DNA of 64,000 nucleotides, from assembly GCF_000746525.1 (NCBI RefSeq), contig NZ_CP009048.1:2845501-2909500 (forward strand). The letters are read 5' to 3'. This DNA comes from Pseudomonas alkylphenolica. GTDB taxonomy: Bacteria; Pseudomonadota; Gammaproteobacteria; Pseudomonadales; Pseudomonadaceae. Made by a program: the position numbers and the translations under genes. Position 1 is the stretch's first letter; each line of letters begins with the position of its first letter. Below, one piece after another: positions 1 to 64,000 of the stretch. Below the pieces are notes generated by a model, which saw nothing but the letters and a program-made list of their open reading frames with translations, made no database searches and was not told where the DNA came from.

Positions 1-135
1 GAAGTAATGTATGGCGAGAAAGAGGCTGACGTTCGCGTCCATTTGAACCACGCACTGCAACTGACCGCTGTCGACGCCATGCAGCGCCTGGATCAGCAAG
101 CGGCCCGTGAGCACCTGGCCCGCTTGCCTGCTTGA
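1..135 (+). CDS. C-terminal 44 residues of an unidentified protein (5-prime partial)
   Basis: The frame is open from the first base and ends with TGA at 133-135. The residues are charged and helix-forming (runs such as YGEKEADVRVHLNHAL and DAMQRLDQQAAREHLARL), which fits the end of a soluble helical protein. A strong terminator follows 40 bases later, so this is the end of a transcription unit. I do not recognise the family. Confidence 0.6.
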   Translation, partial: EVMYGEKEADVRVHLNHALQLTAVDAMQRLDQQAAREHLARLPA

Positions 136-175
136 GCCCGGTATCGGTGCCCACGGCACTACCGATTGACCCTGC

Positions 176-209
176 AAAAAAACCTCACCCTGACGGGGTG
201 AGGTTTTTT
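176..209. terminator. Bidirectional rho-independent terminator
   Basis: A-tract, then the stem cctcaccc / ggggtgagg with a TGAC-containing loop, then a T-tract. The A and T tracts on both sides let it work for the plus-strand gene ending at 135 and for the minus-strand sulfatase ending at 221. Confidence 0.85.
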
Positions 210-220
210 CATCCCTGCAA

Positions 221-2590
221 TTACTTGATCAAGGGCCTGGTCGGTGAAATTTCCACGGTGACATCCTCAAGGGTACCCGTGAAGGCATAGGGTAGTTGCT
301 CACGGTAAACCGGCGAAGCGGGAGCGCCCAAGTCCATGCCTACATCGAGGGTCTCGGTAGCGGAAAAGCGTACTGGCACCACTCGCTCCGCCACCCCTGC
401 CCCCACACGGCGGCCATTGGCCCATAGCGCCACTTGACCGCCAGTCTGTTCAACGAGGAAGCGGAACGGCGCCTGCTCGTACTGCATTCGCACCTGCACC
501 TTGCCCTTGGGCAGCGGTTCACTGGACGAGACGCGATAGAGAGTTTTGCCGAAGAAATTGTAGTCGTAGTGCAAGCGCCCATCGCGTACATACAAGGCAA
601 AGCCACCGGCACTGCCACCCTCGGCCAGAATCACTCCTTCGGCCCCATGTTCAGGTATCACGAGGTTGGCGGTGATGCTGTGGCTGCGTTGGTAGATCGG
701 CAGTGCGCTACCTTCCGGGATACGGTTAATACCGGCCACATAGCGCACCTTGGTACGTCCGGCGACCACCGAGGGGCGTACGCTCAGCGCCCGTTCGACA
801 AAACGGTCATCCAGCGGATACACCTGATTGCCACGTGCCTGTTCATCGAACAATGCCTGCAGTTGCTTCAGTTTTTCCGGCTGCTGGCCGGCCAGGTCAT
901 GGGCCTGGGAAAAGTCCTTGTCGATGTTGTAAAGCTCCCAGCGGCTGTTCGCGAAGCCCTTGGACCCCGTCAACTGCCACGGCACTCCCTGCATGGACGA
1001 GGCGATCCAGCCGTCGTGGTAGATAGCTCGGTGTCCACCGTTCTCGAAATACTGGGTGGTATTGACCTCTGGTGCCTTGGCACTGGCGAAGGTGCCGCTC
1101 AAGTCGTGGCCGGCCATCGGTAACTGCTCTACACCGTCGACCGACTTCGGAGCTGGCAAGCCCGCCGCCGTCAGGATGGTCGGGGCAATGTCGATAACAT
1201 GGGCAAACTGTGTGCGCAAACCTCGCTGTTCCTGAATTTTGCGCGGCCAGGAAACAATCATGCCGTTGCGTGTGGCACCGAAGTGCGAAGGCACCCGTTT
1301 CATCCATTGGAACGGTGCCGACCCCGCCCAGGCCCAGCCAACCGGATAGTGGTTTTCATGCAAGGGACCACCGATCTCGTCGAGCTTGGCCAACTGCGCC
1401 GGCACCGAGTCAGGCACACCATTCTGGGTCATGACATTGTTCAGCGTGCCGACCATGCTGCCCTCGGCGCTGGCGCCGTTGTCGCCGGTCACATAGATCA
1501 CCAAGGTGTTGTCGCCACCTGGCAATGCTCGTACGGTATCGAGCAGGCGACCGACTTCATGGTCGGTATGGGCAACGAAGCCGGCAAAGACCTCCTGGTG
1601 GCGGACGAACAGTTTCTTTTCATCGGCACTGAGTGAGTCCCAGGCTGGGATTTGGGCTGGACGCGGCGTCAATTCGGTATCGGCAGGTACGACACCCAGA
1701 CGCTTCTGTCGTGCCAGGGTTTCCTCGCGTACCCGGTCCCAGCCCTGATCGAACTGGCCCTTGAACCGATCGATCCATTCACGTGGTGCATGCAACGGCG
1801 CATGCACCGCACCTGGCGCAAAGTACAGAAAATAGGGTTTGTCCGGGGTCACTGCCTGCTCCCGGCTGACCCAGGCAATTGCGTCATCGACCAGGTCGGT
1901 CGTCAGGTGATAGCCCTGTTCCGGCTTTTTAGCAGGCTCCACGGCCAGCGTATTGCGATACAACTGCGGCTCATACTGACTGGTCTCACCGCCGTGAAAT
2001 CCGTACCAGTAATCAAAGCCCTGGCCGGTCGGCCAATGGTTGAACGGACCGTTGGGCTGAGTTTCCCAGTCCGGCGTGTTGTGCCATTTGCCAAAGGCCG
2101 CTGAACTGTAGCCATTGTCGCGCAGCACCCGCGCCACGCTGGCAGTCGATTGCGACCAGACCGTGTTGTATCCGGGGAAACCGGTAGCCAGCTCGGTAAT
2201 GGTGCCAAAACCGACTTGATGCTGGTTGCGCCCTGTCAGCAAGGCTGCCCGCGTAGCCGAACAGATCCCGGTGGTATGCATGCGGTTGAAGCGCAGGCCC
2301 TGGTCCGCCAGGCGGTCCATGCCCGGTGTCGGAACCGGACCACCAAAGGTGCCCGGCTGACCGAACCCCATGTCGTCGAGCAACACCACCACGACGTTCG
2401 GTGCACCGGCCGGTGCGGTCACTGGCTGGGGAAAGTCGGCTGTCGAGTCGGCGAAGGTAGTACCTATCTTGCCCTTGAAGGCAGAGTCGGCGATCGGCAG
2501 CGTACTGCGATCCGGCTCCTGCGCGCTGGCGATTTCGCAGACCAGGGCCAAAGCGGCAAACTGTATCAATGTGGTAAAGGCGTACTTCAT
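221..2590 (-). CDS. Type I sulfatase (arylsulfatase family), secreted
   Basis: 789 residues. Family role: hydrolysis of sulfate esters by a formylglycine made from an active-site Cys or Ser. Seen: signal peptide (residues 1-24, ending ASA); metal-binding VVVVLLDDMGFG (67-77); C110-S-A-T-R-A-A-L-L-T-G-R at the place of the C-x-P-S-R signature; then GKW and a second metal site TGDNGAS. A C-terminal region beyond about residue 630 looks like a beta-sandwich module. The ATG at 2590 is preferred over upstream starts because GGAGG lies six bases before it. The Pro of the modification signature is replaced by Ala and the Ser by Thr, as in some PAS-like sulfatases. It lies just downstream of an MMPL export operon but behind that operon's terminator, so it may have its own promoter. 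The periplasmic location is inferred from the signal peptide. Confidence 0.9.
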   Translation of the reverse strand: MKYAFTTLIQFAALALVCEIASAQEPDRSTLPIADSAFKGKIGTTFADSTADFPQPVTAPAGAPNVVVVLLDDMGFGQPGTFGGPVPTPGMDRLADQGLRFNRMHTTGICSATRAALLTGRNQHQVGFGTITELATGFPGYNTVWSQSTASVARVLRDNGYSSAAFGKWHNTPDWETQPNGPFNHWPTGQGFDYWYGFHGGETSQYEPQLYRNTLAVEPAKKPEQGYHLTTDLVDDAIAWVSREQAVTPDKPYFLYFAPGAVHAPLHAPREWIDRFKGQFDQGWDRVREETLARQKRLGVVPADTELTPRPAQIPAWDSLSADEKKLFVRHQEVFAGFVAHTDHEVGRLLDTVRALPGGDNTLVIYVTGDNGASAEGSMVGTLNNVMTQNGVPDSVPAQLAKLDEIGGPLHENHYPVGWAWAGSAPFQWMKRVPSHFGATRNGMIVSWPRKIQEQRGLRTQFAHVIDIAPTILTAAGLPAPKSVDGVEQLPMAGHDLSGTFASAKAPEVNTTQYFENGGHRAIYHDGWIASSMQGVPWQLTGSKGFANSRWELYNIDKDFSQAHDLAGQQPEKLKQLQALFDEQARGNQVYPLDDRFVERALSVRPSVVAGRTKVRYVAGINRIPEGSALPIYQRSHSITANLVIPEHGAEGVILAEGGSAGGFALYVRDGRLHYDYNFFGKTLYRVSSSEPLPKGKVQVRMQYEQAPFRFLVEQTGGQVALWANGRRVGAGVAERVVPVRFSATETLDVGMDLGAPASPVYREQLPYAFTGTLEDVTVEISPTRPLIK

Positions 2591-2610
2591 GTATTCCTCC
2601 ATATCAAACA

Positions 2611-2643
2611 CTCAAAAAGCAAACCGGCGCCCTGGGGCGCCGG
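2611..2643 (-). terminator. Terminator of the first MMPL operon
   Basis: On the minus strand an 8-bp perfect stem CCGGCGCC / GGCGCCGG with a CCAG loop is followed by TTTGCTTTTTG. It starts right after the MMPL stop codon (2649) and separates the operon from the sulfatase. Confidence 0.65.
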
Positions 2644-2648
2644 CTGGT

Positions 2649-5018
2649 TTAGCGGGTGTGTCTGTCACATAACAGCATCGAGGCAATGGCTGGCAGCAAG
2701 ACCAGTGCGCCGACCATGTTCCAGATGAACAGCAGCACCAGCAGCAAGCCCATGTCGGCCTGAAACTTGAGCGCCGAGAACGACCAGGTGGCCACGCCCA
2801 ACGCCAGGGTGATACCGGTGAAGGCCACAGAAGTACCGGTCGTCTTGAGCGCTTCAAAGAACGCAGCGCGGAACTTCAGACCCTGGTGCAGGAAACCTTC
2901 CAGGCGGCTGTACAGGTAGATACCGTAGTCAACGCCAATGCCGACCCCCAAGGCGATCACCGGCAACGTCGCGATCTTCACACCGAGGCCCATCTGCGCC
3001 ATCACCGCCTCACACAACACGGTGGACAGGTACAGCGGCGCCATCAATGCAATGGTCACCTTGATCGACTTGAACTCCCACAGCACTACCAGCGAAATAA
3101 TCACAAACACCAGGATCAGCATCTGCTTCTCGGAGGTCTTGATCACGCTGTTGGTGGCGGCCTCTATACCGGCGTTACCGGCAGCCTGGAGGATCTTGAA
3201 CTCACCGGTTTCGTGCTGCTGGACAAAAGCGTCCACCGCCGCGGATACCCGTGCCAACGTCTCGGCCTTGTGATCGGCCAGGTACAGATTGATCGGCGCC
3301 ACACTGCAGTTCGGGTCGACCAGATCGGTCGGCGCCCCGGAGCGGGCGGTGTTCATCACGTACTGGTCGCGGGAGAGCTCCGCCCATTTGGGGTTACCTT
3401 CGTTACGCGTGAAGATGTTGAACCGAACCACGTCGTACAGGGACTGCACCGACTCCACCCCCTCGACTTCGCGCAGGGTTTGCGCCAAGCGGTTGGCAAG
3501 GTCGGCGGCGGCGAAGCGCGAACACTGCTCCTGCGGGGTGGTGAACATCACCACATACACATCGGTGCTGGTGGTGTAGTGATTGAGCAGATAAGCATTG
3601 TCCTGGTTATAGCGCGCCTCCGGTCGGAACTCTGGGGCACCAGCATCCAGGTCACCGATCTTGAGGTCTTGCCGAGCGTAGTAACCGACGCCCAGCAATA
3701 CCAGACTGCCGAGGATCAGCGGAATCGCATACCGAGGCTCGACCACCGCGCTCAGACGGCGGAACACCGGCCAGGAGGAATTGGCGCGTTTTAGCTGTTG
3801 CGCCATGCCGCGCGGGCTGACGCCAACATAGGACATTAATACCGGCAGCAGGAACATCTTGGTGAAGATGGCCACGAATACGCCGATACTGGCGGTGATC
3901 GCTAACTGCTGAATCACCCCGATGTCGATCACCAACAAGGTCAGAAAACCCACCGCATCGGCCAACAACGCAGTGGTGCCGGGGATGAACAACGCACGGA
4001 ACGTACGTCGAGAGGCCTCCACCTTAGTACAGCCGTGGCCCATCTCGCTCATCATCAAGTTGATGTTCTGTACCGCATGGCTGATGCCAATGGCGAAGAT
4101 CAGGAACGGCACCAGGATCGAGTACGGGTCCAAACCGTAACCCAACACGCTCAGCAGGCCGAGCTGGCAAATGACGGTGAGCAGGCAGGTCAACACCGTG
4201 ACCGCCGTGCTGCGCCAGCACCGGCAGTAAATATAGAGCATTACCGTGATAAGGCCGACGGTGATGGCAAAGAACATGGCGATGTCGGCGGCCGCGGCCA
4301 GCAAGTCACCAATGATCTGGGCAAAACCGATCACCCGAATGGTGACACCTTGGGCACCAAAGTGCTCGCGAACGTCTTTCTCCAACGCCTGGGTGAAGGC
4401 ACCATAGTCCAACGGCTCGCCGGTCTGTGGGTCGTTCTCCAGCAACGGAACGCGGATCACTGCCGAGCGAAAGTCATTGCCAACAAAACTACCCAGCATA
4501 TTGGCTTTCAGGATGTTCTGGCGCACCTGGGCCAGCGATTCGGGGCTGCCATTGTAGCCATCGGGGATGATTCGTCCGGCGCGAACACCGCCGGTGGTCA
4601 CCTCAGTCCAGACCGCGTTGGGTGTCCACAACGATTTAAGATTACCGCGGTCGACCCCAGGAATGTAGAACACCCGGTCGCTGGCCTCACGCAGCACTTC
4701 CATGAACTCGGGTGTCAGGATCTCGCCATTGGGGTTCTCCACCAGCACGCGCAACACGTTGCTTTGCGGGCGTAGCACATCTTCAAACTTGAAGTAGTTC
4801 TGGATGTACGCATGGCCGGTCGGAATCATTCGATTGAAGCTGGCGTCCGGACGCAGGTCCTGGGATTTCCAGCCCAGCACCAGGCAGGCAACAGCAAAAA
4901 AGGCCAGCACCGCCAAGCGGTGGTGGAACAGGACCCGTTCCATGAAGTCCACCATACGCGGCAGAAACCCCACTGACTTTTGTCCAGTAGTTGGCTCGAT
5001 GTTCATCTGGATGCTCAT
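2649..5018 (-). CDS. MMPL/RND-superfamily exporter, module 1
   Basis: 789 residues. A soluble N-terminus is followed by one transmembrane helix (about 31-48), a large periplasmic domain, a five- to six-helix membrane block (about 240-410), a second periplasmic domain and a second block (about 620-780). This is the two-fold repeat of single-subunit HAE3/MMPL RND transporters. The motif DPYSILVPFLIFAIGISHAVQ is shared, nearly residue for residue, with the paralogue at 58823-61297. The start overlaps the stop of the YCF48 gene (ATGA), so the two are translationally coupled. The family moves lipids and other hydrophobic molecules from the inner membrane or periplasm. The substrate here is unknown; the neighbouring beta-barrel and DUF1329 suggest envelope transfer of an amphipathic compound. 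Confidence 0.9.
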   Translation of the reverse strand: MSIQMNIEPTTGQKSVGFLPRMVDFMERVLFHHRLAVLAFFAVACLVLGWKSQDLRPDASFNRMIPTGHAYIQNYFKFEDVLRPQSNVLRVLVENPNGEILTPEFMEVLREASDRVFYIPGVDRGNLKSLWTPNAVWTEVTTGGVRAGRIIPDGYNGSPESLAQVRQNILKANMLGSFVGNDFRSAVIRVPLLENDPQTGEPLDYGAFTQALEKDVREHFGAQGVTIRVIGFAQIIGDLLAAAADIAMFFAITVGLITVMLYIYCRCWRSTAVTVLTCLLTVICQLGLLSVLGYGLDPYSILVPFLIFAIGISHAVQNINLMMSEMGHGCTKVEASRRTFRALFIPGTTALLADAVGFLTLLVIDIGVIQQLAITASIGVFVAIFTKMFLLPVLMSYVGVSPRGMAQQLKRANSSWPVFRRLSAVVEPRYAIPLILGSLVLLGVGYYARQDLKIGDLDAGAPEFRPEARYNQDNAYLLNHYTTSTDVYVVMFTTPQEQCSRFAAADLANRLAQTLREVEGVESVQSLYDVVRFNIFTRNEGNPKWAELSRDQYVMNTARSGAPTDLVDPNCSVAPINLYLADHKAETLARVSAAVDAFVQQHETGEFKILQAAGNAGIEAATNSVIKTSEKQMLILVFVIISLVVLWEFKSIKVTIALMAPLYLSTVLCEAVMAQMGLGVKIATLPVIALGVGIGVDYGIYLYSRLEGFLHQGLKFRAAFFEALKTTGTSVAFTGITLALGVATWSFSALKFQADMGLLLVLLFIWNMVGALVLLPAIASMLLCDRHTR

Positions 5019-6142
5019 TTCAGCTGCTCTCTGAATTCGGACACAGTCAGTACCCGCAGGCCTGAGCTACCCACCAGTACCAAGCGTTCACCGGGCAGCG
5101 CAGCAGCGCCGAGCCAGGCGCTTTTGCCCGCACCCTCCCAGATCCGCAACTGATCAGGACGAAGGCCGTGAAGGACTACGCCGCCCTGGCCGGTCAACAC
5201 CACGCTGCCGTCAGCCAGTTGCGTGCCACCGTAAAGGTTGGCTTTGCTCGGTGTGGCGATGGTCTGCCAGTTAGCGCCCCGATCATCGCTCTGGAACAGG
5301 GTGCCCCCGAAGCCCAGGGCCAGCAGGCGACCATCGGCCAATTCCATCAACTTGTAGAGCGAGGCATCGGTCAGGGTCTGTACTGGTTGCCAGTGTCCTT
5401 CGACCTGGCGATACAAGCGCCCGCCCTCCCCGGCCACCACCAAGCTGCCATCGGTCAAGCCGAGCACGGCATTCAGGTGCAAGCGTTGCGGGTTATCCAG
5501 GCCAGACACGAAGTCCCAACTGTGGCCCGCATCGCGGGTGTGCAGGACCATGCCGTAGGCGCCGACCGCCCAGCCTTCGTTGGCATTGCGAAACCAGATA
5601 TCGAGCAATGGCCGCGATGGCCCGGGCTCGGCACCTGCGGTGGCATCATCAAGGGCGAAGTTGGCGTCATCCAGGGCTGCCGACACTGCTTCGTCGCCAT
5701 TTGCCGACGCGCTGACCTGCTCCAGTCGGGCCACCTCGGCCTCGGCCCAGGCGATCATCATTTGGCTGATGGCGCGGCCGTCGAGCTGGAGCTTCCAGGT
5801 AAGCCCACCATCGGTGCTATTCAAAATTGCGCCGTCATGACCTACTGCCCAACCGTTTTTGTCATCGACGAAATGCACCGCCGTAAGCAGCAAGTCGACC
5901 GGCACATCGGCCTGCTCGGTGCTCGACACCCCGCGTGACAGGATGTGACCGTTGGCACCGACCATCACGGCGCGATCGCCCACCCGCTGTACATCAGTCA
6001 GCGGCGACTGGGCAGCCCGTGTGCTCAACCGAGAAGCGCGCTCTAGTCGGTCACCCAGCGGCGCGGTATCGGCCATTACCGTTTGGGAAATCAGCACCAA
6101 CCCCGCCAGCAAGGGCGGGACAAGCTTAGAAATACTGTTCAT
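5015..6142 (-). CDS. YCF48/BNR-repeat periplasmic protein, module 1
   Basis: 375 residues with a signal peptide (ends VMA, about residue 24). Repeated BNR/Ycf48 blades are visible: NGWAVGHDGAILNSTDGGLTWK, EGWAVGAYGMVLHTRDAGHSWD, QSDDRGANWQ, consistent with a seven-bladed beta-propeller as in HCF136/Ycf48 photosystem assembly factors. Start: the ATG at 6142 has GGAAG six bases upstream, while the ATG at 6148 would sit on top of that site. In this operon type the propeller always accompanies an MMPL exporter; an assembly or partner role is inferred, not shown. Translationally coupled to the exporter. Confidence 0.85.
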   Translation of the reverse strand: MNSISKLVPPLLAGLVLISQTVMADTAPLGDRLERASRLSTRAAQSPLTDVQRVGDRAVMVGANGHILSRGVSSTEQADVPVDLLLTAVHFVDDKNGWAVGHDGAILNSTDGGLTWKLQLDGRAISQMMIAWAEAEVARLEQVSASANGDEAVSAALDDANFALDDATAGAEPGPSRPLLDIWFRNANEGWAVGAYGMVLHTRDAGHSWDFVSGLDNPQRLHLNAVLGLTDGSLVVAGEGGRLYRQVEGHWQPVQTLTDASLYKLMELADGRLLALGFGGTLFQSDDRGANWQTIATPSKANLYGGTQLADGSVVLTGQGGVVLHGLRPDQLRIWEGAGKSAWLGAAALPGERLVLVGSSGLRVLTVSEFREQLK

Positions 6143-6166
6143 AGGCATCTTCCGCTATTGACTCAA

Positions 6167-6195
6167 GGGCGCAGTCGACAACACCGACTGCGCCC
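6167..6195 (-). promoter_or_regulatory. Intercistronic hairpin between DUF1329 and YCF48 genes, module 1
   Basis: Perfect 11-bp inverted repeat gggcgcagtcg / cgactgcgccc around a 7-base loop, in the 74-base gap between the two genes. No T-tract follows on the minus strand, so it is more like an mRNA-stabilising or partial-attenuation element than a full terminator. The paralogous operon has a hairpin at the same junction (62446-62470). Confidence 0.6.
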
Positions 6196-6216
6196 GTTCA
6201 CGCCGAGTGCGGCAGG

Positions 6217-7566
6217 TCAGCGCCCGCTACGGCGCAATGCAGCCGGATTGAAATCCTTCAACTCGGCTTTGAGGCCAAAGCGAGCTGGCTTTTCTTCGTT
6301 CATGAGGCCGTAGGTGATGTAGCGGCGGGCCTGCAGGTCGTAGGACACATCACTGACATAGAATGCCGAGCCGACGTCGTAACGCTGCAGTGCATGCGCC
6401 TCTTGCAGGCGCCACAACTCGCCACGACCGTCGTACAGGTCAACGGCCAGAATGCCCCAGCTGTCTTCATCGATGTAGAACACCCGCTTGGCGTAGATAT
6501 GGCGTTCGCTAGGCTTGAGCGTGGCCTCCACCACCCAGACACGGTGCGGCTCATAACGGACCAGGTCCTGATTGAGGTGAGAGGTCTGGATGATGTCCTT
6601 GTACTTCAGGTCGCGACTCGCCAACTTGTAGGTGTTGTAGGGCACCAACATTTCCTTCTTGCCCAGCAACTTCCAGTCGTACTTGATTGTCGAGCCGTTG
6701 AAGATATCGACCATGTCCATGGTACGCAGGCCGGCGGAGGTCTCTACCGGGGTGTCGAAGGACACCTGCGGCGCCCGCAGTACGCGGCGCTGCCCCGGGT
6801 TGTACTGCCAGGCCAGACGTGGCTCGGTCACCTGGTCAATTGGTTCGTGTACCAGGGTCTGGATTCCGGCGACACTTTCCGGCGAAACCACCTTGTCGGT
6901 GTAATAGAACAGGCGGTTTGGCTCTGGATTGCCCATCGCCGACGCCATCATCTGTTTGGCTTCACGACGCACCGGGGTGAAGCTGCCGTTGGCCTGGACC
7001 ACCATCTCGACAGGCGTGGTCTGGTAGCCGCTGGTACGGTAGCGCACCAGGTGATTGTAGATCGCCTCGATGCCCGACTTGGGAATCGGGAACGGCACAC
7101 TCGTACCCTGATAATTGAGCATGCCGTTGCCACCGGGCGCCAGATCTACCTGGGTGGATTCCTTGGCGATCTTGGCGTACTCCTCCTTGGGCAGTGCCGC
7201 CGTGCGATGGCTCGGGTAAACATCCATCTTGTAGCTGGGGAACTTGGCAAGCAGCGCTTGATGGCCAACGGTCAACTGATCGGCGTATTGCTTCATGTTG
7301 GCCGCGGTGACGGTGTACAGCGGCTTTTCACTGGCAAAGGGGTCAACGTAGCCCGTGTCGGCGCTGTAGCCAGCCGGTGGCTGGGTCAAACCACCGGTCC
7401 AGGCCGGAATGGTGCCGCTGGCATTGCCTGCTTTCAGCCCGCCTGTTGGAGTCAGGTCCTGACCCAAACGGGCCGCTTCGGCGGCATCGAGTTTGGCCAG
7501 GGCGCTGCCGCTGGCAAGGGAAAAAATAGCGCCGAGCACGGCAGCAGAGAGCAGGTTCCGGTTCAT
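6217..7566 (-). CDS. DUF1329 protein (periplasmic, LolA/LolB-like fold expected), module 1
   Basis: 449 residues. Signal peptide MNRNLLSAAVLGAIFSLASG, cleaved after SALA (about 25). Family marks: AAEAARLG.DLTPTGGLKAGN, GTIPAWTGG, DPFASEKPL, VYPSHRTAALP and the late RVFYIDEDSWGILAVDLYDGRGELWR. The start at 7566 is chosen because GAGG lies six bases upstream; an upstream in-frame ATG at 7578 has no such site. DUF1329 proteins are almost always paired with DUF1302 barrels. As far as I recall, the fold belongs with lipoprotein-carrier LolA/LolB proteins, which fits binding an acyl chain in the periplasm. Confidence 0.88.
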   Translation of the reverse strand: MNRNLLSAAVLGAIFSLASGSALAKLDAAEAARLGQDLTPTGGLKAGNASGTIPAWTGGLTQPPAGYSADTGYVDPFASEKPLYTVTAANMKQYADQLTVGHQALLAKFPSYKMDVYPSHRTAALPKEEYAKIAKESTQVDLAPGGNGMLNYQGTSVPFPIPKSGIEAIYNHLVRYRTSGYQTTPVEMVVQANGSFTPVRREAKQMMASAMGNPEPNRLFYYTDKVVSPESVAGIQTLVHEPIDQVTEPRLAWQYNPGQRRVLRAPQVSFDTPVETSAGLRTMDMVDIFNGSTIKYDWKLLGKKEMLVPYNTYKLASRDLKYKDIIQTSHLNQDLVRYEPHRVWVVEATLKPSERHIYAKRVFYIDEDSWGILAVDLYDGRGELWRLQEAHALQRYDVGSAFYVSDVSYDLQARRYITYGLMNEEKPARFGLKAELKDFNPAALRRSGR

Positions 7567-7580
7567 AACGTACCTCATTA

Positions 7581-9455
7581 TCAGAAGCCCATACGCAGGC
7601 TGAGGGCAACAAAGTCACGGTCGGTAGCGGCGAACGCGGTATTGCCGGTTCCCGACCAGGACAGTTCGGCGGAGTAGTTCTGCAGGTAATCGGCTTTCAC
7701 ACCGACCGAGCCCAAAAGGCGGTCCTCGACAAAGTTGCCGTCGTGGGACCAGCCCTGCACGTCTTGGCCGAAGGCCACGTAGGGCGACACGTTCACCCCG
7801 GCAACCAAGCCTGGGTAATCCAGTTGCATACGCATGCGGTAGCCCCAGGAGAACTTGGTCGCATTGCCATCGCTGGAGCAGGTGTACTTGCGGTATTGCG
7901 CCGGGCTGCCGGCTGCGCAACCTGCGGCATTGCCATCGGCGAAATCGGTCCCGTAGAGATCGCCTTTGATATAACGGCGATCTTCGAGGCCCGGCAGGTC
8001 ATGTACGTACTTGGCAGCCGCTTCACCCATCACGCTGAAGTTGCTTGCGCCGAGCACTTGCGGGATCGACTTGATAAAGCCCAGGGAGAACTGGGAAATC
8101 TCCCGACGGTCATAGCCGTTATAGACCGAGCCAGGGGCGGCATTGATCGCATCCTGGCCCAGGGTCAGGTTCTGGCCAATGGCGCCGGCAATCGCTGCCG
8201 GATTACCTGCAAAGGCCGGAATCAAATCACCGGTGGCAAGCTGGATAGGCTGGTTAGGGCGATAGCTGTACTCGCCGAACACCGACGTACCCAGGATGTT
8301 GGTCGAGAAACTCAAGCCATAGATGCGGATGTCTTCGGGGTAGTCGCCAAAGTACTGCGCGTTAGTGCCCTGCTGCCCGGGGATAAAGCCCGGCCCAATC
8401 GCCGCTCGCGAGTCGGTGATCACGCTGGCGAAGGGCGTACGCGAGTGGATGTTCATGGCATAGGCGCCGAACTCGGTACCAATGCTGTCGGCAAAGTAAC
8501 GGAAGGCCACGCCGAACTGCCCGTCGTTTCGTGCGTCGTTGTCCTCGGCGCGATGCAGGATCAGATCGTTTGCGAACGCTTGCTGATCGTTGGCGCCGGC
8601 CAGTGGAACGCCAAAGCAACCCGCCTCTCCACCGGTGATGTAGTCGTTGGCCGCGAAGTAGGTACCGCAGCCTTCAAGTACCGTCTTGCGCCACTTGAGC
8701 TGGTAGAACGCCTCCATGCTCAGGGCATCGGTGAGGCCCAGGTTGAAGTAGGCAATCGGCACCGGCAACAAAGCTTCCTTAAGTTGCGAGCCAGGACGGC
8801 GCAGGGCGGCGACATCGATAGGGTTCACCGAGTTGATGCCGTTCTGGAAGAACAAGCCTTCACCCCAGTTCACTACCTGATTACCCAGGCGCGCATGCAG
8901 CGGGTGGTCAGCGATGTCGAAATCACCAAACACGTAGGCATCGAGCAAGGCTAAACCCTGGAACTTGGCCAAGCGATCGTAATGGCTGTCGTCCAGCTTG
9001 CTGTTTGGGGTGTAACCGTTGGCCGAATGGCCATAGTCGACCGAATCGTTGCTCAGCGAGTAGTCATACCAGGCTTTGCCGCGAACAAACGCACCATAGT
9101 TTTGCCATTTCAGCTCGACTTCGCCGAGCAGCGTCACTGGCGAAGACACCACTTCCCGACGCTTGTGGTAGTTGAGCCGCGAATCATCGATAGTCTTGGC
9201 TCCACTGGGGTTGAACTGCCCAGCCGAGCCATAGCCGATGCTGTCGGCGTTGCCTTGAAAGATGTAATCGTTGTTCGGTCTCTCGGCGCTCCATATAGCG
9301 CCGGCACTGAGGCTACCATTGTAACGTCCACTCACCTCACCCCACTCGAATTCGCCCGCCAGCGCCTGCTGGGAAATGGCTAAAGCAAGGGGGGAAAGCA
9401 CGGTTCCAGCCAGAAGACTACGAGCACGGGCAGACTTGCCCTGTGGGGATATCAT
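7581..9455 (-). CDS. DUF1302 outer-membrane beta-barrel protein, module 1
   Basis: 624 residues, first gene of the operon. Signal peptide to about residue 33 (QQALA). The rest is rich in alternating aromatic/polar beta-strands and ends in VALSLRMGF, a terminal Phe typical of outer-membrane barrels inserted by BAM. Motifs include GNQVVNWGEGLFFQNGINS and the strand pattern near the N-terminus. Start supported by GGAGG seven bases before ATG. Only 14 bases separate its stop from the DUF1329 start. Probable role: outer-membrane conduit or receptor working with DUF1329 and the MMPL exporter (inference). Confidence 0.88.
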   Translation of the reverse strand: MISPQGKSARARSLLAGTVLSPLALAISQQALAGEFEWGEVSGRYNGSLSAGAIWSAERPNNDYIFQGNADSIGYGSAGQFNPSGAKTIDDSRLNYHKRREVVSSPVTLLGEVELKWQNYGAFVRGKAWYDYSLSNDSVDYGHSANGYTPNSKLDDSHYDRLAKFQGLALLDAYVFGDFDIADHPLHARLGNQVVNWGEGLFFQNGINSVNPIDVAALRRPGSQLKEALLPVPIAYFNLGLTDALSMEAFYQLKWRKTVLEGCGTYFAANDYITGGEAGCFGVPLAGANDQQAFANDLILHRAEDNDARNDGQFGVAFRYFADSIGTEFGAYAMNIHSRTPFASVITDSRAAIGPGFIPGQQGTNAQYFGDYPEDIRIYGLSFSTNILGTSVFGEYSYRPNQPIQLATGDLIPAFAGNPAAIAGAIGQNLTLGQDAINAAPGSVYNGYDRREISQFSLGFIKSIPQVLGASNFSVMGEAAAKYVHDLPGLEDRRYIKGDLYGTDFADGNAAGCAAGSPAQYRKYTCSSDGNATKFSWGYRMRMQLDYPGLVAGVNVSPYVAFGQDVQGWSHDGNFVEDRLLGSVGVKADYLQNYSAELSWSGTGNTAFAATDRDFVALSLRMGF

Positions 9456-9803
9456 GGAGCACCCTCCGGATTATTTTTATATGAGGTCGCTCTGGAAGGC
9501 GGAATTCGTGGTGTAGATGTCGATCTTCGCGCACTCGTCAGAGTGGCCCGATCATGCGGTGGATCGACTTGGTCCCTCTTTGCATATCACGCCAGTATCC
9601 TGACATTTTCTGCCGCGCCCTGACCGCGTATCCGGTCGACTGCAGCCTACAAATCCATGCACTCCAGCGACTGATGCCGGGCGTCCACAAAGCCATAAAA
9701 AAGCGTCCAGAAAGCCGCGCTAGCAGCCCTCCGGAACGCAAAGGGAACTATCAAATCAGGGAACAGATCAGGCGTAAAAGCGACTGTCAGCTACGCCAAG
9801 TGC
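9456..9803. other. Intergenic region, no gene seen
   Basis: 348 bases between the alcohol dehydrogenase (ends 9804) and the DUF1302 operon. It must hold the operon promoter for the minus strand. I see no clear sigma-70, sigma-54 or operator sequence and no credible ORF. Confidence 0.5.
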
Positions 9804-10883
9804 TCAATCGAAGGTGATCATGATCTTGGCATGCTCATCGGGCTTGGCCAGGCTGCTGAACGCACCGGCGACTCCATCCAGGCCAACCCTACCGGTGATC
9901 ATCGAGGTAACATCGAGTCGCCCATCGGCCAAGGCATGCAGCGTTTGGGTGAACTCTTCGACGCTATAGCCAAACGAGAAGTGAATGTTCGCCTCCTTGC
10001 CAATACCAATCAGCGGCTCGATCTGGTCACTCTGCATGCACACCCCGACCACCACCAGACGAGTACGCGGTGGTGCGTTCTGGATCACCTGCTGGATCAG
10101 GCCCGGCACACCGACGCATTCAAACACCACGCAAGGCTTAGGCTGCGGTCCCAGGCCAAGCAGAGCCAAAGGGCCATTGATGTCGTAACCCTGCGGCGCC
10201 GCGACTTGCAACCACGATTGATAGGGCGACTGCTGCGCTGGGTCGATCACTACATCCGCACCCATTTTTTCAGCCAGGGCACGACGCCCGGGCGAAAAAT
10301 CTGCAGCGACCACAGGGCCAATGCCGCGTGCCTTCAACGAGGCGATCACTGCCAGCCCGATGGGGCCACAACCGATCACCACAGGCACCTCGTCGCCCGC
10401 AAGCCGGGCGCGGTTTACCGCATGGCCGGCGACAGCCAGCGGCTCGGTCAGCGCGGCGAAGTCGGCCGGCAGATCGCCTGGTACCGCCACCAACATCTGT
10501 TCGGCCAATACCATCTGCTCGCCATAACCACCAGGGTATTGGTTGGAATAGCCGACATGGTCGAAGCGATTAGGGGTCACAACGAACGGTAGCGAGCACA
10601 CCCGCGTACCGACCTTGAGCGTCTTGTCGCAGCCCGGGCCATGATCGAGAATCTCGGCGCAGTACTCGTGACCAAACACCACATCTTTTTGCTGATCGAA
10701 AGCGACCGGAATGTTTCCGCGCTTGAAGTTAGCCAGTACGTGTTCGCAGTGATGAAACATGTGCAAGTCGGAACCACAAATGCCGCAGGCCAGAGTCTTG
10801 ACCAGTACTTCACCTTTAGCGGGTGTTGGATCGACAAGCTTATCGATCACCAGTTTATTGTCGCGCAGGACCACAGCTTTCAT
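9804..10883 (-). CDS. Zinc-dependent alcohol dehydrogenase (MDR superfamily) without structural zinc site
   Basis: 359 residues. Catalytic-zinc signature C-G-I-C36-G-S-D-L-H41 and G-H72-E73; Rossmann motif VVIGCGPIGLAV around residue 167. The four-Cys structural-zinc lobe expected near residues 95-115 is absent (that stretch reads VCSLPFVVTPNRFDHVGYS), so only the catalytic zinc should be bound. Family reaction: NAD(P)-dependent oxidation of an alcohol or reduction of a carbonyl. RBS AAGGAG seven bases before the ATG. It follows the cupin gene by 108 bases on the same strand, and a shared aromatic or side-chain catabolic role is possible. Substrate unknown. Confidence 0.85.
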   Translation of the reverse strand: MKAVVLRDNKLVIDKLVDPTPAKGEVLVKTLACGICGSDLHMFHHCEHVLANFKRGNIPVAFDQQKDVVFGHEYCAEILDHGPGCDKTLKVGTRVCSLPFVVTPNRFDHVGYSNQYPGGYGEQMVLAEQMLVAVPGDLPADFAALTEPLAVAGHAVNRARLAGDEVPVVIGCGPIGLAVIASLKARGIGPVVAADFSPGRRALAEKMGADVVIDPAQQSPYQSWLQVAAPQGYDINGPLALLGLGPQPKPCVVFECVGVPGLIQQVIQNAPPRTRLVVVGVCMQSDQIEPLIGIGKEANIHFSFGYSVEEFTQTLHALADGRLDVTSMITGRVGLDGVAGAFSSLAKPDEHAKIMITFD

Positions 10884-10991
10884 TGATCAACTCCTTGTTT
10901 CACTGCGCCGCCACATTTTGCCAATCGAGTGCTGGGCAACAAGACTGCCTCACCTTGCAACTCGAAACAGCGGGTGGCGCCGATGGTCGAA

Positions 10992-11510
10992 TTAGCCGAT
11001 GGTGTAGTTGGGTTGCCCAGGACGAATGTAGCGCGCTGGCTCCAGGCCACGCTGTGCGACCAGATGGTCGATCATTTGGGTGATGCTGGTGGCGTCCAGG
11101 ACACCGACATACTGATTTTCCCGGTCGAAGTTGACATTGGCGCCATGCACGACGAGGACTGTTTCAGTGAGCTCGGTGTTGTCCGCGGGCACCGTGAACG
11201 TGTGGATAGAACCACCTGGTTCGAACAGATAGCACCCGGCGGTTTGAGGCTGGTCCGGATATTCGTCATAGACCCACTTGCCAGAAAGCGTGAACAGGTG
11301 CACCGGCCCGGTGTGATAGTGACAAGGTAAGCGCACGCCAGGATGAAACAGTGTGCGTAGCACCCAGATGCCAGCGCTCGCGTCCAGATACAAGGGCTGA
11401 ACGTCTACACCAGGGAACTCGGGGCCCATCGCATCTTTGTAGATGGGCAGCTCATTAGTATTGAGCGTCAGTAGTTCCTTATGGTCAAACAACGGTACAG
11501 GCTTGGTCAT
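10992..11510 (-). CDS. Cupin dioxygenase, 2,4'-dihydroxyacetophenone dioxygenase-like
   Basis: 172 residues, one double-stranded beta-helix. Metal-ligand candidates are H64, H66 and H71 in LPCHYHTGPVHLFTLSGKW and H103 in GGSIHTF; the usual cupin Glu seems replaced by His71. Length and the pattern PGVRLPCHYHTG...YLFEPGGSIHTF match the small Fe(II) cupins related to 2,4'-dihydroxyacetophenone dioxygenase and the ChrR cupin domain. Those enzymes cleave a side-chain C-C bond. RBS AAGG six bases upstream. Its neighbour is an alcohol dehydrogenase, which could feed or drain the aldehyde or ketone. Assignment to the exact reaction is tentative. Confidence 0.7.
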   Translation of the reverse strand: MTKPVPLFDHKELLTLNTNELPIYKDAMGPEFPGVDVQPLYLDASAGIWVLRTLFHPGVRLPCHYHTGPVHLFTLSGKWVYDEYPDQPQTAGCYLFEPGGSIHTFTVPADNTELTETVLVVHGANVNFDRENQYVGVLDATSITQMIDHLVAQRGLEPARYIRPGQPNYTIG

Positions 11511-11692
11511 GTGTCACCTTCTTGTTATTGGTGTATTGACATACAACATCAGTGCCCTGAATGCGGAGTTCCGGGAACCTGCTGACCAAGCTATACAGCT
11601 CCAGGGACACCGACTTGATAAAGGCCGCCATTTATCTGCCTTTTGGTGACCTATGTCTCAAAGCAGGTAACCCTTGCCTACTTTCACTGAAA

Positions 11693-13984
11693 CTACGGCG
11701 TGTAAAGGCCCAATTGACGACGCAGCGGCGCCACACGTGGGTCATTTGGTGCCGCCTTCTGCAGGCGTTGCCAGTAGGACGCCGCCGCTGCACGTTCGCC
11801 GGCAGTGCCATGCAGGTAGATCAGTGCATAGAGCAGATCGGCATCTTCGGGCGCACGTTCAAGACCCGCCATCAACGCGGCTTGGGCGGCATCACGCTGT
11901 TGCAACTGCAGCAGCAACAAGCCCTGGTTGTAGCGAATACGTGGGGTGTCAGGCATTGCCTTGGCCGCCTCTTCCAACCAACGCGCAGCTTCGGCCGGCT
12001 GCTGGCGCTCAACCAACAGCAGGGCCAGCATGTAGGCCAGGTTGCCACGGTCGGCAGCAGGTGACTTGTCCAGTGCCACACCATCGCGCAGCGCTTTCTC
12101 GGCGTCATCGTGCAAGAGCATGCCGTTGGCCAGGGTTACCAGATTGACCCGGGCCGGTGAAAAATAGGGGTCCAGGCGTAGGGCCTGACGATACTGCTCC
12201 AGCGCCTCCATCTGCCGCCCTGAGCGCTCCAGCCAGACCGCCAGATTGAGTCGATTGCCCGGCAGGTCGGCATTGCTGCGCAGGCGCCGCTCATAGTCCT
12301 GTTGAGCAAGCTTGTAGCTATCGCGGCGTGCCTCGGGCATCGCAATCAGAGGAATGCTGGCCAGCGCACGCAAGGCTTCGTCGCGCACGGCGCGCTGAGG
12401 GTCGTCGAGCAGCGGTAGCAGGTGTTCAACCCGCTGCACGGGTGGCAGAGCGGTAAATCCGGCCGCCGCATATGCCCGTACCATGGCGCTGTCATCCTTG
12501 AGCACCTTTGCCAGCGTCGGCAGCGCCGGCGCTCCCAGCTCAGCCAATTGTTCGGCAGCGCTGGCCCGAACAATCGCGGGCTTGCCCAGATCGGCAATGA
12601 CCGCGCTCAACTGGGCCAGCGCATCACCTTGCCCTTGGCGCACACGATGAAAGGTCTGACCGTAGTGTGGCGGCCGCTGCGGCTGACCAAACCAGCCTTC
12701 GATGGCGTTGGCAGCCCAGATCGGTTGCTGATCGGTGTGACAGCGTCTGCAAGCATCCGGGCTACCACTGGCCTGCGCCAGGTCCGGTCGCGGAATGCGC
12801 AGGCTGTGGTCTCGACGTGGGTCCACCACCATGTAGGTGGTTTCCGGCATGTGGCAGTTTACGCACTGCGCCCCTGGGGAGTTTGCGGCATGATGATGAT
12901 GCGCAGGGCCGTCGTATTCCTTGGCCTGAAGGCTGGGAAAGCGCACGGGGGGCGTGGGCGAGTGGCACTGCAGGCACAATCCGTTACCCTCGACTTTCAC
13001 CTTTAAGCTATGGGGGTCGTGGCAGTCGGTGCACGTCACTCCAGCGGTGTGCATCTTGCTCTGGGTGAACGAGCCATACACATAGACTTCACCCTGGATC
13101 TGCCCGTCCGGGTGATACAGGTCGGGCCGCAAAGTGGCCGGGAGCACGGCGTCCAACAGCGAATGCCCAGGCTGCTGACCGGTGCCCAGGCCCTGGCGGC
13201 GGCTGTGGCAGAACGCGCATTGCTCAATCAGGCCTTTGGCGCCCAGGGCGGAAAAATCCACCTTCAGACCGATCTCGCTGGCCTTTTGGTACGGCGCGTC
13301 GGGTTTAGCCTTTTGCGCCCAGTCCACGTGCTCTTTGGCTGGTCCATGGCAGGACTGACAACCCACATTCTGCTCGTGCCAGGTTGTGGTGAAAGTATCG
13401 CTCTCGCTGTCGTAGCCCTTTTGCAAATTGCTCGAGTGGCAGTCGGCACACATGGCGTTCCAGTTCTGGTAACGACCGGTCCAGTGCAGTGGGTCACCCG
13501 GGGCGAAGCGTTGGCCAGGGTATAGCGAAAACCAGCGCTGGCCGCCGACACTGGCCGCGCGGCTGTCCCAGGCAATCGTCAACGCCTGTAACCGTCCCCC
13601 GGGAAAGGCCACCAGATACTGCTGTAGCGGTCGATGACCAAAGGTGTAGCGGATCAGAAAATCCGCAGGCTTGCCATCCTCGCCCTCGGTGTTTACGTAG
13701 TACCGATCATTACGCTTGAAAAAGCGTGCGTTCACGCCTGCATCGCTGAACCGCGTGTCCTTGAAATTGCCGAGCACACTGGTGGCATTCGCCTCGCGCA
13801 TCGCCCAGTCATGATCTGAATGCTGCCAGGCCTTGGCTTGTTCTGCGTGGCAGCCCAAGCACGTGAGCGCCGGCGCATAACCCGCAGCATCGTTTGCTAG
13901 TGCAGGATCAGCGCCTGCCTGCGCAGATGCCAGGCCGGTGTTTAGTAGCAGTATCAGCAGGCAAGAAAGGAAAGGACGAATCAA
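11693..13984 (-). CDS. Octahaem c-type cytochrome with HEAT and TPR repeats
   Basis: 763 residues, signal peptide to about residue 22. Eight CXXCH haem sites: CLGCH (42-46), CADCH, CQSCH, CAFCH, CTDCH, CLQCH, CVNCH and CRRCH, all in the first 430 residues. The remainder has HEAT-like repeats (ASAAEQLAELGAPALPTLAKVL, VRDEALRALASIPL) and then TPR units (LAVWLERSGRQMEALEQYRQAL, NQGLLLLQLQQRDAAQAAL). It should be periplasmic and electron-transferring, with the repeat half as a protein-docking arm. I do not recognise a characterised enzyme. The cytochrome c554/NrfA-type catalytic Lys site was not found, so redox partner and substrate are unknown. Confidence 0.85.
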   Translation of the reverse strand: MIRPFLSCLLILLLNTGLASAQAGADPALANDAAGYAPALTCLGCHAEQAKAWQHSDHDWAMREANATSVLGNFKDTRFSDAGVNARFFKRNDRYYVNTEGEDGKPADFLIRYTFGHRPLQQYLVAFPGGRLQALTIAWDSRAASVGGQRWFSLYPGQRFAPGDPLHWTGRYQNWNAMCADCHSSNLQKGYDSESDTFTTTWHEQNVGCQSCHGPAKEHVDWAQKAKPDAPYQKASEIGLKVDFSALGAKGLIEQCAFCHSRRQGLGTGQQPGHSLLDAVLPATLRPDLYHPDGQIQGEVYVYGSFTQSKMHTAGVTCTDCHDPHSLKVKVEGNGLCLQCHSPTPPVRFPSLQAKEYDGPAHHHHAANSPGAQCVNCHMPETTYMVVDPRRDHSLRIPRPDLAQASGSPDACRRCHTDQQPIWAANAIEGWFGQPQRPPHYGQTFHRVRQGQGDALAQLSAVIADLGKPAIVRASAAEQLAELGAPALPTLAKVLKDDSAMVRAYAAAGFTALPPVQRVEHLLPLLDDPQRAVRDEALRALASIPLIAMPEARRDSYKLAQQDYERRLRSNADLPGNRLNLAVWLERSGRQMEALEQYRQALRLDPYFSPARVNLVTLANGMLLHDDAEKALRDGVALDKSPAADRGNLAYMLALLLVERQQPAEAARWLEEAAKAMPDTPRIRYNQGLLLLQLQQRDAAQAALMAGLERAPEDADLLYALIYLHGTAGERAAAASYWQRLQKAAPNDPRVAPLRRQLGLYTP

Positions 13985-14146
13985 GTGGGCTCCTTGGGGT
14001 CGAGGATAATGGCTAGATGGAGTTGGAGCTTGCGCGCCGCGAGTCTAGCGTGTGGACCAGAAGCGTACTTGACCAACTACGCCAATCGCTTGATCGCGTG
14101 GCTGAACTACAGGCGTGATCGGTAGCTGTCGTCAATTGCCAGCTTA

Positions 14147-14758
14147 TTGGCGCACTTCATCAACGTAGCAATGCCCTCCACCGCTATGGTTTGCGCGTTC
14201 GCCGATCACGCTATCGAGCCTGTAACTAATGTTCCGATCAATCTCACGCCAGGACACAGCATGAACGGTCAAGCGATTCTGCCTCGATCGCATTTACGCA
14301 CTGCATTGCTCAACACCCACTGCCGGTTAAGCCTACTGTGCGCGCCTGCCGGGAGCGGTAAGACAATGCTGCTAGATGAGTGCTTGGCCTATCGCCCGGC
14401 CAATACTCGTTTGGCGCGGCTGGACTTGCAGGATCACCCGATCGAGGCGACTCAGGTGATCGCTCGCATGGGTGCCGCATTGCAATTGATGAATGCTGAC
14501 TTCGACCGGCTTGGCGAGGTATTGACGAAAACCGTACAACCGCTTTGGTTGGTACTGGACGGTTATCCTTCACTGCCTGATGCTGACCTGGATCGGCTGG
14601 TTAAAGAGCTGATCCAGTCTTCGTCGCCGCGGGTGCGGTGGTGGATAACGACCAGAAATAGACCAAAAATGCAGCTAGCGAGGATGCTGCTCAACGGTGA
14701 GTTGTTTGAATTGGATGCCCGCAGGCTGGCAAAAAAGCCGAAGTACAAGACAACCTGA
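14147..14758 (+). pseudogene. Truncated MalT-type LuxR regulator (N-terminal ATPase part only)
   Basis: 203 residues. ILPRSHLRTALLNTHCRLSLLCAPAGSGKT gives the N-terminal P-loop (Walker A APAGSGKT) of large ATP-dependent LuxR/MalT regulators, followed by LWLVLDGYPSL (Walker B region) and WWITTRNRPKM (sensor). Intact members are 850-900 residues with a TPR-like middle and a C-terminal HTH. Here the protein stops about 35 residues after the sensor and no HTH is encoded downstream. The likely native start is the ATG at 14261. Non-functional remnant of a regulator. Confidence 0.7.
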
Positions 14759-15132
14759 CCAAAGTCGATGGCATCCCCCCCAGCGCGCACATCTGAATGC
14801 GCGGTACACCTTGCTACCGGGTGAACGCGCTTCTCTCATTAGTGCTGCGTTGCTAGGTGGATTTGAGCTCGTACAGCGGCAAGGCATCGACATCAACTTT
14901 CAGTCCAACCGGGCCCCTACAAGACTTTCGTTAAATACGTTGCCTGTACACTGCCAAGCATCTCCAAGCCACAACGGCGCAGTGTTTCAGCGCTCATCGG
15001 CATGTTCGCACCGGCCCGCGCGCCTGACACGCCAGGTGTACCTTAAGCATACATAGCAAGGCTGATCCCCAAGCTCTCGCCGCCCCCCCCGGTGACAGCA
15101 AGTGAATGGTGGGGCTCGTCAGCAATCGCCCC
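14759..15132. other. Degraded stretch after the MalT fragment
   Basis: 374 bases without a supported gene. One plus-strand frame encodes RYTLLPGERASLISAALLGG near 14800-14860, which looks protein-like but I cannot place it. A run of nine C at 15081-15089 marks low-complexity sequence. Confidence 0.4.
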
Positions 15133-15364
15133 TTAGCTTATTGTTCTCATCTTGCTCTTGAAGTGCCGCCTCATGACGCCAGCGCTGGTGCCGCCGATGG
15201 AGCGCAAACGGAAGGCCTTGGCAATTTCAACAATGGCCAGCGGATAGACGACGCCACTGGTAATGCCGCCTTTCATGATCAGATCGCATTCTTTCGGGTA
15301 GGTGGAGTGAAACAAGGTTGATTCGCTCAGGGGGCGTTTCAAGAGGCTCGGTTGCTTTGTTCAT
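15133..15364 (-). pseudogene. 5-prime remnant of a patatin-like phospholipase gene, frameshifted
   Basis: The minus strand opens at ATG 15364 (MNKATEPLETPPERINLVSL) and shifts frame near 15300-15310. It then reads KECDLIMKGGITSGVVYP and SIGGTSAG, the glycine-rich oxyanion motif and G-T-S-A-G nucleophile elbow of large bacterial patatins. The homology ends right after the elbow, so the catalytic Asp half is gone. A frameshift plus truncation makes it inactive. It sits in an AT-richer accessory patch before an unusual membrane protein. Confidence 0.7.
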
Positions 15365-15571
15365 TGGCGAGTTCTCTTTCGTTAATGTCGTGTAACAAAC
15401 TCTAAGTAGAAGAGTTAACGAGGGTGCTCGCAGAGCACGAACTTCGACGTTCCGAACGCAACGCATAAACAATACAGGTTACAAGACGCCACATAAGAAA
15501 ACAGACAACAACGAGCACTTGAAGGCAAGATTGTCAGGCCCGTACTCAGCACAAGTCACAGCACTAAAATC

Positions 15572-15793
15572 TTATACAAAAATGATTTTCATATGAGCCA
15601 TACAACCTTTATCACCAGCATAGACTGGGCCTTGCAGGGTCGCAAGCACAATGCCATCAACATTTAGGCGCAACCGAACGCTGATAGTTTCAGTGCCGAC
15701 ACAAACGCAAATGATCTGTAACAGCCATGTATCACACCATATTAATTTTACAGTAAGCCCCGGTACGATCAGCTCTGTTATTTGCGCTTTCAT
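15572..15793 (-). CDS. Possible 73-residue small protein of unknown function
   Basis: MKAQITELIVPGLTVKLIWC... ending KGCMAHMKIIFV. Alternating hydrophobic residues suggest a small beta-rich fold. No Shine-Dalgarno is visible before the ATG, the local base composition is AT-rich, and no family is recognised. It could be a chance ORF. Confidence 0.3.
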   Translation of the reverse strand: MKAQITELIVPGLTVKLIWCDTWLLQIICVCVGTETISVRLRLNVDGIVLATLQGPVYAGDKGCMAHMKIIFV

Positions 15794-15977
15794 AGTACAG
15801 AACTAAAATACACACATAAGCTAGCAGCGACTGCTACTTATGCAGTCAATGTCGTAGCCATGCCCAGAGGGAACTCCCCAGCTTTTCTTTCCTCCCCCGA
15901 GTTGGCCATTGATTCGTTTTTTGTCTCTGCACCTGCGTCACCCTCGGACATTGAATGACCTGTCGGAGAAAGAAAAA

Positions 15978-17696
15978 ATGGCTGACAAATTTGTGCTTTC
16001 AGTGGTTTGGGGAGAAACGCAAAACGTTACGCCCAAGGACGGCGCACCCGCGACCGTGAAGCGGCTTCATGCGGTTGTAGCCAACCTCGCCGCTCAGGCA
16101 AAGAAACGTGGCCTTGGAGGTCAACTACAGGTGCGTCCGGCGCCTCGCGTCGATACCGAACTATCCGCAACGTTTGAGACAATGCGTACGACAGTCGACG
16201 AAGTCGAGTCCGGCGTTCACGTTGGCAACTCCCTCCCTGCACGGGCGGCGCTGGTCGAAATTCCCCAGGCCAGTACCGCTCGACTCGATTTCGCATTCCC
16301 CAGGACGTTGAGTTGGATTTTCGGGACTGATGTGCGCAGCGGTGGTGATTTTTTTGTTGGAGACGCCTCTAACAAGCGCCTCTATCGGCTGTTCGAGTCC
16401 AACGAACCGCCAACCGAAGACCAATTACCATTCGTTTCGCAAGTGACCGGCAGTGGCTTGTCAGCGCCAGTGCCCCCTAACCCTTACAAAAAACTCGCTT
16501 GGGTGGTGGGGATCTTTGCGGCGGTGATTTTTTTCATCGGCGCGGCAGTGTCTATCTCGACAGGCCATTCGGTGAGAGAAGCAAAAAATCTGCTTATGGC
16601 CACCAACCCTGCCCTTCAATACCGCTTGTTCGAAAGCGTCAGGCTCACATGCGAGGAGGATGCCAATGCGTTTCCATCAGCTAAGCATCCCACGGTTTGC
16701 GACAACCTGCTGGCCAATGAAAAAGCCTCTGACGTGGCCCCGCGAACAAAGAAACTCCTCTGGGATCCGTCGAAAGTAGATGCTGTGCTTAAAGGGTTCA
16801 ACGAATGTCATGAAGGTAATAACCCCAGGGAGTGTGACGTGATCAGGCGTGGGGCTGCAGCTCTTGAACGGAAAACATCCTCCGCCAACAATGTTCTGGG
16901 TGTTGCCCGTGCAGCCTCGGTTGACACCAAGCAAACTGAAATCAGCACAAGCTCGACGTCAATCCTGTCCTCCTTCCTGATGCTCGCCGTTGGTATCGCC
17001 GGGTTGATCATCGCGCTCGGATTGGGCACAAAGCAGCGTGTCGCCGGGGTCTGGATCGATGTCCGCAACCGGGTTTCACTAGCACGCGCGCAAGTCACCC
17101 TGTGGACAGTGGTGGCGCTTTCCGGCTATGCCGCTTTGGCGTTGTTCAATATTGGTTTTACTGGCGTTGGGAGTGGCTGGGAAGCCTCAGTCTTTCCAAC
17201 CATTCCGACATCTGTCGCGGCAGCCTTGGGAATCGCGACAGCCTCGCCAATGATCTCTGCGCTAATCCTCCCGACCAAGGACCCGGCCCAAAAACAGGTC
17301 AACTTTGTAGCTGATCCCGACCCGCGCAAACGAGGCATCCCTTTTTTGGGTGCGCAGTCCGACGGTCTTTCGTTGAACGACACGCCCCAAATGGCGTCCA
17401 TCACGGATATGTTCATGGGCGAGGAAATCGCCAATGCCAATACGGTTGACGTATCACGCCTGCAGAACGTATTGATTACCGTGCTCCTTGTGCTCGGGTA
17501 TTTCGCCGTAATGCTTCAGGTAACAGGCGATATCAGCGCACTTTCACTGTACGGGACCAACGGCCCTCGATTCCTAAGCCTGCCCGATCTAGGCGCATCC
17601 TTTACATCGCTGTTATTTGTCAGCCATGCAACGTATCTGGTTGCTAAGGCCCATGACGCGCGTGCGCCGAACTCAGCTGAGCCCGCAAGTGAGTAA
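15978..17696 (+). CDS. Polytopic membrane protein with novel N-terminal cytoplasmic domain
   Basis: 572 residues from ATG 15978 (GGAG nine bases upstream; an earlier in-frame ATG at 15909 lacks a site). Residues 1-165 are soluble (starting ADKFVLSVVWGETQNV, including SWIFGTDVRSGGDFFVGD). Hydrophobic helices lie at about 175-195, 335-355, 382-402, 413-435 and 500-520. A Cys-containing loop (CEEDANAFPSAKHPTVCDN, and CHEGNNPREC) lies between the first two helices and would be periplasmic. The segment DVRNRVSLARAQVTLWTVVALSGY resembles a motif I have seen in uncharacterised membrane proteins. I cannot assign a function. Neighbours are a patatin remnant upstream and, convergently, a nucleotide-kinase-like gene. 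Confidence 0.75.
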   Translation: MADKFVLSVVWGETQNVTPKDGAPATVKRLHAVVANLAAQAKKRGLGGQLQVRPAPRVDTELSATFETMRTTVDEVESGVHVGNSLPARAALVEIPQASTARLDFAFPRTLSWIFGTDVRSGGDFFVGDASNKRLYRLFESNEPPTEDQLPFVSQVTGSGLSAPVPPNPYKKLAWVVGIFAAVIFFIGAAVSISTGHSVREAKNLLMATNPALQYRLFESVRLTCEEDANAFPSAKHPTVCDNLLANEKASDVAPRTKKLLWDPSKVDAVLKGFNECHEGNNPRECDVIRRGAAALERKTSSANNVLGVARAASVDTKQTEISTSSTSILSSFLMLAVGIAGLIIALGLGTKQRVAGVWIDVRNRVSLARAQVTLWTVVALSGYAALALFNIGFTGVGSGWEASVFPTIPTSVAAALGIATASPMISALILPTKDPAQKQVNFVADPDPRKRGIPFLGAQSDGLSLNDTPQMASITDMFMGEEIANANTVDVSRLQNVLITVLLVLGYFAVMLQVTGDISALSLYGTNGPRFLSLPDLGASFTSLLFVSHATYLVAKAHDARAPNSAEPASE

Positions 17697-17745
17697 GCGC
17701 ATACCGAAATTCTACATCTACGGCTATCTCAACCGCATCAAGGCC
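17697..17745 (+). mobile_element. Remnant of an IS1182-type transposase gene
   Basis: Reading KRIPKFYIYGYLNRIKA in the frame that runs through this stretch gives the conserved YIYGYLNRI motif of IS1182-family transposases, which normally continues with SSRRLE. Here it stops after about 17 residues. It abuts the stop codon of the membrane-protein gene and marks an old insertion or recombination point. Very short, so identification rests on one motif. Confidence 0.45.
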
Positions 17746-17772
17746 GGTGTCGCGAACTTCGCCAACGGCGCA

Positions 17773-18381
17773 TCAGAGGACGCTATAGATCTCAGCAACC
17801 ACCTGCATCGTTGCCTCTTCAATCGTTCCTTCATTACGGCATAAAACCCAGTCGTGATCTGCAACCGCTTGCTCAAACGCCCGGGTACAAGCGATCTGTT
17901 CTTCCAGCTTATGCATCACCGTACTGCTCAACCCACGCGTACGTGCCGCTGCCCTCGCCCATGAAATTTCAGGGGCGGTGACAACCCCGACATGCAGGTC
18001 TGGCACGCGCACGTTTCGATCAAGGTTCAGCTGTAGGATTTGTGCAAACGGGACCATCCGGCGAAACGCAGCATCAGACGGGTACCAGCGATCGATCAGG
18101 ATGATGCTGTCTGCTGGCTGTTTGGTCAGCACGTGCTGGGAAATCCAGGTACGGCTATCAGCAAAGCGCTCACAAACCCCCAGCTCCAGATCCCGGCTGG
18201 GATTTCTGACGAATGTGTTCACCAGGGCCATTGTTTCACCCCGGTAGGGATCGCTTTTTTTCTCGCAAAGCCGGATCACCTTTTTGTTATCGGCCCTCAG
18301 TACTTTCGTAACGGCCTCCAACAGTGTGGTTTTGCCGGTACCCTTGGGCCCGTCTAGCGAAACAAACAGCGGACGATTCAT
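17773..18381 (-). CDS. Thymidylate-kinase-like P-loop (deoxy)nucleotide kinase
   Basis: 202 residues. Walker A GPKGTGKTT (11-19) close to the N-terminus, the DRW motif (97-99, LIDRWYPSDAAF) typical of dTMP kinases and relatives, and an Arg-rich lid region (ARAAARTRG). Length is near the 205-213 of Tmk, but overall it looks divergent from housekeeping Tmk. It lies in an accessory patch, so it is more likely an accessory kinase than the essential one. Convergent with the 572-residue membrane protein, 76 bases apart. Substrate not known. Confidence 0.7.
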   Translation of the reverse strand: MNRPLFVSLDGPKGTGKTTLLEAVTKVLRADNKKVIRLCEKKSDPYRGETMALVNTFVRNPSRDLELGVCERFADSRTWISQHVLTKQPADSIILIDRWYPSDAAFRRMVPFAQILQLNLDRNVRVPDLHVGVVTAPEISWARAAARTRGLSSTVMHKLEEQIACTRAFEQAVADHDWVLCRNEGTIEEATMQVVAEIYSVL

Positions 18382-18443
18382 TCTTCAAGCAACGTATGGG
18401 CAGAGATTGCTGAGCACTCTACCCCAGTTTCTGGCTGACGGCG

Positions 18444-19238
18444 TCAACGTAACCCGGCTACACCAAGCATTGAGCTGTAGCTCGACGGCGAGACACCCAT
18501 CACTTTACGGAACGCATTGCTCAGATGAGCCTGGTCGAAGAAACCTAGGTCGGCGGCGATGTGTGCCGCCGCGTCGCCAAGGCGCAGGCGCCGGCGCGCT
18601 TCGATCAGGCGCAACTGCTTGAAATATTGCATGGGAGGCAGGTTTTTCAGGGTCTTGAAGCTTCGCACCAGATGGAATCTGGACAGATTGGCTTCGGCGC
18701 ACAGGTCTTCAAGCTCGATCACTTCGTACAGATTGGCCTTCATGAAACGGATCAACTGTGCCACCCGCAATGGCTCGTCAGCGGTGTCTGGCGTGGTGCG
18801 AAAACGCGCCAGCTCACTGCACAGCACCAGCAACGCCTCGTCACGACCGCTGGCGTCCAATTGCTCGTGCAGGTCGAGGATAGAGCGGAACAGCGCACTA
18901 TCGTGGATCACGCCCTCCTGGAACGTGGGCAGGCCACTGGCGCTGGTGGTCTGGTCAAGAATGTTGCGCACCTGCTGTCCATCCAGATGCACGCTGATGA
19001 ACTGTGCGCCCTCCCCGCAGAACTCCGACGCCTGCACGGTCATCGGGTTATAAAGCGTCACCTCGCCCGCTACCACGGCTTGCTGCCTGCCGTTGTACCA
19101 GATCCGCTCCGCCCCGCTGAGGTTGGCGCTGAGCACATATTCTTCATGGGTATGCTTGGGGTAGCGGGCACCGCTGGCATTGACCATCGAGCATTCAATA
19201 CGCTCAAAGCGGGTCAGTTTTTCCATTATCAAGGCCAT
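18444..19238 (-). CDS. AraC-family transcriptional regulator with cupin sensor domain
   Basis: 264 residues from ATG 19238 (AAGGAGG eight bases before it). The N-terminal AraC-type cupin has HTHEEYVLSANLSGAERIWYNGR and VTLYNPMTVQASEF. The C-terminal double HTH has LEDLCAEANLSRFHLVRSFKTL and AHIAADLGFFDQAHLSNAFRKVMGVSPSSY. It faces away from the WS/DGAT gene with the hydrolase in between on its own strand, and may control that lipid gene pair. The ligand is not predictable. Confidence 0.88.
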   Translation of the reverse strand: MALIMEKLTRFERIECSMVNASGARYPKHTHEEYVLSANLSGAERIWYNGRQQAVVAGEVTLYNPMTVQASEFCGEGAQFISVHLDGQQVRNILDQTTSASGLPTFQEGVIHDSALFRSILDLHEQLDASGRDEALLVLCSELARFRTTPDTADEPLRVAQLIRFMKANLYEVIELEDLCAEANLSRFHLVRSFKTLKNLPPMQYFKQLRLIEARRRLRLGDAAAHIAADLGFFDQAHLSNAFRKVMGVSPSSYSSMLGVAGLR

Positions 19239-19361
19239 CGGCCTGCCTCCTTGCAGGAAAAGGATGTGCCTGTCACATCCTAGAACGGCTGTCGATGCAA
19301 ACTGAAATAGCATCGAACAGCTGAACATCCAAGCAGAATGCTTGCCAACGTCGCGGGTGTA

Positions 19362-20528
19362 CTACAACCCTGAGTACCTATCCATCAACGCCCTCATACA
19401 CGCCAGATACTCACCACGTCCCAGATGCAGAATGTGATTACCGGGAAACCAGTGCAACGCACTGCCCGGCCAGTGTTGGTGCAACAGCCGCAAGTGTCGT
19501 GGCATGGTAACGCGGTCTCCGGCACCGCCGATGATCAGCATGCGCTCGCCGTCCAGACGCGGGGCGTAGGTCAGCGGGTTGTGCACGGCAAGCAAGCCGC
19601 GCATTTCAGCCACGCCAATGCCCTGGTTGCGCATCAGGCGGGAGAGCAACACCCCTGTGGGTTGCCACTCAAGGAACGCGTCGATAGGGCTGACCGCAGG
19701 TACGATCGGCACGCAATAGGCCAGGCGCTCGTCAACGGTCGCCAGCAGCGCCGCGGTATAACCGCCGAGGGAAATGCCCGTGACCCCGATATGCTCGACA
19801 CCACGCGCCTGCAGGTAGTTGATGAACACCCGCAGGTCATGGATCGCATGCAGCGGCGCCTCGTTAAAGGCCACCAGCCCACTGCCGAATAATCCCTGGC
19901 CGCTGAACCAGTCGCTGCGTTCTGCGCGACGACCATGGTGCGGAAACGTGAACAGCAGGATGTCATAGCCCCGCCGGTAGAAATCGGCCAGCGACAGCGC
20001 GTGAGCGTTGAGCCAGTGCGGGTCGGCGGCGAATCCGTGGATGACGATCAACGTCGGTCGTGGCCGGTCGCCATGGCACCAGTGCTGGGCATGGGCGAAG
20101 GCATTGCGCTGCATGGCTTCAAACTGCGGGCGCGCGAACGGATTGAGCGGTTTGAACGGACTGGCAAACCGCAGCTGCAAACGACGGATGTCATTGCCTG
20201 GCAGCGCACGCTCTGAAATGACGATGTCCTTCGGCGGTCGCAGGAATACCTCGGAGGCATCTCCCGCACGCGCTAGCGGTTCGTAGAAGCGCAGCGCCTC
20301 GAACTCGCGCTGCAGACGGCCAGGTTTGCGTAGCGTGGTAAGCGCGGTCGCCGCCACCGTAGCCGACAAGGAGGTGCGCATCACCCGCTCGATCGCGGCG
20401 CTGCCATGGATCTTCAGGCGGTGCCTGGCATCCAGTTCGGTGCCGTCGGCCTGCCGCCAGAAGTCTTCGGACAAACGCTCCCACCAGGGGCTGCGTGAAT
20501 CCCCTGCCCTTGTCCTTTCCTCACTCAC
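19362..20528 (-). CDS. Alpha/beta hydrolase (esterase/lipase-like)
   Basis: 388 residues if started at GTG 20528 (AAAGAG upstream); the frame is open further 5-prime, so the exact start is uncertain. Nucleophile elbow GVTGISLGGYTAALL (Ser in G-I-S-L-G), oxyanion-region IHGFAADPHW, acid-region IIGGAGDRVTMP and catalytic His in GNHILHLG. No signal peptide, so cytoplasmic. It is divergent from the WS/DGAT gene with about 250 bases between starts. Hydrolysis of an ester made by, or fed to, the acyltransferase is a reasonable but unproven idea. Confidence 0.82.
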   Translation of the reverse strand: MSEERTRAGDSRSPWWERLSEDFWRQADGTELDARHRLKIHGSAAIERVMRTSLSATVAATALTTLRKPGRLQREFEALRFYEPLARAGDASEVFLRPPKDIVISERALPGNDIRRLQLRFASPFKPLNPFARPQFEAMQRNAFAHAQHWCHGDRPRPTLIVIHGFAADPHWLNAHALSLADFYRRGYDILLFTFPHHGRRAERSDWFSGQGLFGSGLVAFNEAPLHAIHDLRVFINYLQARGVEHIGVTGISLGGYTAALLATVDERLAYCVPIVPAVSPIDAFLEWQPTGVLLSRLMRNQGIGVAEMRGLLAVHNPLTYAPRLDGERMLIIGGAGDRVTMPRHLRLLHQHWPGSALHWFPGNHILHLGRGEYLACMRALMDRYSGL

Positions 20529-20776
20529 GCACTGCTCTTTACTCCACACGCAAACTCCCCTCCCCAGGCGGGGGGCGGCATGTGCGCCCCGATAGCCCCC
20601 AGCATAAGGACCGCGCCGACCGCTCACTCCCCCCCTTTTGCAGGGGGACGATGCAACGGCAGATCGATGAATCTGCCCGTCATCGACCTTGGTCGTATTG
20701 ATGAAACGCGAAGCGCCTGTCTTTCAGCTCAATTGATTGCCCCCAACTGCGCCACAACCTTGCGAGAGCGTTAACG

Positions 20777-22300
20777 ATGAGCAAACTCAGCGGGCAAGAT
20801 GCCCTGTTCCTCAAAGTCGATCGTCCCCATGCCGCGTCGCACTGCACCATGATCTACATCTACGATCAGTCCACGGTAGAGGGGCAACGACTCGGCTTTC
20901 GGGAGATCGTCCACCATATCTCGGATCGTCTCGACGTCTCGCCCGTGTTCAAACGCAAGATCATCCAGGTGCCCTTTGGCCTCGGTTATCCCTACTGGGT
21001 AGAGGACGACCTGTTCGACATCGACTTCCACGTTCGCCATTTCGCCCTGCCCAAGCCAGGCGACTGGCGTCAGTTCTGCATCCTGGTGTCACGCATCCAT
21101 GCCCGCTCGGTCGATCTTTCCCGGGCGCCCTGGGAGATGTACGTGATCGAGGGGCTCGACAACATCGAGGGCATCCCCAAGGGTAGCTTCGCCATCCTGA
21201 CCAAATCGCACCATGCGGCGATGGACGGCGCCGCGGCCGCGGAGCTGACCTGGGCCTTGCACGATCTGGCCGGCGCGCAGGGTAAACCTGTCGCGGTGGT
21301 CGATAACCCGCCGGCGGCAACCAGCGTGTCGCCGCGATGGGGCATGCTGGACACGGTTAGTCGCATGTTCACTGACAACATCTCGGCCTCTGCCCGCATG
21401 GCACTGCCGCTGGCCCGCGTGTTGCCCAAGCTGGCCATTGCCAGTCTGCGGAAAGTGGCCAGTTCGGTACTGAGCGCTGAAGGCGGCGCACCGCGCACAC
21501 GGTTCAACAGCAATGTGACGTCCAGCCGGGTCTGGGATTCGGTCACCCTTGATCTTGGCGTGGTGAAACAGATCAAAAGCCTGGTGCCCGGGGCAACAGT
21601 CAACGATGCGGTCCTGGCCATTGTCGGTGGGGCGATGCGTCGTTACCTGATGGCAAAAGATGAACTGCCGGAGAAGTCGCTGGTGACCCTGGCACCGGTC
21701 AACACCCGCCAGGGCAATGAATCCGTCGCCGCCGGCAACACTGTGTCGATGCTCACCTTCCCGCTGCGTACCGACATCGACGATCCGCTTGAGCGCCTGC
21801 AAGCGCTGCAGGCCGCCACCTCGCAATCCAAAGCGATCCAGAATGCGGTCGGTGCCAACGACCTGACCAATCTGCAGAAATTTGCGCCCCCTGCCACCCT
21901 GGGTCTCGCCGGTCGCCTGGCGACGCTGATGGGCATGGGCGGCAAGGGCCCGGTGCTGCTGCACAATTGCATGGTGACCAACGTCCCGGGCCCCAATGTG
22001 CCGCTGTACATGCTCGGTGCAAAGCTCGTGTACTGGTGCGGCGTTGGGCCGCTGGTCGATGGCTTGTCGTTGATCTGGAACCCCACCAGTTACTGCGCAA
22101 AGATGTTCATCTCGTTGACCAGCTCACCAAACGTTGTCCCCGACCCGGATTTTCTCGCGCAGTGCCTGAGGGACTCCTACGAGGAATTGCAGGCCGTGGC
22201 GATTCAGGCAGCCAAGGCCAAGGCTCCCAAGCCAGTGAAAGCAAGGCGCGTTGCCCGAAAAGCCGCGGTGCAGAAGGTCAACGACACGCAGATGCTCTAG
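20777..22300 (+). CDS. Wax ester synthase / acyl-CoA:diacylglycerol acyltransferase (WS/DGAT)
   Basis: 507 residues. The catalytic HHxxxDG motif is intact (H145-H146-A-A-M-D150-G151), followed by the WES_acyltransf core and a C-terminal DUF1298 half with MVTNVPGPNVPLYMLGAKL and YCAKMFISLTSSP. The start MSKLSGQDALFLKVDRPHAAS is canonical. The enzyme esterifies acyl-CoA to long-chain alcohols or diacylglycerol. The tail (residues 475-507) is a Lys/Arg-rich extension (AKAKAPKPVKARRVARKA) that could aid membrane or droplet attachment. Neighbours: divergent alpha/beta hydrolase and AraC regulator. WS/DGAT is not universal in pseudomonads. Confidence 0.92.
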   Translation: MSKLSGQDALFLKVDRPHAASHCTMIYIYDQSTVEGQRLGFREIVHHISDRLDVSPVFKRKIIQVPFGLGYPYWVEDDLFDIDFHVRHFALPKPGDWRQFCILVSRIHARSVDLSRAPWEMYVIEGLDNIEGIPKGSFAILTKSHHAAMDGAAAAELTWALHDLAGAQGKPVAVVDNPPAATSVSPRWGMLDTVSRMFTDNISASARMALPLARVLPKLAIASLRKVASSVLSAEGGAPRTRFNSNVTSSRVWDSVTLDLGVVKQIKSLVPGATVNDAVLAIVGGAMRRYLMAKDELPEKSLVTLAPVNTRQGNESVAAGNTVSMLTFPLRTDIDDPLERLQALQAATSQSKAIQNAVGANDLTNLQKFAPPATLGLAGRLATLMGMGGKGPVLLHNCMVTNVPGPNVPLYMLGAKLVYWCGVGPLVDGLSLIWNPTSYCAKMFISLTSSPNVVPDPDFLAQCLRDSYEELQAVAIQAAKAKAPKPVKARRVARKAAVQKVNDTQML

Positions 22301-22330
22301 CCGGAGTGGCCATCAAGGGCGCGTGAAGGC

Positions 22331-22355
22331 GAAGCAGGCCACTCTGGCCTGCTTC
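22331..22355 (+). terminator. Stem-loop after the WS/DGAT gene
   Basis: Perfect 10-bp stem gaagcaggcc / ggcctgcttc with a 5-base loop, 30 bases after the stop. There is no T-run, so it may be a weak terminator or an mRNA end-stabiliser. Confidence 0.5.
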
Positions 22356-22367
22356 GCCACACTGCCT

Positions 22368-22442
22368 CGGCAAGGACTAAGCTGGTGCGATGGATCTTCT
22401 ACTCTCTAGGTGAAGGCCATGAGTGCCCTGTCGATAGCAGGT
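22368..22442 (+). pseudogene. Ghost of a DUF1704 gene: leader and first codons only
   Basis: Bases 22368-22433 align without gaps to 33107-33172, the leader and start of the intact DUF1704 gene, with 9 mismatches in 66 by my count. The shared part includes the ribosome-binding region and ATGAGTGCCCTGTCG. After five codons the frame reads MSALSIAG and stops. The rest of the gene is missing and the sequence passes directly into the CDI-locus remnant. Confidence 0.7.
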
Positions 22443-22456
22443 TGATCATTCCACGC

Positions 22457-23378
22457 CTAAGCCACAGGTTTCATCTGCGTGTAAACCCAAATTCCCATCG
22501 TCAGTAAAGCCACAACAACGATGATGCCTTCGCGCTTGAGTAGGTGCCAAGGCAGCCGCTCGGCCTGGCGCTTGATCACGTTCAATACCCGGGTCCATAT
22601 TGGAACCCTGCCGCCCACCAGCGCTGCATTTGTGAAATACAACGTGCCAAAGAACACCACCACTGGGCTGGCCCAGCGCATCCAGGGCACATGGCTGGAC
22701 GCCGAGAAAGCCAGGGCTGCTGGCACCACACTGGGGAGAACATGGCGCAGCACCAAGAGCCCGGCGCCTTGCCGGTACCATCTGCGCGGGAGCAACCTTT
22801 GGCTCAAGCGCACATCCAGTGACCGCACCGCCATCGCCAACATGGACCAGAACTGGTAGGCCTTGGTGCCAAACCAGAGCATGCCCAGCATCAGCAGCGG
22901 CGCGACATTCGGGTTGAAGATGCCGTCCCTTTTCATGGTGCCGCCAAACAGGTAGGCAGCGAAACAAACCGCCAACGACAACCACAGAAAAACATTTACC
23001 CCCCGGTAGCTTTCCGGCGGTAACCAGTCCCGCCAGTTGTCGAGTGGTTTCAGCCCAAGGCGCTCAGGGAGCTCGGGGTACTGGTACTCGATGGCTTGGG
23101 CGAGTTGTGTGAAACGTTGCCAGTCGCTCTCGGTAAAGTAGTCCGCGAGTTCACGACGGCCGCAATCACTCATGGGTTTGAACAGCAAGGCGGCGGCCTG
23201 CCCATGAAGCTTGTTGGCGTCGAACCTGGCCAAGTCGCTGCGCACGCTTTCGACCATGGCCTCAATTTCGTATCGCCGGGTCAGGTCCTCCCAACGCCAG
23301 TGCTCGCACGGCAGGTTGCCCTGGGTTTCTTCCCAGCCCATCGCCTTGCATACGTCATCGAAAAGCCGACCCCGAGCG
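22457..23378 (-). pseudogene. Membrane protein, 5-prime end lost in a deletion fusing it to tpsA
   Basis: The open frame gives 294 residues from ATG 23341, but the same frame stays coding upstream (RLFDDVCKAMGW) until it meets the tpsA remnant, so the true N-terminus is missing. Seen: a soluble helical first half, then four hydrophobic helices (about 118-135, 148-166, 215-233, 268-287). Its position directly behind the toxin end of a TpsA gene suggests a former immunity or accessory protein of the CDI locus. No family recognised. Confidence 0.55.
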
Positions 23379-26300
23379 AGAGGTTCAGCGCGTCCTTGCT
23401 GGCGATGGCGTTGTCCATCAGGTAACGGAACATCGCCTCGTCGGAGGTCAGGCCTTCAAGAAAGCGCTGGCCGGTACGGGCAACCACGGCCTGCTGGATC
23501 AGGTATTGCTCGTAGAAGCCGTCGCCCAGGCGTTTGGCACTGTCATCGGGGTTGTAGCCGAGTTTGCCCAGCAGGTAATCCGAACTCATGAACTGCTTGA
23601 GGTCAGTGAGTGCCGGGTTGGTTTCAATCAGGTATTTGTGCGGGCTGGACTTCCCGCTGCTGCTCGGCAGGCCCTGGACTTTGGCGACGCTAACAGGGCC
23701 TGCCATGCCCAGGCTGCCTGGACTCTTTATGCCGGTATCCCGGCCTTGAGTACCCGGCACCTCTTGTTGGCGCTGAGCACTGCCCACGCTTGCGTCACCC
23801 AGGTTCCAGCTTTGCGGACCGGTGTCTCCCTGACTGGCGCCTTGCCCGCTGAGGCGAAACAGGCCGTTCTGGCCGCTGGGCAGTTCAAATCCCGGCAACG
23901 CCAGCGGGTTGACTTGCTGCTGCGCCAATTCCGGCGGTAGCTGTTGATTCAGGGTAACGCGGGTCGAAAACTCACGATCGGGGGCAGTGGTATTGGTACT
24001 TGGGCCGCTGCCGACGTACTCATAGCCTGCGCGAACCACACTGCTATCGAAGTTGTTCTGGGTGGTGATGTTGACGTTGCCGGCGGCCTGGATGATAGCG
24101 GCGTAGCTCTGGTCGCCAGTGCTCAACTGAGTCACGCGGCCGAACTGCGGCAATTCGGCTTCGGTGCTACCGATAAAGCGGCTCATGTCCGCTGCCAGGC
24201 CACTGAGGTTGCTGGCGTCGTAGCCATCGCTTTCAAACCAATAGCGCTGGGTGAAATTATTTGCGGCGTTGGTCCAGCCGCTGCCATTGCTGGCGCGTTG
24301 GGTGCGAAACACCCTTACGGTTTCGGTATCGGAAGCCTCTACACCGGTATTGCTCAGGTTGTTCAACGTGGCAGTAAAGTTGCCGCTGCTGGCGATGGTG
24401 CTGCTGTGGTTCAACAGGTCGCCACCTTTGATGTCCAGGTTGCCACCTGCGGTAATGCTGGAGGCGGCACTGGCGGCGGTCACTTCCAGCTTGTCGCGCT
24501 GCACGATCTCCCAGACACGGTTGCGCTTGCCGCTGCAGTCGCCGGCGTTAACGCCTTCAATACACCGGATTTCCTTGATTCTGGCCGTGTAGATGCCTGC
24601 ATTGCTGATGGTCAGCAGCGCGCGGATGTTCTCAACAGTACTGGCGGCCAGGCTCATGCTGCCGTCACTCTGGATCAAGCCTGAGCTGTTGATGATGCTC
24701 GTGGCCCAGCCACCCGCTCCGTCGCGGTCGATGTCGAGATTGCCAAGGCTGTAGATGCTGGCGTAACTGTTGGTCAGCGAGCCCACCCGCAAGCCCATGT
24801 CCCGGCCACTGAAGATCAACCCGTGATCGTTGAGCAATGCCGAGCTGGTGAGCGTCAGGTCCTGCCCGCTGCCCAGCGTGCCGTAGTTGTTCAGGCTGCC
24901 GGTGTTCAGGGTCAGGTCGGACGTTGAGGTCAGTCGTCCGTAGTTGGTCAACAGGCCAGCAACCGTAATCGTGCTGTCCCCACCACTGGCGATGCTCGCA
25001 ACCTCGGGCAGCTGCAACTGCCCGGTGTACAGGCTCAAATCGCCCCGACTGCTCAGTCGGCCGTTGCCGCTGTACAGCCCGGTCAACCCGACGTTCAGGC
25101 TACCGTCGCTGGCGATCAAGCCGTCGTTGTTCCAGTTCACACCACTGCCGGTCAGGCTTTCGGCGGCCAGTAACTGGCCGCTGGCGGTCTGGGTGAATTG
25201 AGCGACGTCAACGGTCAAGCGCCCGGCTTGAATGACACTGCTGTTGGTCCAGCTGTCGGCAGTGAGGTTCAGGCCACCGCGGGTGACCAGGCTGCCACCG
25301 GCATTCATGACGTGAGCGGTGGCGATGTCGAAGGTGCCGGTTCCGACGTGCAACACGGTGCCGCCAGCGTTCAAGAAGCCGCCCATGAGCAGACTCAAAT
25401 CTGTATTGGCGCTTTCGACGCTACCGTTGCGGTTATCCAGCACGCCACCAATCTGGAAACGGGAAATTCCACTGGTACCGAGGGCACGCAGTTTCCCGCT
25501 CTGGTTGTTAAGGCTGTTCGCGGCGACATTGAGCACGCTGTCGCTTTCGACGATGCCCGAGCGGTTGTTGAGCGCTCCGGCCAGGCTCAGGTCAATCTGT
25601 TGGCCGGCGATCTGCCCGGCACTGTTGTCAAAGTCACTCCCCGTGACATCGATCTTGCGTGCGGCGTACAGGCCGCCACTGCGGTTATCGAAGCTACTGC
25701 TGTTGATGACTACGTCGCCTGTCTGCGCCGCAATCCGTCCGCTCTGATTGTTTATCCCAAGGGCTGTCAGATTCAGACGCTCGCCTTGGGTGATACCGCC
25801 TGAGGCGTTTTGCAACCAACCACTGAGAGAGGCGCTCAGCGCCGCGTAAAGGCTGGTCAGCACCCCGCCGCGGTTATCGAGATTGATGGCGGAAACAGTG
25901 AGCTCAGCGTCCTGCGCAAGGAGGCGGCCTTCCTGGTTATCGATATCCCCGACAACATCAAGCTTGAGCGCACCTTGACTCTGCAGCGTGCCCTGATTGT
26001 TGTTCAGGCTCGCAGCGCGCACACGCAGGTCACCGTGTTGGCTATAAATCAGGCCATCCGCAGCGTTTTGCACCACGCCAGTGGCGGTCAGGGTCAACAG
26101 GTCATTGGCCGCGACCGTGCCACGATTGCGGTTGTCCAAGCCCCCCGTAAGCAGGGTCAGCAGTCCCTGACTGGCAAGTTGACCGCCCTGGTTATCGACC
26201 TGAGTGGCGCTCAGTCGCAAAGGCCCCGCGCTGGCCAGTTTGCCTTGGGTGTTGGTCAACGTACCGAGCAAGGCCAAGGTAACGCCGGCATTACCGATCA

Positions 26301-26928
26301 GTCTGCCGGTGGCATTGTCGAGCGTAGTGCCGCTGACATTCAGGGCCTGGGTTGCACTGATTGAGCCGCCGTTATTGTTGAGCCTCGTCGCCTCAACACT
26401 CAGGGTTGTACTGCTGTCGATCTGACCGCCTTGGCTGTTATTCAACTCGCCGGCTACGGTCAAAGCCTGTTCACCGGCACTGGAGAGAATCCCGCCAGCG
26501 CTGTTGTCGAGGGAAGCAGCTTTCACCGTCAGGTTCTGCTGGCTAACCAGCGCACCGGCAGCGCTATTGAGCAGGGTGTTTTCAACCTCGACCGTCAGGC
26601 CGCCGTTGCGACTGGAGAGTGTGCCGTTGTTGCGGTTGTCCAGGCTGCCAGCAGTGACGGCAAGGCCTTTCCAGCCCGAAATCAGGCCGTTCTGGTTGAG
26701 CACACTGGCGCCGTGGAGCGTAAGCTGCTGGCTACTGATCAGCTTGCCGGCCTGGTTGTCGAGGTTGCGCCCGGTCAGCGCGAAGCTTTGGCTGCTGGAG
26801 ATTTCACCGCCTTGGTTACTCAGATCACGCAGGTGGCTGATGCTCAGCGGTCCAGCGGTGGTGATCATCCCACCGCTATTGTTCAGGTCACCACCGGCCG
26901 TACCGAAGTCGAGGGCGACTCGCCCCAC
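23281..26928 (-). pseudogene. Filamentous haemagglutinin/CdiA-type TpsA remnant lacking both ends
   Basis: 1215 codons of open frame. Residues 1-900 are filamentous-haemagglutinin repeats (units such as NLDNQAGKLISSQQLTL). The C-terminal part holds the conserved pre-toxin segment NPALTDLKQFMSSDYLLGKLGYNP and DGFYEQYLIQQAVVARTGQRF. There is no signal peptide and no TPS secretion domain, because the frame starts inside the repeats where tpsB breaks off. The 3-prime end stops being TpsA-like after NLSLGVG, so the rest of the shaft and the toxin are gone. It cannot be secreted as it stands. In intact relatives this protein is a several-thousand-residue CDI effector or adhesin. Confidence 0.8.
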
Positions 26929-28220
26929 AGGCTGAAGGGCTGCAAATAACTCAGGGTCGCGGTGTACTTGCGGTAGCGCGCGGTGGGTTCGCCGCGAGCT
27001 GGATCGTGATCGCCCTGGGCATCGAAAGCGCCGATGCCATTCTGCATCCCAAGGTCGAGGTTGACGAACGCGTTGCCAATGCGGCGGCCATGGTTGATAC
27101 CCAGCTGCGCTTCGCTGATGCGGTTGCTGCTTGGCTTGAGTTTGCTGTCTTCGAAGAAGTTGTTGGTGCGCAGGTAAGACAGGCCGGCGTTGACTGAGGT
27201 CTTGCTCATCGAATCGCGATGAATCACCCGCTCGGCACGCAACTGATGGTTCTGGCTGTCTCCGGTTTGCTTGAAGTTGTAACCATTGGCCTGCGCCTGT
27301 GAGCGATAGTCGCTCTGGCTATAGCTGTAATTGAAATTCCACCAGCCCCACGGCAGGTTGTAATTGGCAAAGACGCTACTGGAAGTACGTTGATGATCGC
27401 TGACAGCGTCGTGACCACCACGCAACATCAGTTGATCGGCCAATCCTAATGGGCTGTCCCACTCAAGTGAGGTGCTCCATTGCTGTTCGCCGGTACTGTC
27501 CTGGCCATCGTTGCTGCGCGACAGGGACGCACGCCAGGGTTTTTGTGGCGTGTTTTTCACCACGACGTCACTGCCACCTGCGGTTTTGCCGGGGGTCAGC
27601 TCCATTTGCACCTGGTTGGACGGCAACCGGTTGAGGTGATCAACCATCTGCTCGATTTCACGCAGGCTCAGCAACTCACCTTCACGGCCCGGAAAACTCA
27701 TGGCCAACTCGCGCGCCGACAAACCACTGCCGGCTGTGGTGCGAATGTTTTCCAGGTATCCCTCAACCACCAGCACCGACAACTGCCCGCCAGACAGATC
27801 TTGCTGCGGCAGGTAGGCCCGACTGGTTACCAAGCCTTTGTCGATGTAGCGGTTGGTGATGACTTTGAGTAATTCATTGAGCTGCGAGGTGCCCAGGCAT
27901 CGATCCTGATAAGGCTGCGTCAGCTGTTTTCGATCCGACTCAGACAGGTGATCCGCGCCGTTGATCAGGACCTGCCTAATCGGAAAACAGCGGCTGTCTA
28001 CAGGGGCACTGGGTGTAGCTGGCACCGCCTCTTTGCCCGGTAACTCCTTGAGGTCCTGGAGTCGACGCCGCTGTTCCTCCAGCAGCCGGTCCTGGCGCTC
28101 TCGAATCAGGTCCTGATCACCAGGTGTTGGCGTGGAGGCAGCAAAGGCGGAACTCAGTCCCCCCAGGCAGCCCAGTAAGGCAAAAGAAAATGACCTCTTC
28201 CGGCGGTGCAATACCGACAT
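26883..28220 (-). pseudogene. TpsB/ShlB-type outer-membrane transporter, C-terminus deleted
   Basis: 445 residues from ATG 28220. Signal peptide, coiled linker DLIRERQDRLLEEQRRRLQDL, POTRA-like domain (CFPIRQVLINGADHLSESD) and ShlB barrel strands (WNFNYSYSQSDYRS). Functional homologues have about 560 residues; this one ends after QPFSLWGE with six foreign codons and a stop, losing the last barrel strands. The reading frame overlaps the start of the tpsA fragment by 46 bases, which is the deletion scar. An incomplete barrel should not insert. Confidence 0.8.
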
Positions 28221-28764
28221 CTCGATTCCATCCATGAAACGTTAACTTTGCTGGGGTAGCCAAAGGCAAGTTTGAAGAGGCCATAACTGGAAGCCTCACG
28301 ATGGGTAACGAGTGTTGACACTTCCCGGGCAAAGAAAAATAGGATGGTTCTTAAAAAAGCTACAGAAACATCCTACTAAGGCAAATCATGGCCGGCTGCT
28401 TGTGCGGCCAAACACCACGCGGGTTACGCGCTTGGCAAACCTCTGGCCCAAGACCTAGACCCTGGATGATTGGCACCTGCCATGCCCACCGTATCAACGG
28501 GGGAAGCGGTGCGTCTGATATGGCCCGACGCAGAGCCTTCGGACCCCACCGCAAATGGATAAGCCACGCCAATGTGTCGACAATCCTATTGTGTTGCCGG
28601 CTCTTATCCTTTAGATTTCGCGCATTGATCGCCAATGTGTCAACAAAATCGACTTCAGCAGGAGCAGACTGTTTTTGGTGGTCTTGTCAGTGGTCACTCT
28701 CAATTACCAAAAATATGCCCCTGCTTTTTTTTCTTTCCGGTACGCCACACATAGGAGATCGCCC
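28221..28764. other. acnB upstream region with a 63-bp-spaced direct repeat
   Basis: 544 bases with no credible gene between divergent tpsB and acnB. It holds two copies of gccaatgtgtcRacaa (28568-28583 and 28631-28646). The first contains the palindrome gtcgac, reminiscent of GntR-type operators. The acnB promoter must lie here. Confidence 0.5.
28568..28646 (+). promoter_or_regulatory. Tandem putative operator sites upstream of acnB
   Basis: Two near-identical 16-mers (one mismatch, g/a) whose starts are 63 bases apart, six helical turns, 120-200 bases before the acnB start. Same-face spacing suggests cooperative binding by one regulator. The regulator is not identified. Confidence 0.4.
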
Positions 28765-31365
28765 GTGCTCGAAGCTTATGCCCGCCACTTACAAGCGCGT
28801 GCTGAGGAAGGCCTGCCGCCCCTCGCACTGAATGCCGAACAAACCGCAGGCCTGGTCGAGCTGCTGAAGAATCCTCCTGCTGGCGAAGAAGCAGTTCTCG
28901 TCGACCTGATCACCCACCGCGTTCCACCAGGCGTGGACGAAGCCGCCTACGTCAAGGCCGGTTTCCTCTCTGCTGTCGCCAAGGGCGAAGCCACTTCCCC
29001 GCTGATCGACAAAAAACGCGCGGTAGAGCTGCTGGGCACCATGCAGGGCGGCTACAACATCGCCACCCTGGTCGAACTGCTGGACGACGCCGAGCTGGCT
29101 GCCGTTGCCGCCGAACAGCTCAAGCACACCTTGCTGATGTTCGACGCCTTCCACGACGTCGCCGAGAAAGCCAAGGCCGGTAACCTGCACGCCAAGGCCG
29201 TGCTGGAGTCCTGGGCCGCCGGCGAGTGGTTCACCAACAAGCCCGCCATCGCTGAAAAATACAGCCTGACCGTGTTCAAGGTTCCAGGCGAAACCAACAC
29301 CGACGACCTGTCCCCTGCCCCGGACGCCTGGTCGCGCCCTGACATTCCGCTGCACGCCCTGGCCATGCTGAAAATGGCCCGTGACGGCATCAATCTTGAG
29401 CAACCAGGCGCCATTGGTCCGCTCAAGCAGATCGAAGCAGTCAAAGCCAAAGGCTTCCCGGTGGCCTACGTCGGCGATGTGGTCGGTACCGGTTCTTCGC
29501 GTAAATCCGCCACCAACTCGGTGCTGTGGTTCTTCGGTGACGACATCCCGTTTGTGCCGAACAAGCGCGCTGGCGGCTTCTGCTTCGGTAACAAGATCGC
29601 CCCGATCTTCTATAACACCATGGAAGACGCCGGCGCCCTGCCGATCGAATTCGACGTGTCGAACCTGAGCATGGGCGACGTCATCGACGTGTACCCGCAC
29701 GCCGGCAAAGTCTGCAAGCACGGCAGCGACGAGGTCATCACCACCTTCGAACTGAAGACCCCGGTGCTGCTCGACGAAGTCCGCGCTGGCGGTCGTATCC
29801 CGCTGATCGTCGGCCGTGGCCTGACCGACAAGGCCCGTACCGAGCTGGGCCTGCCGGTGTCCGAGCTGTTCAAAAAGCCAGAGCAGCCCGCCGACACCGG
29901 CAAGGGCTACAGCCTGGCGCAAAAAATGGTCGGTAAAGCTTGCGGCGTGACCGGCGTTCGCCCTGGCACCTACTGCGAACCAAAGATGACCACCGTCGGT
30001 TCCCAGGACACCACTGGCCCGATGACCCGTGACGAACTGAAAGACCTGGCGTGCCTGGGCTTCTCCGCTGACCTGGTCATGCAGTCGTTCTGCCACACCG
30101 CGGCCTATCCCAAACCTGTGGATGTAAACACCCACCACACCCTGCCAGACTTCATCCGTACCCGCGGTGGCGTTTCGTTGAAGGTTGGCGACGGCATCAT
30201 CCACAGCTGGCTGAACCGCATGCTGCTGCCGGACACCGTCGGTACCGGTGGTGACTCGCACACCCGTTTCCCGATCGGCATCTCCTTCCCGGCCGGTTCC
30301 GGTCTGGTCGCCTTCGCCGCTGCCACCGGCGTCATGCCGCTGGACATGCCGGAGTCGGTACTGGTGCGCTTCAAGGGCAAACTGCAACCAGGTATCACCC
30401 TGCGTGACCTGGTCCACGCGATCCCTTACTACGCCATCCAGAAAGGCCTGCTGACCGTTGAGAAGAAAGGCAAGATCAACGCCTTCTCCGGCCGCATCCT
30501 GGAAATCGAAGGTCTCGACGAACTGACCGTCGAGCAAGCTTTTGAGCTGTCCGACGCCTCGGCTGAACGCTCCGCTGCCGGCTGCACCATCAAGCTGCCT
30601 GAGAAGGCCGTTGCCGAATACCTGCGCTCGAACATCACCCTGCTGCGCTGGATGATCAGCGAAGGCTACGGCGATGCCCGCACCCTGGAGCGCCGTGCCC
30701 AGGCGATGGAAGCCTGGCTGGCCAATCCGGTATTGCTGGAAGCCGACGCCGATGCCGAATACGCCGAGATCATCGAGATCGATCTGGATGAGGTCAAAGT
30801 GCCAGTGCTCTGTGCGCCGAACGACCCGGACGACGCCCGTCTGCTGTCGACCGTTCAGGGCGAGAAGATCGACGAAGTGTTCATCGGTTCGTGCATGACC
30901 AACATCGGTCACTTCCGCGCTGCCGGCAAGCTGCTGGAAAAGGTCAAAGGTTCGCTGCCGACCCGTCTGTGGCTGGCTCCACCGACCAAGATGGATGCGC
31001 ACCAACTGACCGAAGAAGGCTACTACGGCATCTACGGTAAGGCCGGTGCACGCATGGAAATGCCGGGCTGCTCGCTGTGCATGGGGAACCAGGCACGTGT
31101 GGCGGCGAACTCGACGGTGGTCTCGACCTCGACCCGTAACTTCCCCAACCGCCTGGGTGATGGTGCCAACGTGTACCTGGCCTCGGCCGAACTGGCTGCG
31201 GTTGCCTCGATCCTGGGCAAGCTGCCAAGCGTCGAAGAGTACATGGAGTACGCGAAGAACATCGACAGCATGGCTGCCGACGTTTACCGCTATCTGAGCT
31301 TCGACCAGATTGCCGAGTTCCGTGAGGCCGCTGCGAGCGCCAAAATTGCGGTTGTTCAAGCGTAG
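28765..31365 (+). CDS. acnB: Aconitate hydratase B
   Basis: 866 residues with a GTG start (AGGAG seven bases upstream). Begins [21 protein letters not shown], with the AcnB-specific HEAT-like domain first (to about 160), then the swivel domain ([35 protein letters not shown]) and the catalytic core with the [4Fe-4S] cysteines in [14 protein letters not shown] and [15 protein letters not shown]-cycle enzyme interconverting citrate and isocitrate; apo-AcnB can also bind mRNA, and it may act on 2-methyl-cis-aconitate. Length and domain order are fully standard. Monocistronic with its own terminator. Confidence 0.98.
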
Positions 31366-31391
31366 GTCGTAATTACTCTCCACTTGCAAAG

Positions 31392-31415
31392 CGCCGACAA
31401 CAATGTCGGCGTTTT
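31392..31415 (+). terminator. acnB terminator
   Basis: Stem cgccgac / gtcggcg with the loop aacaat and a TTTT tail, 27 bases after the stop codon. Confidence 0.85.
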
Positions 31416-31506
31416 GCTTATGAGTGTGCCGTAGTGAATATCCACCCCATAGGCGAAAGAGTAAGGACAGTTATACTGTGCGATCCTTAAGCCGATGATT
31501 TGATTC

Positions 31507-32475
31507 ATGAAAAAGCTGTTGTCTGCTGTAGCACTGATGTTTTGTGTAGCCACTTCCGCCCTCTCCTCACCGCCTGCGACATTTTCTGAAGCCAAGGTCA
31601 TCGCCAAGCAGAAGGTCTATCTCGACCAGGCCAACAGCCCCATGGGTGAGCTCTACTGTGGCTGCAAGTGGACATGGGTAGGCAAATCAGGTGGCCGCGT
31701 TGATCCCGGATCCTGCGGCTATCAAACGCGCAAGGAGCAAACCCGCGCTGAGCGGACCGAGTGGGAACACATCGTTCCGGCCTGGACGTTTGGTCACCAA
31801 CGCCAATGCTGGAAGAACGGTGGGCGGGAACATTGCGTTGACGAAGATCCGGTGTTCCGTGCCATGGAAGCTGATCTGTTCAACTTGTACCCGTCGGTAG
31901 GCGAAGTGAACGGCGATCGCAGCAATTTCAACTACGGCATGAACCAGGGGATTGCTCGCCAATACGGTCAGTGCACGACAACGGTCGACTTCAAGCAAAA
32001 AACCGCAGAGCCGCGTGACGAGGTCAAGGGCCTGGTTGCTCGCACCACCTTCTATATGTTCGATCGCTACAGGCTGAGCATGTCCCGTCAGCAACAACAG
32101 TTGCTCATGGCATGGGACAAACAGCATCCGGTAACGGCCTGGGAGAAAGAGCGCGATCGCCGTATTGCCACAATCATGGGGCACTCCAACCCGTTCGTTA
32201 CCGGCCAACGCAGCTGGACCACGGGATACAAGCCTGTTGGTGACGGCGTCGTCAGCGCGGTCCCGGTGCGCACCGCTCAACCCACGCCAAAACCGACCCT
32301 GGCCAGTGCGTCTACTGCCATCGGTGTGATCATCGGCAACCAGAAAAGTCATGTTTATCATCTGCCGAGCGGCTGCCCTGGCTATCTGCAGGTGTCTGCA
32401 AAAAATCAGGTGTCGTTCGCATCGGAATCTGAAGCTCAGGCGGCAGGCTATCGTAAAGCTGGCAACTGCAAATAG
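31507..32475 (+). CDS. Secreted endonuclease I (EndA/NucM family) with C-terminal Ada-like zinc module
   Basis: 322 residues, signal peptide to about residue 20. Nuclease core: WEHIVPAWTFGHQRQCW (His-metal ββα site), FNLYPSVGEVNGDRSNFNYG and the C-terminal YKPVG. A Thr/Ala/Pro-rich linker (about 255-275) joins it to GNQKSHVYHLPSGCPGY and AAGYRKAGNC, the two-Cys pattern of the metal-binding domain of Ada that is also found at the tail of some thermonucleases. Non-specific periplasmic or extracellular DNA/RNA cleavage is expected; the tail may bind zinc or DNA. Confidence 0.88.
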   Translation: MKKLLSAVALMFCVATSALSSPPATFSEAKVIAKQKVYLDQANSPMGELYCGCKWTWVGKSGGRVDPGSCGYQTRKEQTRAERTEWEHIVPAWTFGHQRQCWKNGGREHCVDEDPVFRAMEADLFNLYPSVGEVNGDRSNFNYGMNQGIARQYGQCTTTVDFKQKTAEPRDEVKGLVARTTFYMFDRYRLSMSRQQQQLLMAWDKQHPVTAWEKERDRRIATIMGHSNPFVTGQRSWTTGYKPVGDGVVSAVPVRTAQPTPKPTLASASTAIGVIIGNQKSHVYHLPSGCPGYLQVSAKNQVSFASESEAQAAGYRKAGNCK

Positions 32476-32611
32476 CAGTACAGCGAGCGCGACAAGCGGT
32501 CGAGCTTTCGGCCCGGTGTGTTGATTTACGTCTATGAACCTGGAAGGCGCGTTGTCCGCACTTTTCGCATCTGACAGACTCTAACGCTGTACACCCTTTG
32601 AGATTAACGAA

Positions 32612-33034
32612 ATGCGAAAAATTGTTGCTGTATTTGCACTTACTCTTGCCGTAGCACCAGCGGTCTTTGCCGGGGAAACCACCAATACCGCCGTGGGCGG
32701 AGGCCTGGGTGGCGCTTTGGGCAGTGTGGTCGGCCAGGCGGTTGGCGGTAGCACCGGTGCTGCCATCGGTGCCGGCGTCGGTGGTGCTGCAGGTGGCGCA
32801 GTGAGCGCGAAGGATGGCAAAAAAACCGAAGCCGCCATTGGCGGTGGCCTTGGCGCAGCCAGCGGTCAGGTGGTGGGGCGTAGCGTCGGCGGCACGACCG
32901 GAGGCGCCATCGGTGCCGGCCTGGGCGGTGCGGCCGGTAGCGCCATCGGCAATAGCATGGCGGATGACGATGACCATCACGATAACCACAAGTCCAGCCA
33001 CAAGCATAAGCACAAAAATAAGCACAAACATTGA
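32612..33034 (+). CDS. Glycine-zipper envelope protein with His-rich tail
   Basis: 140 residues. Signal peptide (cleavage after VFA, about residue 20), then an internally duplicated glycine-zipper block (GGGLGGALGSVVGQAVGGST, then again AAIGGGLGAASGQVVGRSVG), predicted to form membrane-inserting helices. The last 23 residues are Asp/His/Lys rich (DDDDHHDNHKSSHKHKHK) and could chelate Zn, Ni or Cu. No strong RBS. Glycine-zipper proteins of this size are usually outer-membrane associated; the function is unknown. Confidence 0.8.
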   Translation: MRKIVAVFALTLAVAPAVFAGETTNTAVGGGLGGALGSVVGQAVGGSTGAAIGAGVGGAAGGAVSAKDGKKTEAAIGGGLGAASGQVVGRSVGGTTGGAIGAGLGGAAGSAIGNSMADDDDHHDNHKSSHKHKHKNKHKH

Positions 33035-33157
33035 ACCTGGTACGCTGGCGACAGGCGCCAGCGGCCATATAAAGGCACGCGCCAGGGCTGATTCACCGCA
33101 CTACACCGGCAACGGCTAAGCTAGTGCGATGGATCTTCGTCTCTCAAGGTGAGTACC

Positions 33158-34435
33158 ATGAGTGCCCTGTCGCTGTCTGAGCTCGATGCCACGCTGCCCG
33201 CTTTAACCCGCAAGATCCGCGTGCTCGACGCGCTGGCGTGGCCCGAGGGTGTCGAAGAGGTTTTCCTTGCCCAGTGGCGCAGCGGCAAGGCGCAACTACC
33301 CAAGGTCGAGTTCAGCCCGCACGAGCACGGTGCTGAGATCGCAGCGCTGGACAGCTTTGTCGAGCATTGCGATCAGGGGCATCCGGCCGGGCAATTTCTC
33401 GCCAGAACCGCACACAGCTATGCCACGGCCGGGCGCATGCTGGGCGCCATGGGTACCCCGGCGTTTACCCGGTATTCGTCGGCGCTGTACCGTCGTCCGG
33501 ATTTTTACTACCCCAGGCAAAAGCTGAGCATGCTCGACGCCGCGCATTTCTTCCTGAAAACCACCGACGCCCTGTTGGGTGGCAACTGTATTCCCCCCAG
33601 CCCCGCCGATATTCCGGCCGATATATTTGCTGCCTGGCTGCAGCCGGAGCTGGACCGCTTTTTTGGTGCCGGCCAGATCAGTATCAAGCTTGAACCTGAG
33701 CTGGCCGCCAAGGCCATCGCCGGCACCAGCCGTATTCGCCTGCGTGCCAGCGCCTTGTTCAGCGAACTGGACAAGCAGCAGTTGCTGCAGCACGAAGCCT
33801 TTGTGCATGTGGCCACCGCGCAGAACGGTGCGCGCCAGCCCAACCTCAAATGCCTGGCCCTGGGGGCGCCACGCACCACCCAGACACAAGAAGGCATTGC
33901 CACGCTGGCGGAGCTGTTCACCGGCAGCATGGACATCAACCGCTTGCGCCGCCTCGCCTTGCGCGTGCTTGCGGTGCAGCAAGCGCTCGATGGCGCCGAC
34001 TTCATCCAGGTGTTTGAAGGTTTTCTCATGGCCGGCCAGTCGCCGGAAGAGTCCTTTCGCTCAGCGCAGCGGATTTTCCGCGGCGCCAATGTCCGAGGGG
34101 GTTCGGCGTTTACCAAGGATGCCGCGTACCTGACCGGATTGCTCGGTGTGCACACCCTGCTGCGCGTGGCGATCCGCGACAACCGCCCGGAACTGGTCGG
34201 GCATTTGTTTGCCGGGCGCCTGAGCCTGGGCGACACCTTGCACCTGGCGCCGCTGTTTGAGTCAGGCTGGTTGGTGGGACCAACCTTTATTCCGGCCTGG
34301 GCCAGCGACCTGCGCCGGCTTGCCGCCAACCTGGCGTTTTCTGCCTTTATCGCCCGGGTCAAACTGGATGTACTCGATCTGCAGCGGTTCATGGACTTTG
34401 AAGACGAGCACGAAGTCGATAGCCGCACCCTGTAA
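33158..34435 (+). CDS. DUF1704 (QEGLA-motif, MATCAP-like) metallopeptidase family protein
   Basis: 425 residues from ATG 33158 (AAGG eight bases upstream; a GTG at 33149 is the alternative). The zinc motif HEAFVH (212-217) is followed by ATAQNGARQPN, then TQEGIA (243-248), the family's 'QEGLA' box carrying the third ligand Glu. These proteins were named for an effect on flavohaemoglobin expression and share the fold of eukaryotic tubulin C-terminal Tyr-peptidases. The bacterial substrate is unknown. A truncated copy of its leader lies at 22368-22442. Confidence 0.88.
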   Translation: MSALSLSELDATLPALTRKIRVLDALAWPEGVEEVFLAQWRSGKAQLPKVEFSPHEHGAEIAALDSFVEHCDQGHPAGQFLARTAHSYATAGRMLGAMGTPAFTRYSSALYRRPDFYYPRQKLSMLDAAHFFLKTTDALLGGNCIPPSPADIPADIFAAWLQPELDRFFGAGQISIKLEPELAAKAIAGTSRIRLRASALFSELDKQQLLQHEAFVHVATAQNGARQPNLKCLALGAPRTTQTQEGIATLAELFTGSMDINRLRRLALRVLAVQQALDGADFIQVFEGFLMAGQSPEESFRSAQRIFRGANVRGGSAFTKDAAYLTGLLGVHTLLRVAIRDNRPELVGHLFAGRLSLGDTLHLAPLFESGWLVGPTFIPAWASDLRRLAANLAFSAFIARVKLDVLDLQRFMDFEDEHEVDSRTL

Positions 34436-34450
34436 GCGCGGCATGCAGAA

Positions 34451-34528
34451 ACTACGTCCCTCAAGTCAGTTACTCCGACAGCTATCTGCGACAAATCGCG
34501 ATGCTTTAGGTGTTTTCTGTCAGGCCGT
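34451..34528 (+). repeat. 78-bp leader repeat, copy 1
   Basis: Nearly identical to 36290-36367 over 78 bases (including gctatctgcgacaaatcgcg), each lying upstream of a DUF6124 gene. Here about 270 bases separate it from the gene; in copy 2 only 32. It may be a regulatory RNA leader or promoter unit duplicated with the gene. Confidence 0.7.
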
Positions 34529-34798
34529 TCTGAATCATACTTCCGCCGCCGTTGCTCTGTTGTGCCTGGGCCTTCATGGCCCTAGGCTGCTGCCGTCGTT
34601 GGAAAATCCAATGACCGGATTTAGCAGTCCGAATATGCATCTAGAGCTCAACGGAAACCGCTATATGGCGGCTGTACGTGGGGCACCTTCGGGTGCGCCG
34701 GTTTCGCTCTAGGTGCCCGGTCTGCTAACCCGCGTATAGCTGCCACCCTTCGTTTAGCAGCGAATCGTGGTCGCTCCACTGCACCTTCGGAGCACCTC
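34529..34798. other. Extra leader segment before the first DUF6124 gene
   Basis: About 235 of these 270 bases are absent from the leader of the second paralogue. It includes short inverted stretches (ggggcacctt cgggtgc; gtttagcagcgaat) and a 33-codon ORF from 34610 without a clear RBS. Similar leaders, as I remember them, precede DUF6124 genes in other pseudomonads, so copy 2 may have lost it. Confidence 0.4.
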
Positions 34799-35101
34799 AT
34801 GAAAAAGCTCGTCCCCGATCCCCCAAGTATCGACCTTTCCAACGCCACCACCGCCAACACCCCGTTCGGCACCAATCGCATGTTCGCTGTCCGCGCCGGT
34901 ATTTCCGCCGAAGAAGCGTTGCTGCATGCGTGTCATCTGCTGCAATGCGCCGAGGCTACGGTCAGCGATGCGGTCGATCACCTCACGCTCAACGACCGCT
35001 CCCTGGTGAGCGGCGCTGGTCAGCACATCGAGACGGCACGTGCGCTGATCGACGCCGTGCTTGATGGTGTAGGCGTGAACCGGATCTTCATTCCCCGCTA
35101 A
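34799..35101 (+). CDS. DUF6124 family protein, copy 1
   Basis: 100 residues, starting MKKLVPDPPSIDLSNA. A cytosolic helical protein of a pseudomonad-restricted family that is often multicopy; no function known. It differs from copy 2 (36400-36702) at ten residues. The N-terminal third (VPDPP...TPFGTNRMFAV) is the most conserved part. Confidence 0.8.
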   Translation: MKKLVPDPPSIDLSNATTANTPFGTNRMFAVRAGISAEEALLHACHLLQCAEATVSDAVDHLTLNDRSLVSGAGQHIETARALIDAVLDGVGVNRIFIPR

Positions 35102-35219
35102 CCGAAACGCGCTGACGAAATCAGCTGGTTTGAAGGTGGATCACAACCAGCTGATTGAGCGATGGCGTTGTCCTTCGGCTATGATGGCCGCCCGTCAGAC
35201 ATCTGGAAGTCCGATCTGT

Positions 35220-36251
35220 ATGCGCAAGCCCTTGGCCATACTGACCCTCGCTTGTGCTACCGGCTACGCCAACGCCGCGCCCACCGACCTCGCCGGCGTC
35301 TGGAAAGGCACCCTCGGCAAGAGCACGATTACCGCCTGTTTCAACGCCGCCCCCGACAGCAACGGCAGCTACTACTATCAGCGCTTTCTCACGCCGATCC
35401 AGCTAACCCAGGAAAAGGCCGGCGAACCCTGGGTCGAAGACGGCAAGACGGGGTTCTGGCAACTGGACGCCCTGCAGGGCGATACGTTGAGCGGAACCTG
35501 GAGCAAGGCGGCAGGCGCTACCCCGTTGCCCTTGGTGCTTACGCGCTCAAGTGCCGAAGGCTGTGGTGGCGACGCTTACAACGCGCCAATGGAGGCAGCG
35601 CCGTTACCCGTCAAGGTAGAGAAGAAAACCTTCGGCGAGCACGCCTATCAGGTCAGGACCCAGGGCGCCCAGGTCACCCTCAGACTGGAGGGAGACAGCC
35701 CGGCCATCCACAAGATCAATCAACAACTGGCACGCCTCGCCGTCAGCCCCGAGGGCCAGAAAGCGTTCTTCAACGAGCGACGTGAATTCCTCGGTCGTAT
35801 CGGCTCCGCCTACACCAGCGAGATCAGCGTTGACCCGACGTATTGGTCGTCTCAGTGGCTCACTGTCAGGTTTTACCGCTGGAGCGCAGGCTTTGGTCGT
35901 GGCGGCATCAGTTGGGGGTTGCACACCTGGAACCTGCAGACCGGTGAAAGCGTCGATCCCTGGACCTGGATCGGTACAGGTTTTGAGTGGTACAGCCCCT
36001 TCTCCGGGCAGGTCAAGCTGCCGAAAAATTTCGCCACCTGGCTCGAGACCCAGGCCGCGGCGGACAGCGACTGCCCCGGCGTGGCGAGCTACGACTCCTA
36101 CGACCTGAGTTTCGACACCCAGGGCATGCAGCTGGCCAACCAGCCCATTGGCGATGGCTGTGACGTAGACGTGACCTTCAGTTGGAAACAGTTGGAGCCG
36201 CTGCTCTCGGCACAAGGTCGGGCAGCGCTACCAAGCCTGCAGGTGCCGTGA
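35220..36251 (+). CDS. Periplasmic protein of unknown function
   Basis: 343 residues from ATG 35220 (GGAAG ten bases upstream). Signal peptide MRKPLAILTLACATGYANA. A first domain (20-130) is a lipocalin-like or META-like beta barrel: LAGVWKGTLGKSTITACFN, FWQLDALQGDTLSGTW. A second domain (about 175-343) resembles the RsiV/DUF3298 fold in layout (YSPFSGQVKLPKNFATWL). Four to five Cys suggest disulfides. It lies between two DUF6124 copies, and the duplication may have captured it. Confidence 0.7.
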   Translation: MRKPLAILTLACATGYANAAPTDLAGVWKGTLGKSTITACFNAAPDSNGSYYYQRFLTPIQLTQEKAGEPWVEDGKTGFWQLDALQGDTLSGTWSKAAGATPLPLVLTRSSAEGCGGDAYNAPMEAAPLPVKVEKKTFGEHAYQVRTQGAQVTLRLEGDSPAIHKINQQLARLAVSPEGQKAFFNERREFLGRIGSAYTSEISVDPTYWSSQWLTVRFYRWSAGFGRGGISWGLHTWNLQTGESVDPWTWIGTGFEWYSPFSGQVKLPKNFATWLETQAAADSDCPGVASYDSYDLSFDTQGMQLANQPIGDGCDVDVTFSWKQLEPLLSAQGRAALPSLQVP

Positions 36252-36289
36252 GCAACGCCTGGATACGACTGCAGCCGAAGCAAGCAGCG

Positions 36290-36367
36290 ACTACATCCTT
36301 CAAGTCAGTTGCTCCCACAGCTATCTGCGACAAATCGCGATGCTGTAGGTGTTTTCTGTCAGACCGT
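36290..36367 (+). repeat. 78-bp leader repeat, copy 2
   Basis: Second copy of the repeat at 34451-34528, ending 32 bases before the second DUF6124 start. Differences are scattered single bases. Confidence 0.7.
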
Positions 36368-36399
36368 AAGGATGGTTGCTTCACTGACAGAGGTTGCCC

Positions 36400-36702
36400 A
36401 TGAAAAAGCTCGTCCCCGATCCCCCAAGTAGCGACCTTTCCAACGCCACCACCGCCGACACCCCGTTCGGCACCAATCGCATGTTCGCTGTCCGCGCCGG
36501 CATTCCCGCCGAAGAAGCGTTGCTACATGCGTGCCATCTACTGCAATGTGCCGAAGCTACGGTCCACGATGCGGTCGATCACCTCACGCTCAACGATCGC
36601 TCCCTGATGTGCGGCGCGGGCCAGCACATCGAGATAGCGCGTGCGTTGATCGATGCGGTACTTGATGGTGTTGGCGTGCAACGGATCTTCACGCCCCATT
36701 AG
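36400..36702 (+). CDS. DUF6124 family protein, copy 2
   Basis: 100 residues, 90 % identical to copy 1. The ATG at 36400 is chosen over an in-frame ATG at 36394 by homology and by the AGAGG before it. With its 78-bp leader it forms a repeated cassette flanking the periplasmic-protein gene. Confidence 0.8.
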   Translation: MKKLVPDPPSSDLSNATTADTPFGTNRMFAVRAGIPAEEALLHACHLLQCAEATVHDAVDHLTLNDRSLMCGAGQHIEIARALIDAVLDGVGVQRIFTPH

Positions 36703-36756
36703 CCGAGCCACCGGTGGGAGCAACTGTCTTGACCTGGTGCTTTGAAAACAGCGTCG

Positions 36757-36832
36757 CCGGTGGGAGCGGGCTTGCCCCGCGAAGCGATGTAGCCGACAGC
36801 CCGCAATCGCGGGGCAAGCCCGCTCCCACCGG
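36757..36832. repeat. REP pair (BIME-like)
   Basis: Perfect 26-bp inverted repeat (ccggtgggagcgggcttgcc... and its complement) separated by 24 bases, in the gap between DUF6124 and the patatin gene. Same core as the REP pair at 42676-42740. Confidence 0.85.
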
Positions 36833-36926
36833 TATACACGCCGACCAAAAGCCGCTGCATCAAGCGAAATTAACGCCGACCCGCCAGCTACACTAAGTCG
36901 AACATTGCTGCACAGAGACTTCGAGC

Positions 36927-37787
36927 ATGGCGACCAACACCGCAATCGTATTCGCCGGCGGCGGCAGCCTGGGTGCGGTGCAGGTCGGCATGTTGCGGGC
37001 CCTGGTCGAGGCTGATGTTCGATTCGACATGGTGGTTGGCGCTTCGGTAGGCGCGATCAACGGTGCCTACTTTGCCGCAAGGCCCGATTCCGATGGTGTC
37101 GCAGCGCTCGCCGGGTTCTGGCGCGGGCTGAGTAAAACCGACATTTTCCCCCTCTCCTGGCTCGATACCTGTAGAGGTCTGATGAAACGGCGTGGCTATC
37201 TGCTGCAACCGTCGGCCTTGAACCGATTACTGGGTCAGGCACTGCCCATCCATCGCATCGAAGAGGCCACGCTGCCCCTGCACATCGTCACCACCGACCT
37301 GCTCAGTGGCGCCGAGACTGTGCTGTCCAGTGGCGAACTCGAGCAGGCGTTACTGGCCAGTGCTGCCATCCCGTTGGTGTTCCCCTGCGTACAGATCGCC
37401 GATCGGTTCCTGGTTGACGGCGGCGTGGCAAGCAATACGCCTATCTCCACTGCAGTAGCCTTGGGCGCCAGCAACGTCGTGGTCATCCCCACCGGCGTGA
37501 GTTGCGCCCTGACCCAACCGCCCCGAGGCCTGGTCGCCTTGGCCCTGCACACCGTCAATCTGATGAGCATGCGCCAACTGGTGAGCGACATCGAACACTT
37601 CCGCACCCTCACCAGCCTGCACATCGTCCCGCCTTTGTGCCCTGTGGATGTCTCGGTGTTCAACTTCGACCAGACCGAGTCTTTGCTGCAGCGTGCCTAT
37701 GAGCAGACTCTCCGCTGGCTGGAACACGGGGGACTCGAACGCACCAAGGTACCGGGGGCCCTGACTCTCCATTCACATGCCCATTAG
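36927..37787 (+). CDS. Patatin-like phospholipase
   Basis: 286 residues. Oxyanion loop GGGSLGA (11-17), nucleophile elbow G-A-S40-V-G and catalytic Asp in D164-G-G; all three are present, so it should be an active Ser-Asp dyad lipid acyl hydrolase. No signal peptide, probably cytosolic. Short patatin of the RssA type (about 300 residues). The next gene, an MscS channel, follows 63 bases later on the same strand. Confidence 0.9.
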   Translation: MATNTAIVFAGGGSLGAVQVGMLRALVEADVRFDMVVGASVGAINGAYFAARPDSDGVAALAGFWRGLSKTDIFPLSWLDTCRGLMKRRGYLLQPSALNRLLGQALPIHRIEEATLPLHIVTTDLLSGAETVLSSGELEQALLASAAIPLVFPCVQIADRFLVDGGVASNTPISTAVALGASNVVVIPTGVSCALTQPPRGLVALALHTVNLMSMRQLVSDIEHFRTLTSLHIVPPLCPVDVSVFNFDQTESLLQRAYEQTLRWLEHGGLERTKVPGALTLHSHAH

Positions 37788-37850
37788 CTGGCGTGGCACA
37801 CAGCTTGTGCTAGCGTTTTGAGGCCAATCCCTCATTTTCGAGCCCCAGCC

Positions 37851-38699
37851 ATGGACGAAACCATCGTTAACGTGACCACCGAGAAGTTCAACGCGATAAT
37901 CGCGCTGGTGCAACAATACGGGGCCGCTTTCGCGGTCAAGATTCTCTCTGCAATCGCCTTCTGGATCATCGGACGCTGGTTGATCGGTTTTGCCGTCGGC
38001 ATGGTGCAACGGGCCCTGACCAAGCAGAAGCTCGACCCGACCGTGCTGCGCTATGTCGGCTCGGTCATCACCGTGACACTGAACATCATCCTGGTGATCG
38101 GCATCCTCGGTTACCTCGGCATGCAGACCACCACCTTCGCCGCGCTGCTCGCTGCGGTCGGTCTGGCCATCGGCATGGCCTGGTCGGGGCTGCTGGCCAA
38201 CCTTGCAGCCGGTGCCTTTATTATCGTCCTGCGCCCGTTCAAGGTCGGTGACTTCATCAGCGCCGGCGGCGTGATCGGTACGGTCACCGAGATCGGCCTG
38301 TTCGCTACCGCGATCAATACCCCGGACAACGTACTGACCCTGGTTGGCAACAACAAGATCTTCAGCGACAACATCCAGAACTTCACCCACAACCCGTACC
38401 GCCGTGTCGAACTGCAGGCGCAGCTATCTGGCGCGGCCGACTGGAAAGCGGCTGCGGCGTTGCTCAAGCAGCACATCGCGGCGCTGCCCAATGTGCTCGC
38501 CGAGCCTGGAGTGGATGTGGAGATTCTGGAGTTCAACCTGGTCGGCCCGGTACTGGCGGTGCGCCCGTACTGCCACAACGAGCACTATTGGCAGGTCTAT
38601 TTCGACACCAACCGCACCATCAAGGATGCCCTCGGCGAAGCCGGCTTCCCGGCGCCGATGCCGGCGCAGACGGTGATCGTCCAGCAGCAAGCCGGGTAA
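37851..38699 (+). CDS. Small-conductance mechanosensitive channel (MscS family)
   Basis: 282 residues from ATG 37851. Three N-terminal helices, the pore helix GLAIGMAWSGLLANLAAGAFI and the beta-domain motif LRPFKVGDFISAGGVIGTVTEIGLF are standard MscS features; the soluble cage ends near residue 280. Releases solutes on hypo-osmotic shock. Weak RBS. Confidence 0.92.
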   Translation: MDETIVNVTTEKFNAIIALVQQYGAAFAVKILSAIAFWIIGRWLIGFAVGMVQRALTKQKLDPTVLRYVGSVITVTLNIILVIGILGYLGMQTTTFAALLAAVGLAIGMAWSGLLANLAAGAFIIVLRPFKVGDFISAGGVIGTVTEIGLFATAINTPDNVLTLVGNNKIFSDNIQNFTHNPYRRVELQAQLSGAADWKAAAALLKQHIAALPNVLAEPGVDVEILEFNLVGPVLAVRPYCHNEHYWQVYFDTNRTIKDALGEAGFPAPMPAQTVIVQQQAG

Positions 38700-38785
38700 G
38701 CCGCAGCGCCTTGACGCCGCCTACGGTGTTACGCGTTCCGTGGGCGGGTCGAGGCGTTGCCTTTGAGCTGAGCTGTTGACTCACC

Positions 38786-39208
38786 TCACATGAGGCAGTA
38801 GTAATCGCTGGCCTCTGCAACGATCTCACGCTTGGCGTTGTACAACCGTGCCTCAGGGGTCATGGCCATCGAGCGGCCTTCGAGAACGTAGCGTTGGCCA
38901 GCTTCGAAATGCTCGTAGTGAATGGTCAGGTAACAGACGCGTACGGTGGGGCCGCCCATCATGCCCATGCCCCCGCCACCGGTTACTTCATAGTCGAAGC
39001 GCACGATCAGCTCATGGCGACCGGGGCTGACTTCGAAAAAGCGCCCGTCGCTCAGGCGCTGTTTATCCAGACGCTCGGCCAACAGCAAGCGGTCGTTGGG
39101 GAACGGTGTAGAGAAATCGACCCAGGCCATCTGGGGATTAGCCGCTGGCATCGGCGCCTGACAAGCCGCAACAACACTGGCTGCAAGTAACAGCATCATC
39201 CTGCGCAT
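38786..39208 (-). CDS. Putative lipoprotein
   Basis: 140 residues. N-terminus MRRMMLLLAASVVAAC with a lipobox-like VVAAC, then a beta-rich domain (SPGRHELIVRFDYEVTG, VRVCYLTIHYEHFEAGQRYVLEG) that resembles peptide-loading or scaffold lipoproteins of about this length. The residue after Cys is Gln, so outer-membrane sorting is expected. Function unknown. Confidence 0.75.
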   Translation of the reverse strand: MRRMMLLLAASVVAACQAPMPAANPQMAWVDFSTPFPNDRLLLAERLDKQRLSDGRFFEVSPGRHELIVRFDYEVTGGGGMGMMGGPTVRVCYLTIHYEHFEAGQRYVLEGRSMAMTPEARLYNAKREIVAEASDYYCLM

Positions 39209-39270
39209 GATAAATGCCCGAAGGGATTACATATTCAGCATAGCGCCGTGCATCGACTGGCACACGAGAA

Positions 39271-39288
39271 AGCCCTCCGTGGAGGGCT
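39271..39288 (-). terminator. Hairpin terminating the DUF3015 gene
   Basis: agccctcc GT ggagggct, followed on the minus strand by TTTCTC, 22 bases beyond the stop codon at 39310. Confidence 0.55.
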
Positions 39289-39309
39289 CGATCGACAGTT
39301 GCCAGATTG

Positions 39310-39816
39310 CTAGCCGGGTTGCTGCACGTAGCGCGCCAGGCGTGGGTCGCGGCTCATTACCGCCAGGGTGTTGCTATAGACCTGTTCGGCGGTGACATCC
39401 TGATTGGCAAAGATCTCATCGAAATGCCGGTGGGTGACACTGGCAAAGTGTTGCCGATCATCGCTGGGAACCCCCAGCAACGTGGCATAGGCGCTCAATG
39501 CTTCACCATTGCCTCTGGCCATGTCCTCGGAAATGCCCTCAAGCATGTTGTTCATCGCCAGCATCGAGCGGCCACCATAGCCCAGCTTGGTTTTCGAGTC
39601 GCAGCCGTTGGTGCCGGAGGTCAGGCCAAAAGTGGCGTTGCCAGAGGTGCCGTTGGTGGTTGTCGCCAGCAGGTGGGGCCCCAGGCCGCTTTTCCCTTCA
39701 AACAGCATGTTGCCCCAACCACAGCCATTTCCCCCTGCTTGTGCTGCCTGCACGGAAATTGCGGCAGCACTGAGGAGCCCAAGTAAAACTGCTTTGCCGA
39801 TCAGCTTGTTTGTCAT
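39310..39816 (-). CDS. DUF3015 family periplasmic protein
   Basis: 168 residues. Signal peptide to about residue 25 (VQAAQA), then GGNGCGWGNMLFEGKSG, NGTSGNATFGLTSGTNGC and a helical C-terminus (HFDEIFANQDVTAEQVYSNTLAVM). Matches the DUF3015 pattern with two conserved Cys. Good RBS GGAAG. Function unknown. Confidence 0.82.
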   Translation of the reverse strand: MTNKLIGKAVLLGLLSAAAISVQAAQAGGNGCGWGNMLFEGKSGLGPHLLATTTNGTSGNATFGLTSGTNGCDSKTKLGYGGRSMLAMNNMLEGISEDMARGNGEALSAYATLLGVPSDDRQHFASVTHRHFDEIFANQDVTAEQVYSNTLAVMSRDPRLARYVQQPG

Positions 39817-39974
39817 GCTCGTCTTCCTTTGGTCGTATTACGCCATGGACACGCGAACGCTGGAGCAACGAATCGTTGAACAACACGCGCCCTCGTTAGA
39901 GGGTTTAGGCGAACCTTGGGCCAAGTACAAAGTTGCCACGCAAAAGAATTCGTTTTGCCCATGCGCAGACGTAC

Positions 39975-40649
39975 ACCCCCTCCCCCTTATACCAGACCCT
40001 GGTTCGTACCCAGGCCGTGTCGGTACAGAGCGCCCAGCAGGTCGAAGCCACCTGGAAAGCCGCCCGCGCCGATCGCGCCCGTGCAGACGCCGGGCTCATG
40101 GCGGCACGCCGCCAACTCGATGTGATCGACAGCCAGCGTGGTCAGGCCCAGGCCGCCCTGCAACAGGCCCAGGCCGAGCGAGAACAGGCCCTGCTCAATA
40201 TCGGCTATACCGAATTGCGCGCCCCGGTGGATGGTTATGTGGGCAACCGTCGCGCCCGGGTTGGCGCCTACGCTGCCGTAGGCAGTCAACTGCTCTCGGT
40301 TGTGCCGGCAAAGGGCCTGTGGATCGACGCCAACTTCAAGGAAGACCAGTTGGCGCACATGCAGGTGGGGCAAGCGGTGAGCATCCGCGCCGATATCCTG
40401 CCCGGTCGTGAGTTTCACGGTCATATCGAAAGCCTGGCGCCTGCCACCGGGGCACAGTTCAGCGTACTGCCGCCGGAAAACGCCACCGGCAACTTCACCA
40501 AGATCGTCCAGCGCGTACCGGTACGGGTACGCCTGGACAGCGTTGATGCCGACTTCGGTGCGCTGCGCCCGGGGCTGTCGGTGGTTGCCCAGGTCAATAC
40601 CCGTGACGCGCCGCAACCGAGCGATGTTGCGCTGGCAAGCCGGCCATGA
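39975..40649 (+). pseudogene. HlyD/EmrA-type membrane-fusion protein, N-terminus missing
   Basis: The homology starts near RTQAVSVQSAQQVEATWKAAR, that is in the alpha-hairpin, then runs through the lipoyl/beta-barrel part (ELRAPVDGYVGNRRARVGAY, LWIDANFKEDQLAHMQVGQAV) to the normal end. The inner-membrane anchor and first half of the lipoyl domain are absent (about 225 of the usual 350-390 residues). The stop overlaps the start of the MFS gene (ATGA). Not functional as an adaptor. Confidence 0.75.
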
Positions 40650-42210
40650 GCAGCCCCCTGCCCACACTCAGCACGGCGCAGAAAGTCGCCGCCTTCGCCA
40701 GTATGTGCGTCGGCATGTTCATCGCCCTGATCGACATCCAGATCGTTTCCGCGTCGCTCAAGGATATCGGCGGTGGCCTGTCGGCCGGTGCCGACGACAC
40801 GGCCTGGGTGCAGACCGCCTACCTGATCGCGGAGATCATCGTCATCCCCATGTCCGGCTGGCTCTCACGGGTGATGAGCACACGCTGGTTGTTCGCCGTA
40901 TCGGCCGCAGGCTTTACCCTGACCAGCCTGCTCTGTGCGTTGGCATGGAACATCCAGAGCATGATCGCCTTTCGCGCCTTGCAAGGCTTTCTCGGCGGTT
41001 CGATGATCCCGCTGGTATTCACCACGGCCTTTATGTACTCACCGGCAAGCAGCGGGTGATCGCCGCCTCGACCATTGGCGCCATTGCCTCGCTGGCCCCG
41101 ACCCTGGGCCCGGCAGTGGGCGGCTGGATCACCGATATCGCCTCCTGGCACTGGCTGTTTTACATCAACCTGGTACCCGGCCTGTTGGTTACCGTAGACG
41201 TGCCGATGCTGGTCAAGGTTGACCGGCCCAACCTCGCGTTGCTCAAGGGTGCTGACTACCTCGGCATGCTGCTGATGGCGCTGTTCCTGGGCTGCCTGCA
41301 GTACACCCTGGAAGAAGGACCGCGCTGGAACTGGTTCAGCGACATCACCATCGTCATCACTGCCTGGATTGCCGGCATCAGTGGCGTGCTGTTCATCTGG
41401 CGTTGCCTGGACATTGCCGAACCCATCGTCGACCTGCGCGCCCTGGGCGATCGTAACTTTGCCCTGGGCTGTCTGTTTTCCTTCGTCACCGGTATCGGCA
41501 TTTTTGCCACCATTTACCTGACTCCCCTGTTTCTAGGACACGTGCGTGGCTATGGCGCGCTGGACATCGGCCTGGCGGTGTTCTCCACCGGAGTGTTCAA
41601 GCTGCTGGCGATCCCGGTGTATGCCATGCTGGCCAACCGCATCGACCTGCGCTGAATCTTGATGCTGGGGCTGAGCCTGTTTGCCCTGTCGATGTGGGAC
41701 TTCTCTGCCATTACTCATGACTGGGGCGCCAAAGAGCTCCTGTTACCACAGGCAATCCGCGGTTTTGCCCAGCAAATGGCGGTTCCGCCGGTCGTTACCC
41801 TCACCCTCGGCGCCCTGGCCCCTGAGCGTCTGAAGCTGGCATCGGGCCTGTTCAATCTGATGCGTAACCTCGGCGGCGCCATCGGTATCGCTGCCTGCGC
41901 CACCGTGCTCAACGACCGCACCAACCTGCATTTTCTGCGGCTGGCCGAGCATCTCAACAGCCGCAACGAAGTCATGAACAACTGGCTCGAGCAATTGACC
42001 GTCAACGCCCAACTGCTCGGACAAAGCAGCCTCGATGCCAGTCAGTCGGCACTGCATCAACTGTGGGCGCTGACCTGGCGGGAAGCGCAAACCCTCACCT
42101 ATGCCGACGCTTTTCTGATGATCATGGCGTGCTTCGTGGTGACCACTTCGCTGGTGCCGTTGATGCGTAAAGTCCAGCCGCCGAGGCAGCCGTCCGCTGA
42201 CGCTCATTAG
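40646..42210 (+). pseudogene. DHA2-family (EmrB/QacA) MFS drug exporter, frameshift plus nonsense
   Basis: Three consecutive open segments make up one 14-helix DHA2 transporter. Segment 1 (40646-41059) has MFIALIDIQIVSASLKDIGGG; the frame shifts near 41038-41045 (TTAFMY | LTGKQRVIAAS); segment 2 ends at a TGA at 41653-41655 where homology predicts Trp (IDLR-stop-ILMLGLSL); segment 3 runs to 42210. The size and order of helices are otherwise complete, so the decay is recent. It was coupled to the EmrA-like gene upstream, which is also broken. Confidence 0.8.
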
Positions 42211-42296
42211 CGCGGCGGACACGGGGATACGTGACAGTCTCACGTAAAATCAAAGGTGCTTCACGGAACCCTGGGGAGCATGGTCTTGGGACTGGA
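42211..42296. other. Short gap before the large inverted repeat
   Basis: 86 bases with no feature seen. Confidence 0.3.
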
Positions 42297-42595
42297 CTGG
42301 GGTTGGGATGTTGAGGTTGTGGGCTTATCCATTTTGTATGGCGATGCTGCCGGCCCCTTCCGCCCTCACGGCGGCCTACTTTCCTCTTGGGGAAAGTAGG
42401 CAAAGCCGCTCGCTCCTGCATCCGGCCCTACGCTGCGCTCCGGGTCCCTTCGCTCCGGCACCTTCCGGGACCACGCGGCCTACGACTTGCTTCGCCAAGT
42501 CTACGGCTCGCGTTCTTCGGCTACGCCGAAGGTGCTACGCACTGGCCCCTACAGGCACCTCCACTCAGCCTTCTGAAGTCGCAGTCCGCGGCGCC
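42297..42595. repeat. Large inverted repeat, left arm
   Basis: About 300 bases, imperfectly complementary to 42789-43093. Both arms hold local palindromes (gcctacttt...aaagtaggc; cttcggctacgccgaag) and repeated GC-rich codon-like sequence. ORFs drawn through it are not genes; this element type is known to produce false 'hypothetical proteins' in pseudomonads. Confidence 0.75.
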
Positions 42596-42675
42596 TGCAC
42601 TTGCGTGCATGAAGAGCAAGAGCAAGGCTTTGAAGCGGGATTTTCCCGCGATGCGAGGTAACTGGCAGGTCGATA

Positions 42676-42740
42676 TCGCGGGGCAAGCCCGCTCCCACCG
42701 GGAGACCAATTAACCCGGTGGGAGCGGGCTTGCCCCGCGA
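42676..42740. repeat. REP pair at the centre of the large inverted repeat
   Basis: Perfect 27-bp inverted repeat (tcgcggggcaagcccgct... and complement) around an 11-base loop, nested between the two 300-base arms. Same core as 36757-36832. Confidence 0.85.
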
Positions 42741-42788
42741 TGACATCCTGGCTCCGCCAGAATCAGATTTCGAAGATGCGTCAGCACA

Positions 42789-43093
42789 GGCGCCACCCGT
42801 AACTTTGCGACTTCAGGAGGCTGAGCGTAGGTGTCTGGAGGGGGCTGGTGCGTAGCACCCTTCGGCCTTAGCCGAAGTTCGCGAGCCGTAGACTTGGCGA
42901 AGCAAGTCGTAGGCCGCGATGCCCCTGGAAGGCACCGGAGCGAAGGGACCCGGAGCGCAGCGTAGGGCCGGATGCAGGAGCCAGCGGTTTTGCCTACTTT
43001 TTCCAAGAAAAAAGTAGGCCGCCGTAAAGGCGGAAGGGGCCGGCTGCATCGCCACACAAAATGGATAAGCTCACAACCTCAACAACCCAACCC
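42789..43093. repeat. Large inverted repeat, right arm
   Basis: Reverse complement of the left arm with scattered mismatches and small indels; ends in a ccaaccc tandem repeat near 43085-43104. Confidence 0.75.
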
Positions 43094-43131
43094 AACCCAA
43101 CCCAATTAACGCTGGGCAATCCGCTCAGGGG

Positions 43132-43869
43132 TTATCCATACACCACACCCTGCTCGCGCAGGTTCTCCAGCAAAGCCAGGCCTTGCGGCAGAATCGCCAC
43201 CACGTCGACGCCAACGGCTTCGGCCAGGGATTGCAGATGCTCACGCCCGGTGCAGTTGTGCGCCTGCAACGAAGCAAGCAGCGCATGGGCCAGCGGCGCC
43301 AGGCGCGAGAAATGCACCTGCAGGTCAGGACCACGCCGTGCCAGCAGCAAGGCCGGCTGATCCGGGGCCTGCTGCGGCAGGTAGTTCGGGCTTACTTCGT
43401 TGACCGGCCACTGGTAAGCCAAAGGCCAGGCCAGTGGCGACAGCAGCGGTACGCCATCGAGCAGGTCACCCTGCGAGTTATGCGCAGGCTCGCACTTGTC
43501 GCTCAGGAGCAGCGCGGCCTCCACCCATTCGTAGTGCGCCAGCTCAGGCACCCAGGGCGGCAAGTCGAGGGCAGCGCCACCGCCTGCTTCGAGGAAGGTG
43601 AGAAATTCTGCCGATACTTCGGTGAACAAGGGCGTCTGGCAGCGGTAGTCGGCGTAGAAGGATTCAACCAGCGCTAGCCATTTCTTTGCCCCGAGGCAGG
43701 CACGCATCACCGGGAAGCCACCCGACAACAACGACTCCACGTTACCGAAAAACAACTGCCGGTACACCGCCAGACGCCGCGCCTCGATGCCGGGTGGCGG
43801 CGCGTTGCGCTGCGGGTCGCGCACATAGCGCGCCATGCTCAGCAATTGCTCATGCAGTACCTCATGCAT
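43132..43869 (-). CDS. bufC: DUF2063 partner protein (BufC/HvfC-type)
   Basis: 245 residues. N-terminal DUF2063 domain: [56 protein letters not shown] and [19 protein letters not shown]-terminal RRE-like/winged part with [12 protein letters not shown]. In studied bufferin and HvfA systems this partner binds the precursor and presents it to the MNIO enzyme. It overlaps bufB by 8 bases, so both are coupled. No BufD/DoxX gene follows; the operon ends at the large inverted repeat. Confidence 0.88.
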
Positions 43870-44710
43870 GGCGCACCTCCGGCCAGCGAATGGCAGCTTG
43901 CTGGCGCCGACGAATCTGCTCGACCTCGGTCAGCAGCTCCGCCAGCGGCGGGAAATTGAAGTCGCGCTCCAGCAGGGTCGGCAGCGCACCGAAGCGCTGG
44001 TATGCCTGTTCCAGCAAGGTCCAGACGTCCTTCTTCACCGTCGCGCCGTGGGTATCGATCTTCAGGTCCGGCGCCTCATCGTAGTGGCCGGCCACGTGCA
44101 TATAGACAACCCGTTCGGCCGGCAGCGCAGCCAGGTACTCACCGGCGTCGTAGCGGTGGTTGATCGAATTGACGAAGAGGTTGTTGACGTCCAGCAGCAG
44201 GTCACAATCGGACTCCTCCAGTACCGCGCGCAGGAAGTCGATCTCTTTCAGCACCTGATACGGCGCGGCGTAGTAGGAAATGTTTTCCACCGCGATACGC
44301 CGCTCCAGAACATCCTGTGTCTGGCGGATGCGCGCGGCGACATGCTGTACCGCTTCGTCAGTAAAAGGCAGCGGCAACAGGTCGTACAACTGACCATCGT
44401 CCGAGCAGTAGCTCAGGTGCTCGCTGAAGAACGCCACGTTGTGCCGATCGAGGAACTCGCGGGTACGTCGCAGCAGCTCAAGATCCAGCGGCGCCGGACC
44501 GCCAAGGGACAGCGACAGCCCGTGGCACGCCAGCGGGAAACGCTCGGCGAGACGCGCCAGAGCACCACCGTGACGGCCACCGACATTGATCCAGTTGTCC
44601 GGCGTACATTCGAGGAAATCCACGGAGCTGGCCTCCATTGCCAGCAGCTCAGGCAGCAAAGCGCGGCGCAAGCCGAGGCCTGCACCCTGTGGAAAATAAG
44701 GGGTGGTCAT
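43862..44710 (-). CDS. bufB: MNIO (DUF692) RiPP-modifying oxidase, BufB/HvfB-type
   Basis: 282 residues, TIM-barrel. Candidate iron ligands in family positions: H63 ([10 protein letters not shown]), H98 (EHLSY), E142 (VENISYY), D174/N176 (DVNNLF), H205 and H209 (HVAGHYD), D219/H221 (DTHGATV). Multinuclear non-haem iron enzymes of this family turn precursor Cys residues into thiooxazole-type groups. They are adjacent to precursor genes with EGKCG repeats, as here. 67 bases separate it from the precursor gene on the same strand. Confidence 0.9.
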
Positions 44711-44777
44711 GGAGCGTCTCCATCGAGGTCACCCTCCCCGGCGGGGAGTCCAGAGAGGGTGCAAAACAGGGCGCGAA

Positions 44778-45242
44778 TCAGTTCTTGGCCTGGCTCAGCT
44801 TGGTGAACAGCTCGGTAGGAACCGGCTTGCCGTTGGAGAGGTACTGGTTGCTGCGGAACGTGTAGACCTCGCCCTCGGAGAGAAAACCGTCCTTGTTGCT
44901 GTCCATCGCGGTGAATTCAGCGCCGCCCTGCGGTGCCACCGTCAGCAGCTCCTTGAGCGAGACCCGACCGTCGTCGTCAGTGTCGGTGCGAGCGAAGGAG
45001 GCATCGCCGCATTTGCCTTCACCACACTTGCCTTCGGCGGCCTTGGTGCTGCTGGTTGCTGTAGCGCCACATTTGCCCTCGCCACATTTGCCTTCAGCGG
45101 TCTTGTCGGCGGCGGCCAGTTGGTAGCCCTGAGGCAGAGCCTCCACGGCGAAAGCGGCGGACGATACCAGGTTCAAGCCGCCGGCCAGGGCGACAGCGAT
45201 CAGGCCAATACGGGTCTTGCCAGGGAGCTGGGTACGGGACAT
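44778..45242 (-). CDS. bufA: Bufferin/HvfA-type RiPP metallophore precursor fused to EF-hand pair
   Basis: 154 residues from ATG 45242 (GGAG seven bases before it). Signal peptide to about 32 (AAFA). Two copies of EGKCGEGKCG at residues 50-59 and 70-79 (Cys 53, 58, 73, 78), the Cys motif processed by MNIO enzymes. Then two canonical EF-hand loops, D87-x-D-x-D-G92-x-x-S-x-x-E98 and D114-x-N-x-D-G-x-x-S-x-x-E125. After export the modified peptide should bind copper or another soft metal in the periplasm, while the EF-hands should bind calcium. Precursors in this family are usually short and low-complexity; a fused calcium-binding domain is the notable part. Confidence 0.85.
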   Translation of the reverse strand: MSRTQLPGKTRIGLIAVALAGGLNLVSSAAFAVEALPQGYQLAAADKTAEGKCGEGKCGATATSSTKAAEGKCGEGKCGDASFARTDTDDDGRVSLKELLTVAPQGGAEFTAMDSNKDGFLSEGEVYTFRSNQYLSNGKPVPTELFTKLSQAKN

Positions 45243-45575
45243 GGTGTTTCTCCGGATACAGTGCGGCCAGGCCGCGCAGGTCATGCCACAAGGGCGTTGT
45301 AACCCTGGTACGAGGCGCCAGGGCTTACCTCGTTTGGGTGTGGCCATTTCGCCACGGCCATGTGTCCGTGACGTATCCATAGGCAGGTACATTTGTATGC
45401 GAATCTGCGAGCCACGACGTACGGATACAATGTGATACGTCTAGCGCGCCAGCACCTGGTAATTCTGCCAGGTGAAAAAAAATCGAATTCATGTGAGCGT
45501 AAGTCGAAGCACAGCGGTCAGCCCCACACAGAGCGCACGAAGGCTGATCAATGATCTTCAACGCAAGGGACTGAC
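45243..45575. other. Divergent promoter region of bufferin operon and TcB gene
   Basis: 333 bases, AT-richer than the neighbours. No supported gene. A GGGTTACAAC box about 60 bases before the precursor start resembles the -35 of some ECF-sigma promoters but a matching -10 is not clear. Confidence 0.35.
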
Positions 45576-48500
45576 ATGAACGATCAAGCACAACTGAGCG
45601 TCAATCCACCTGCGTTGCCCAAAGCTGGCGGTGCTATTCAAAGCATTGGCAAGGGCTTTGGCGGCGTGGGTACCACCGGTGCCGCTTCGCTGGAATTGCC
45701 GTTGCCCATATCCCCTGGACGCGGCTTTGCCCCGGCGTTGGGGCTGGGCTACAGCAGCGATGTCGGCAACAGCCCGTTCGGGATCGGCTGGCGGATGACC
45801 ACCGACGCCATCACCCTGCGTACAACCAAAGGTGTGCCGACTTACGACGGCAATGACCAAGTGGTTGGCCCCAGCGGTGATGTGTGGATGGCGGAGCGCA
45901 CTGAGAGCGATGGCAAGCCGATCTCCAGAGTGGCTAACAGCTACAACGGCGTGAAGCTGGATGATCACACCGTGGTGCGTTACTGGCCCAGGGTCGAGGG
46001 TGGCTTCGATCTGATCGAACATTGGTCGAACACGGCAGACCCTGTAGGGTTCTGGCTGATCCACGGGGCCGATGGCAGCTTGCATCTCTATGGCAAAAAC
46101 AAAAACGCGCGCCGTGCCGACCCGAACGACGAAACGCACGTCGGCGTGTGGATGATCGAAGAAAGCCTGAACACCCGCGGCGAACACATCGTCTACGAGT
46201 ACAAGCCTGAACAAGACCTCCCTGCCCCGCCACAGCACCGCGACTACCGTGCTCAGTGCTATCTGGAACGTGTGTGCTACGGCAACCAAACGGCCTATCC
46301 GCACCTGTATGCCTGGAGTGCCGACAGCTGGAAAAGCCAGCATTGGCACTTTCAGCTGGTGTTCGACTATGGCGAACGCAGCGCCGACCTTGAGCAGGTA
46401 CCGGCCTTCGAGGAGCAGCAGCCATGGTCCGAGCGTAGCGATCCGTTCTGGAACTATGCCTACGGTTTTGAGCTGGGCACCCGGCGCCTGTGCCGGCAGG
46501 TGCTGATGTTCCATCACTTTCCCAACGAACTGGGGCCAGATCCGGTACTGGTCCAGCGCCTGTTGCTGGAACACCGGCCAAGCCCGTTGGGCTACAACCA
46601 TTTGACCGCAGCCCACGTCCAGGCTTACGACAGCCTGGGCCAGGTCGAAAGCCGACCGCCTTTGGAGTTCAGCTACAACGCATTCGATCTCAGTGCGCAG
46701 CATCAGAGCTGGGTAGCGTTTCCTGAGATGCCCGGGCTCAACGACGGCCAGCGCTACCAGTTGGTGGACCTGTACGGCGAAGGCATGCCGGGAGTGTTGT
46801 GCCGCTACGACAAGGGCTGGTATTACCGCGAGCCGTTGCGTGGCAAAACCGGCGGCAATGAGGTGAGCTACGGTGACTGGCAACCGTTGCCACGTGTTCC
46901 GCTTGCCGACAGCCGCAAACCTGTTCAGCAGTCCCTCACGGACCTGACGGGCGACGGCAAACTGGACTGGCTGGTGGCCCGGCCCGGCATGGGCGGTTTC
47001 TTCACCCTCGACCCTGACCGAACCTGGTCAAACTTTGTGCCATTCGATGCCTTTCCCATCGAGTTCTTCAATCCCTTGTCGCAAATGACCGATCTGCAGG
47101 GAGGCGGCCTCAGCGATCTGGCATTGATCGGCCCCCGCAGCGTGCGTTTGTACGGCAACCGTCGCGAGGCAGGGTTCGCCGGGGGCCTTGATGTGCCGCG
47201 TCGGCAAAACGACGATGACCTGCCGCTGCTGAGCAACTTGGCGACTGAGCTGGTGGCCTTCGCAGACATCATCGGCAGCGGGCAACCGCACTTGCTGCGC
47301 ATCCGTCACAATGAGGTCAAATGCTGGCCGAACCTGGGCCATGGGCGGTTCGGCAAGGGATTTGTGCTGTGTGCCTTGCCGTTCAAGTATGCCGAGTTCA
47401 ATGCGGCACAAGTGTTACTGGCCGACCTCGACGGCTCCGGCGCCGCCGATCTGATCTACCTGACACCTGATTGCATACAGGTGTTCATGAACCGTTCCGG
47501 TAACGGCTACGACCTGTCCCCCATCGAGCTGCCCTGGCCCGAGGGTGTGCGCTACGACCCACTCTGCCAGGTCACTACCGCCGACCTGCAAGGGCTGGGG
47601 TGTTCCAGTCTGATCCTGACCGTACCGCACATGGCCCCCCGACACTGGCGCTACGACTTCGTCAAGGCCAAACCCTACCTGGTGAACGCCACCTGCAATA
47701 ACATGGGTGCCACCAGCCATGTCACCTACCGCAGTTCGGCCCAGGAATGGCTGGACGAAAAGCAGGAGCAGATCGACGCCGGGGTGGAACATCCGGTTTC
47801 TGAACTGCCGTTTGCCATGCACCTGGTGAGCCGGCAAACCCAGCTCGATGAGATCACCGGCAACCGCCTGACTCAGGGGTTCAAGTACCGCGGCGGTTTC
47901 TACGATCACTTCGAGCGCGAGCTCCGGGGCTTTGCCCTGTTGCTGCAGACCGACACCGAAGCTACGCCTGCTGAACGTTCGACAGCGGGCTTCACCGCGC
48001 CGATCCTGAGCAAAACCTGGTTCCACACCGGAAAAGCCATCGACGCGTCGCGCAGCGGTTACTACGCAGGCGATCCGTTGGCCGTCCCGTTGAAATCCAC
48101 CGTATTGCAGAATTACCACTTCAACGATCGGTCGGCGTCGCCGCTCTCCGACCCCGACGTAGAAACCGCCCGCGAAATAGCCAGAGCCCTGAGTGGCAGG
48201 GTAATGCGTACGGAAGTTTTCGCTGCGGATGATGCCCCTGCTACTGCCGTGCCCTATGCGGTCAACGAGAGCCGCTATCTGGTACGGGTACTGCGCACCA
48301 AGGGTAAGCATCAGCCTTACGCCGTGCTGCAACCGCTGGATCTGGAAGCGATCAGCTACCAGTACGAACCGCTCATCAGTGATGACCCGTTATGCCAGCA
48401 CACGCTCAATCTGGAGTGGGACGAATACGACGCCTATTGGTGCCTGAGCACTGCCGTCACCCTACCGGACGGCTGTACCACCCGCAGCCTCGACATCGAC

Positions 48501-49475
48501 TATCGGACATTCCTGCCGGCAGCCATCGAAGATGCCAACGCCAATATTCAGGAAGCCCGCTATAGCGCCTTCGGTGAACCGCTGGTGACCAGCTTCTACG
48601 GGACGGAGATGGGCGAGCCTGTGGGATTCGATCCATTGACGAGCTATGTACCACCGCCAGACCGCGATCCCGTCATCGCCATCCACGATCCGAAGTTAGC
48701 CATCGGCCGTTTCGCCAGCGCCGGCTTCTGGGACACCTTCAGCTGGATGGGGCGGATCTCCCGAACCTCCCCACCCTCTTCCGAGTGGCTGGACTGGGCC
48801 CGGGCCGCAGGCTTTGTATTGCCCAGCGGACACCTCTGCAGCAGAGCCCGGCAGCACCTGGAAGGCCTGGAAAACCTTGATGTGAACGCAACGATCCTCA
48901 AGCAACAGATCGACGCGGCACAGCGTGAGCCGGTGTACTCCGTCGGCCTGCTGGCGGACCGCTACCCAGGCGATGAAGAGATGCAAGTACGGGTGAGCAT
49001 TGCCTGCCTGGACGGCTTCGGCCGCACGCTGCAAACCAAGCAGGAAGTCGAACCTGGTAAGTCCTGGTTGGTCGATGAAAACGGTGAACTGCTGCTCCAG
49101 GACGACGGTACGCCGCAGGAGGCTGAGGTACCACGACGCTGGCGGGTCAGTGAGCCGGTGGAGTACAACAACAAAGGCGAAAAGGTCCGGGTGTACCGGC
49201 CGTACTTCGCCGACCAGCCGCGTTATATCAATGATCGCTCGATGCGTCAGCATGCCTATCACGATCAACAGTTTTATGACGCTGCAGGCCGTCCCACTGA
49301 AACCGTGCTAGCGAAGAAAATGCTCCAGGGCAACCCGCCCGAGCTAAAGTCGCTACGCCGGGAAATGTGGTATTGGGTTTGGAGTACGGTTGCCTTTGAT
49401 GAGAATGACCTGTTTGATCCGCCGCCGGCGCAACCACAGCCCTCGCCTTGGTTGAAGAACACAACCAGGCATTGA
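45576..49475 (+). CDS. Insecticidal toxin complex B subunit (TcB/TcaC/SpvB-like)
   Basis: 1299 residues, AAGGGA before ATG. N-terminal SpvB domain (LPKAGGAIQSIGKGFGGVGTTGAAS, GYSSDVGNSPFGIGWRM), FG-GAP-type beta-propeller repeats around 380-660 (DLTGDGKLDW, DLDGSGAADLIY), TcdB mid-domains with RDYRAQ-like strands, and a late RHS-shell part (AGRPTETVLAKKML). The end REMWYWVWSTVAFDENDLFDPPPAQ parallels the natural C-terminus of TcaC/TcdB, so the protein looks complete though shorter than the 1480-residue norm. It needs a TcC partner to enclose a toxin; none is encoded next to it. Confidence 0.88.
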   Translation: MNDQAQLSVNPPALPKAGGAIQSIGKGFGGVGTTGAASLELPLPISPGRGFAPALGLGYSSDVGNSPFGIGWRMTTDAITLRTTKGVPTYDGNDQVVGPSGDVWMAERTESDGKPISRVANSYNGVKLDDHTVVRYWPRVEGGFDLIEHWSNTADPVGFWLIHGADGSLHLYGKNKNARRADPNDETHVGVWMIEESLNTRGEHIVYEYKPEQDLPAPPQHRDYRAQCYLERVCYGNQTAYPHLYAWSADSWKSQHWHFQLVFDYGERSADLEQVPAFEEQQPWSERSDPFWNYAYGFELGTRRLCRQVLMFHHFPNELGPDPVLVQRLLLEHRPSPLGYNHLTAAHVQAYDSLGQVESRPPLEFSYNAFDLSAQHQSWVAFPEMPGLNDGQRYQLVDLYGEGMPGVLCRYDKGWYYREPLRGKTGGNEVSYGDWQPLPRVPLADSRKPVQQSLTDLTGDGKLDWLVARPGMGGFFTLDPDRTWSNFVPFDAFPIEFFNPLSQMTDLQGGGLSDLALIGPRSVRLYGNRREAGFAGGLDVPRRQNDDDLPLLSNLATELVAFADIIGSGQPHLLRIRHNEVKCWPNLGHGRFGKGFVLCALPFKYAEFNAAQVLLADLDGSGAADLIYLTPDCIQVFMNRSGNGYDLSPIELPWPEGVRYDPLCQVTTADLQGLGCSSLILTVPHMAPRHWRYDFVKAKPYLVNATCNNMGATSHVTYRSSAQEWLDEKQEQIDAGVEHPVSELPFAMHLVSRQTQLDEITGNRLTQGFKYRGGFYDHFERELRGFALLLQTDTEATPAERSTAGFTAPILSKTWFHTGKAIDASRSGYYAGDPLAVPLKSTVLQNYHFNDRSASPLSDPDVETAREIARALSGRVMRTEVFAADDAPATAVPYAVNESRYLVRVLRTKGKHQPYAVLQPLDLEAISYQYEPLISDDPLCQHTLNLEWDEYDAYWCLSTAVTLPDGCTTRSLDIDYRTFLPAAIEDANANIQEARYSAFGEPLVTSFYGTEMGEPVGFDPLTSYVPPPDRDPVIAIHDPKLAIGRFASAGFWDTFSWMGRISRTSPPSSEWLDWARAAGFVLPSGHLCSRARQHLEGLENLDVNATILKQQIDAAQREPVYSVGLLADRYPGDEEMQVRVSIACLDGFGRTLQTKQEVEPGKSWLVDENGELLLQDDGTPQEAEVPRRWRVSEPVEYNNKGEKVRVYRPYFADQPRYINDRSMRQHAYHDQQFYDAAGRPTETVLAKKMLQGNPPELKSLRREMWYWVWSTVAFDENDLFDPPPAQPQPSPWLKNTTRH

Positions 49476-50060
49476 TTCACCTGCCCCGTATCTGGTGGTC
49501 ATCGGCAGACGTGGTTTGGGACGATCAGCCGATTCGAGTTGGTCGAGGGTGCCGTGATTTCATCAATCACGGCATGATCCCCGGCCGGCGTGACTCCACG
49601 AAAAACTCAGTTCCAAGGCAGTGACGGGGCATCATATCGGAATTCCGTACAGAGCCTACTGGTTTAACTTCTACACCCTCAAAATAAGCGCTACTTTCAT
49701 TACCTTTATGGTGCCACACGTCGAGATCTAACCCACTAAACAAATCACCTGTAAACATTACAGCTGGCCCTTCATAAACGGCAACAGCCTGCAGCCCCAA
49801 TCTTGTAGCAGGTCGTCACGCATTCAAGAACTGTATCGTATTGAGAAAGCGATACCCCTACCCGGCAACGGTTTGGTCACCGCCAGGTCAACGACCAACC
49901 TCCCATCCTCACCGGGCTTTAACCCCGCACGAGTCCTGGGCCCACAGAACCATTTGCTGCTTCCAGCCCAAGCTCTTGTTCATGGCAACATTGCTTTATC
50001 CCTATAGAAATACCGCTTCTTCAGGACAGCGTTTGAGTCACACCTTCAGAAACATTCAGA
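49476..50060. other. Gap between convergent toxin genes with fragments
   Basis: 585 bases. Holds a stem-loop at 49550-49574 (tgccgtgat / atcacggca), a minus-strand 77-codon ORF at 49567-49800, and a minus-strand frame near 49850-49990 reading LVVDLAVTKPLPGRGIAFS before a stop. These look like eroded genes rather than intact ones; none is assignable. Confidence 0.4.
49567..49800 (-). pseudogene. Small ORF of unknown origin, probably a gene fragment
   Basis: 77 codons opening at a TTG right after an in-frame TGA, reading AVAVYEGPAVMFTGDLFSGL then DVWHHKGNESSAYF. The VYEG...FTGDLFSG pattern is loosely like a crystallin-type beta motif. No RBS. Likely the C-terminal piece of a lost gene next to the toxin locus. 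Confidence 0.35.
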
Positions 50061-53000
50061 TCAAGCAACATAGAACAACTTGTTTTCGATGATTTTGGTC
50101 GGGTCCTTGAGCGCTTCTTGTTGTTCCTCAGGACTTGCAATGAACATGCTGCCGATGCCCTGCAACATAACGGCAAAATCAAGGGGTCGGGAAAGCCGCT
50201 TGCACTTTAAATTGATTGCTATTCGACGTTTAAAATGACTAAGGCATTTAATCTCCCAGGAGAATCCCTCTTTAGTGAGATCTTCGCTTTCCCCCAGTGC
50301 CGGCGTAACCTCGAGCTCTTCGGGCGCCTCAGCGCCCTCCATCTCCCAGTTCAACTCGATTTCTTCGCCTATCAACACGCACTTCTCACTGGGTTTGAGT
50401 TGCAGTTGGTGGACCCTACCCAGCCTCAACAACAGGAATCCTGTGGTCATGTCCATTGGCTGGCCATCGAGAAAAAAATCGAATTGTTGCCAAGGTACTG
50501 TCGGTATCGCCCGCACGTTGAATACGCGTTGACCCTCCGCCAGGTTATAGGGCGCGTCGAATTTAGCGGTGACTGGATGATTTTCGGCCTTGATGGGACT
50601 GTACTTATAGCGGGCCCATCCCTCCTGATCGGTTAACACAGTTTCAATACTGGCATCAGCTTTTTGCCAGGTCACGGCAACACCATCGGCCGGCCCCTTT
50701 GTCTGTGCATTTAGCAGACGGACAGCCAACTCGATGGTTTCTCCCTGCGGTATAACAGGCCAGTGCTCCGGCTGCTCGGCCCCAGCATCGTCAAGCTTGA
50801 AGTGCCCCACTACGCACGGGAGAATATACGGGTCGGCGTCGTAGATACTCTGCAAGACGATCTGCAGATCACCGTTCTCTGCATTACCGCTGACAACCTC
50901 GAATGCTTTGCTGATCAACTGGGTTCCATCTTGCTCTGGTTCGGTTGGCAGCAGTTCAACCTTGAGCCGGCTTGCCTCCTCAGCGTCCTGCCAGTAAGCA
51001 TAAACACGTGAACCTGGATAAACATCGTCCCCTCCCCAGCCGCAAGCGGGATCTACCGCTAACTGCAGACGATGCTTCGTGCCCTTTCCCCGGCAGATAG
51101 GCACTTTGCCATGAACCAGGAATCGTGCTTGCCGACCCTCCATCGTTATCTCGGGGGCCCTCTCCTCTAGCAGCAGTGGCTGCAAAATCAGCTGGACCTC
51201 AACACTGGTGAAATGCATCGCACCTTCGCGCCACGGCCAATCCCCGGAGGCACCGACTTGGGGCGTTTCGGGGTTGTGACCGGATGCAAAACGCAACTCA
51301 AATGCGGTTTCGTTAGGCTCGAAGCGCCTAAAGTAAGGTAGTAAAGGGTCGGGAGGGTGATTTCGCCTGCCGAAAAACCAAACCAGGTTTCCCCCCAGGT
51401 GCGGGCATGGTTTTGCAGCATGCCGGCATCCAGCTTGAACTGCTGGGTGACGCGCGCGAGGCGGCTCAGTTGCGCGAGCTCGACCAGGAGACCCTGAAAC
51501 ACAGTGTCTTCTTCTGTGTCATCTCCACTCATGGTTATCCGGCGCAGGCTGGAACGACTCAGATTCGGGATGTTACCCGACAGAGAAAGCGCTCTGGCAA
51601 CGGCGAGCAAATTGTAGGCGCTGTACTTGGCCCAGAAGATCAGGGGCAATACCAGCTCTGCACTCAAAAGCAGATAATCCGCCAGACTTTCCTGAACGAC
51701 TGCTCGTTGCGCGGCGCGAGCCCGTAGTATGATCGCGAGAAGCGTATCGAGGATTTTATGCTTTTCCTGATTTACAGGCACAATTGAAGCATTCGTCGTG
51801 CGTTTACGCGATTGCCGGGTATAACGCGGCTCATTACAGTCGGGATCTTTTTTTCCGGCGTACAGTTCCTCCAGCATCGCGTCGATGATGCTTTTGGCAC
51901 TGTTCTCATAATCTTCTTCTGCGGCGGCTACGCCATCTTTCACGATGCCATCGAGGTCGACAAGATCGCGCAAGCGACACAGCCAATCAGGGGTAACTAT
52001 CTGCTCCTCATCATGGCCTGCAGGAGGCCCTTCGATTGTGCTCGGCACCCCCGCCTCCAGCAAGGTGGTGCGCGTAATCCTTACCGGCTCCAGGCGGCTG
52101 TTCAACTCGTTCAGCAGTTTTATTTCTGCATCGGTTGAGACCGCCTGCGGTGTGCGCAGGTGCTGAATGAGCCAGACAACATCAATGTCATTATCGCGGC
52201 ACCACTGCACACATGAACTTAGCGCTACCAAGGTGCCCAAAATATCGGCGTAGCCGAACACTTGAAAGCTTACATTAAGCGGAACCCCAGCCACTTGGCG
52301 GACCAGCGATTCGCCGTCCTCATCGAGCACTTCAATCAGCGCCAGAAGGACGATGGGGTGAAGTTTCAGACAGGACGCCAGGCTGGTGATCCGGTAAAAG
52401 GACGAGATTACCGGCAGCGATCGCTTCAGTACCTTGCCTTCCGTGGCCATCGCAATCAGGCGAGCCAGGTATTGGAAGGTTTCTTGACTCAAACCCAGCG
52501 CGGCACAGATCTGCTGCACCGTTTGCCGACCCCGCTCATCTACGGGCTGAATATCAAACTCGCTGTCATCAAGCACAAGCGGATTAGGGAACAGTGAGCG
52601 GCCGTTGAAAATACGATCAAACTGCGCCTGCTCCGCCCCTGCCCCGTAAGGTGAAAGCTGTTCCAGCCATGCAGCAAATTCCTCAGCCTTGACGCCATAG
52701 CGTTGGCGATAATCTTGAAACACGCCCAGAGCACGTAAAGTGTTGACCGTCATCCAGGGAGAGTCGTTACCCCCTCCTTCTGCCGTGATGGCCGCCATGA
52801 CCAGACGATCGGTTTCTCTGAACGACAAATTCATCCAGCGGCTAAGGCGAATCATCCGATTGAGACGGTCTGCCCGATCTTCGCTCAGGTTGGTCAGTTG
52901 GTGGGGTGGGACCCGTATGCCATCAGGGCTGTCTTCCTCTGATGTGTTGATCGTTATGGCGGGTTGCTTGCCGCCGTTAATAAAAACCGCGCCAAACCTG

Positions 53001-54106
53001 GAGGGGTCGACATCTGTGTCTACAGGGAGCACATTTACCGATGCGCAAGGGGCCTGGGTTTTCACTGCAAACAAAGCATCCAGGTCGAGACGAGGCACTT
53101 CCGTCGCAAGGCAAAAATTATCGGCCCGTTGCAGTTCAGCCAAATTGTCGATGCCATAGTTCTTGGCAAAAAAGTCGGCTTGCTCTTCAGCAACGTCGAC
53201 AGGATGCAGCTGGTGAGTACGCGGGTCACTGCGACGCCGACTGTTGCCACCTACAAAAATTGGCGATTCGATAAGCAAGGCTCTTTTGCGCGCGCCAAGC
53301 CCGGCACTTTGTTGCATGGCTATATCCGATACAGGCGAATGTTTGCCTTTACGAATAAAATACGGATAGTCACCATCAACATGCCGGCCGATCTCGCCCA
53401 GTGTTAACGCGGGCACCGCGGACGTCAGAATCCCATTGATTTGATCTTGCCAGCGCTCATAGGGTAACAAAAAAGGATAACGCGCTTGCGCCAGCGCAAC
53501 ATCAACATCCTCCCCCTCTTGTTTGCCCTGCAGATATTTATGTATCGCACGCTCCAATACATCGCTGACAATATCCAGCGTTGGCACCAACTCATTCATT
53601 GCCGGCGTATCTATCATTTTGCTGGGCAGGTCATCTCTACGATCGGAAATAACAAGTTTTGAACCCGCGTTGCTACCTTCCCGTTCAAGCTTCAGTATCT
53701 TGCAGTACAGCGCTCGCAAGTAAGCCACCGGCGATGTGGAGGCTTCAATCGAGCGCGGTAACGCCATCGCATCCCAATCGATCAGAAAGCAGTTGTTGTA
53801 GGTAGGTCCGCCCACCAGCGCCGACAGACCGTGGCGCTGCCTGAAAGCACGCCGGACACCACCGCTCAGTGCGTTTTCCCTGAACTGACGTGCCACGGCG
53901 ATGCCGACGCTGCGCGCCATGCCAGATAGAATGCGTGCATCGGTGATATGCAGTTGACTGTGTTTTTGCAGCAGCTCTTCTGTTGATGCATTCGCCAGGG
54001 CGGTGAATGACCCTGCTTCAGAAAGAACTGACTGCAATGCGGGTGATTGGGACAATGACCATTGTTTTAGCCATTGGTTATCAAACGTCAGCTCAATATC
54101 TTCCAT
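50061..54106 (-). pseudogene. TcA/TcaA-like toxin complex subunit broken by one frameshift
   Basis: Frame 1 (54106 to about 51320; the open reading frame runs 972 codons to 51188) has the VRP1/TcA N-terminal motif VGGPTYNNCFLIDWDA and an alpha-helical shell. Frame 2 (to 50061, 411 codons from the first possible start 51296, but coding further upstream as RRFEPNETAFELRFASGHN) continues with a beta-rich part including an Ig-like domain (PVIPQGETIELAVRLLNA, EGWARYKYSPIKAENHPV). Joining YYLTL to RRFEPNE by one inserted base near 51330 gives a continuous protein of about 1350 residues, TcaA-like in size. No TcaB/pore half follows. Sequencing error is an alternative explanation of the shift. Confidence 0.7.
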
Positions 54107-54289
54107 GTCATTCTACCTGGTAGTTTAAATACACAGATTGGTCATGATTCAGTGCTGGTAGATAAGTACAAATATTCGCCTAGCTCAACTGACATTTTTA
54201 TCAGTAGCAGGGATTCTGGCTTGCGTTTAAAGTGGAGCGACAACAGCTATAAGCAACACTCAATAAACCGGTATCCCAACGCCAGCGTT

Positions 54290-54512
54290 CCACTGTTTCG
54301 CCGTAGCGATAACCAAAGCTACAACCTGCGCCTGCAAGCCTTGCGCCCGGAAAGCTTTGATGAGGGATTCACGCAAGATCGAAGGCTGCGCCACCGTCGA
54401 CCTACTGGCCGGTGTGGCGCTGCCGGTGGGCAAGCTGCAGATGGGGGCCTACAACCTCAGCGTTCGCAGCTACGAAACGCTCTACATGCAGGCTAACCAG
54501 GCTACGAAACGT
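54290..54512 (+). pseudogene. TonB-dependent receptor C-terminal remnant
   Basis: Plus-strand codons from 54366 read RKIEGCATVDLLAGVALP, then QMGAYNLSVRSYETLYMQAN, matching the last strands of siderophore receptors (typical ..DLFARY..G.L.L.V.NLF...YET.YSQ). A preceding frame (54303-54350) reads SDNQSYNLRLQALRPESFDEGF, also barrel-like, so a frameshift lies in between. The rest of the gene is gone. Confidence 0.55.
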
Positions 54513-55220
54513 TCAATCAGGCTGGATCGGATCGGCGGAAAACCAGGAACCCATCAGTTCAGTGGTCGCGGCTTGGAACTCCACATGGCCGTGCCGGTAG
54601 CGTTCTTGTTTGAGGACCATGTCGTTGAAGCGCTTGTAGATTTCCTGGGGATCGGCACCCGGCGATGCGCCCGCCAGCGCGACGCTGGCCACGAGCAGAA
54701 TTTCTTCCCCTGAGGCCCGCGTATCATCGCCGGAGGCAAACAGGTTGATACTGGTCAAGTAACCGGTTTCTTTGTCCACAGAGCCGATCAGGCCAACGTA
54801 AGAACCAAGCGTTGTGTCGAGAAAATCAAGGACCTCCCCTGTTTCTATGTCTGTCGGGTCAATGGCAAAAGGCTTGTCGAGCGCTTTGAACGTTGCGTTC
54901 ACGCGATCGGCGTACTGCTTGGGTGTCATCCCCAGCGTCACGTAATACACCAATTGACCGTTCTGTACCTTCACCGGGCTGCGAGGTGCACGGACCTCCA
55001 CCGACTCGTCGACGGCGAAGATAGGGGGGATAGGGGCTAGTGCAGTGTTGTTCCATCCCGAAAATACCGCAAGAAACAGGACCATCACGACCACGACGCC
55101 GGCAATCACTTTAAGCTGTTTTGCCGTGTTTACCGTCGGGTTGTGCTCGCCGCAGTTCGGGCAGACGTTGGCATCGTTGTCTACGGGGTGGTTGCACGAC
55201 TTGCACAGCGTGGCGGTCAT
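54513..55220 (-). CDS. Zinc-ribbon single-pass membrane protein
   Basis: 235 residues from ATG 55220. N-terminal zinc ribbon CKSC...CPNCGEHNP (residues 6-27), one transmembrane helix (about 38-57), then an external alpha/beta domain (VKVQNGQLVYYVTLGMTPKQYADRVNATFKALDKPF). Topology: ribbon in the cytoplasm, domain in the periplasm. No characterised family recognised. Confidence 0.75.
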   Translation of the reverse strand: MTATLCKSCNHPVDNDANVCPNCGEHNPTVNTAKQLKVIAGVVVVMVLFLAVFSGWNNTALAPIPPIFAVDESVEVRAPRSPVKVQNGQLVYYVTLGMTPKQYADRVNATFKALDKPFAIDPTDIETGEVLDFLDTTLGSYVGLIGSVDKETGYLTSINLFASGDDTRASGEEILLVASVALAGASPGADPQEIYKRFNDMVLKQERYRHGHVEFQAATTELMGSWFSADPIQPD

Positions 55221-55311
55221 CAAAAGCGTCCTTTCGTCCTTGAGCGTGGAAGGACGATTGTACCGTCTGACCGTCCCTTATGGGAGCAACTGGCTGTCAC
55301 TTGGTAAACCT

Positions 55312-55377
55312 GTGGGAGCCGGCCTTGCCGGCGATTGCCGCCACACTGGCCTCATCGCCGGCAAGGCCGGCTCCCAC
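55312..55377. repeat. REP-type palindrome
   Basis: gtgggagccggccttgccgg and its complement enclose a 25-base loop between two minus-strand genes. A different REP subfamily core (ccggcc) from the two pairs further left. Confidence 0.85.
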
Positions 55378-55396
55378 GGGGATTAAACCGCCGTAC

Positions 55397-57040
55397 CTAC
55401 AGGGCGTGAGTTTCGCGAATCAGCTTTTTGTTGATCTTGCCGACGCTGGTTTTCGGTATCTCGTCAACAAAGCGCACGTGCCGTGGCACCGCCCATTTGT
55501 TCAAACTGCCATTGTCGACAAACTGCTGCAGGTGCTGCGCAAGGGACTTTTGATCCAGTTGCACGCCCGCGACGCAGACCACCAGGGCCAGCGGTTGCTC
55601 GCCCCACTGCGCATCGGCAACCCCCACCACCGCCACCGAATCAACGCCGGGGTGCTGGCTGATCAAGCTTTCCAGTGCCACCGAGCTGATCCACTCGCCA
55701 CCGGTCTTGATCACGTCCTTGATCCGGTCACGGATCTGCAGCACGCCACGGTGGTTGATACAGCCCATATCACCGGTGTGCATCCAGCCGTCGGCCCACA
55801 GCGCGGCGCCTTGTTCGGGCTCCTTGAGGTAGCCTTGGGTCAGCCAGGGCGCGCGTACCACGACCTCGCCCAGACTTTCACCGTCGTGGGCTACGTCATG
55901 GCCTTGCTCATCGACAATGCGCAGGTCCACCAGCGGAATCGGCACACCGGCGTTGATCCGCAGCGGCACCTGCTGCTCCAGGGGCAGTGCCAGGTCTTCG
56001 CGGCTGAGGCTGGTCAGGCACAGCAGCGGACAGGTTTCGGACATGCCGTAGCCGCAATAGATCTGGATTCCGCGCGCACTCGCCCGGGTGGCCATGCCCT
56101 GGGTCAAGGCGCTGCCGCCGATGACCATTTTCCAGCCGTCCAGGTCGGTTTTGCGGCCCTCTTCGCAATCGAGCATCATCTGCAGCAGGGTCGGTACGCA
56201 GTGCGAGAAGGTCACCTGCTCTTCACGGAACAGGCGCACCAGCTGGTTGGGCTCATAGCGGCCCGGATAGACCTGCTTGATCCCGAGGGCCGTGGCGACA
56301 TATGGCACGCCCCAGGCATGCACATGGAACATCGGCGTAATCGGCATGTACACATCGCCCGAACGCAGCAAAGGTTCGCCGCCACAGGCAGCAAGCGTGC
56401 CCAGCTCGTTGAGCGTATGCAGCACCAGCTGGCGATGGGTGAAGTAAACGCCTTTGGGGTTGCCGGTAGTGCCGGTGGTGTAGAACAGGGTCGCCAGCGA
56501 GTTTTCATCGAAGTCGGGGAATTCGTACTGACTGTCGGCCGCAGCGAGCAATGCCTCGTACTCACCCAGCACCGACAACTCAGTGGCGCAGGGCTCGGCA
56601 TCGCTGAAGCGGACAAAACCTTCGACCGTCTGCAGCTCGCCCTGCAACTGTTCCATCAACGGCAGGAAATCATCATGCACCAGCACCAGACGGTCCTCGG
56701 CATGGTTCATGGTGTAGCGGATCTGTTCGGCGGACAGGCGCACGTTGACCGTGTGCAGCACGGCACCGATCATCGGCACAGCAAAGAAGCACTCCAGTGC
56801 GCGGTGACTGTCCCAGTCGAGCAAGGCCACGGTATCGCCAGGTTTGACCCCGGCCTCGACCAGCACATTGGCCAGGCGCTGGATACGCTCCATCAAGGTC
56901 GTGTAGGTATAGCGCAGCTTGTCGGCGTAGACGATTTCCTGGCCGGGTTGATAGCGCACGCCGGAAAGCAGCAGGCGCTTGATCAGCAGCGGATAGCTAT
57001 AGGCCCCGGGTGCCGGGGCAATGACGCGGGTATTGATCAT
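55397..57040 (-). CDS. Fatty-acyl-CoA synthetase (AlkK-like)
   Basis: 547 residues from ATG 57040. ANL-family motifs: FYTTGTTGNPKGVYF (A3 P-loop), YGMSETCPL, WMHTGDMG and RIKDVIKTGGEWISS (A8-A10). The terminal Lys-bearing segment PKTSVGKINKKLIRE is intact. Length equals medium-chain ligase AlkK (546). ATP-dependent activation of fatty acids to acyl-CoA. Last gene of the operon with the acyl-CoA dehydrogenase and the MMPL module, which suggests that the substrate handled by this module yields fatty acids. Confidence 0.9.
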   Translation of the reverse strand: MINTRVIAPAPGAYSYPLLIKRLLLSGVRYQPGQEIVYADKLRYTYTTLMERIQRLANVLVEAGVKPGDTVALLDWDSHRALECFFAVPMIGAVLHTVNVRLSAEQIRYTMNHAEDRLVLVHDDFLPLMEQLQGELQTVEGFVRFSDAEPCATELSVLGEYEALLAAADSQYEFPDFDENSLATLFYTTGTTGNPKGVYFTHRQLVLHTLNELGTLAACGGEPLLRSGDVYMPITPMFHVHAWGVPYVATALGIKQVYPGRYEPNQLVRLFREEQVTFSHCVPTLLQMMLDCEEGRKTDLDGWKMVIGGSALTQGMATRASARGIQIYCGYGMSETCPLLCLTSLSREDLALPLEQQVPLRINAGVPIPLVDLRIVDEQGHDVAHDGESLGEVVVRAPWLTQGYLKEPEQGAALWADGWMHTGDMGCINHRGVLQIRDRIKDVIKTGGEWISSVALESLISQHPGVDSVAVVGVADAQWGEQPLALVVCVAGVQLDQKSLAQHLQQFVDNGSLNKWAVPRHVRFVDEIPKTSVGKINKKLIRETHAL

Positions 57041-57051
57041 CGCAGGGACCT

Positions 57052-58830
57052 TCACAGTTGATCGGCGTCGAGCAGGAACAGGCTGGCGCTGCCGGCTTTG
57101 ACGGTGGCGCTGAGCGACTGGATGCGCGGCAACAGGCGCGCGAAATAGAACCGCGCAGTGCCCAGTTTGCTGGCGTAGAAGCCTGATTGCTGTGTTTGCT
57201 GCAGGGCGACATCGGCCATCTGCGCCCACATGTACGCATACAGCGTGTAGCCGAACACATGCAGGTACTCCACCGCCGCCGCACCGATTTCCTGCGGGTT
57301 GCCTTGCGCACGGTCGAGCACCCAGGCGGTCAATTCGTCCAGGTTGGCGACTGCGGCCAGCAGCGGTGCGCTGAATTCGCTACGTGAGGCATCGAGCGAT
57401 TCGGCGAATGCCTTGATCTGCGCAGAGAGCACCGCATAAGCCCGGCCACCGTCGGCGACCAGTTTGCGGCCCAGCAGGTCCATGGCCTGAATGCCATTGG
57501 TACCTTCGTAGATCTGGGTGATGCGGCAATCGCGAATCAACTGCTCCTGGCCCCATTCGCGGATGTATCCGTGGCCGCCGAACACCTGCTGGCCATGAAC
57601 GGTGGTTTCCAGGCCCATATCGGTCAGGAATGCCTTGGCCACGGGCGTCAACAACGCCACTTGTGCTTCGGCACGGCTGCGCTCGGCAGGGTCCTGGCTG
57701 TACTTGGCCAGGTCCAGTTGCAGTGCGACATAAGTGGAAAACGCCCGCCCACCTTCGTTCAGGGCTTTCATGCTCAGCAGCATGCGCCGCACGTCCGGGT
57801 GCACGATGATCGGGTCGGCAGGCTGTTCGGCCGCTACCGGGCCAGTTGGTGCGCGGCTTTGCAGACGCTCACGGGCGTACTCGATGGCGTTCTGATAAGA
57901 ACGCTCGCCCAGCGCCAGGCCCTGGATACCAACGCCCAGGCGTTCGTAATTCATCATGGTGAACATGGCGTTCAGGCCCTTGTTCAGGTCACCGACCAGG
58001 TAACCGACGGCGCCATCGAAGTTCATCACGCAGGTGGCCGAGGCCTTGATACCCATCTTGTGTTCGATCGAACCGCAACTGACCGCGTTGGCCTGGCCCA
58101 GCGAACCGTCCGCCTCGACCATTACCTTCGGCACCAGGAACAGCGAGATACCCTTGGCGCCATGCGGCGCATCCGGCAGCTTGGCCAGCACCAGGTGGAT
58201 AATGTTTTCCGTCAGGTCCTGCTCACCACCGGTGATGAAGATCTTGGTACCGCTGATGCGGTAGCTGCCATCGGCCTGAGGCTCGGCGCGGGTGCGGATC
58301 AAACCCAGGTCGGTGCCGGCATGCGGTTCGGTCAGGCACATCGAGCCGGTCCAGCGCCCTTCGTACATGGGCGGCAGGTACTGAGCCTTGAGCTCATCGC
58401 TAGCGTGGTTGAGCAGCGACAGGCAGGCGCCTGCGGTCAGCATCGGGTACAGGCCAAAGGACAGGTTGGCGGCGTTGAGCATTTCCTCGACCTGGGCGCC
58501 AATCACTTTGGGCATGCCCATGCCACCGTACTCCACCGCGCCCGCCACACCCACCCAGCCATCCTCGGCATAGCGGCGATAGGCTTCGGCGAAGCCATCC
58601 GGAGTGATCACCCGGCCCGCTTCCCAGCGGCAGCCCTGCTCGTCGCCGCTGCGGTTAAGCGGCGCCACCACCTGGGCAATGAGCTTGCCGGCCTGTTCGA
58701 GAATCGCCTTGGCGGTGTCGGCATCGACCTGTTCGGCCAACGCGGGTATCCGTGACCAGATGGCCGGAATGTCGAAGACCTCGTTGAACAGAAAATCCAT
58801 ATCGCGCAAAGGTGGAAGGTAATCAGACAT
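57052..58830 (-). CDS. Acyl-CoA dehydrogenase (DmdC/FadE-type, long form)
   Basis: 592 residues: ACAD N, middle (CLTEPHAGTDLGLIRTRA) and C domains with the FAD/active-site segment GGHGYIREWGQEQLIRDCRITQIYEGTNGIQAMDL, whose YEG Glu is the catalytic base, plus an extra C-terminal helical domain (about 470-590) of the long ACAD class. Catalyses alpha,beta-dehydrogenation of acyl-CoA, the first beta-oxidation step. Overlaps the MMPL gene by 8 bases and is followed by the ligase after 11. Confidence 0.92.
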   Translation of the reverse strand: MSDYLPPLRDMDFLFNEVFDIPAIWSRIPALAEQVDADTAKAILEQAGKLIAQVVAPLNRSGDEQGCRWEAGRVITPDGFAEAYRRYAEDGWVGVAGAVEYGGMGMPKVIGAQVEEMLNAANLSFGLYPMLTAGACLSLLNHASDELKAQYLPPMYEGRWTGSMCLTEPHAGTDLGLIRTRAEPQADGSYRISGTKIFITGGEQDLTENIIHLVLAKLPDAPHGAKGISLFLVPKVMVEADGSLGQANAVSCGSIEHKMGIKASATCVMNFDGAVGYLVGDLNKGLNAMFTMMNYERLGVGIQGLALGERSYQNAIEYARERLQSRAPTGPVAAEQPADPIIVHPDVRRMLLSMKALNEGGRAFSTYVALQLDLAKYSQDPAERSRAEAQVALLTPVAKAFLTDMGLETTVHGQQVFGGHGYIREWGQEQLIRDCRITQIYEGTNGIQAMDLLGRKLVADGGRAYAVLSAQIKAFAESLDASRSEFSAPLLAAVANLDELTAWVLDRAQGNPQEIGAAAVEYLHVFGYTLYAYMWAQMADVALQQTQQSGFYASKLGTARFYFARLLPRIQSLSATVKAGSASLFLLDADQL

Positions 58831-61297
58831 TTTGCGAACACTCTACTTCTTGGCTGGTGTGTTTTAACCGGTCGTCAGCGACGGTGCCGGGAGCAGTAAC
58901 CTCGGCCTTGTTGCCAGGCAGGAGGAAATACGACAGGGCCGGAATCAGGATCAGCGCGCCAAGCATGTTCCACAGGAACATGAAGGTCAGCAGGATGCCC
59001 ATGTCGGCCTGGAACTTGATCGGCGACCAGGCCCAGCCGACCACGCCGGCAGCCAGGGTGATGCCGACCAGACCGACCACCCGGCCAGTGAAGGCCACGG
59101 CGTTCTCATAGGCCTCGGACAGCGGCATGCCTTTGCGCTGGTAGTGCAGCTGGACGCTGAGCAGGTACAGCGCATAGTCGACGCCGATCCCCACGCCCAG
59201 GGCGATTACCGGCAAGGTGGCGACCTTGACCCCGATACCCATCATCACCATCAGCGCCTCGCACAGCACCGAAGTGAGCATCAGCGGCAGCACCGCCACC
59301 AGGGTTGCGCGCCAGCTGCGGAAGGTAATCAGGCAGAACACCGTGACCGCCAGGTACACCAGCAACAGCATGGTGCGGTTGGCGTCGCGCACGACGATGT
59401 TGGTCGCCGCTTCGATACCGGCACTGCCGGCGGCCAGGAGGAACTGACGGTCTTCACTGCTGTTGGCCTGGGCGAAGCGCTCGGCCACCGCGACCACTTC
59501 ATCCAGGGTGTCGGCTTTGTGGTCCTTGAGGTAGGCGATCACCGGCATCAGCGAGCAATCGTTGTTGAACAGCTCCGGGGCGTTGACCGAGGCCTGTTGC
59601 GCCGCGTAGTTGAGCACGTCCTGATTGCGCTGGATGCTGTTGAGCTTGGGGTTGCCTTCGTAGGTACCGGCAGTGATCTGGCGCACCGCGTTGGTCAACG
59701 ACAGCGTGGTCTGCACCCCGGCGTGCTGTTGCAGCTCCCAGGCCAGGCGGTCGGCGAGCACCAGGGTCTGGTAACGCAGGCAACCTTCGGGAGCGGTCTT
59801 GATCATCACCGCGAAGGTGTCGCTGGACAGCGCGTAATGACCAGTGATGTAGGCATTGTCGCGGTTGTAACGTGAATCGGCGTGCAGCTCCGGGGCGCCG
59901 CTGTCGAGATCGCCGATCTTCAATTGCAGGCTCAGGGCAAAGCCCCCTGCCCCCAGGACTGAGGCCACCAGCAAGGCCGCAGTCGCCCATTTACGCGTGG
60001 TAAAACGGTCGAGCAGGTCCCAGAGCTTGCCGAAGCCACGGTGTTCGGCGGCCCGCGAGTCAATGCGCAAGGCGCGCTCGGCGGCTTTGCGCCCGACACC
60101 GACATAGGACAGCGCCACCGGCATCAGCAGCAACGAGGTGAAGATCAATACCGCCACGCCGATACTGGCGGTGATGGCCAGGTCCTTGATCACCGGAATG
60201 TCGATCAGCATCAGCACGGCAAAGCCCACCGCATCGGCGAGCAGCGCGGTGACACCGGCCACGAACAAGCGCCGGAAGGTATAGCGGGCGGCGACCTGGC
60301 GATGGGTGCCGCGGCCGATGTCCTGCATGATGCCGTTCATTTTCTGCGCGGCGTGCGACACGCCAATGGCGAAAATCAGGAATGGCACCAGGATCGAATA
60401 AGGGTCGATGGCATAACCCAGCCAGGCGACAATGCCCAGTTGCCAGACCACCGCCGTCAACGAGCACACCACCACCAGCAAGGTACTGCGCACGCAACGG
60501 GTGTAGAGGTAGATGATCACCAGCGTGGTCAGTACCGCCAGGGCAAAGAACAGCATGACCTGGATCAGGCCGTCGATCAGGTCGCCCATCAGCTTGGCAA
60601 AGCCGATCACATGAATCTTGTAGGTACCCTGCGCTTCGTACTGGCTGCGCAGTTGCTCAAGCTTTTGCGAGAACGCGTGGTAGTCGATACCACGACCGGT
60701 GGCCGAGTCCTGGTCGAGCAGCGGCACGATCAGCATGCTCGACTTGAAGTCGCGGGCGACCAGGCTGCCGACGATATTCGCACGCTCGATGTTCTGGCGC
60801 AGTTGCTCGATGTCGTCTGCCGAACCCTGATAGCTGTCGGGCATCACCGGGCCGCCCTGGAAGCCTTCTTCGGTGACTTCGGTCCAGCGTACCGCCGGGC
60901 TCCACAGTGACTTCATCCAGGCGCGGTCGACGCCCTGGCTGAGGAACAGCTCATCGTTGATCTGCCGCAAGGTCTGCAAGTAAGCCGGATCGAAGATGTC
61001 GCCCTCGGTGTTTTCCACCACCACCCGCAACGAGTTGCCCAGGCCGCGCAACGACTGGCGGTTTTCCAGGTAGTTCTGGATATAGGGGTGACTCTGCGGA
61101 ATCATCTTCTCGAAGCTGGGCCGCAGCTCCAGGCGAGTTACGGCCATGAACCCCAGCACCAGGGTCGCCAGCAGCATCATCAGCATGAACGGCAGTCGAT
61201 GGTTGAACACCAGACGTTCCAGCCAGTTGCCGGAACGGGTGTCGAATTCGCCGAGGGTGCGGATCACCGGCAAGGTGTCTTGTTGGATATTGGCCAT
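58823..61297 (-). CDS. MMPL/RND-superfamily exporter, module 2
   Basis: 824 residues, paralogue of 2649-5018. Same two-fold layout: helix at about 35-53, periplasmic domain, membrane block (about 240-410), second periplasmic domain and block (about 635-805). Shared landmark DPYSILVPFLIFAIGVSHAAQKMN, plus PVIALGVGIGVDYALYLLSVQL. The N-terminus is longer and the tail ends in a cytoplasmic extension (AEVTAPGTVADD). Stop overlaps the ACAD start, showing tight coupling of export and acyl-CoA metabolism. Confidence 0.92.
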   Translation of the reverse strand: MANIQQDTLPVIRTLGEFDTRSGNWLERLVFNHRLPFMLMMLLATLVLGFMAVTRLELRPSFEKMIPQSHPYIQNYLENRQSLRGLGNSLRVVVENTEGDIFDPAYLQTLRQINDELFLSQGVDRAWMKSLWSPAVRWTEVTEEGFQGGPVMPDSYQGSADDIEQLRQNIERANIVGSLVARDFKSSMLIVPLLDQDSATGRGIDYHAFSQKLEQLRSQYEAQGTYKIHVIGFAKLMGDLIDGLIQVMLFFALAVLTTLVIIYLYTRCVRSTLLVVVCSLTAVVWQLGIVAWLGYAIDPYSILVPFLIFAIGVSHAAQKMNGIMQDIGRGTHRQVAARYTFRRLFVAGVTALLADAVGFAVLMLIDIPVIKDLAITASIGVAVLIFTSLLLMPVALSYVGVGRKAAERALRIDSRAAEHRGFGKLWDLLDRFTTRKWATAALLVASVLGAGGFALSLQLKIGDLDSGAPELHADSRYNRDNAYITGHYALSSDTFAVMIKTAPEGCLRYQTLVLADRLAWELQQHAGVQTTLSLTNAVRQITAGTYEGNPKLNSIQRNQDVLNYAAQQASVNAPELFNNDCSLMPVIAYLKDHKADTLDEVVAVAERFAQANSSEDRQFLLAAGSAGIEAATNIVVRDANRTMLLLVYLAVTVFCLITFRSWRATLVAVLPLMLTSVLCEALMVMMGIGVKVATLPVIALGVGIGVDYALYLLSVQLHYQRKGMPLSEAYENAVAFTGRVVGLVGITLAAGVVGWAWSPIKFQADMGILLTFMFLWNMLGALILIPALSYFLLPGNKAEVTAPGTVADDRLKHTSQEVECSQNV

Positions 61298-61327
61298 CAG
61301 GTTTATCTCTTGTTATGGGGACGGCAG

Positions 61328-62395
61328 TTATTCAACGGCGAGCGTGCGTACGCCACGTTCGCCCACCAGCACCAGCTCGGTCGCGGCATCGAATGCCGCC
61401 GCGCTGATCGGTGTGCGTGCCGTTTGCCTGATCTGGGCGAAGCTGGCGCCGTCGTCGCGGCTGAGCAGCACATGCCCGGCCTGGCTCAGCAGCCACAGCT
61501 TTCCGCTGCTGTCCAGGCTTGCCGCGGTGATGCTGTTGGCAAGACCGGTGTTCACCGGCTGCCAGTTCTGGCCGCCATCGGTGCTGCGCAGCACATGGCC
61601 ACGCAAGCCATAGACCAGGAGCACCCCCGGCTTGCCGACGGCGCCAAAGAACGTACCGCTGTAAGGCGTGGTCAGGCGGGTGAAGCGCTGGCCATCGGCG
61701 TCGAGCTTGAGCAGCAGGCCTTGCTCGCCGGTGATGTACAGCGTGCCGTCGACGCTGGCCAGGCTGGTCAGGTGCAGGCCTTGCGGGTTGTCGCTGCGCT
61801 CCAGCCATGGCGTCCAGTGCTGGCCGCCGTCGCGAGTGTGCAGCAGCAGGTTGAAAACGCCGACTGCAAAGCCGTTCTGTTCGTCAGCGAACCAGACATC
61901 CAGAAACGGTTTGTCGGCGCCTTCTTGCACCAGCCGTTCAGCTTCCGCGATCAGCGTCGGCCAACGTTCGTCCTGCGGTGCGGCCTGGGCCTGGGCGCGG
62001 TAGTAGGCCAGCACCTGTTCGCCCAGCACGCGGCCGTCCAGTTGCTTTTGCCAGCTCACACCGCCATCGCCGCTGTGCAGGATCACGCCGTCATTGCCCA
62101 CCGCCCAGCCCTGCTCGGCGCTGGGGAAACTCACGGCATTGAGGTCGGCACTGGCCGGCACGCTGGCCTGCTGCCAATGGCCACCGTTGTCATCGGAATA
62201 CAGAATGTGCCCACGCGGACCGACAGCCACCAGGCGCGCGCCGACGCTGGTTACATCACGCAACGGGCTGGCCGCTGCCAGGGCGCTGGGCATGGCCGGC
62301 AGATCCAGCACATCCATGTAAGGTGCGGCCTGTGCCGCACCTTGAAGGGCGGCCCACGTCAGCATCAACGCGGTACAGCGCTTGAGAGAATACAT
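61328..62395 (-). CDS. YCF48/BNR-repeat periplasmic protein, module 2
   Basis: 355 residues from ATG 62395 (GGAGG seven bases upstream; the longer frame start has none). Signal peptide to about 23. Blades: EQGWAVGNDGVILHSGDGGV, QNGFAVGVFNLLLHTRDGGQ, LRSTDGGQNWQPVNTGL, LSRDDGASFAQI. Paralogue of 5015-6142. Sits 30 bases before the exporter gene. Confidence 0.85.
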   Translation of the reverse strand: MYSLKRCTALMLTWAALQGAAQAAPYMDVLDLPAMPSALAAASPLRDVTSVGARLVAVGPRGHILYSDDNGGHWQQASVPASADLNAVSFPSAEQGWAVGNDGVILHSGDGGVSWQKQLDGRVLGEQVLAYYRAQAQAAPQDERWPTLIAEAERLVQEGADKPFLDVWFADEQNGFAVGVFNLLLHTRDGGQHWTPWLERSDNPQGLHLTSLASVDGTLYITGEQGLLLKLDADGQRFTRLTTPYSGTFFGAVGKPGVLLVYGLRGHVLRSTDGGQNWQPVNTGLANSITAASLDSSGKLWLLSQAGHVLLSRDDGASFAQIRQTARTPISAAAFDAATELVLVGERGVRTLAVE

Positions 62396-62445
62396 ACCGG
62401 GTCCTCCGGATCGCCGCTGCACGCAGCAGGCTGCTCAACCAACGA

Positions 62446-62470
62446 TCCGGCATCGAGGGGCGATGCCGGA
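62446..62470 (-). promoter_or_regulatory. Intercistronic hairpin between DUF1329 and YCF48 genes, module 2
   Basis: Perfect 10-bp stem tccggcatcg / cgatgccgga with the loop agggg, at the same gene junction as the hairpin of module 1 but with unrelated sequence. No T-tract. Confidence 0.6.
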
Positions 62471-62493
62471 CCGTACCTACCTTGCCTGCGAAC

Positions 62494-63852
62494 TCAGCGA
62501 ATGCCGGCGCCAGCCAGGGACTCAGGCGACCACTGGGTCTTGGACAGCGGGTCGATGTAGCGAATGCCGCCGTAAGCGCCGACCACGCCATTGAGGTTGT
62601 AGGTGCCGCCGATCAGGTCGTAAATCATGAAAGGCGTGGCGTCCGGGGTCTGTTTGTCATAGCTCTGGCTGAGGAAGGCGAACGAGCCACGGTACAGCTG
62701 ACCACGGGCGTCATACTGGTCGGAGGCCAGAGCGATCCAACTGTCCTCGTCGAGGTAGAAGCGGCGCTTGTGATAGATGTGACGGGCGCCGTCCTTGAGC
62801 TTGCCTTCGACCACCCACACGCGGTGCTTCTCCCAACGCACGAACTGCGGCGCCAGATGGTTGGGGGTGATCAGCTGTTTGATGTCGGTGTTGTAGGTGA
62901 GCTTGTAGGTGTTGTAGGGCACAAACATTTCCTGCTTGCCCACCAGAGTCCAGTCGTAACGGTCCAGAGCGCCGTTGAAGACGAACACGTCATCATAGGT
63001 ACCCGAGCCCGAGGTACCGGGGTTTGGGGTGTCATACGCCAGGTTCGGTGCAAGCTTGACCCGGCGCTGCCCCGGCAGGTACTGCCAGGCGCTGCGTGGT
63101 TGCACCAGCGGGTTGGCGGCGTCACGCAGCATCATTGCTTCACCGGCACGCCGGGCTGGCGCGGTGTACACCAGTTTCATCTGGTAGTAGGTGTCTTTGG
63201 AGCCGATGGTTTTGCTCATGTCCTCGTAGATCGGGTAGCTGATGTTGGCCTGACCTGTGGTGGACAGGGTCGGCACACCAGCGGAATCGACGTTCCATGA
63301 GTCGTACTTGGCCGCCATGCTCACGCCCTGGTAGCGCAGGAGGAAGTTCCACATGGCCTCGGCACCGGTCTGCGGGATCGGGAACGGAATCCCTGGCAGC
63401 ACGTTTTCAACCGCGGTACCGCCTTCCTTGCTGTGCGCACCGACAGCATTTTTTGCGGTGTTGTCCAGTACCGGCTGGGGCAGCGCGACGGTGCGATGGG
63501 TCGGGTAGACATCCACCGAGAACGTCGGGAAGCGCTTGAGCAACTCCTGGGTGGTCGCCGTCAGCTGGCCTTTGTACTGATCAGCGTTCTTGGCATTGAT
63601 GACCATCAGCGGCTTTTCGCCGGCAAACGGGTCGGGACGCATGCTGTCGCCGCTCTTGAAGCTGGCGGGTGGGGTGACCAGTCCGCCCTGATAAGCAGGA
63701 ATGGAACCGTCGGCATTGGCGGCGCTTTCGGCGCCGATACGGGTCAGGCTGGTGCCGAGGCGGGCTGCCTGGTCGCTGGATACTGCGGCCTGGGCGCAAT
63801 GGATTGCTGCCAGTGACAGGCAGGTGGCTAAAAGTGTACGCATGTAATTCAT
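62494..63852 (-). CDS. DUF1329 protein, module 2
   Basis: 452 residues from ATG 63852. The longer frame would overlap the DUF1302 stop, and AGGA precedes this ATG. Signal peptide to about 23. Motifs aligned with module 1: DQAARLG..LTRIGAES, GSIPAYQGGLVTPP, DPFAGEKPL, VYPTHRTVALP, RRFYLDEDSWIALASDQYDARGQLYR. Only 41 bases behind the DUF1302 gene. Confidence 0.9.
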   Translation of the reverse strand: MNYMRTLLATCLSLAAIHCAQAAVSSDQAARLGTSLTRIGAESAANADGSIPAYQGGLVTPPASFKSGDSMRPDPFAGEKPLMVINAKNADQYKGQLTATTQELLKRFPTFSVDVYPTHRTVALPQPVLDNTAKNAVGAHSKEGGTAVENVLPGIPFPIPQTGAEAMWNFLLRYQGVSMAAKYDSWNVDSAGVPTLSTTGQANISYPIYEDMSKTIGSKDTYYQMKLVYTAPARRAGEAMMLRDAANPLVQPRSAWQYLPGQRRVKLAPNLAYDTPNPGTSGSGTYDDVFVFNGALDRYDWTLVGKQEMFVPYNTYKLTYNTDIKQLITPNHLAPQFVRWEKHRVWVVEGKLKDGARHIYHKRRFYLDEDSWIALASDQYDARGQLYRGSFAFLSQSYDKQTPDATPFMIYDLIGGTYNLNGVVGAYGGIRYIDPLSKTQWSPESLAGAGIR

Positions 63853-63893
63853 GATGATTGTTTTCCTGCGTGATGTCTGAAGGAAGACGTGAC

Positions 63894-64000
63894 TCAAAAA
63901 GTGGTTTTTACGGTCAGGTACAGCGCGCCACGGTCCTCAGTGGTCGCCCCGCCGCCAGAGAAAGAGGCATAGCCTCCGCCGTAGCAGGTGTAATCCTGCT
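63894..64000 (-). CDS. DUF1302 outer-membrane barrel, module 2 (C-terminal 34 residues, partial)
   Basis: The frame ends DRGALYLTVKTTF-stop, a final beta-strand with terminal Phe as in outer-membrane proteins; CYGGGYASFSGGGATTEDRG precedes it. Position before DUF1329 and the shared end pattern with 7581-9455 identify it as the DUF1302 partner. The rest lies beyond the window. Confidence 0.75.
   Translation of the reverse strand, partial: QDYTCYGGGYASFSGGGATTEDRGALYLTVKTTF

Follow-up and report, generated by a model that had tools for sequence, protein, structure and literature searches.

The calcium-binding protein EfhP (PA4107) of Pseudomonas aeruginosa is described, in the available portions of the papers devoted to it, as a protein of 155 residues with EF-hand loops at positions 88-99 and 115-126 and four EGKCG repeats, encoded in an operon that includes a DUF692 and a DUF2063 gene; it binds Ca2+ with a micromolar Kd, and the apo-protein is molten and folds with Ca2+ (PMC4053335, PMC9132961, PMC11559002). 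For truncated EfhP, a PA4107 fragment was cloned without the signal peptide, beginning at residue 33, and expressed in E. coli (PMC9132961), and because it was made from this fragment alone, the protein used for the Ca2+ measurements was probably unmodified. The EfhP phenotypes on record in these sources, as far as they are available, relate to calcium, iron and virulence and do not involve copper. The 2014 paper also mentions that in P. fluorescens efhP lacks both neighbour genes (PMC4053335) and is cited for the DUF692/DUF2063 neighbours in PMC8719888 and PMC8692599; in its accessible part, PMC13390493 mentions later EfhP papers in the references only. The regulator BfmR recognises the motif GATACAnnGC or TACAA-N3-GATACA in the bfmR, PA4103 and PA4107 promoters and, according to the accessible text, binds and activates efhP-PA4106-PA4105, efhP being the most BfmR-activated gene (PMC4148453, PMC8025907).

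A separate literature, consulted in its available portions, deals with EGKCG precursors of Haemophilus influenzae, Neisseria gonorrhoeae and Fontimonas, whose Cys residues are converted to 5-thiooxazoles by an HvfBC-type pair, each Cys shifting the mass by about -4 Da in the cases for which masses are stated; the modified products bind copper (PMC13097082, PMC13419390). In the accessible part of their study, Antoine et al. (2025) describe Buf_EGKCG precursors of a second type that carry two C-terminal EF_hand_5 domains, propose that they act in Ca2+ homeostasis, with EfhP as the example, and report that unlinked precursors exist and that single maturase pairs may serve several precursors (PMC12452194). 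A test of Cys modification in EfhP or the EF-hand subtype was not found in the available portions of this mostly non-subscription literature. Here we analyse a stretch of 64,000 nucleotides from Pseudomonas alkylphenolica (the window), which carries an efhP-hvfB-hvfC operon, in all likelihood orthologous to PA4107-PA4106-PA4105.

Results

An EF-hand-fused EGKCG precursor with HvfBC-type maturation genes

The preliminary description of this DNA had proposed that one chain combines duplicated EGKCGEGKCG blocks with two EF-hand loops, and both are present in the 154-residue ORF, whose boundaries it had given exactly (ATG at 45242, stop at 44778; Table 1). An upstream in-frame ATG at 45392 would lengthen this ORF; the start at 45242 is level with those of 12 aligned relatives. 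By inspection, the N-terminus has a hydrophobic core and a putative AFA cleavage site, and this signal-peptide-like start runs on into an LPQGYQLA segment. Both Cys blocks read AEGKCGEGKCG and hold all four Cys residues of the protein. Each is thus a double repeat like the minimal modified substrate, of which, in the available text, two repeats are modified and a single repeat is not (PMC13097082). The two EF-hand loops are spaced 27 residues apart, and when the 75-residue tail of the precursor was shuffled 200,000 times, two strict loops never arose. Profile searches with Pfam and NCBIfam placed the protein above the cut-offs of EF-hand_5 (PF13202, 29.1 bits against 25.9, in two stretches), EF-hand_1, EF-hand_6 and KCGExKCG_twice (NF050137, 49.9 bits against 19.5), and below that of the full-length HvfA model NF050188 (35.8 bits against 95).

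Table 1. Features of the operon in the window, and loci of relatives whose EF pair is flanked by EGKCG blocks
Feature	Location	Strand	Basis and remarks
EfhP/HvfA-type precursor gene, 154 aa, EF-hand fused	44778..45242	minus	ORF and family matches
Predicted Sec-type signal peptide, residues 1-32, ending AFA	45147..45242	minus	inspection and EfhP analogy
LPQGYQ segment, residues 36-41 (L..GY motif)	45120..45137	minus	follows the signal peptide and precedes the Cys core
First EGKCGEGKCG block, residues 50-59	45066..45095	minus	sequence and NCBIfam
Second EGKCGEGKCG block, residues 70-79	45006..45035	minus	sequence and NCBIfam
EF-hand loop 1, DTDDDGRVSLKE, residues 87-98	44949..44984	minus	Pfam, conservation, structure model
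EF-hand loop 2, DSNKDGFLSEGE, residues 114-125	44868..44903	minus	Pfam, conservation, structure model
hvfB, MNIO (DUF692) maturase, 282 aa	43862..44710	minus	PF05114, 345.1 bits
hvfC, DUF2063/RRE partner, 245 aa	43132..43869	minus	PF09836, PF22106
Candidate BfmR-type box, TACAATGTGATACG	45426..45439	plus	184-197 bases upstream of the start codon; one mismatch to TACAA-N3-GATACA
Flanked EGKCG-EF-EGKCG loci	L128-L144, L146, L149, L150, L153, L154, L156		

The AlphaFold2 model of the precursor has block-mean pLDDT values of 75-89 over the EF pair (residues 81-140) and below 50 over residues 1-79. Among the matches listed by Foldseek against the PDB, most titles are calmodulin-like or other EF-hand proteins; none reached E 0.001 and the fold match is statistically weak, since the best had E 0.063 (a polcalcin). 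Lanmodulin-type lanthanide sites were also considered and set aside: the NCBIfam LanM model gave 21.3 bits against a cut-off of 135, and the window loops have T/S at position 2, where Pro marks lanmodulin. Lanmodulin does appear in a PDB sequence search with the precursor, at E 3.8e-4.

The neighbouring genes bore out the earlier assignment to an HvfA/bufferin-type MNIO operon, as hvfB and hvfC lie on the same strand as the precursor gene and matched their families above the cut-offs. The MNIO protein scored 428.4 bits with the HvfB family NF003818 (cut-off 360) and 275.2 bits with the BufB model NF050167, under its cut-off of 310; HvfC scored 272.8 bits with NF050145 (cut-off 142). hvfB starts 67 bases past the stop of the precursor gene, and hvfC overlaps the end of hvfB by 8 bases. 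The P. alkylphenolica genome has one MNIO gene and one EGKCG gene.

A member of a described class of MNIO substrates

Comparison with EfhP revealed a close correspondence: 154 against 155 residues, loops at 87-98 and 114-125, four EGKCG motifs, the DUF692-DUF2063 gene order and a BfmR-type promoter box. On these features we take the gene in the window for a likely orthologue of efhP, the comparison being with the coordinates published for PA4107; the published efhP primer stretch matched in none of the 398 genomes searched. The precursor also agrees with the Buf_EGKCG/EF-hand_5 chimaeras, having a short N-terminal EGKCG domain after a signal peptide or TM helix (in the window protein a predicted signal peptide), then two C-terminal EF_hand_5 domains, and MNIO and PME-type 1 neighbours. 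We found no essential difference from these chimaeras, and the window protein is one of them. The fusion, which the preliminary description had taken for an unusual design, has already been published, as the available portions of the sources show (PMC12452194), and EfhP, the best-known member, has been under study since 2014 (PMC4053335). The window precursor is therefore a member of a described kind of MNIO substrate and not a new design, and what it adds is comparative detail.

Likeness to other systems is more partial. The captophorins (HvfA oxazolin, FonA fontiphorin and gonophorin) share the EGKCG repeats and HvfB/HvfC-type maturation genes, and HvfA shares the signal peptide, which for the window protein is predicted; in contrast, EF-hands go unmentioned in the available portions of the captophorin papers, and their products are demonstrated 5-thiooxazoles whereas the window product is only presumed to be one (PMC13097082, PMC13419390). 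The bufferins Buf1 and Buf2 have the same MNIO plus DUF2063 operon logic but another Cys architecture.

Conservation of both halves and two architectures among relatives

A protein search from the window precursor with an E threshold of 0.001 found 1,174 relatives, of which 120 are listed, and one from a P. delhiensis relative found 1,698, again with 120 listed. Among the matches listed, two strict EF loops occur in 116 of 120 and, for the new ones of the second search, in 111 of 113, and some records are titled "HvfA family oxazolone/thioamide-modified RiPP metallophore". The named loci are the best 80 of 327 confirmed stretches; because the query contained EF-hands, they under-represent EF-less rows. 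An [LM]..GY segment is present in all 120 and all 113 proteins among the matches listed (233 in all), and in 66 of 71 EF-hand and 10 of 10 EF-less genes of the best 80 of 327 loci. Although L..GY is conserved, we rejected it as an essential recognition site and claim no recognition role for it, because single-Ala variants of FonA ahead of the core were all tolerated in the accessible data (PMC13097082).

That most DUF692-associated precursors might carry EF-hands, a possibility raised in the preliminary description, does not agree with a genus sample in which MNIO genes occurred in 122 of 149 genomes and an EGKCG gene in 62 of 149. The EGKCG loci fetched from this sample had EF-hands in 23 of 30 cases and none in 7; hvfB lies upstream of the precursor in G033, G034 and G098, and precursors are unlinked in 5 genomes. 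Between the named loci and the genus sample, G515 looks the same genome as G002, and G522 as G088, since their contig coordinates agree.

In 28 relatives with EGKCG blocks only before the EF pair (N-only), down to 49% identity to the window protein, D87, D91, E98, D114, G119 and E125 are invariant, so that positions 1 and 12 of both loops never vary; Cys 58, 73 and 78 are likewise invariant, and D118 and Cys 53 nearly so. In a second architecture, EGKCG blocks both precede and follow the EF pair. Within the best 80 of 327 loci, 48 of the 71 EF-hand genes are N-only, like the window gene and the published form, and 23 are flanked (Table 1), the latter mainly from Lysobacter, Luteimonas and Pseudoxanthomonas, with four from Pseudomonas (L134, L142, L143 and L150). 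Fifteen flanked relatives, with a mean column identity of 36%, all keep positions 1, 5, 6 and 12 of the two loops unchanged, together with a Cys block before and another after the EF pair. The EF-hand half and the Cys half of the precursor thus both look selected, to judge from alignment. In the model of a flanked relative the EF pair is confident and both sides have low confidence. The flanked EGKCG/EF-hand architecture was not found described in the available portions of the literature. Two loci hold two EF-hand EGKCG genes close together, namely L084 (4417-4881 and 6001-6465) and L119 (5926-6381 and 8093-8713).

DoxX and the region downstream of hvfC

The preliminary description had noted that no DoxX-type gene lies near the operon and had suggested a separate subfamily on that ground. 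The observation was correct, since DoxX (PF07681) has no match in the 64-kb window and the three matches of the genome lie elsewhere; the suggestion was not upheld. An iterated profile detected DoxX within about 6 kb of 27 of the 52 linked and 0 of the 19 unlinked EF-hand precursors (best 80 of 327 loci), and the DoxX of two relatives and of the P. alkylphenolica genome were confirmed with Pfam. The 27 include the nearest relatives of the window (L082, L083 and L085), in which DoxX lies on the opposite strand downstream of hvfC, which rules out its absence as a subfamily mark. The missing DoxX looks like a local loss of linkage. At a distance of about 260-263 kb from the operon, the same genome has a BfmRS-like pair grouped with DoxX (itself at about 263 kb) and an ORF that matches nothing in Pfam; the regulator and kinase are 74.8% and 56.2% identical to the pair of Lysobacter L116. 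In P. aeruginosa, by contrast, the EfhP operon is close to bfmRS.

Between hvfC and an MFS gene, where relatives have DoxX, we observed a large imperfect inverted repeat (42300-43093), with 170-nt arms that are 91% complementary, further arms of 57 and 38 nt and short palindromes mid-way. The MFS-type transporter itself (40646-42210) has a frame that looks interrupted, in two pieces in different frames that each match MFS_1 (Pfam), the second below the cut-off. On the other side of the operon, 45576-49475 (plus strand) encodes a protein with an SpvB/TcaC-like N-terminus, presumably a Tc-complex part, and 51188-54106 (minus strand) matches VRP1 and looks like part of an insecticidal Tc complex.

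BfmR-type boxes upstream of linked and split loci

The box TACAATGTGATACG upstream of the precursor is the sole match in the 64-kb window, with 0.22 expected, and a second GATACA lies at 45255; since a match also turned up in 22 of 100 shuffled versions of the window, the single box is weak when taken alone. Comparison across loci was more informative. GATACA is found upstream of 19/19 linked precursors from Pseudomonas and of 18/18 unlinked precursors (best 80 of 327 loci), and it also precedes 16/16 hvfB genes located in trans; about 1.4-1.7 sites are expected for each of these three groups and 38-59 were seen. It occurs in only 7 of 34 other EF-hand genes (33 linked genes plus L094), 1 of 10 EF-less genes and 5 of 144 random windows. 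For these counts start codons were set by rule of thumb and upstream regions of about 330 bases for trans hvfB and 300 bases for the others were used; the unlinked group comprises 18 of the 19 unlinked genes, L094 being counted with the 33 other linked genes. The trans hvfB set is L192-L207; L191, with a precursor of its own, was excluded. We also considered whether TGGCATGA, seen in the alignment of upstream regions, might be a sigma-54-like promoter, but dropped this reading as no -12 element was visible by eye.

Linkage was defined by tblastn hits of hvfB or hvfC in roughly 12 kb around the precursor. By this measure hvfB or hvfC lies within about 6 kb of 52 of the 71 EF-hand precursor genes and not of the other 19 (best 80 of 327 loci); unlinked L092, L094 and L117 lie near contig ends. 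The 19 unlinked genes (18 loci in 17 genomes) are accompanied by an HvfB elsewhere in all 17 genomes, 65-74% identical to that of the window. In 16 of the 17, no GKCG-coding stretch was detected within up to 1.5 kb on each side of the trans HvfB gene, the exception being L191. L192-L207 are thus hvfBC pairs with no adjacent EGKCG gene, with GATACA upstream and with an EF-hand precursor elsewhere in the genome. From the shared boxes, split precursors and maturases appear to form one regulon, which would support maturation in trans. The combination of an unlinked precursor, an HvfB elsewhere and BfmR-type boxes on both was not found in the available portions of the literature.

Phylogenetic analysis of MNIO proteins (97 rows, identical HvfB rows being entered once) separated eight buf-type rows from 89 EGKCG-type HvfB rows by a 100/100 branch. 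A branch of 77 rows (100/99) unites the window protein with 51 linked, 20 trans and five EF-less rows, but does not include L147, an EF row from Nitrosomonas. P. resinovorans and Pseudomonas sp. BN102 supply the nearest relatives of the window HvfB. Mapped on this tree, presence and absence of EF-hands (53 and 16 rows, with 28 left uncounted) require at least six changes, and the two architectures, N-only and flanked (31 and 22 rows), require three. L050 and L052, with HvfB inside the EF-hand branch, have EF-less precursors that are very short and carry a single EGKCGEGKCG block. In L088, L096 and L175-L177 the order is reversed, the precursor gene coming last (hvfB-hvfC-precursor), and DoxX lies upstream of hvfB.

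Discussion

We consider it probable that an EfhP-type operon makes a thiooxazole-containing copper sequestrant of the envelope, produced by HvfBC and joined to an EF pair that folds on Ca2+. The part of this explanation computed here comprises gene content, motifs, conservation, the promoter box and comparative genomics, and by analogy with work on relatives we infer the modification, copper binding, folding with calcium and activation by BfmR. A BfmR-type response regulator would turn the operon on, and HvfB with HvfC would oxidise the four EGKCG Cys residues in the cytoplasm to 5-thiooxazoles, at about -4 Da each. The signal peptide may aid recognition of the precursor (in the accessible text, HvfA with its signal sequence is modified far better than HvfA without it; PMC13419390), and the modified product would leave via Sec. 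In the calcium-rich periplasm the EF pair, a molten globule without calcium, would fold around two Ca2+ ions into a stable domain bearing a flexible copper-binding arm. The main job of the product would be sequestration of copper (metal) in the envelope, with calcium serving mainly folding and stability and only possibly metal binding.

Calcium might do more than this. If Ca2+ on the EF pair altered the affinity of the thiooxazole arm for copper or its release, the protein would be a two-metal sensor, a reading that finds some encouragement in EF ligand positions kept about as strictly as the Cys blocks, in the shift of EfhP conformation with Ca2+ reported in the available text, and in the flanked blocks of 23 of 71 genes (best 80 of 327 loci), where Ca2+ folding could join the two arms. 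We nevertheless think it unlikely, because the Cys arm is one-sided in the window protein and 48 N-only relatives and disordered in the window model, and because Ca2+ in the periplasm is probably at or above the external level, according to the accessible text (PMC9132961), so that the EF pair may be always full. A broader scheme adds the split loci to calcium dependence: the EF pair would leave the chain unfolded in the cytoplasm for MNIO modification and Sec export, periplasmic Ca2+ would snap it shut and position the thiooxazole arms (on both sides in flanked proteins), copper binding would depend on calcium, and precursor and maturase, at two loci in a large Pseudomonas branch, would be joined only by the BfmR-type regulon and trans maturation. 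This scheme we hold to be rather doubtful.

The published view of EfhP as mainly a calcium sensor or buffer, with unmodified Cys residues sensing iron or redox state and the MNIO genes incidental, draws on the Ca2+-specific binding of recombinant protein from the PA4107-only construct, on Ca2+-related phenotypes and on the Fe-sensing hypothesis of the EfhP authors for EGKCG, as found in the available sources. It seems quite improbable to us, since EGKCG is the substrate motif of HvfB/FonB in the accessible text (PMC13097082, PMC13419390) and hvfBC lies beside 52 of 71 EF-hand genes (best 80 of 327 loci), the others having HvfB elsewhere in 17 of 17 genomes. Least credible is an EF pair whose function does not depend on calcium and which only anchors the protein or caps and stabilises it passively. 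EF-less EGKCG precursors are common, and the EF domain seems dispensable because five EF-less rows fall within the EF branch of the HvfB tree, but a cap would be expected to lose the acidic positions 1 and 12, which are invariant down to 49% identity, and we regard this reading as very improbable.

The operon of P. alkylphenolica joins three literatures, those on calcium sensing by EfhP, on activation by BfmR and on EGKCG thiooxazole copper peptides. The split loci and the flanked architecture offer cases for studying trans maturation and calcium-dependent assembly. If native EfhP is a thiooxazole RiPP, as we favour, the published calcium binding would need to be repeated on the mature form.
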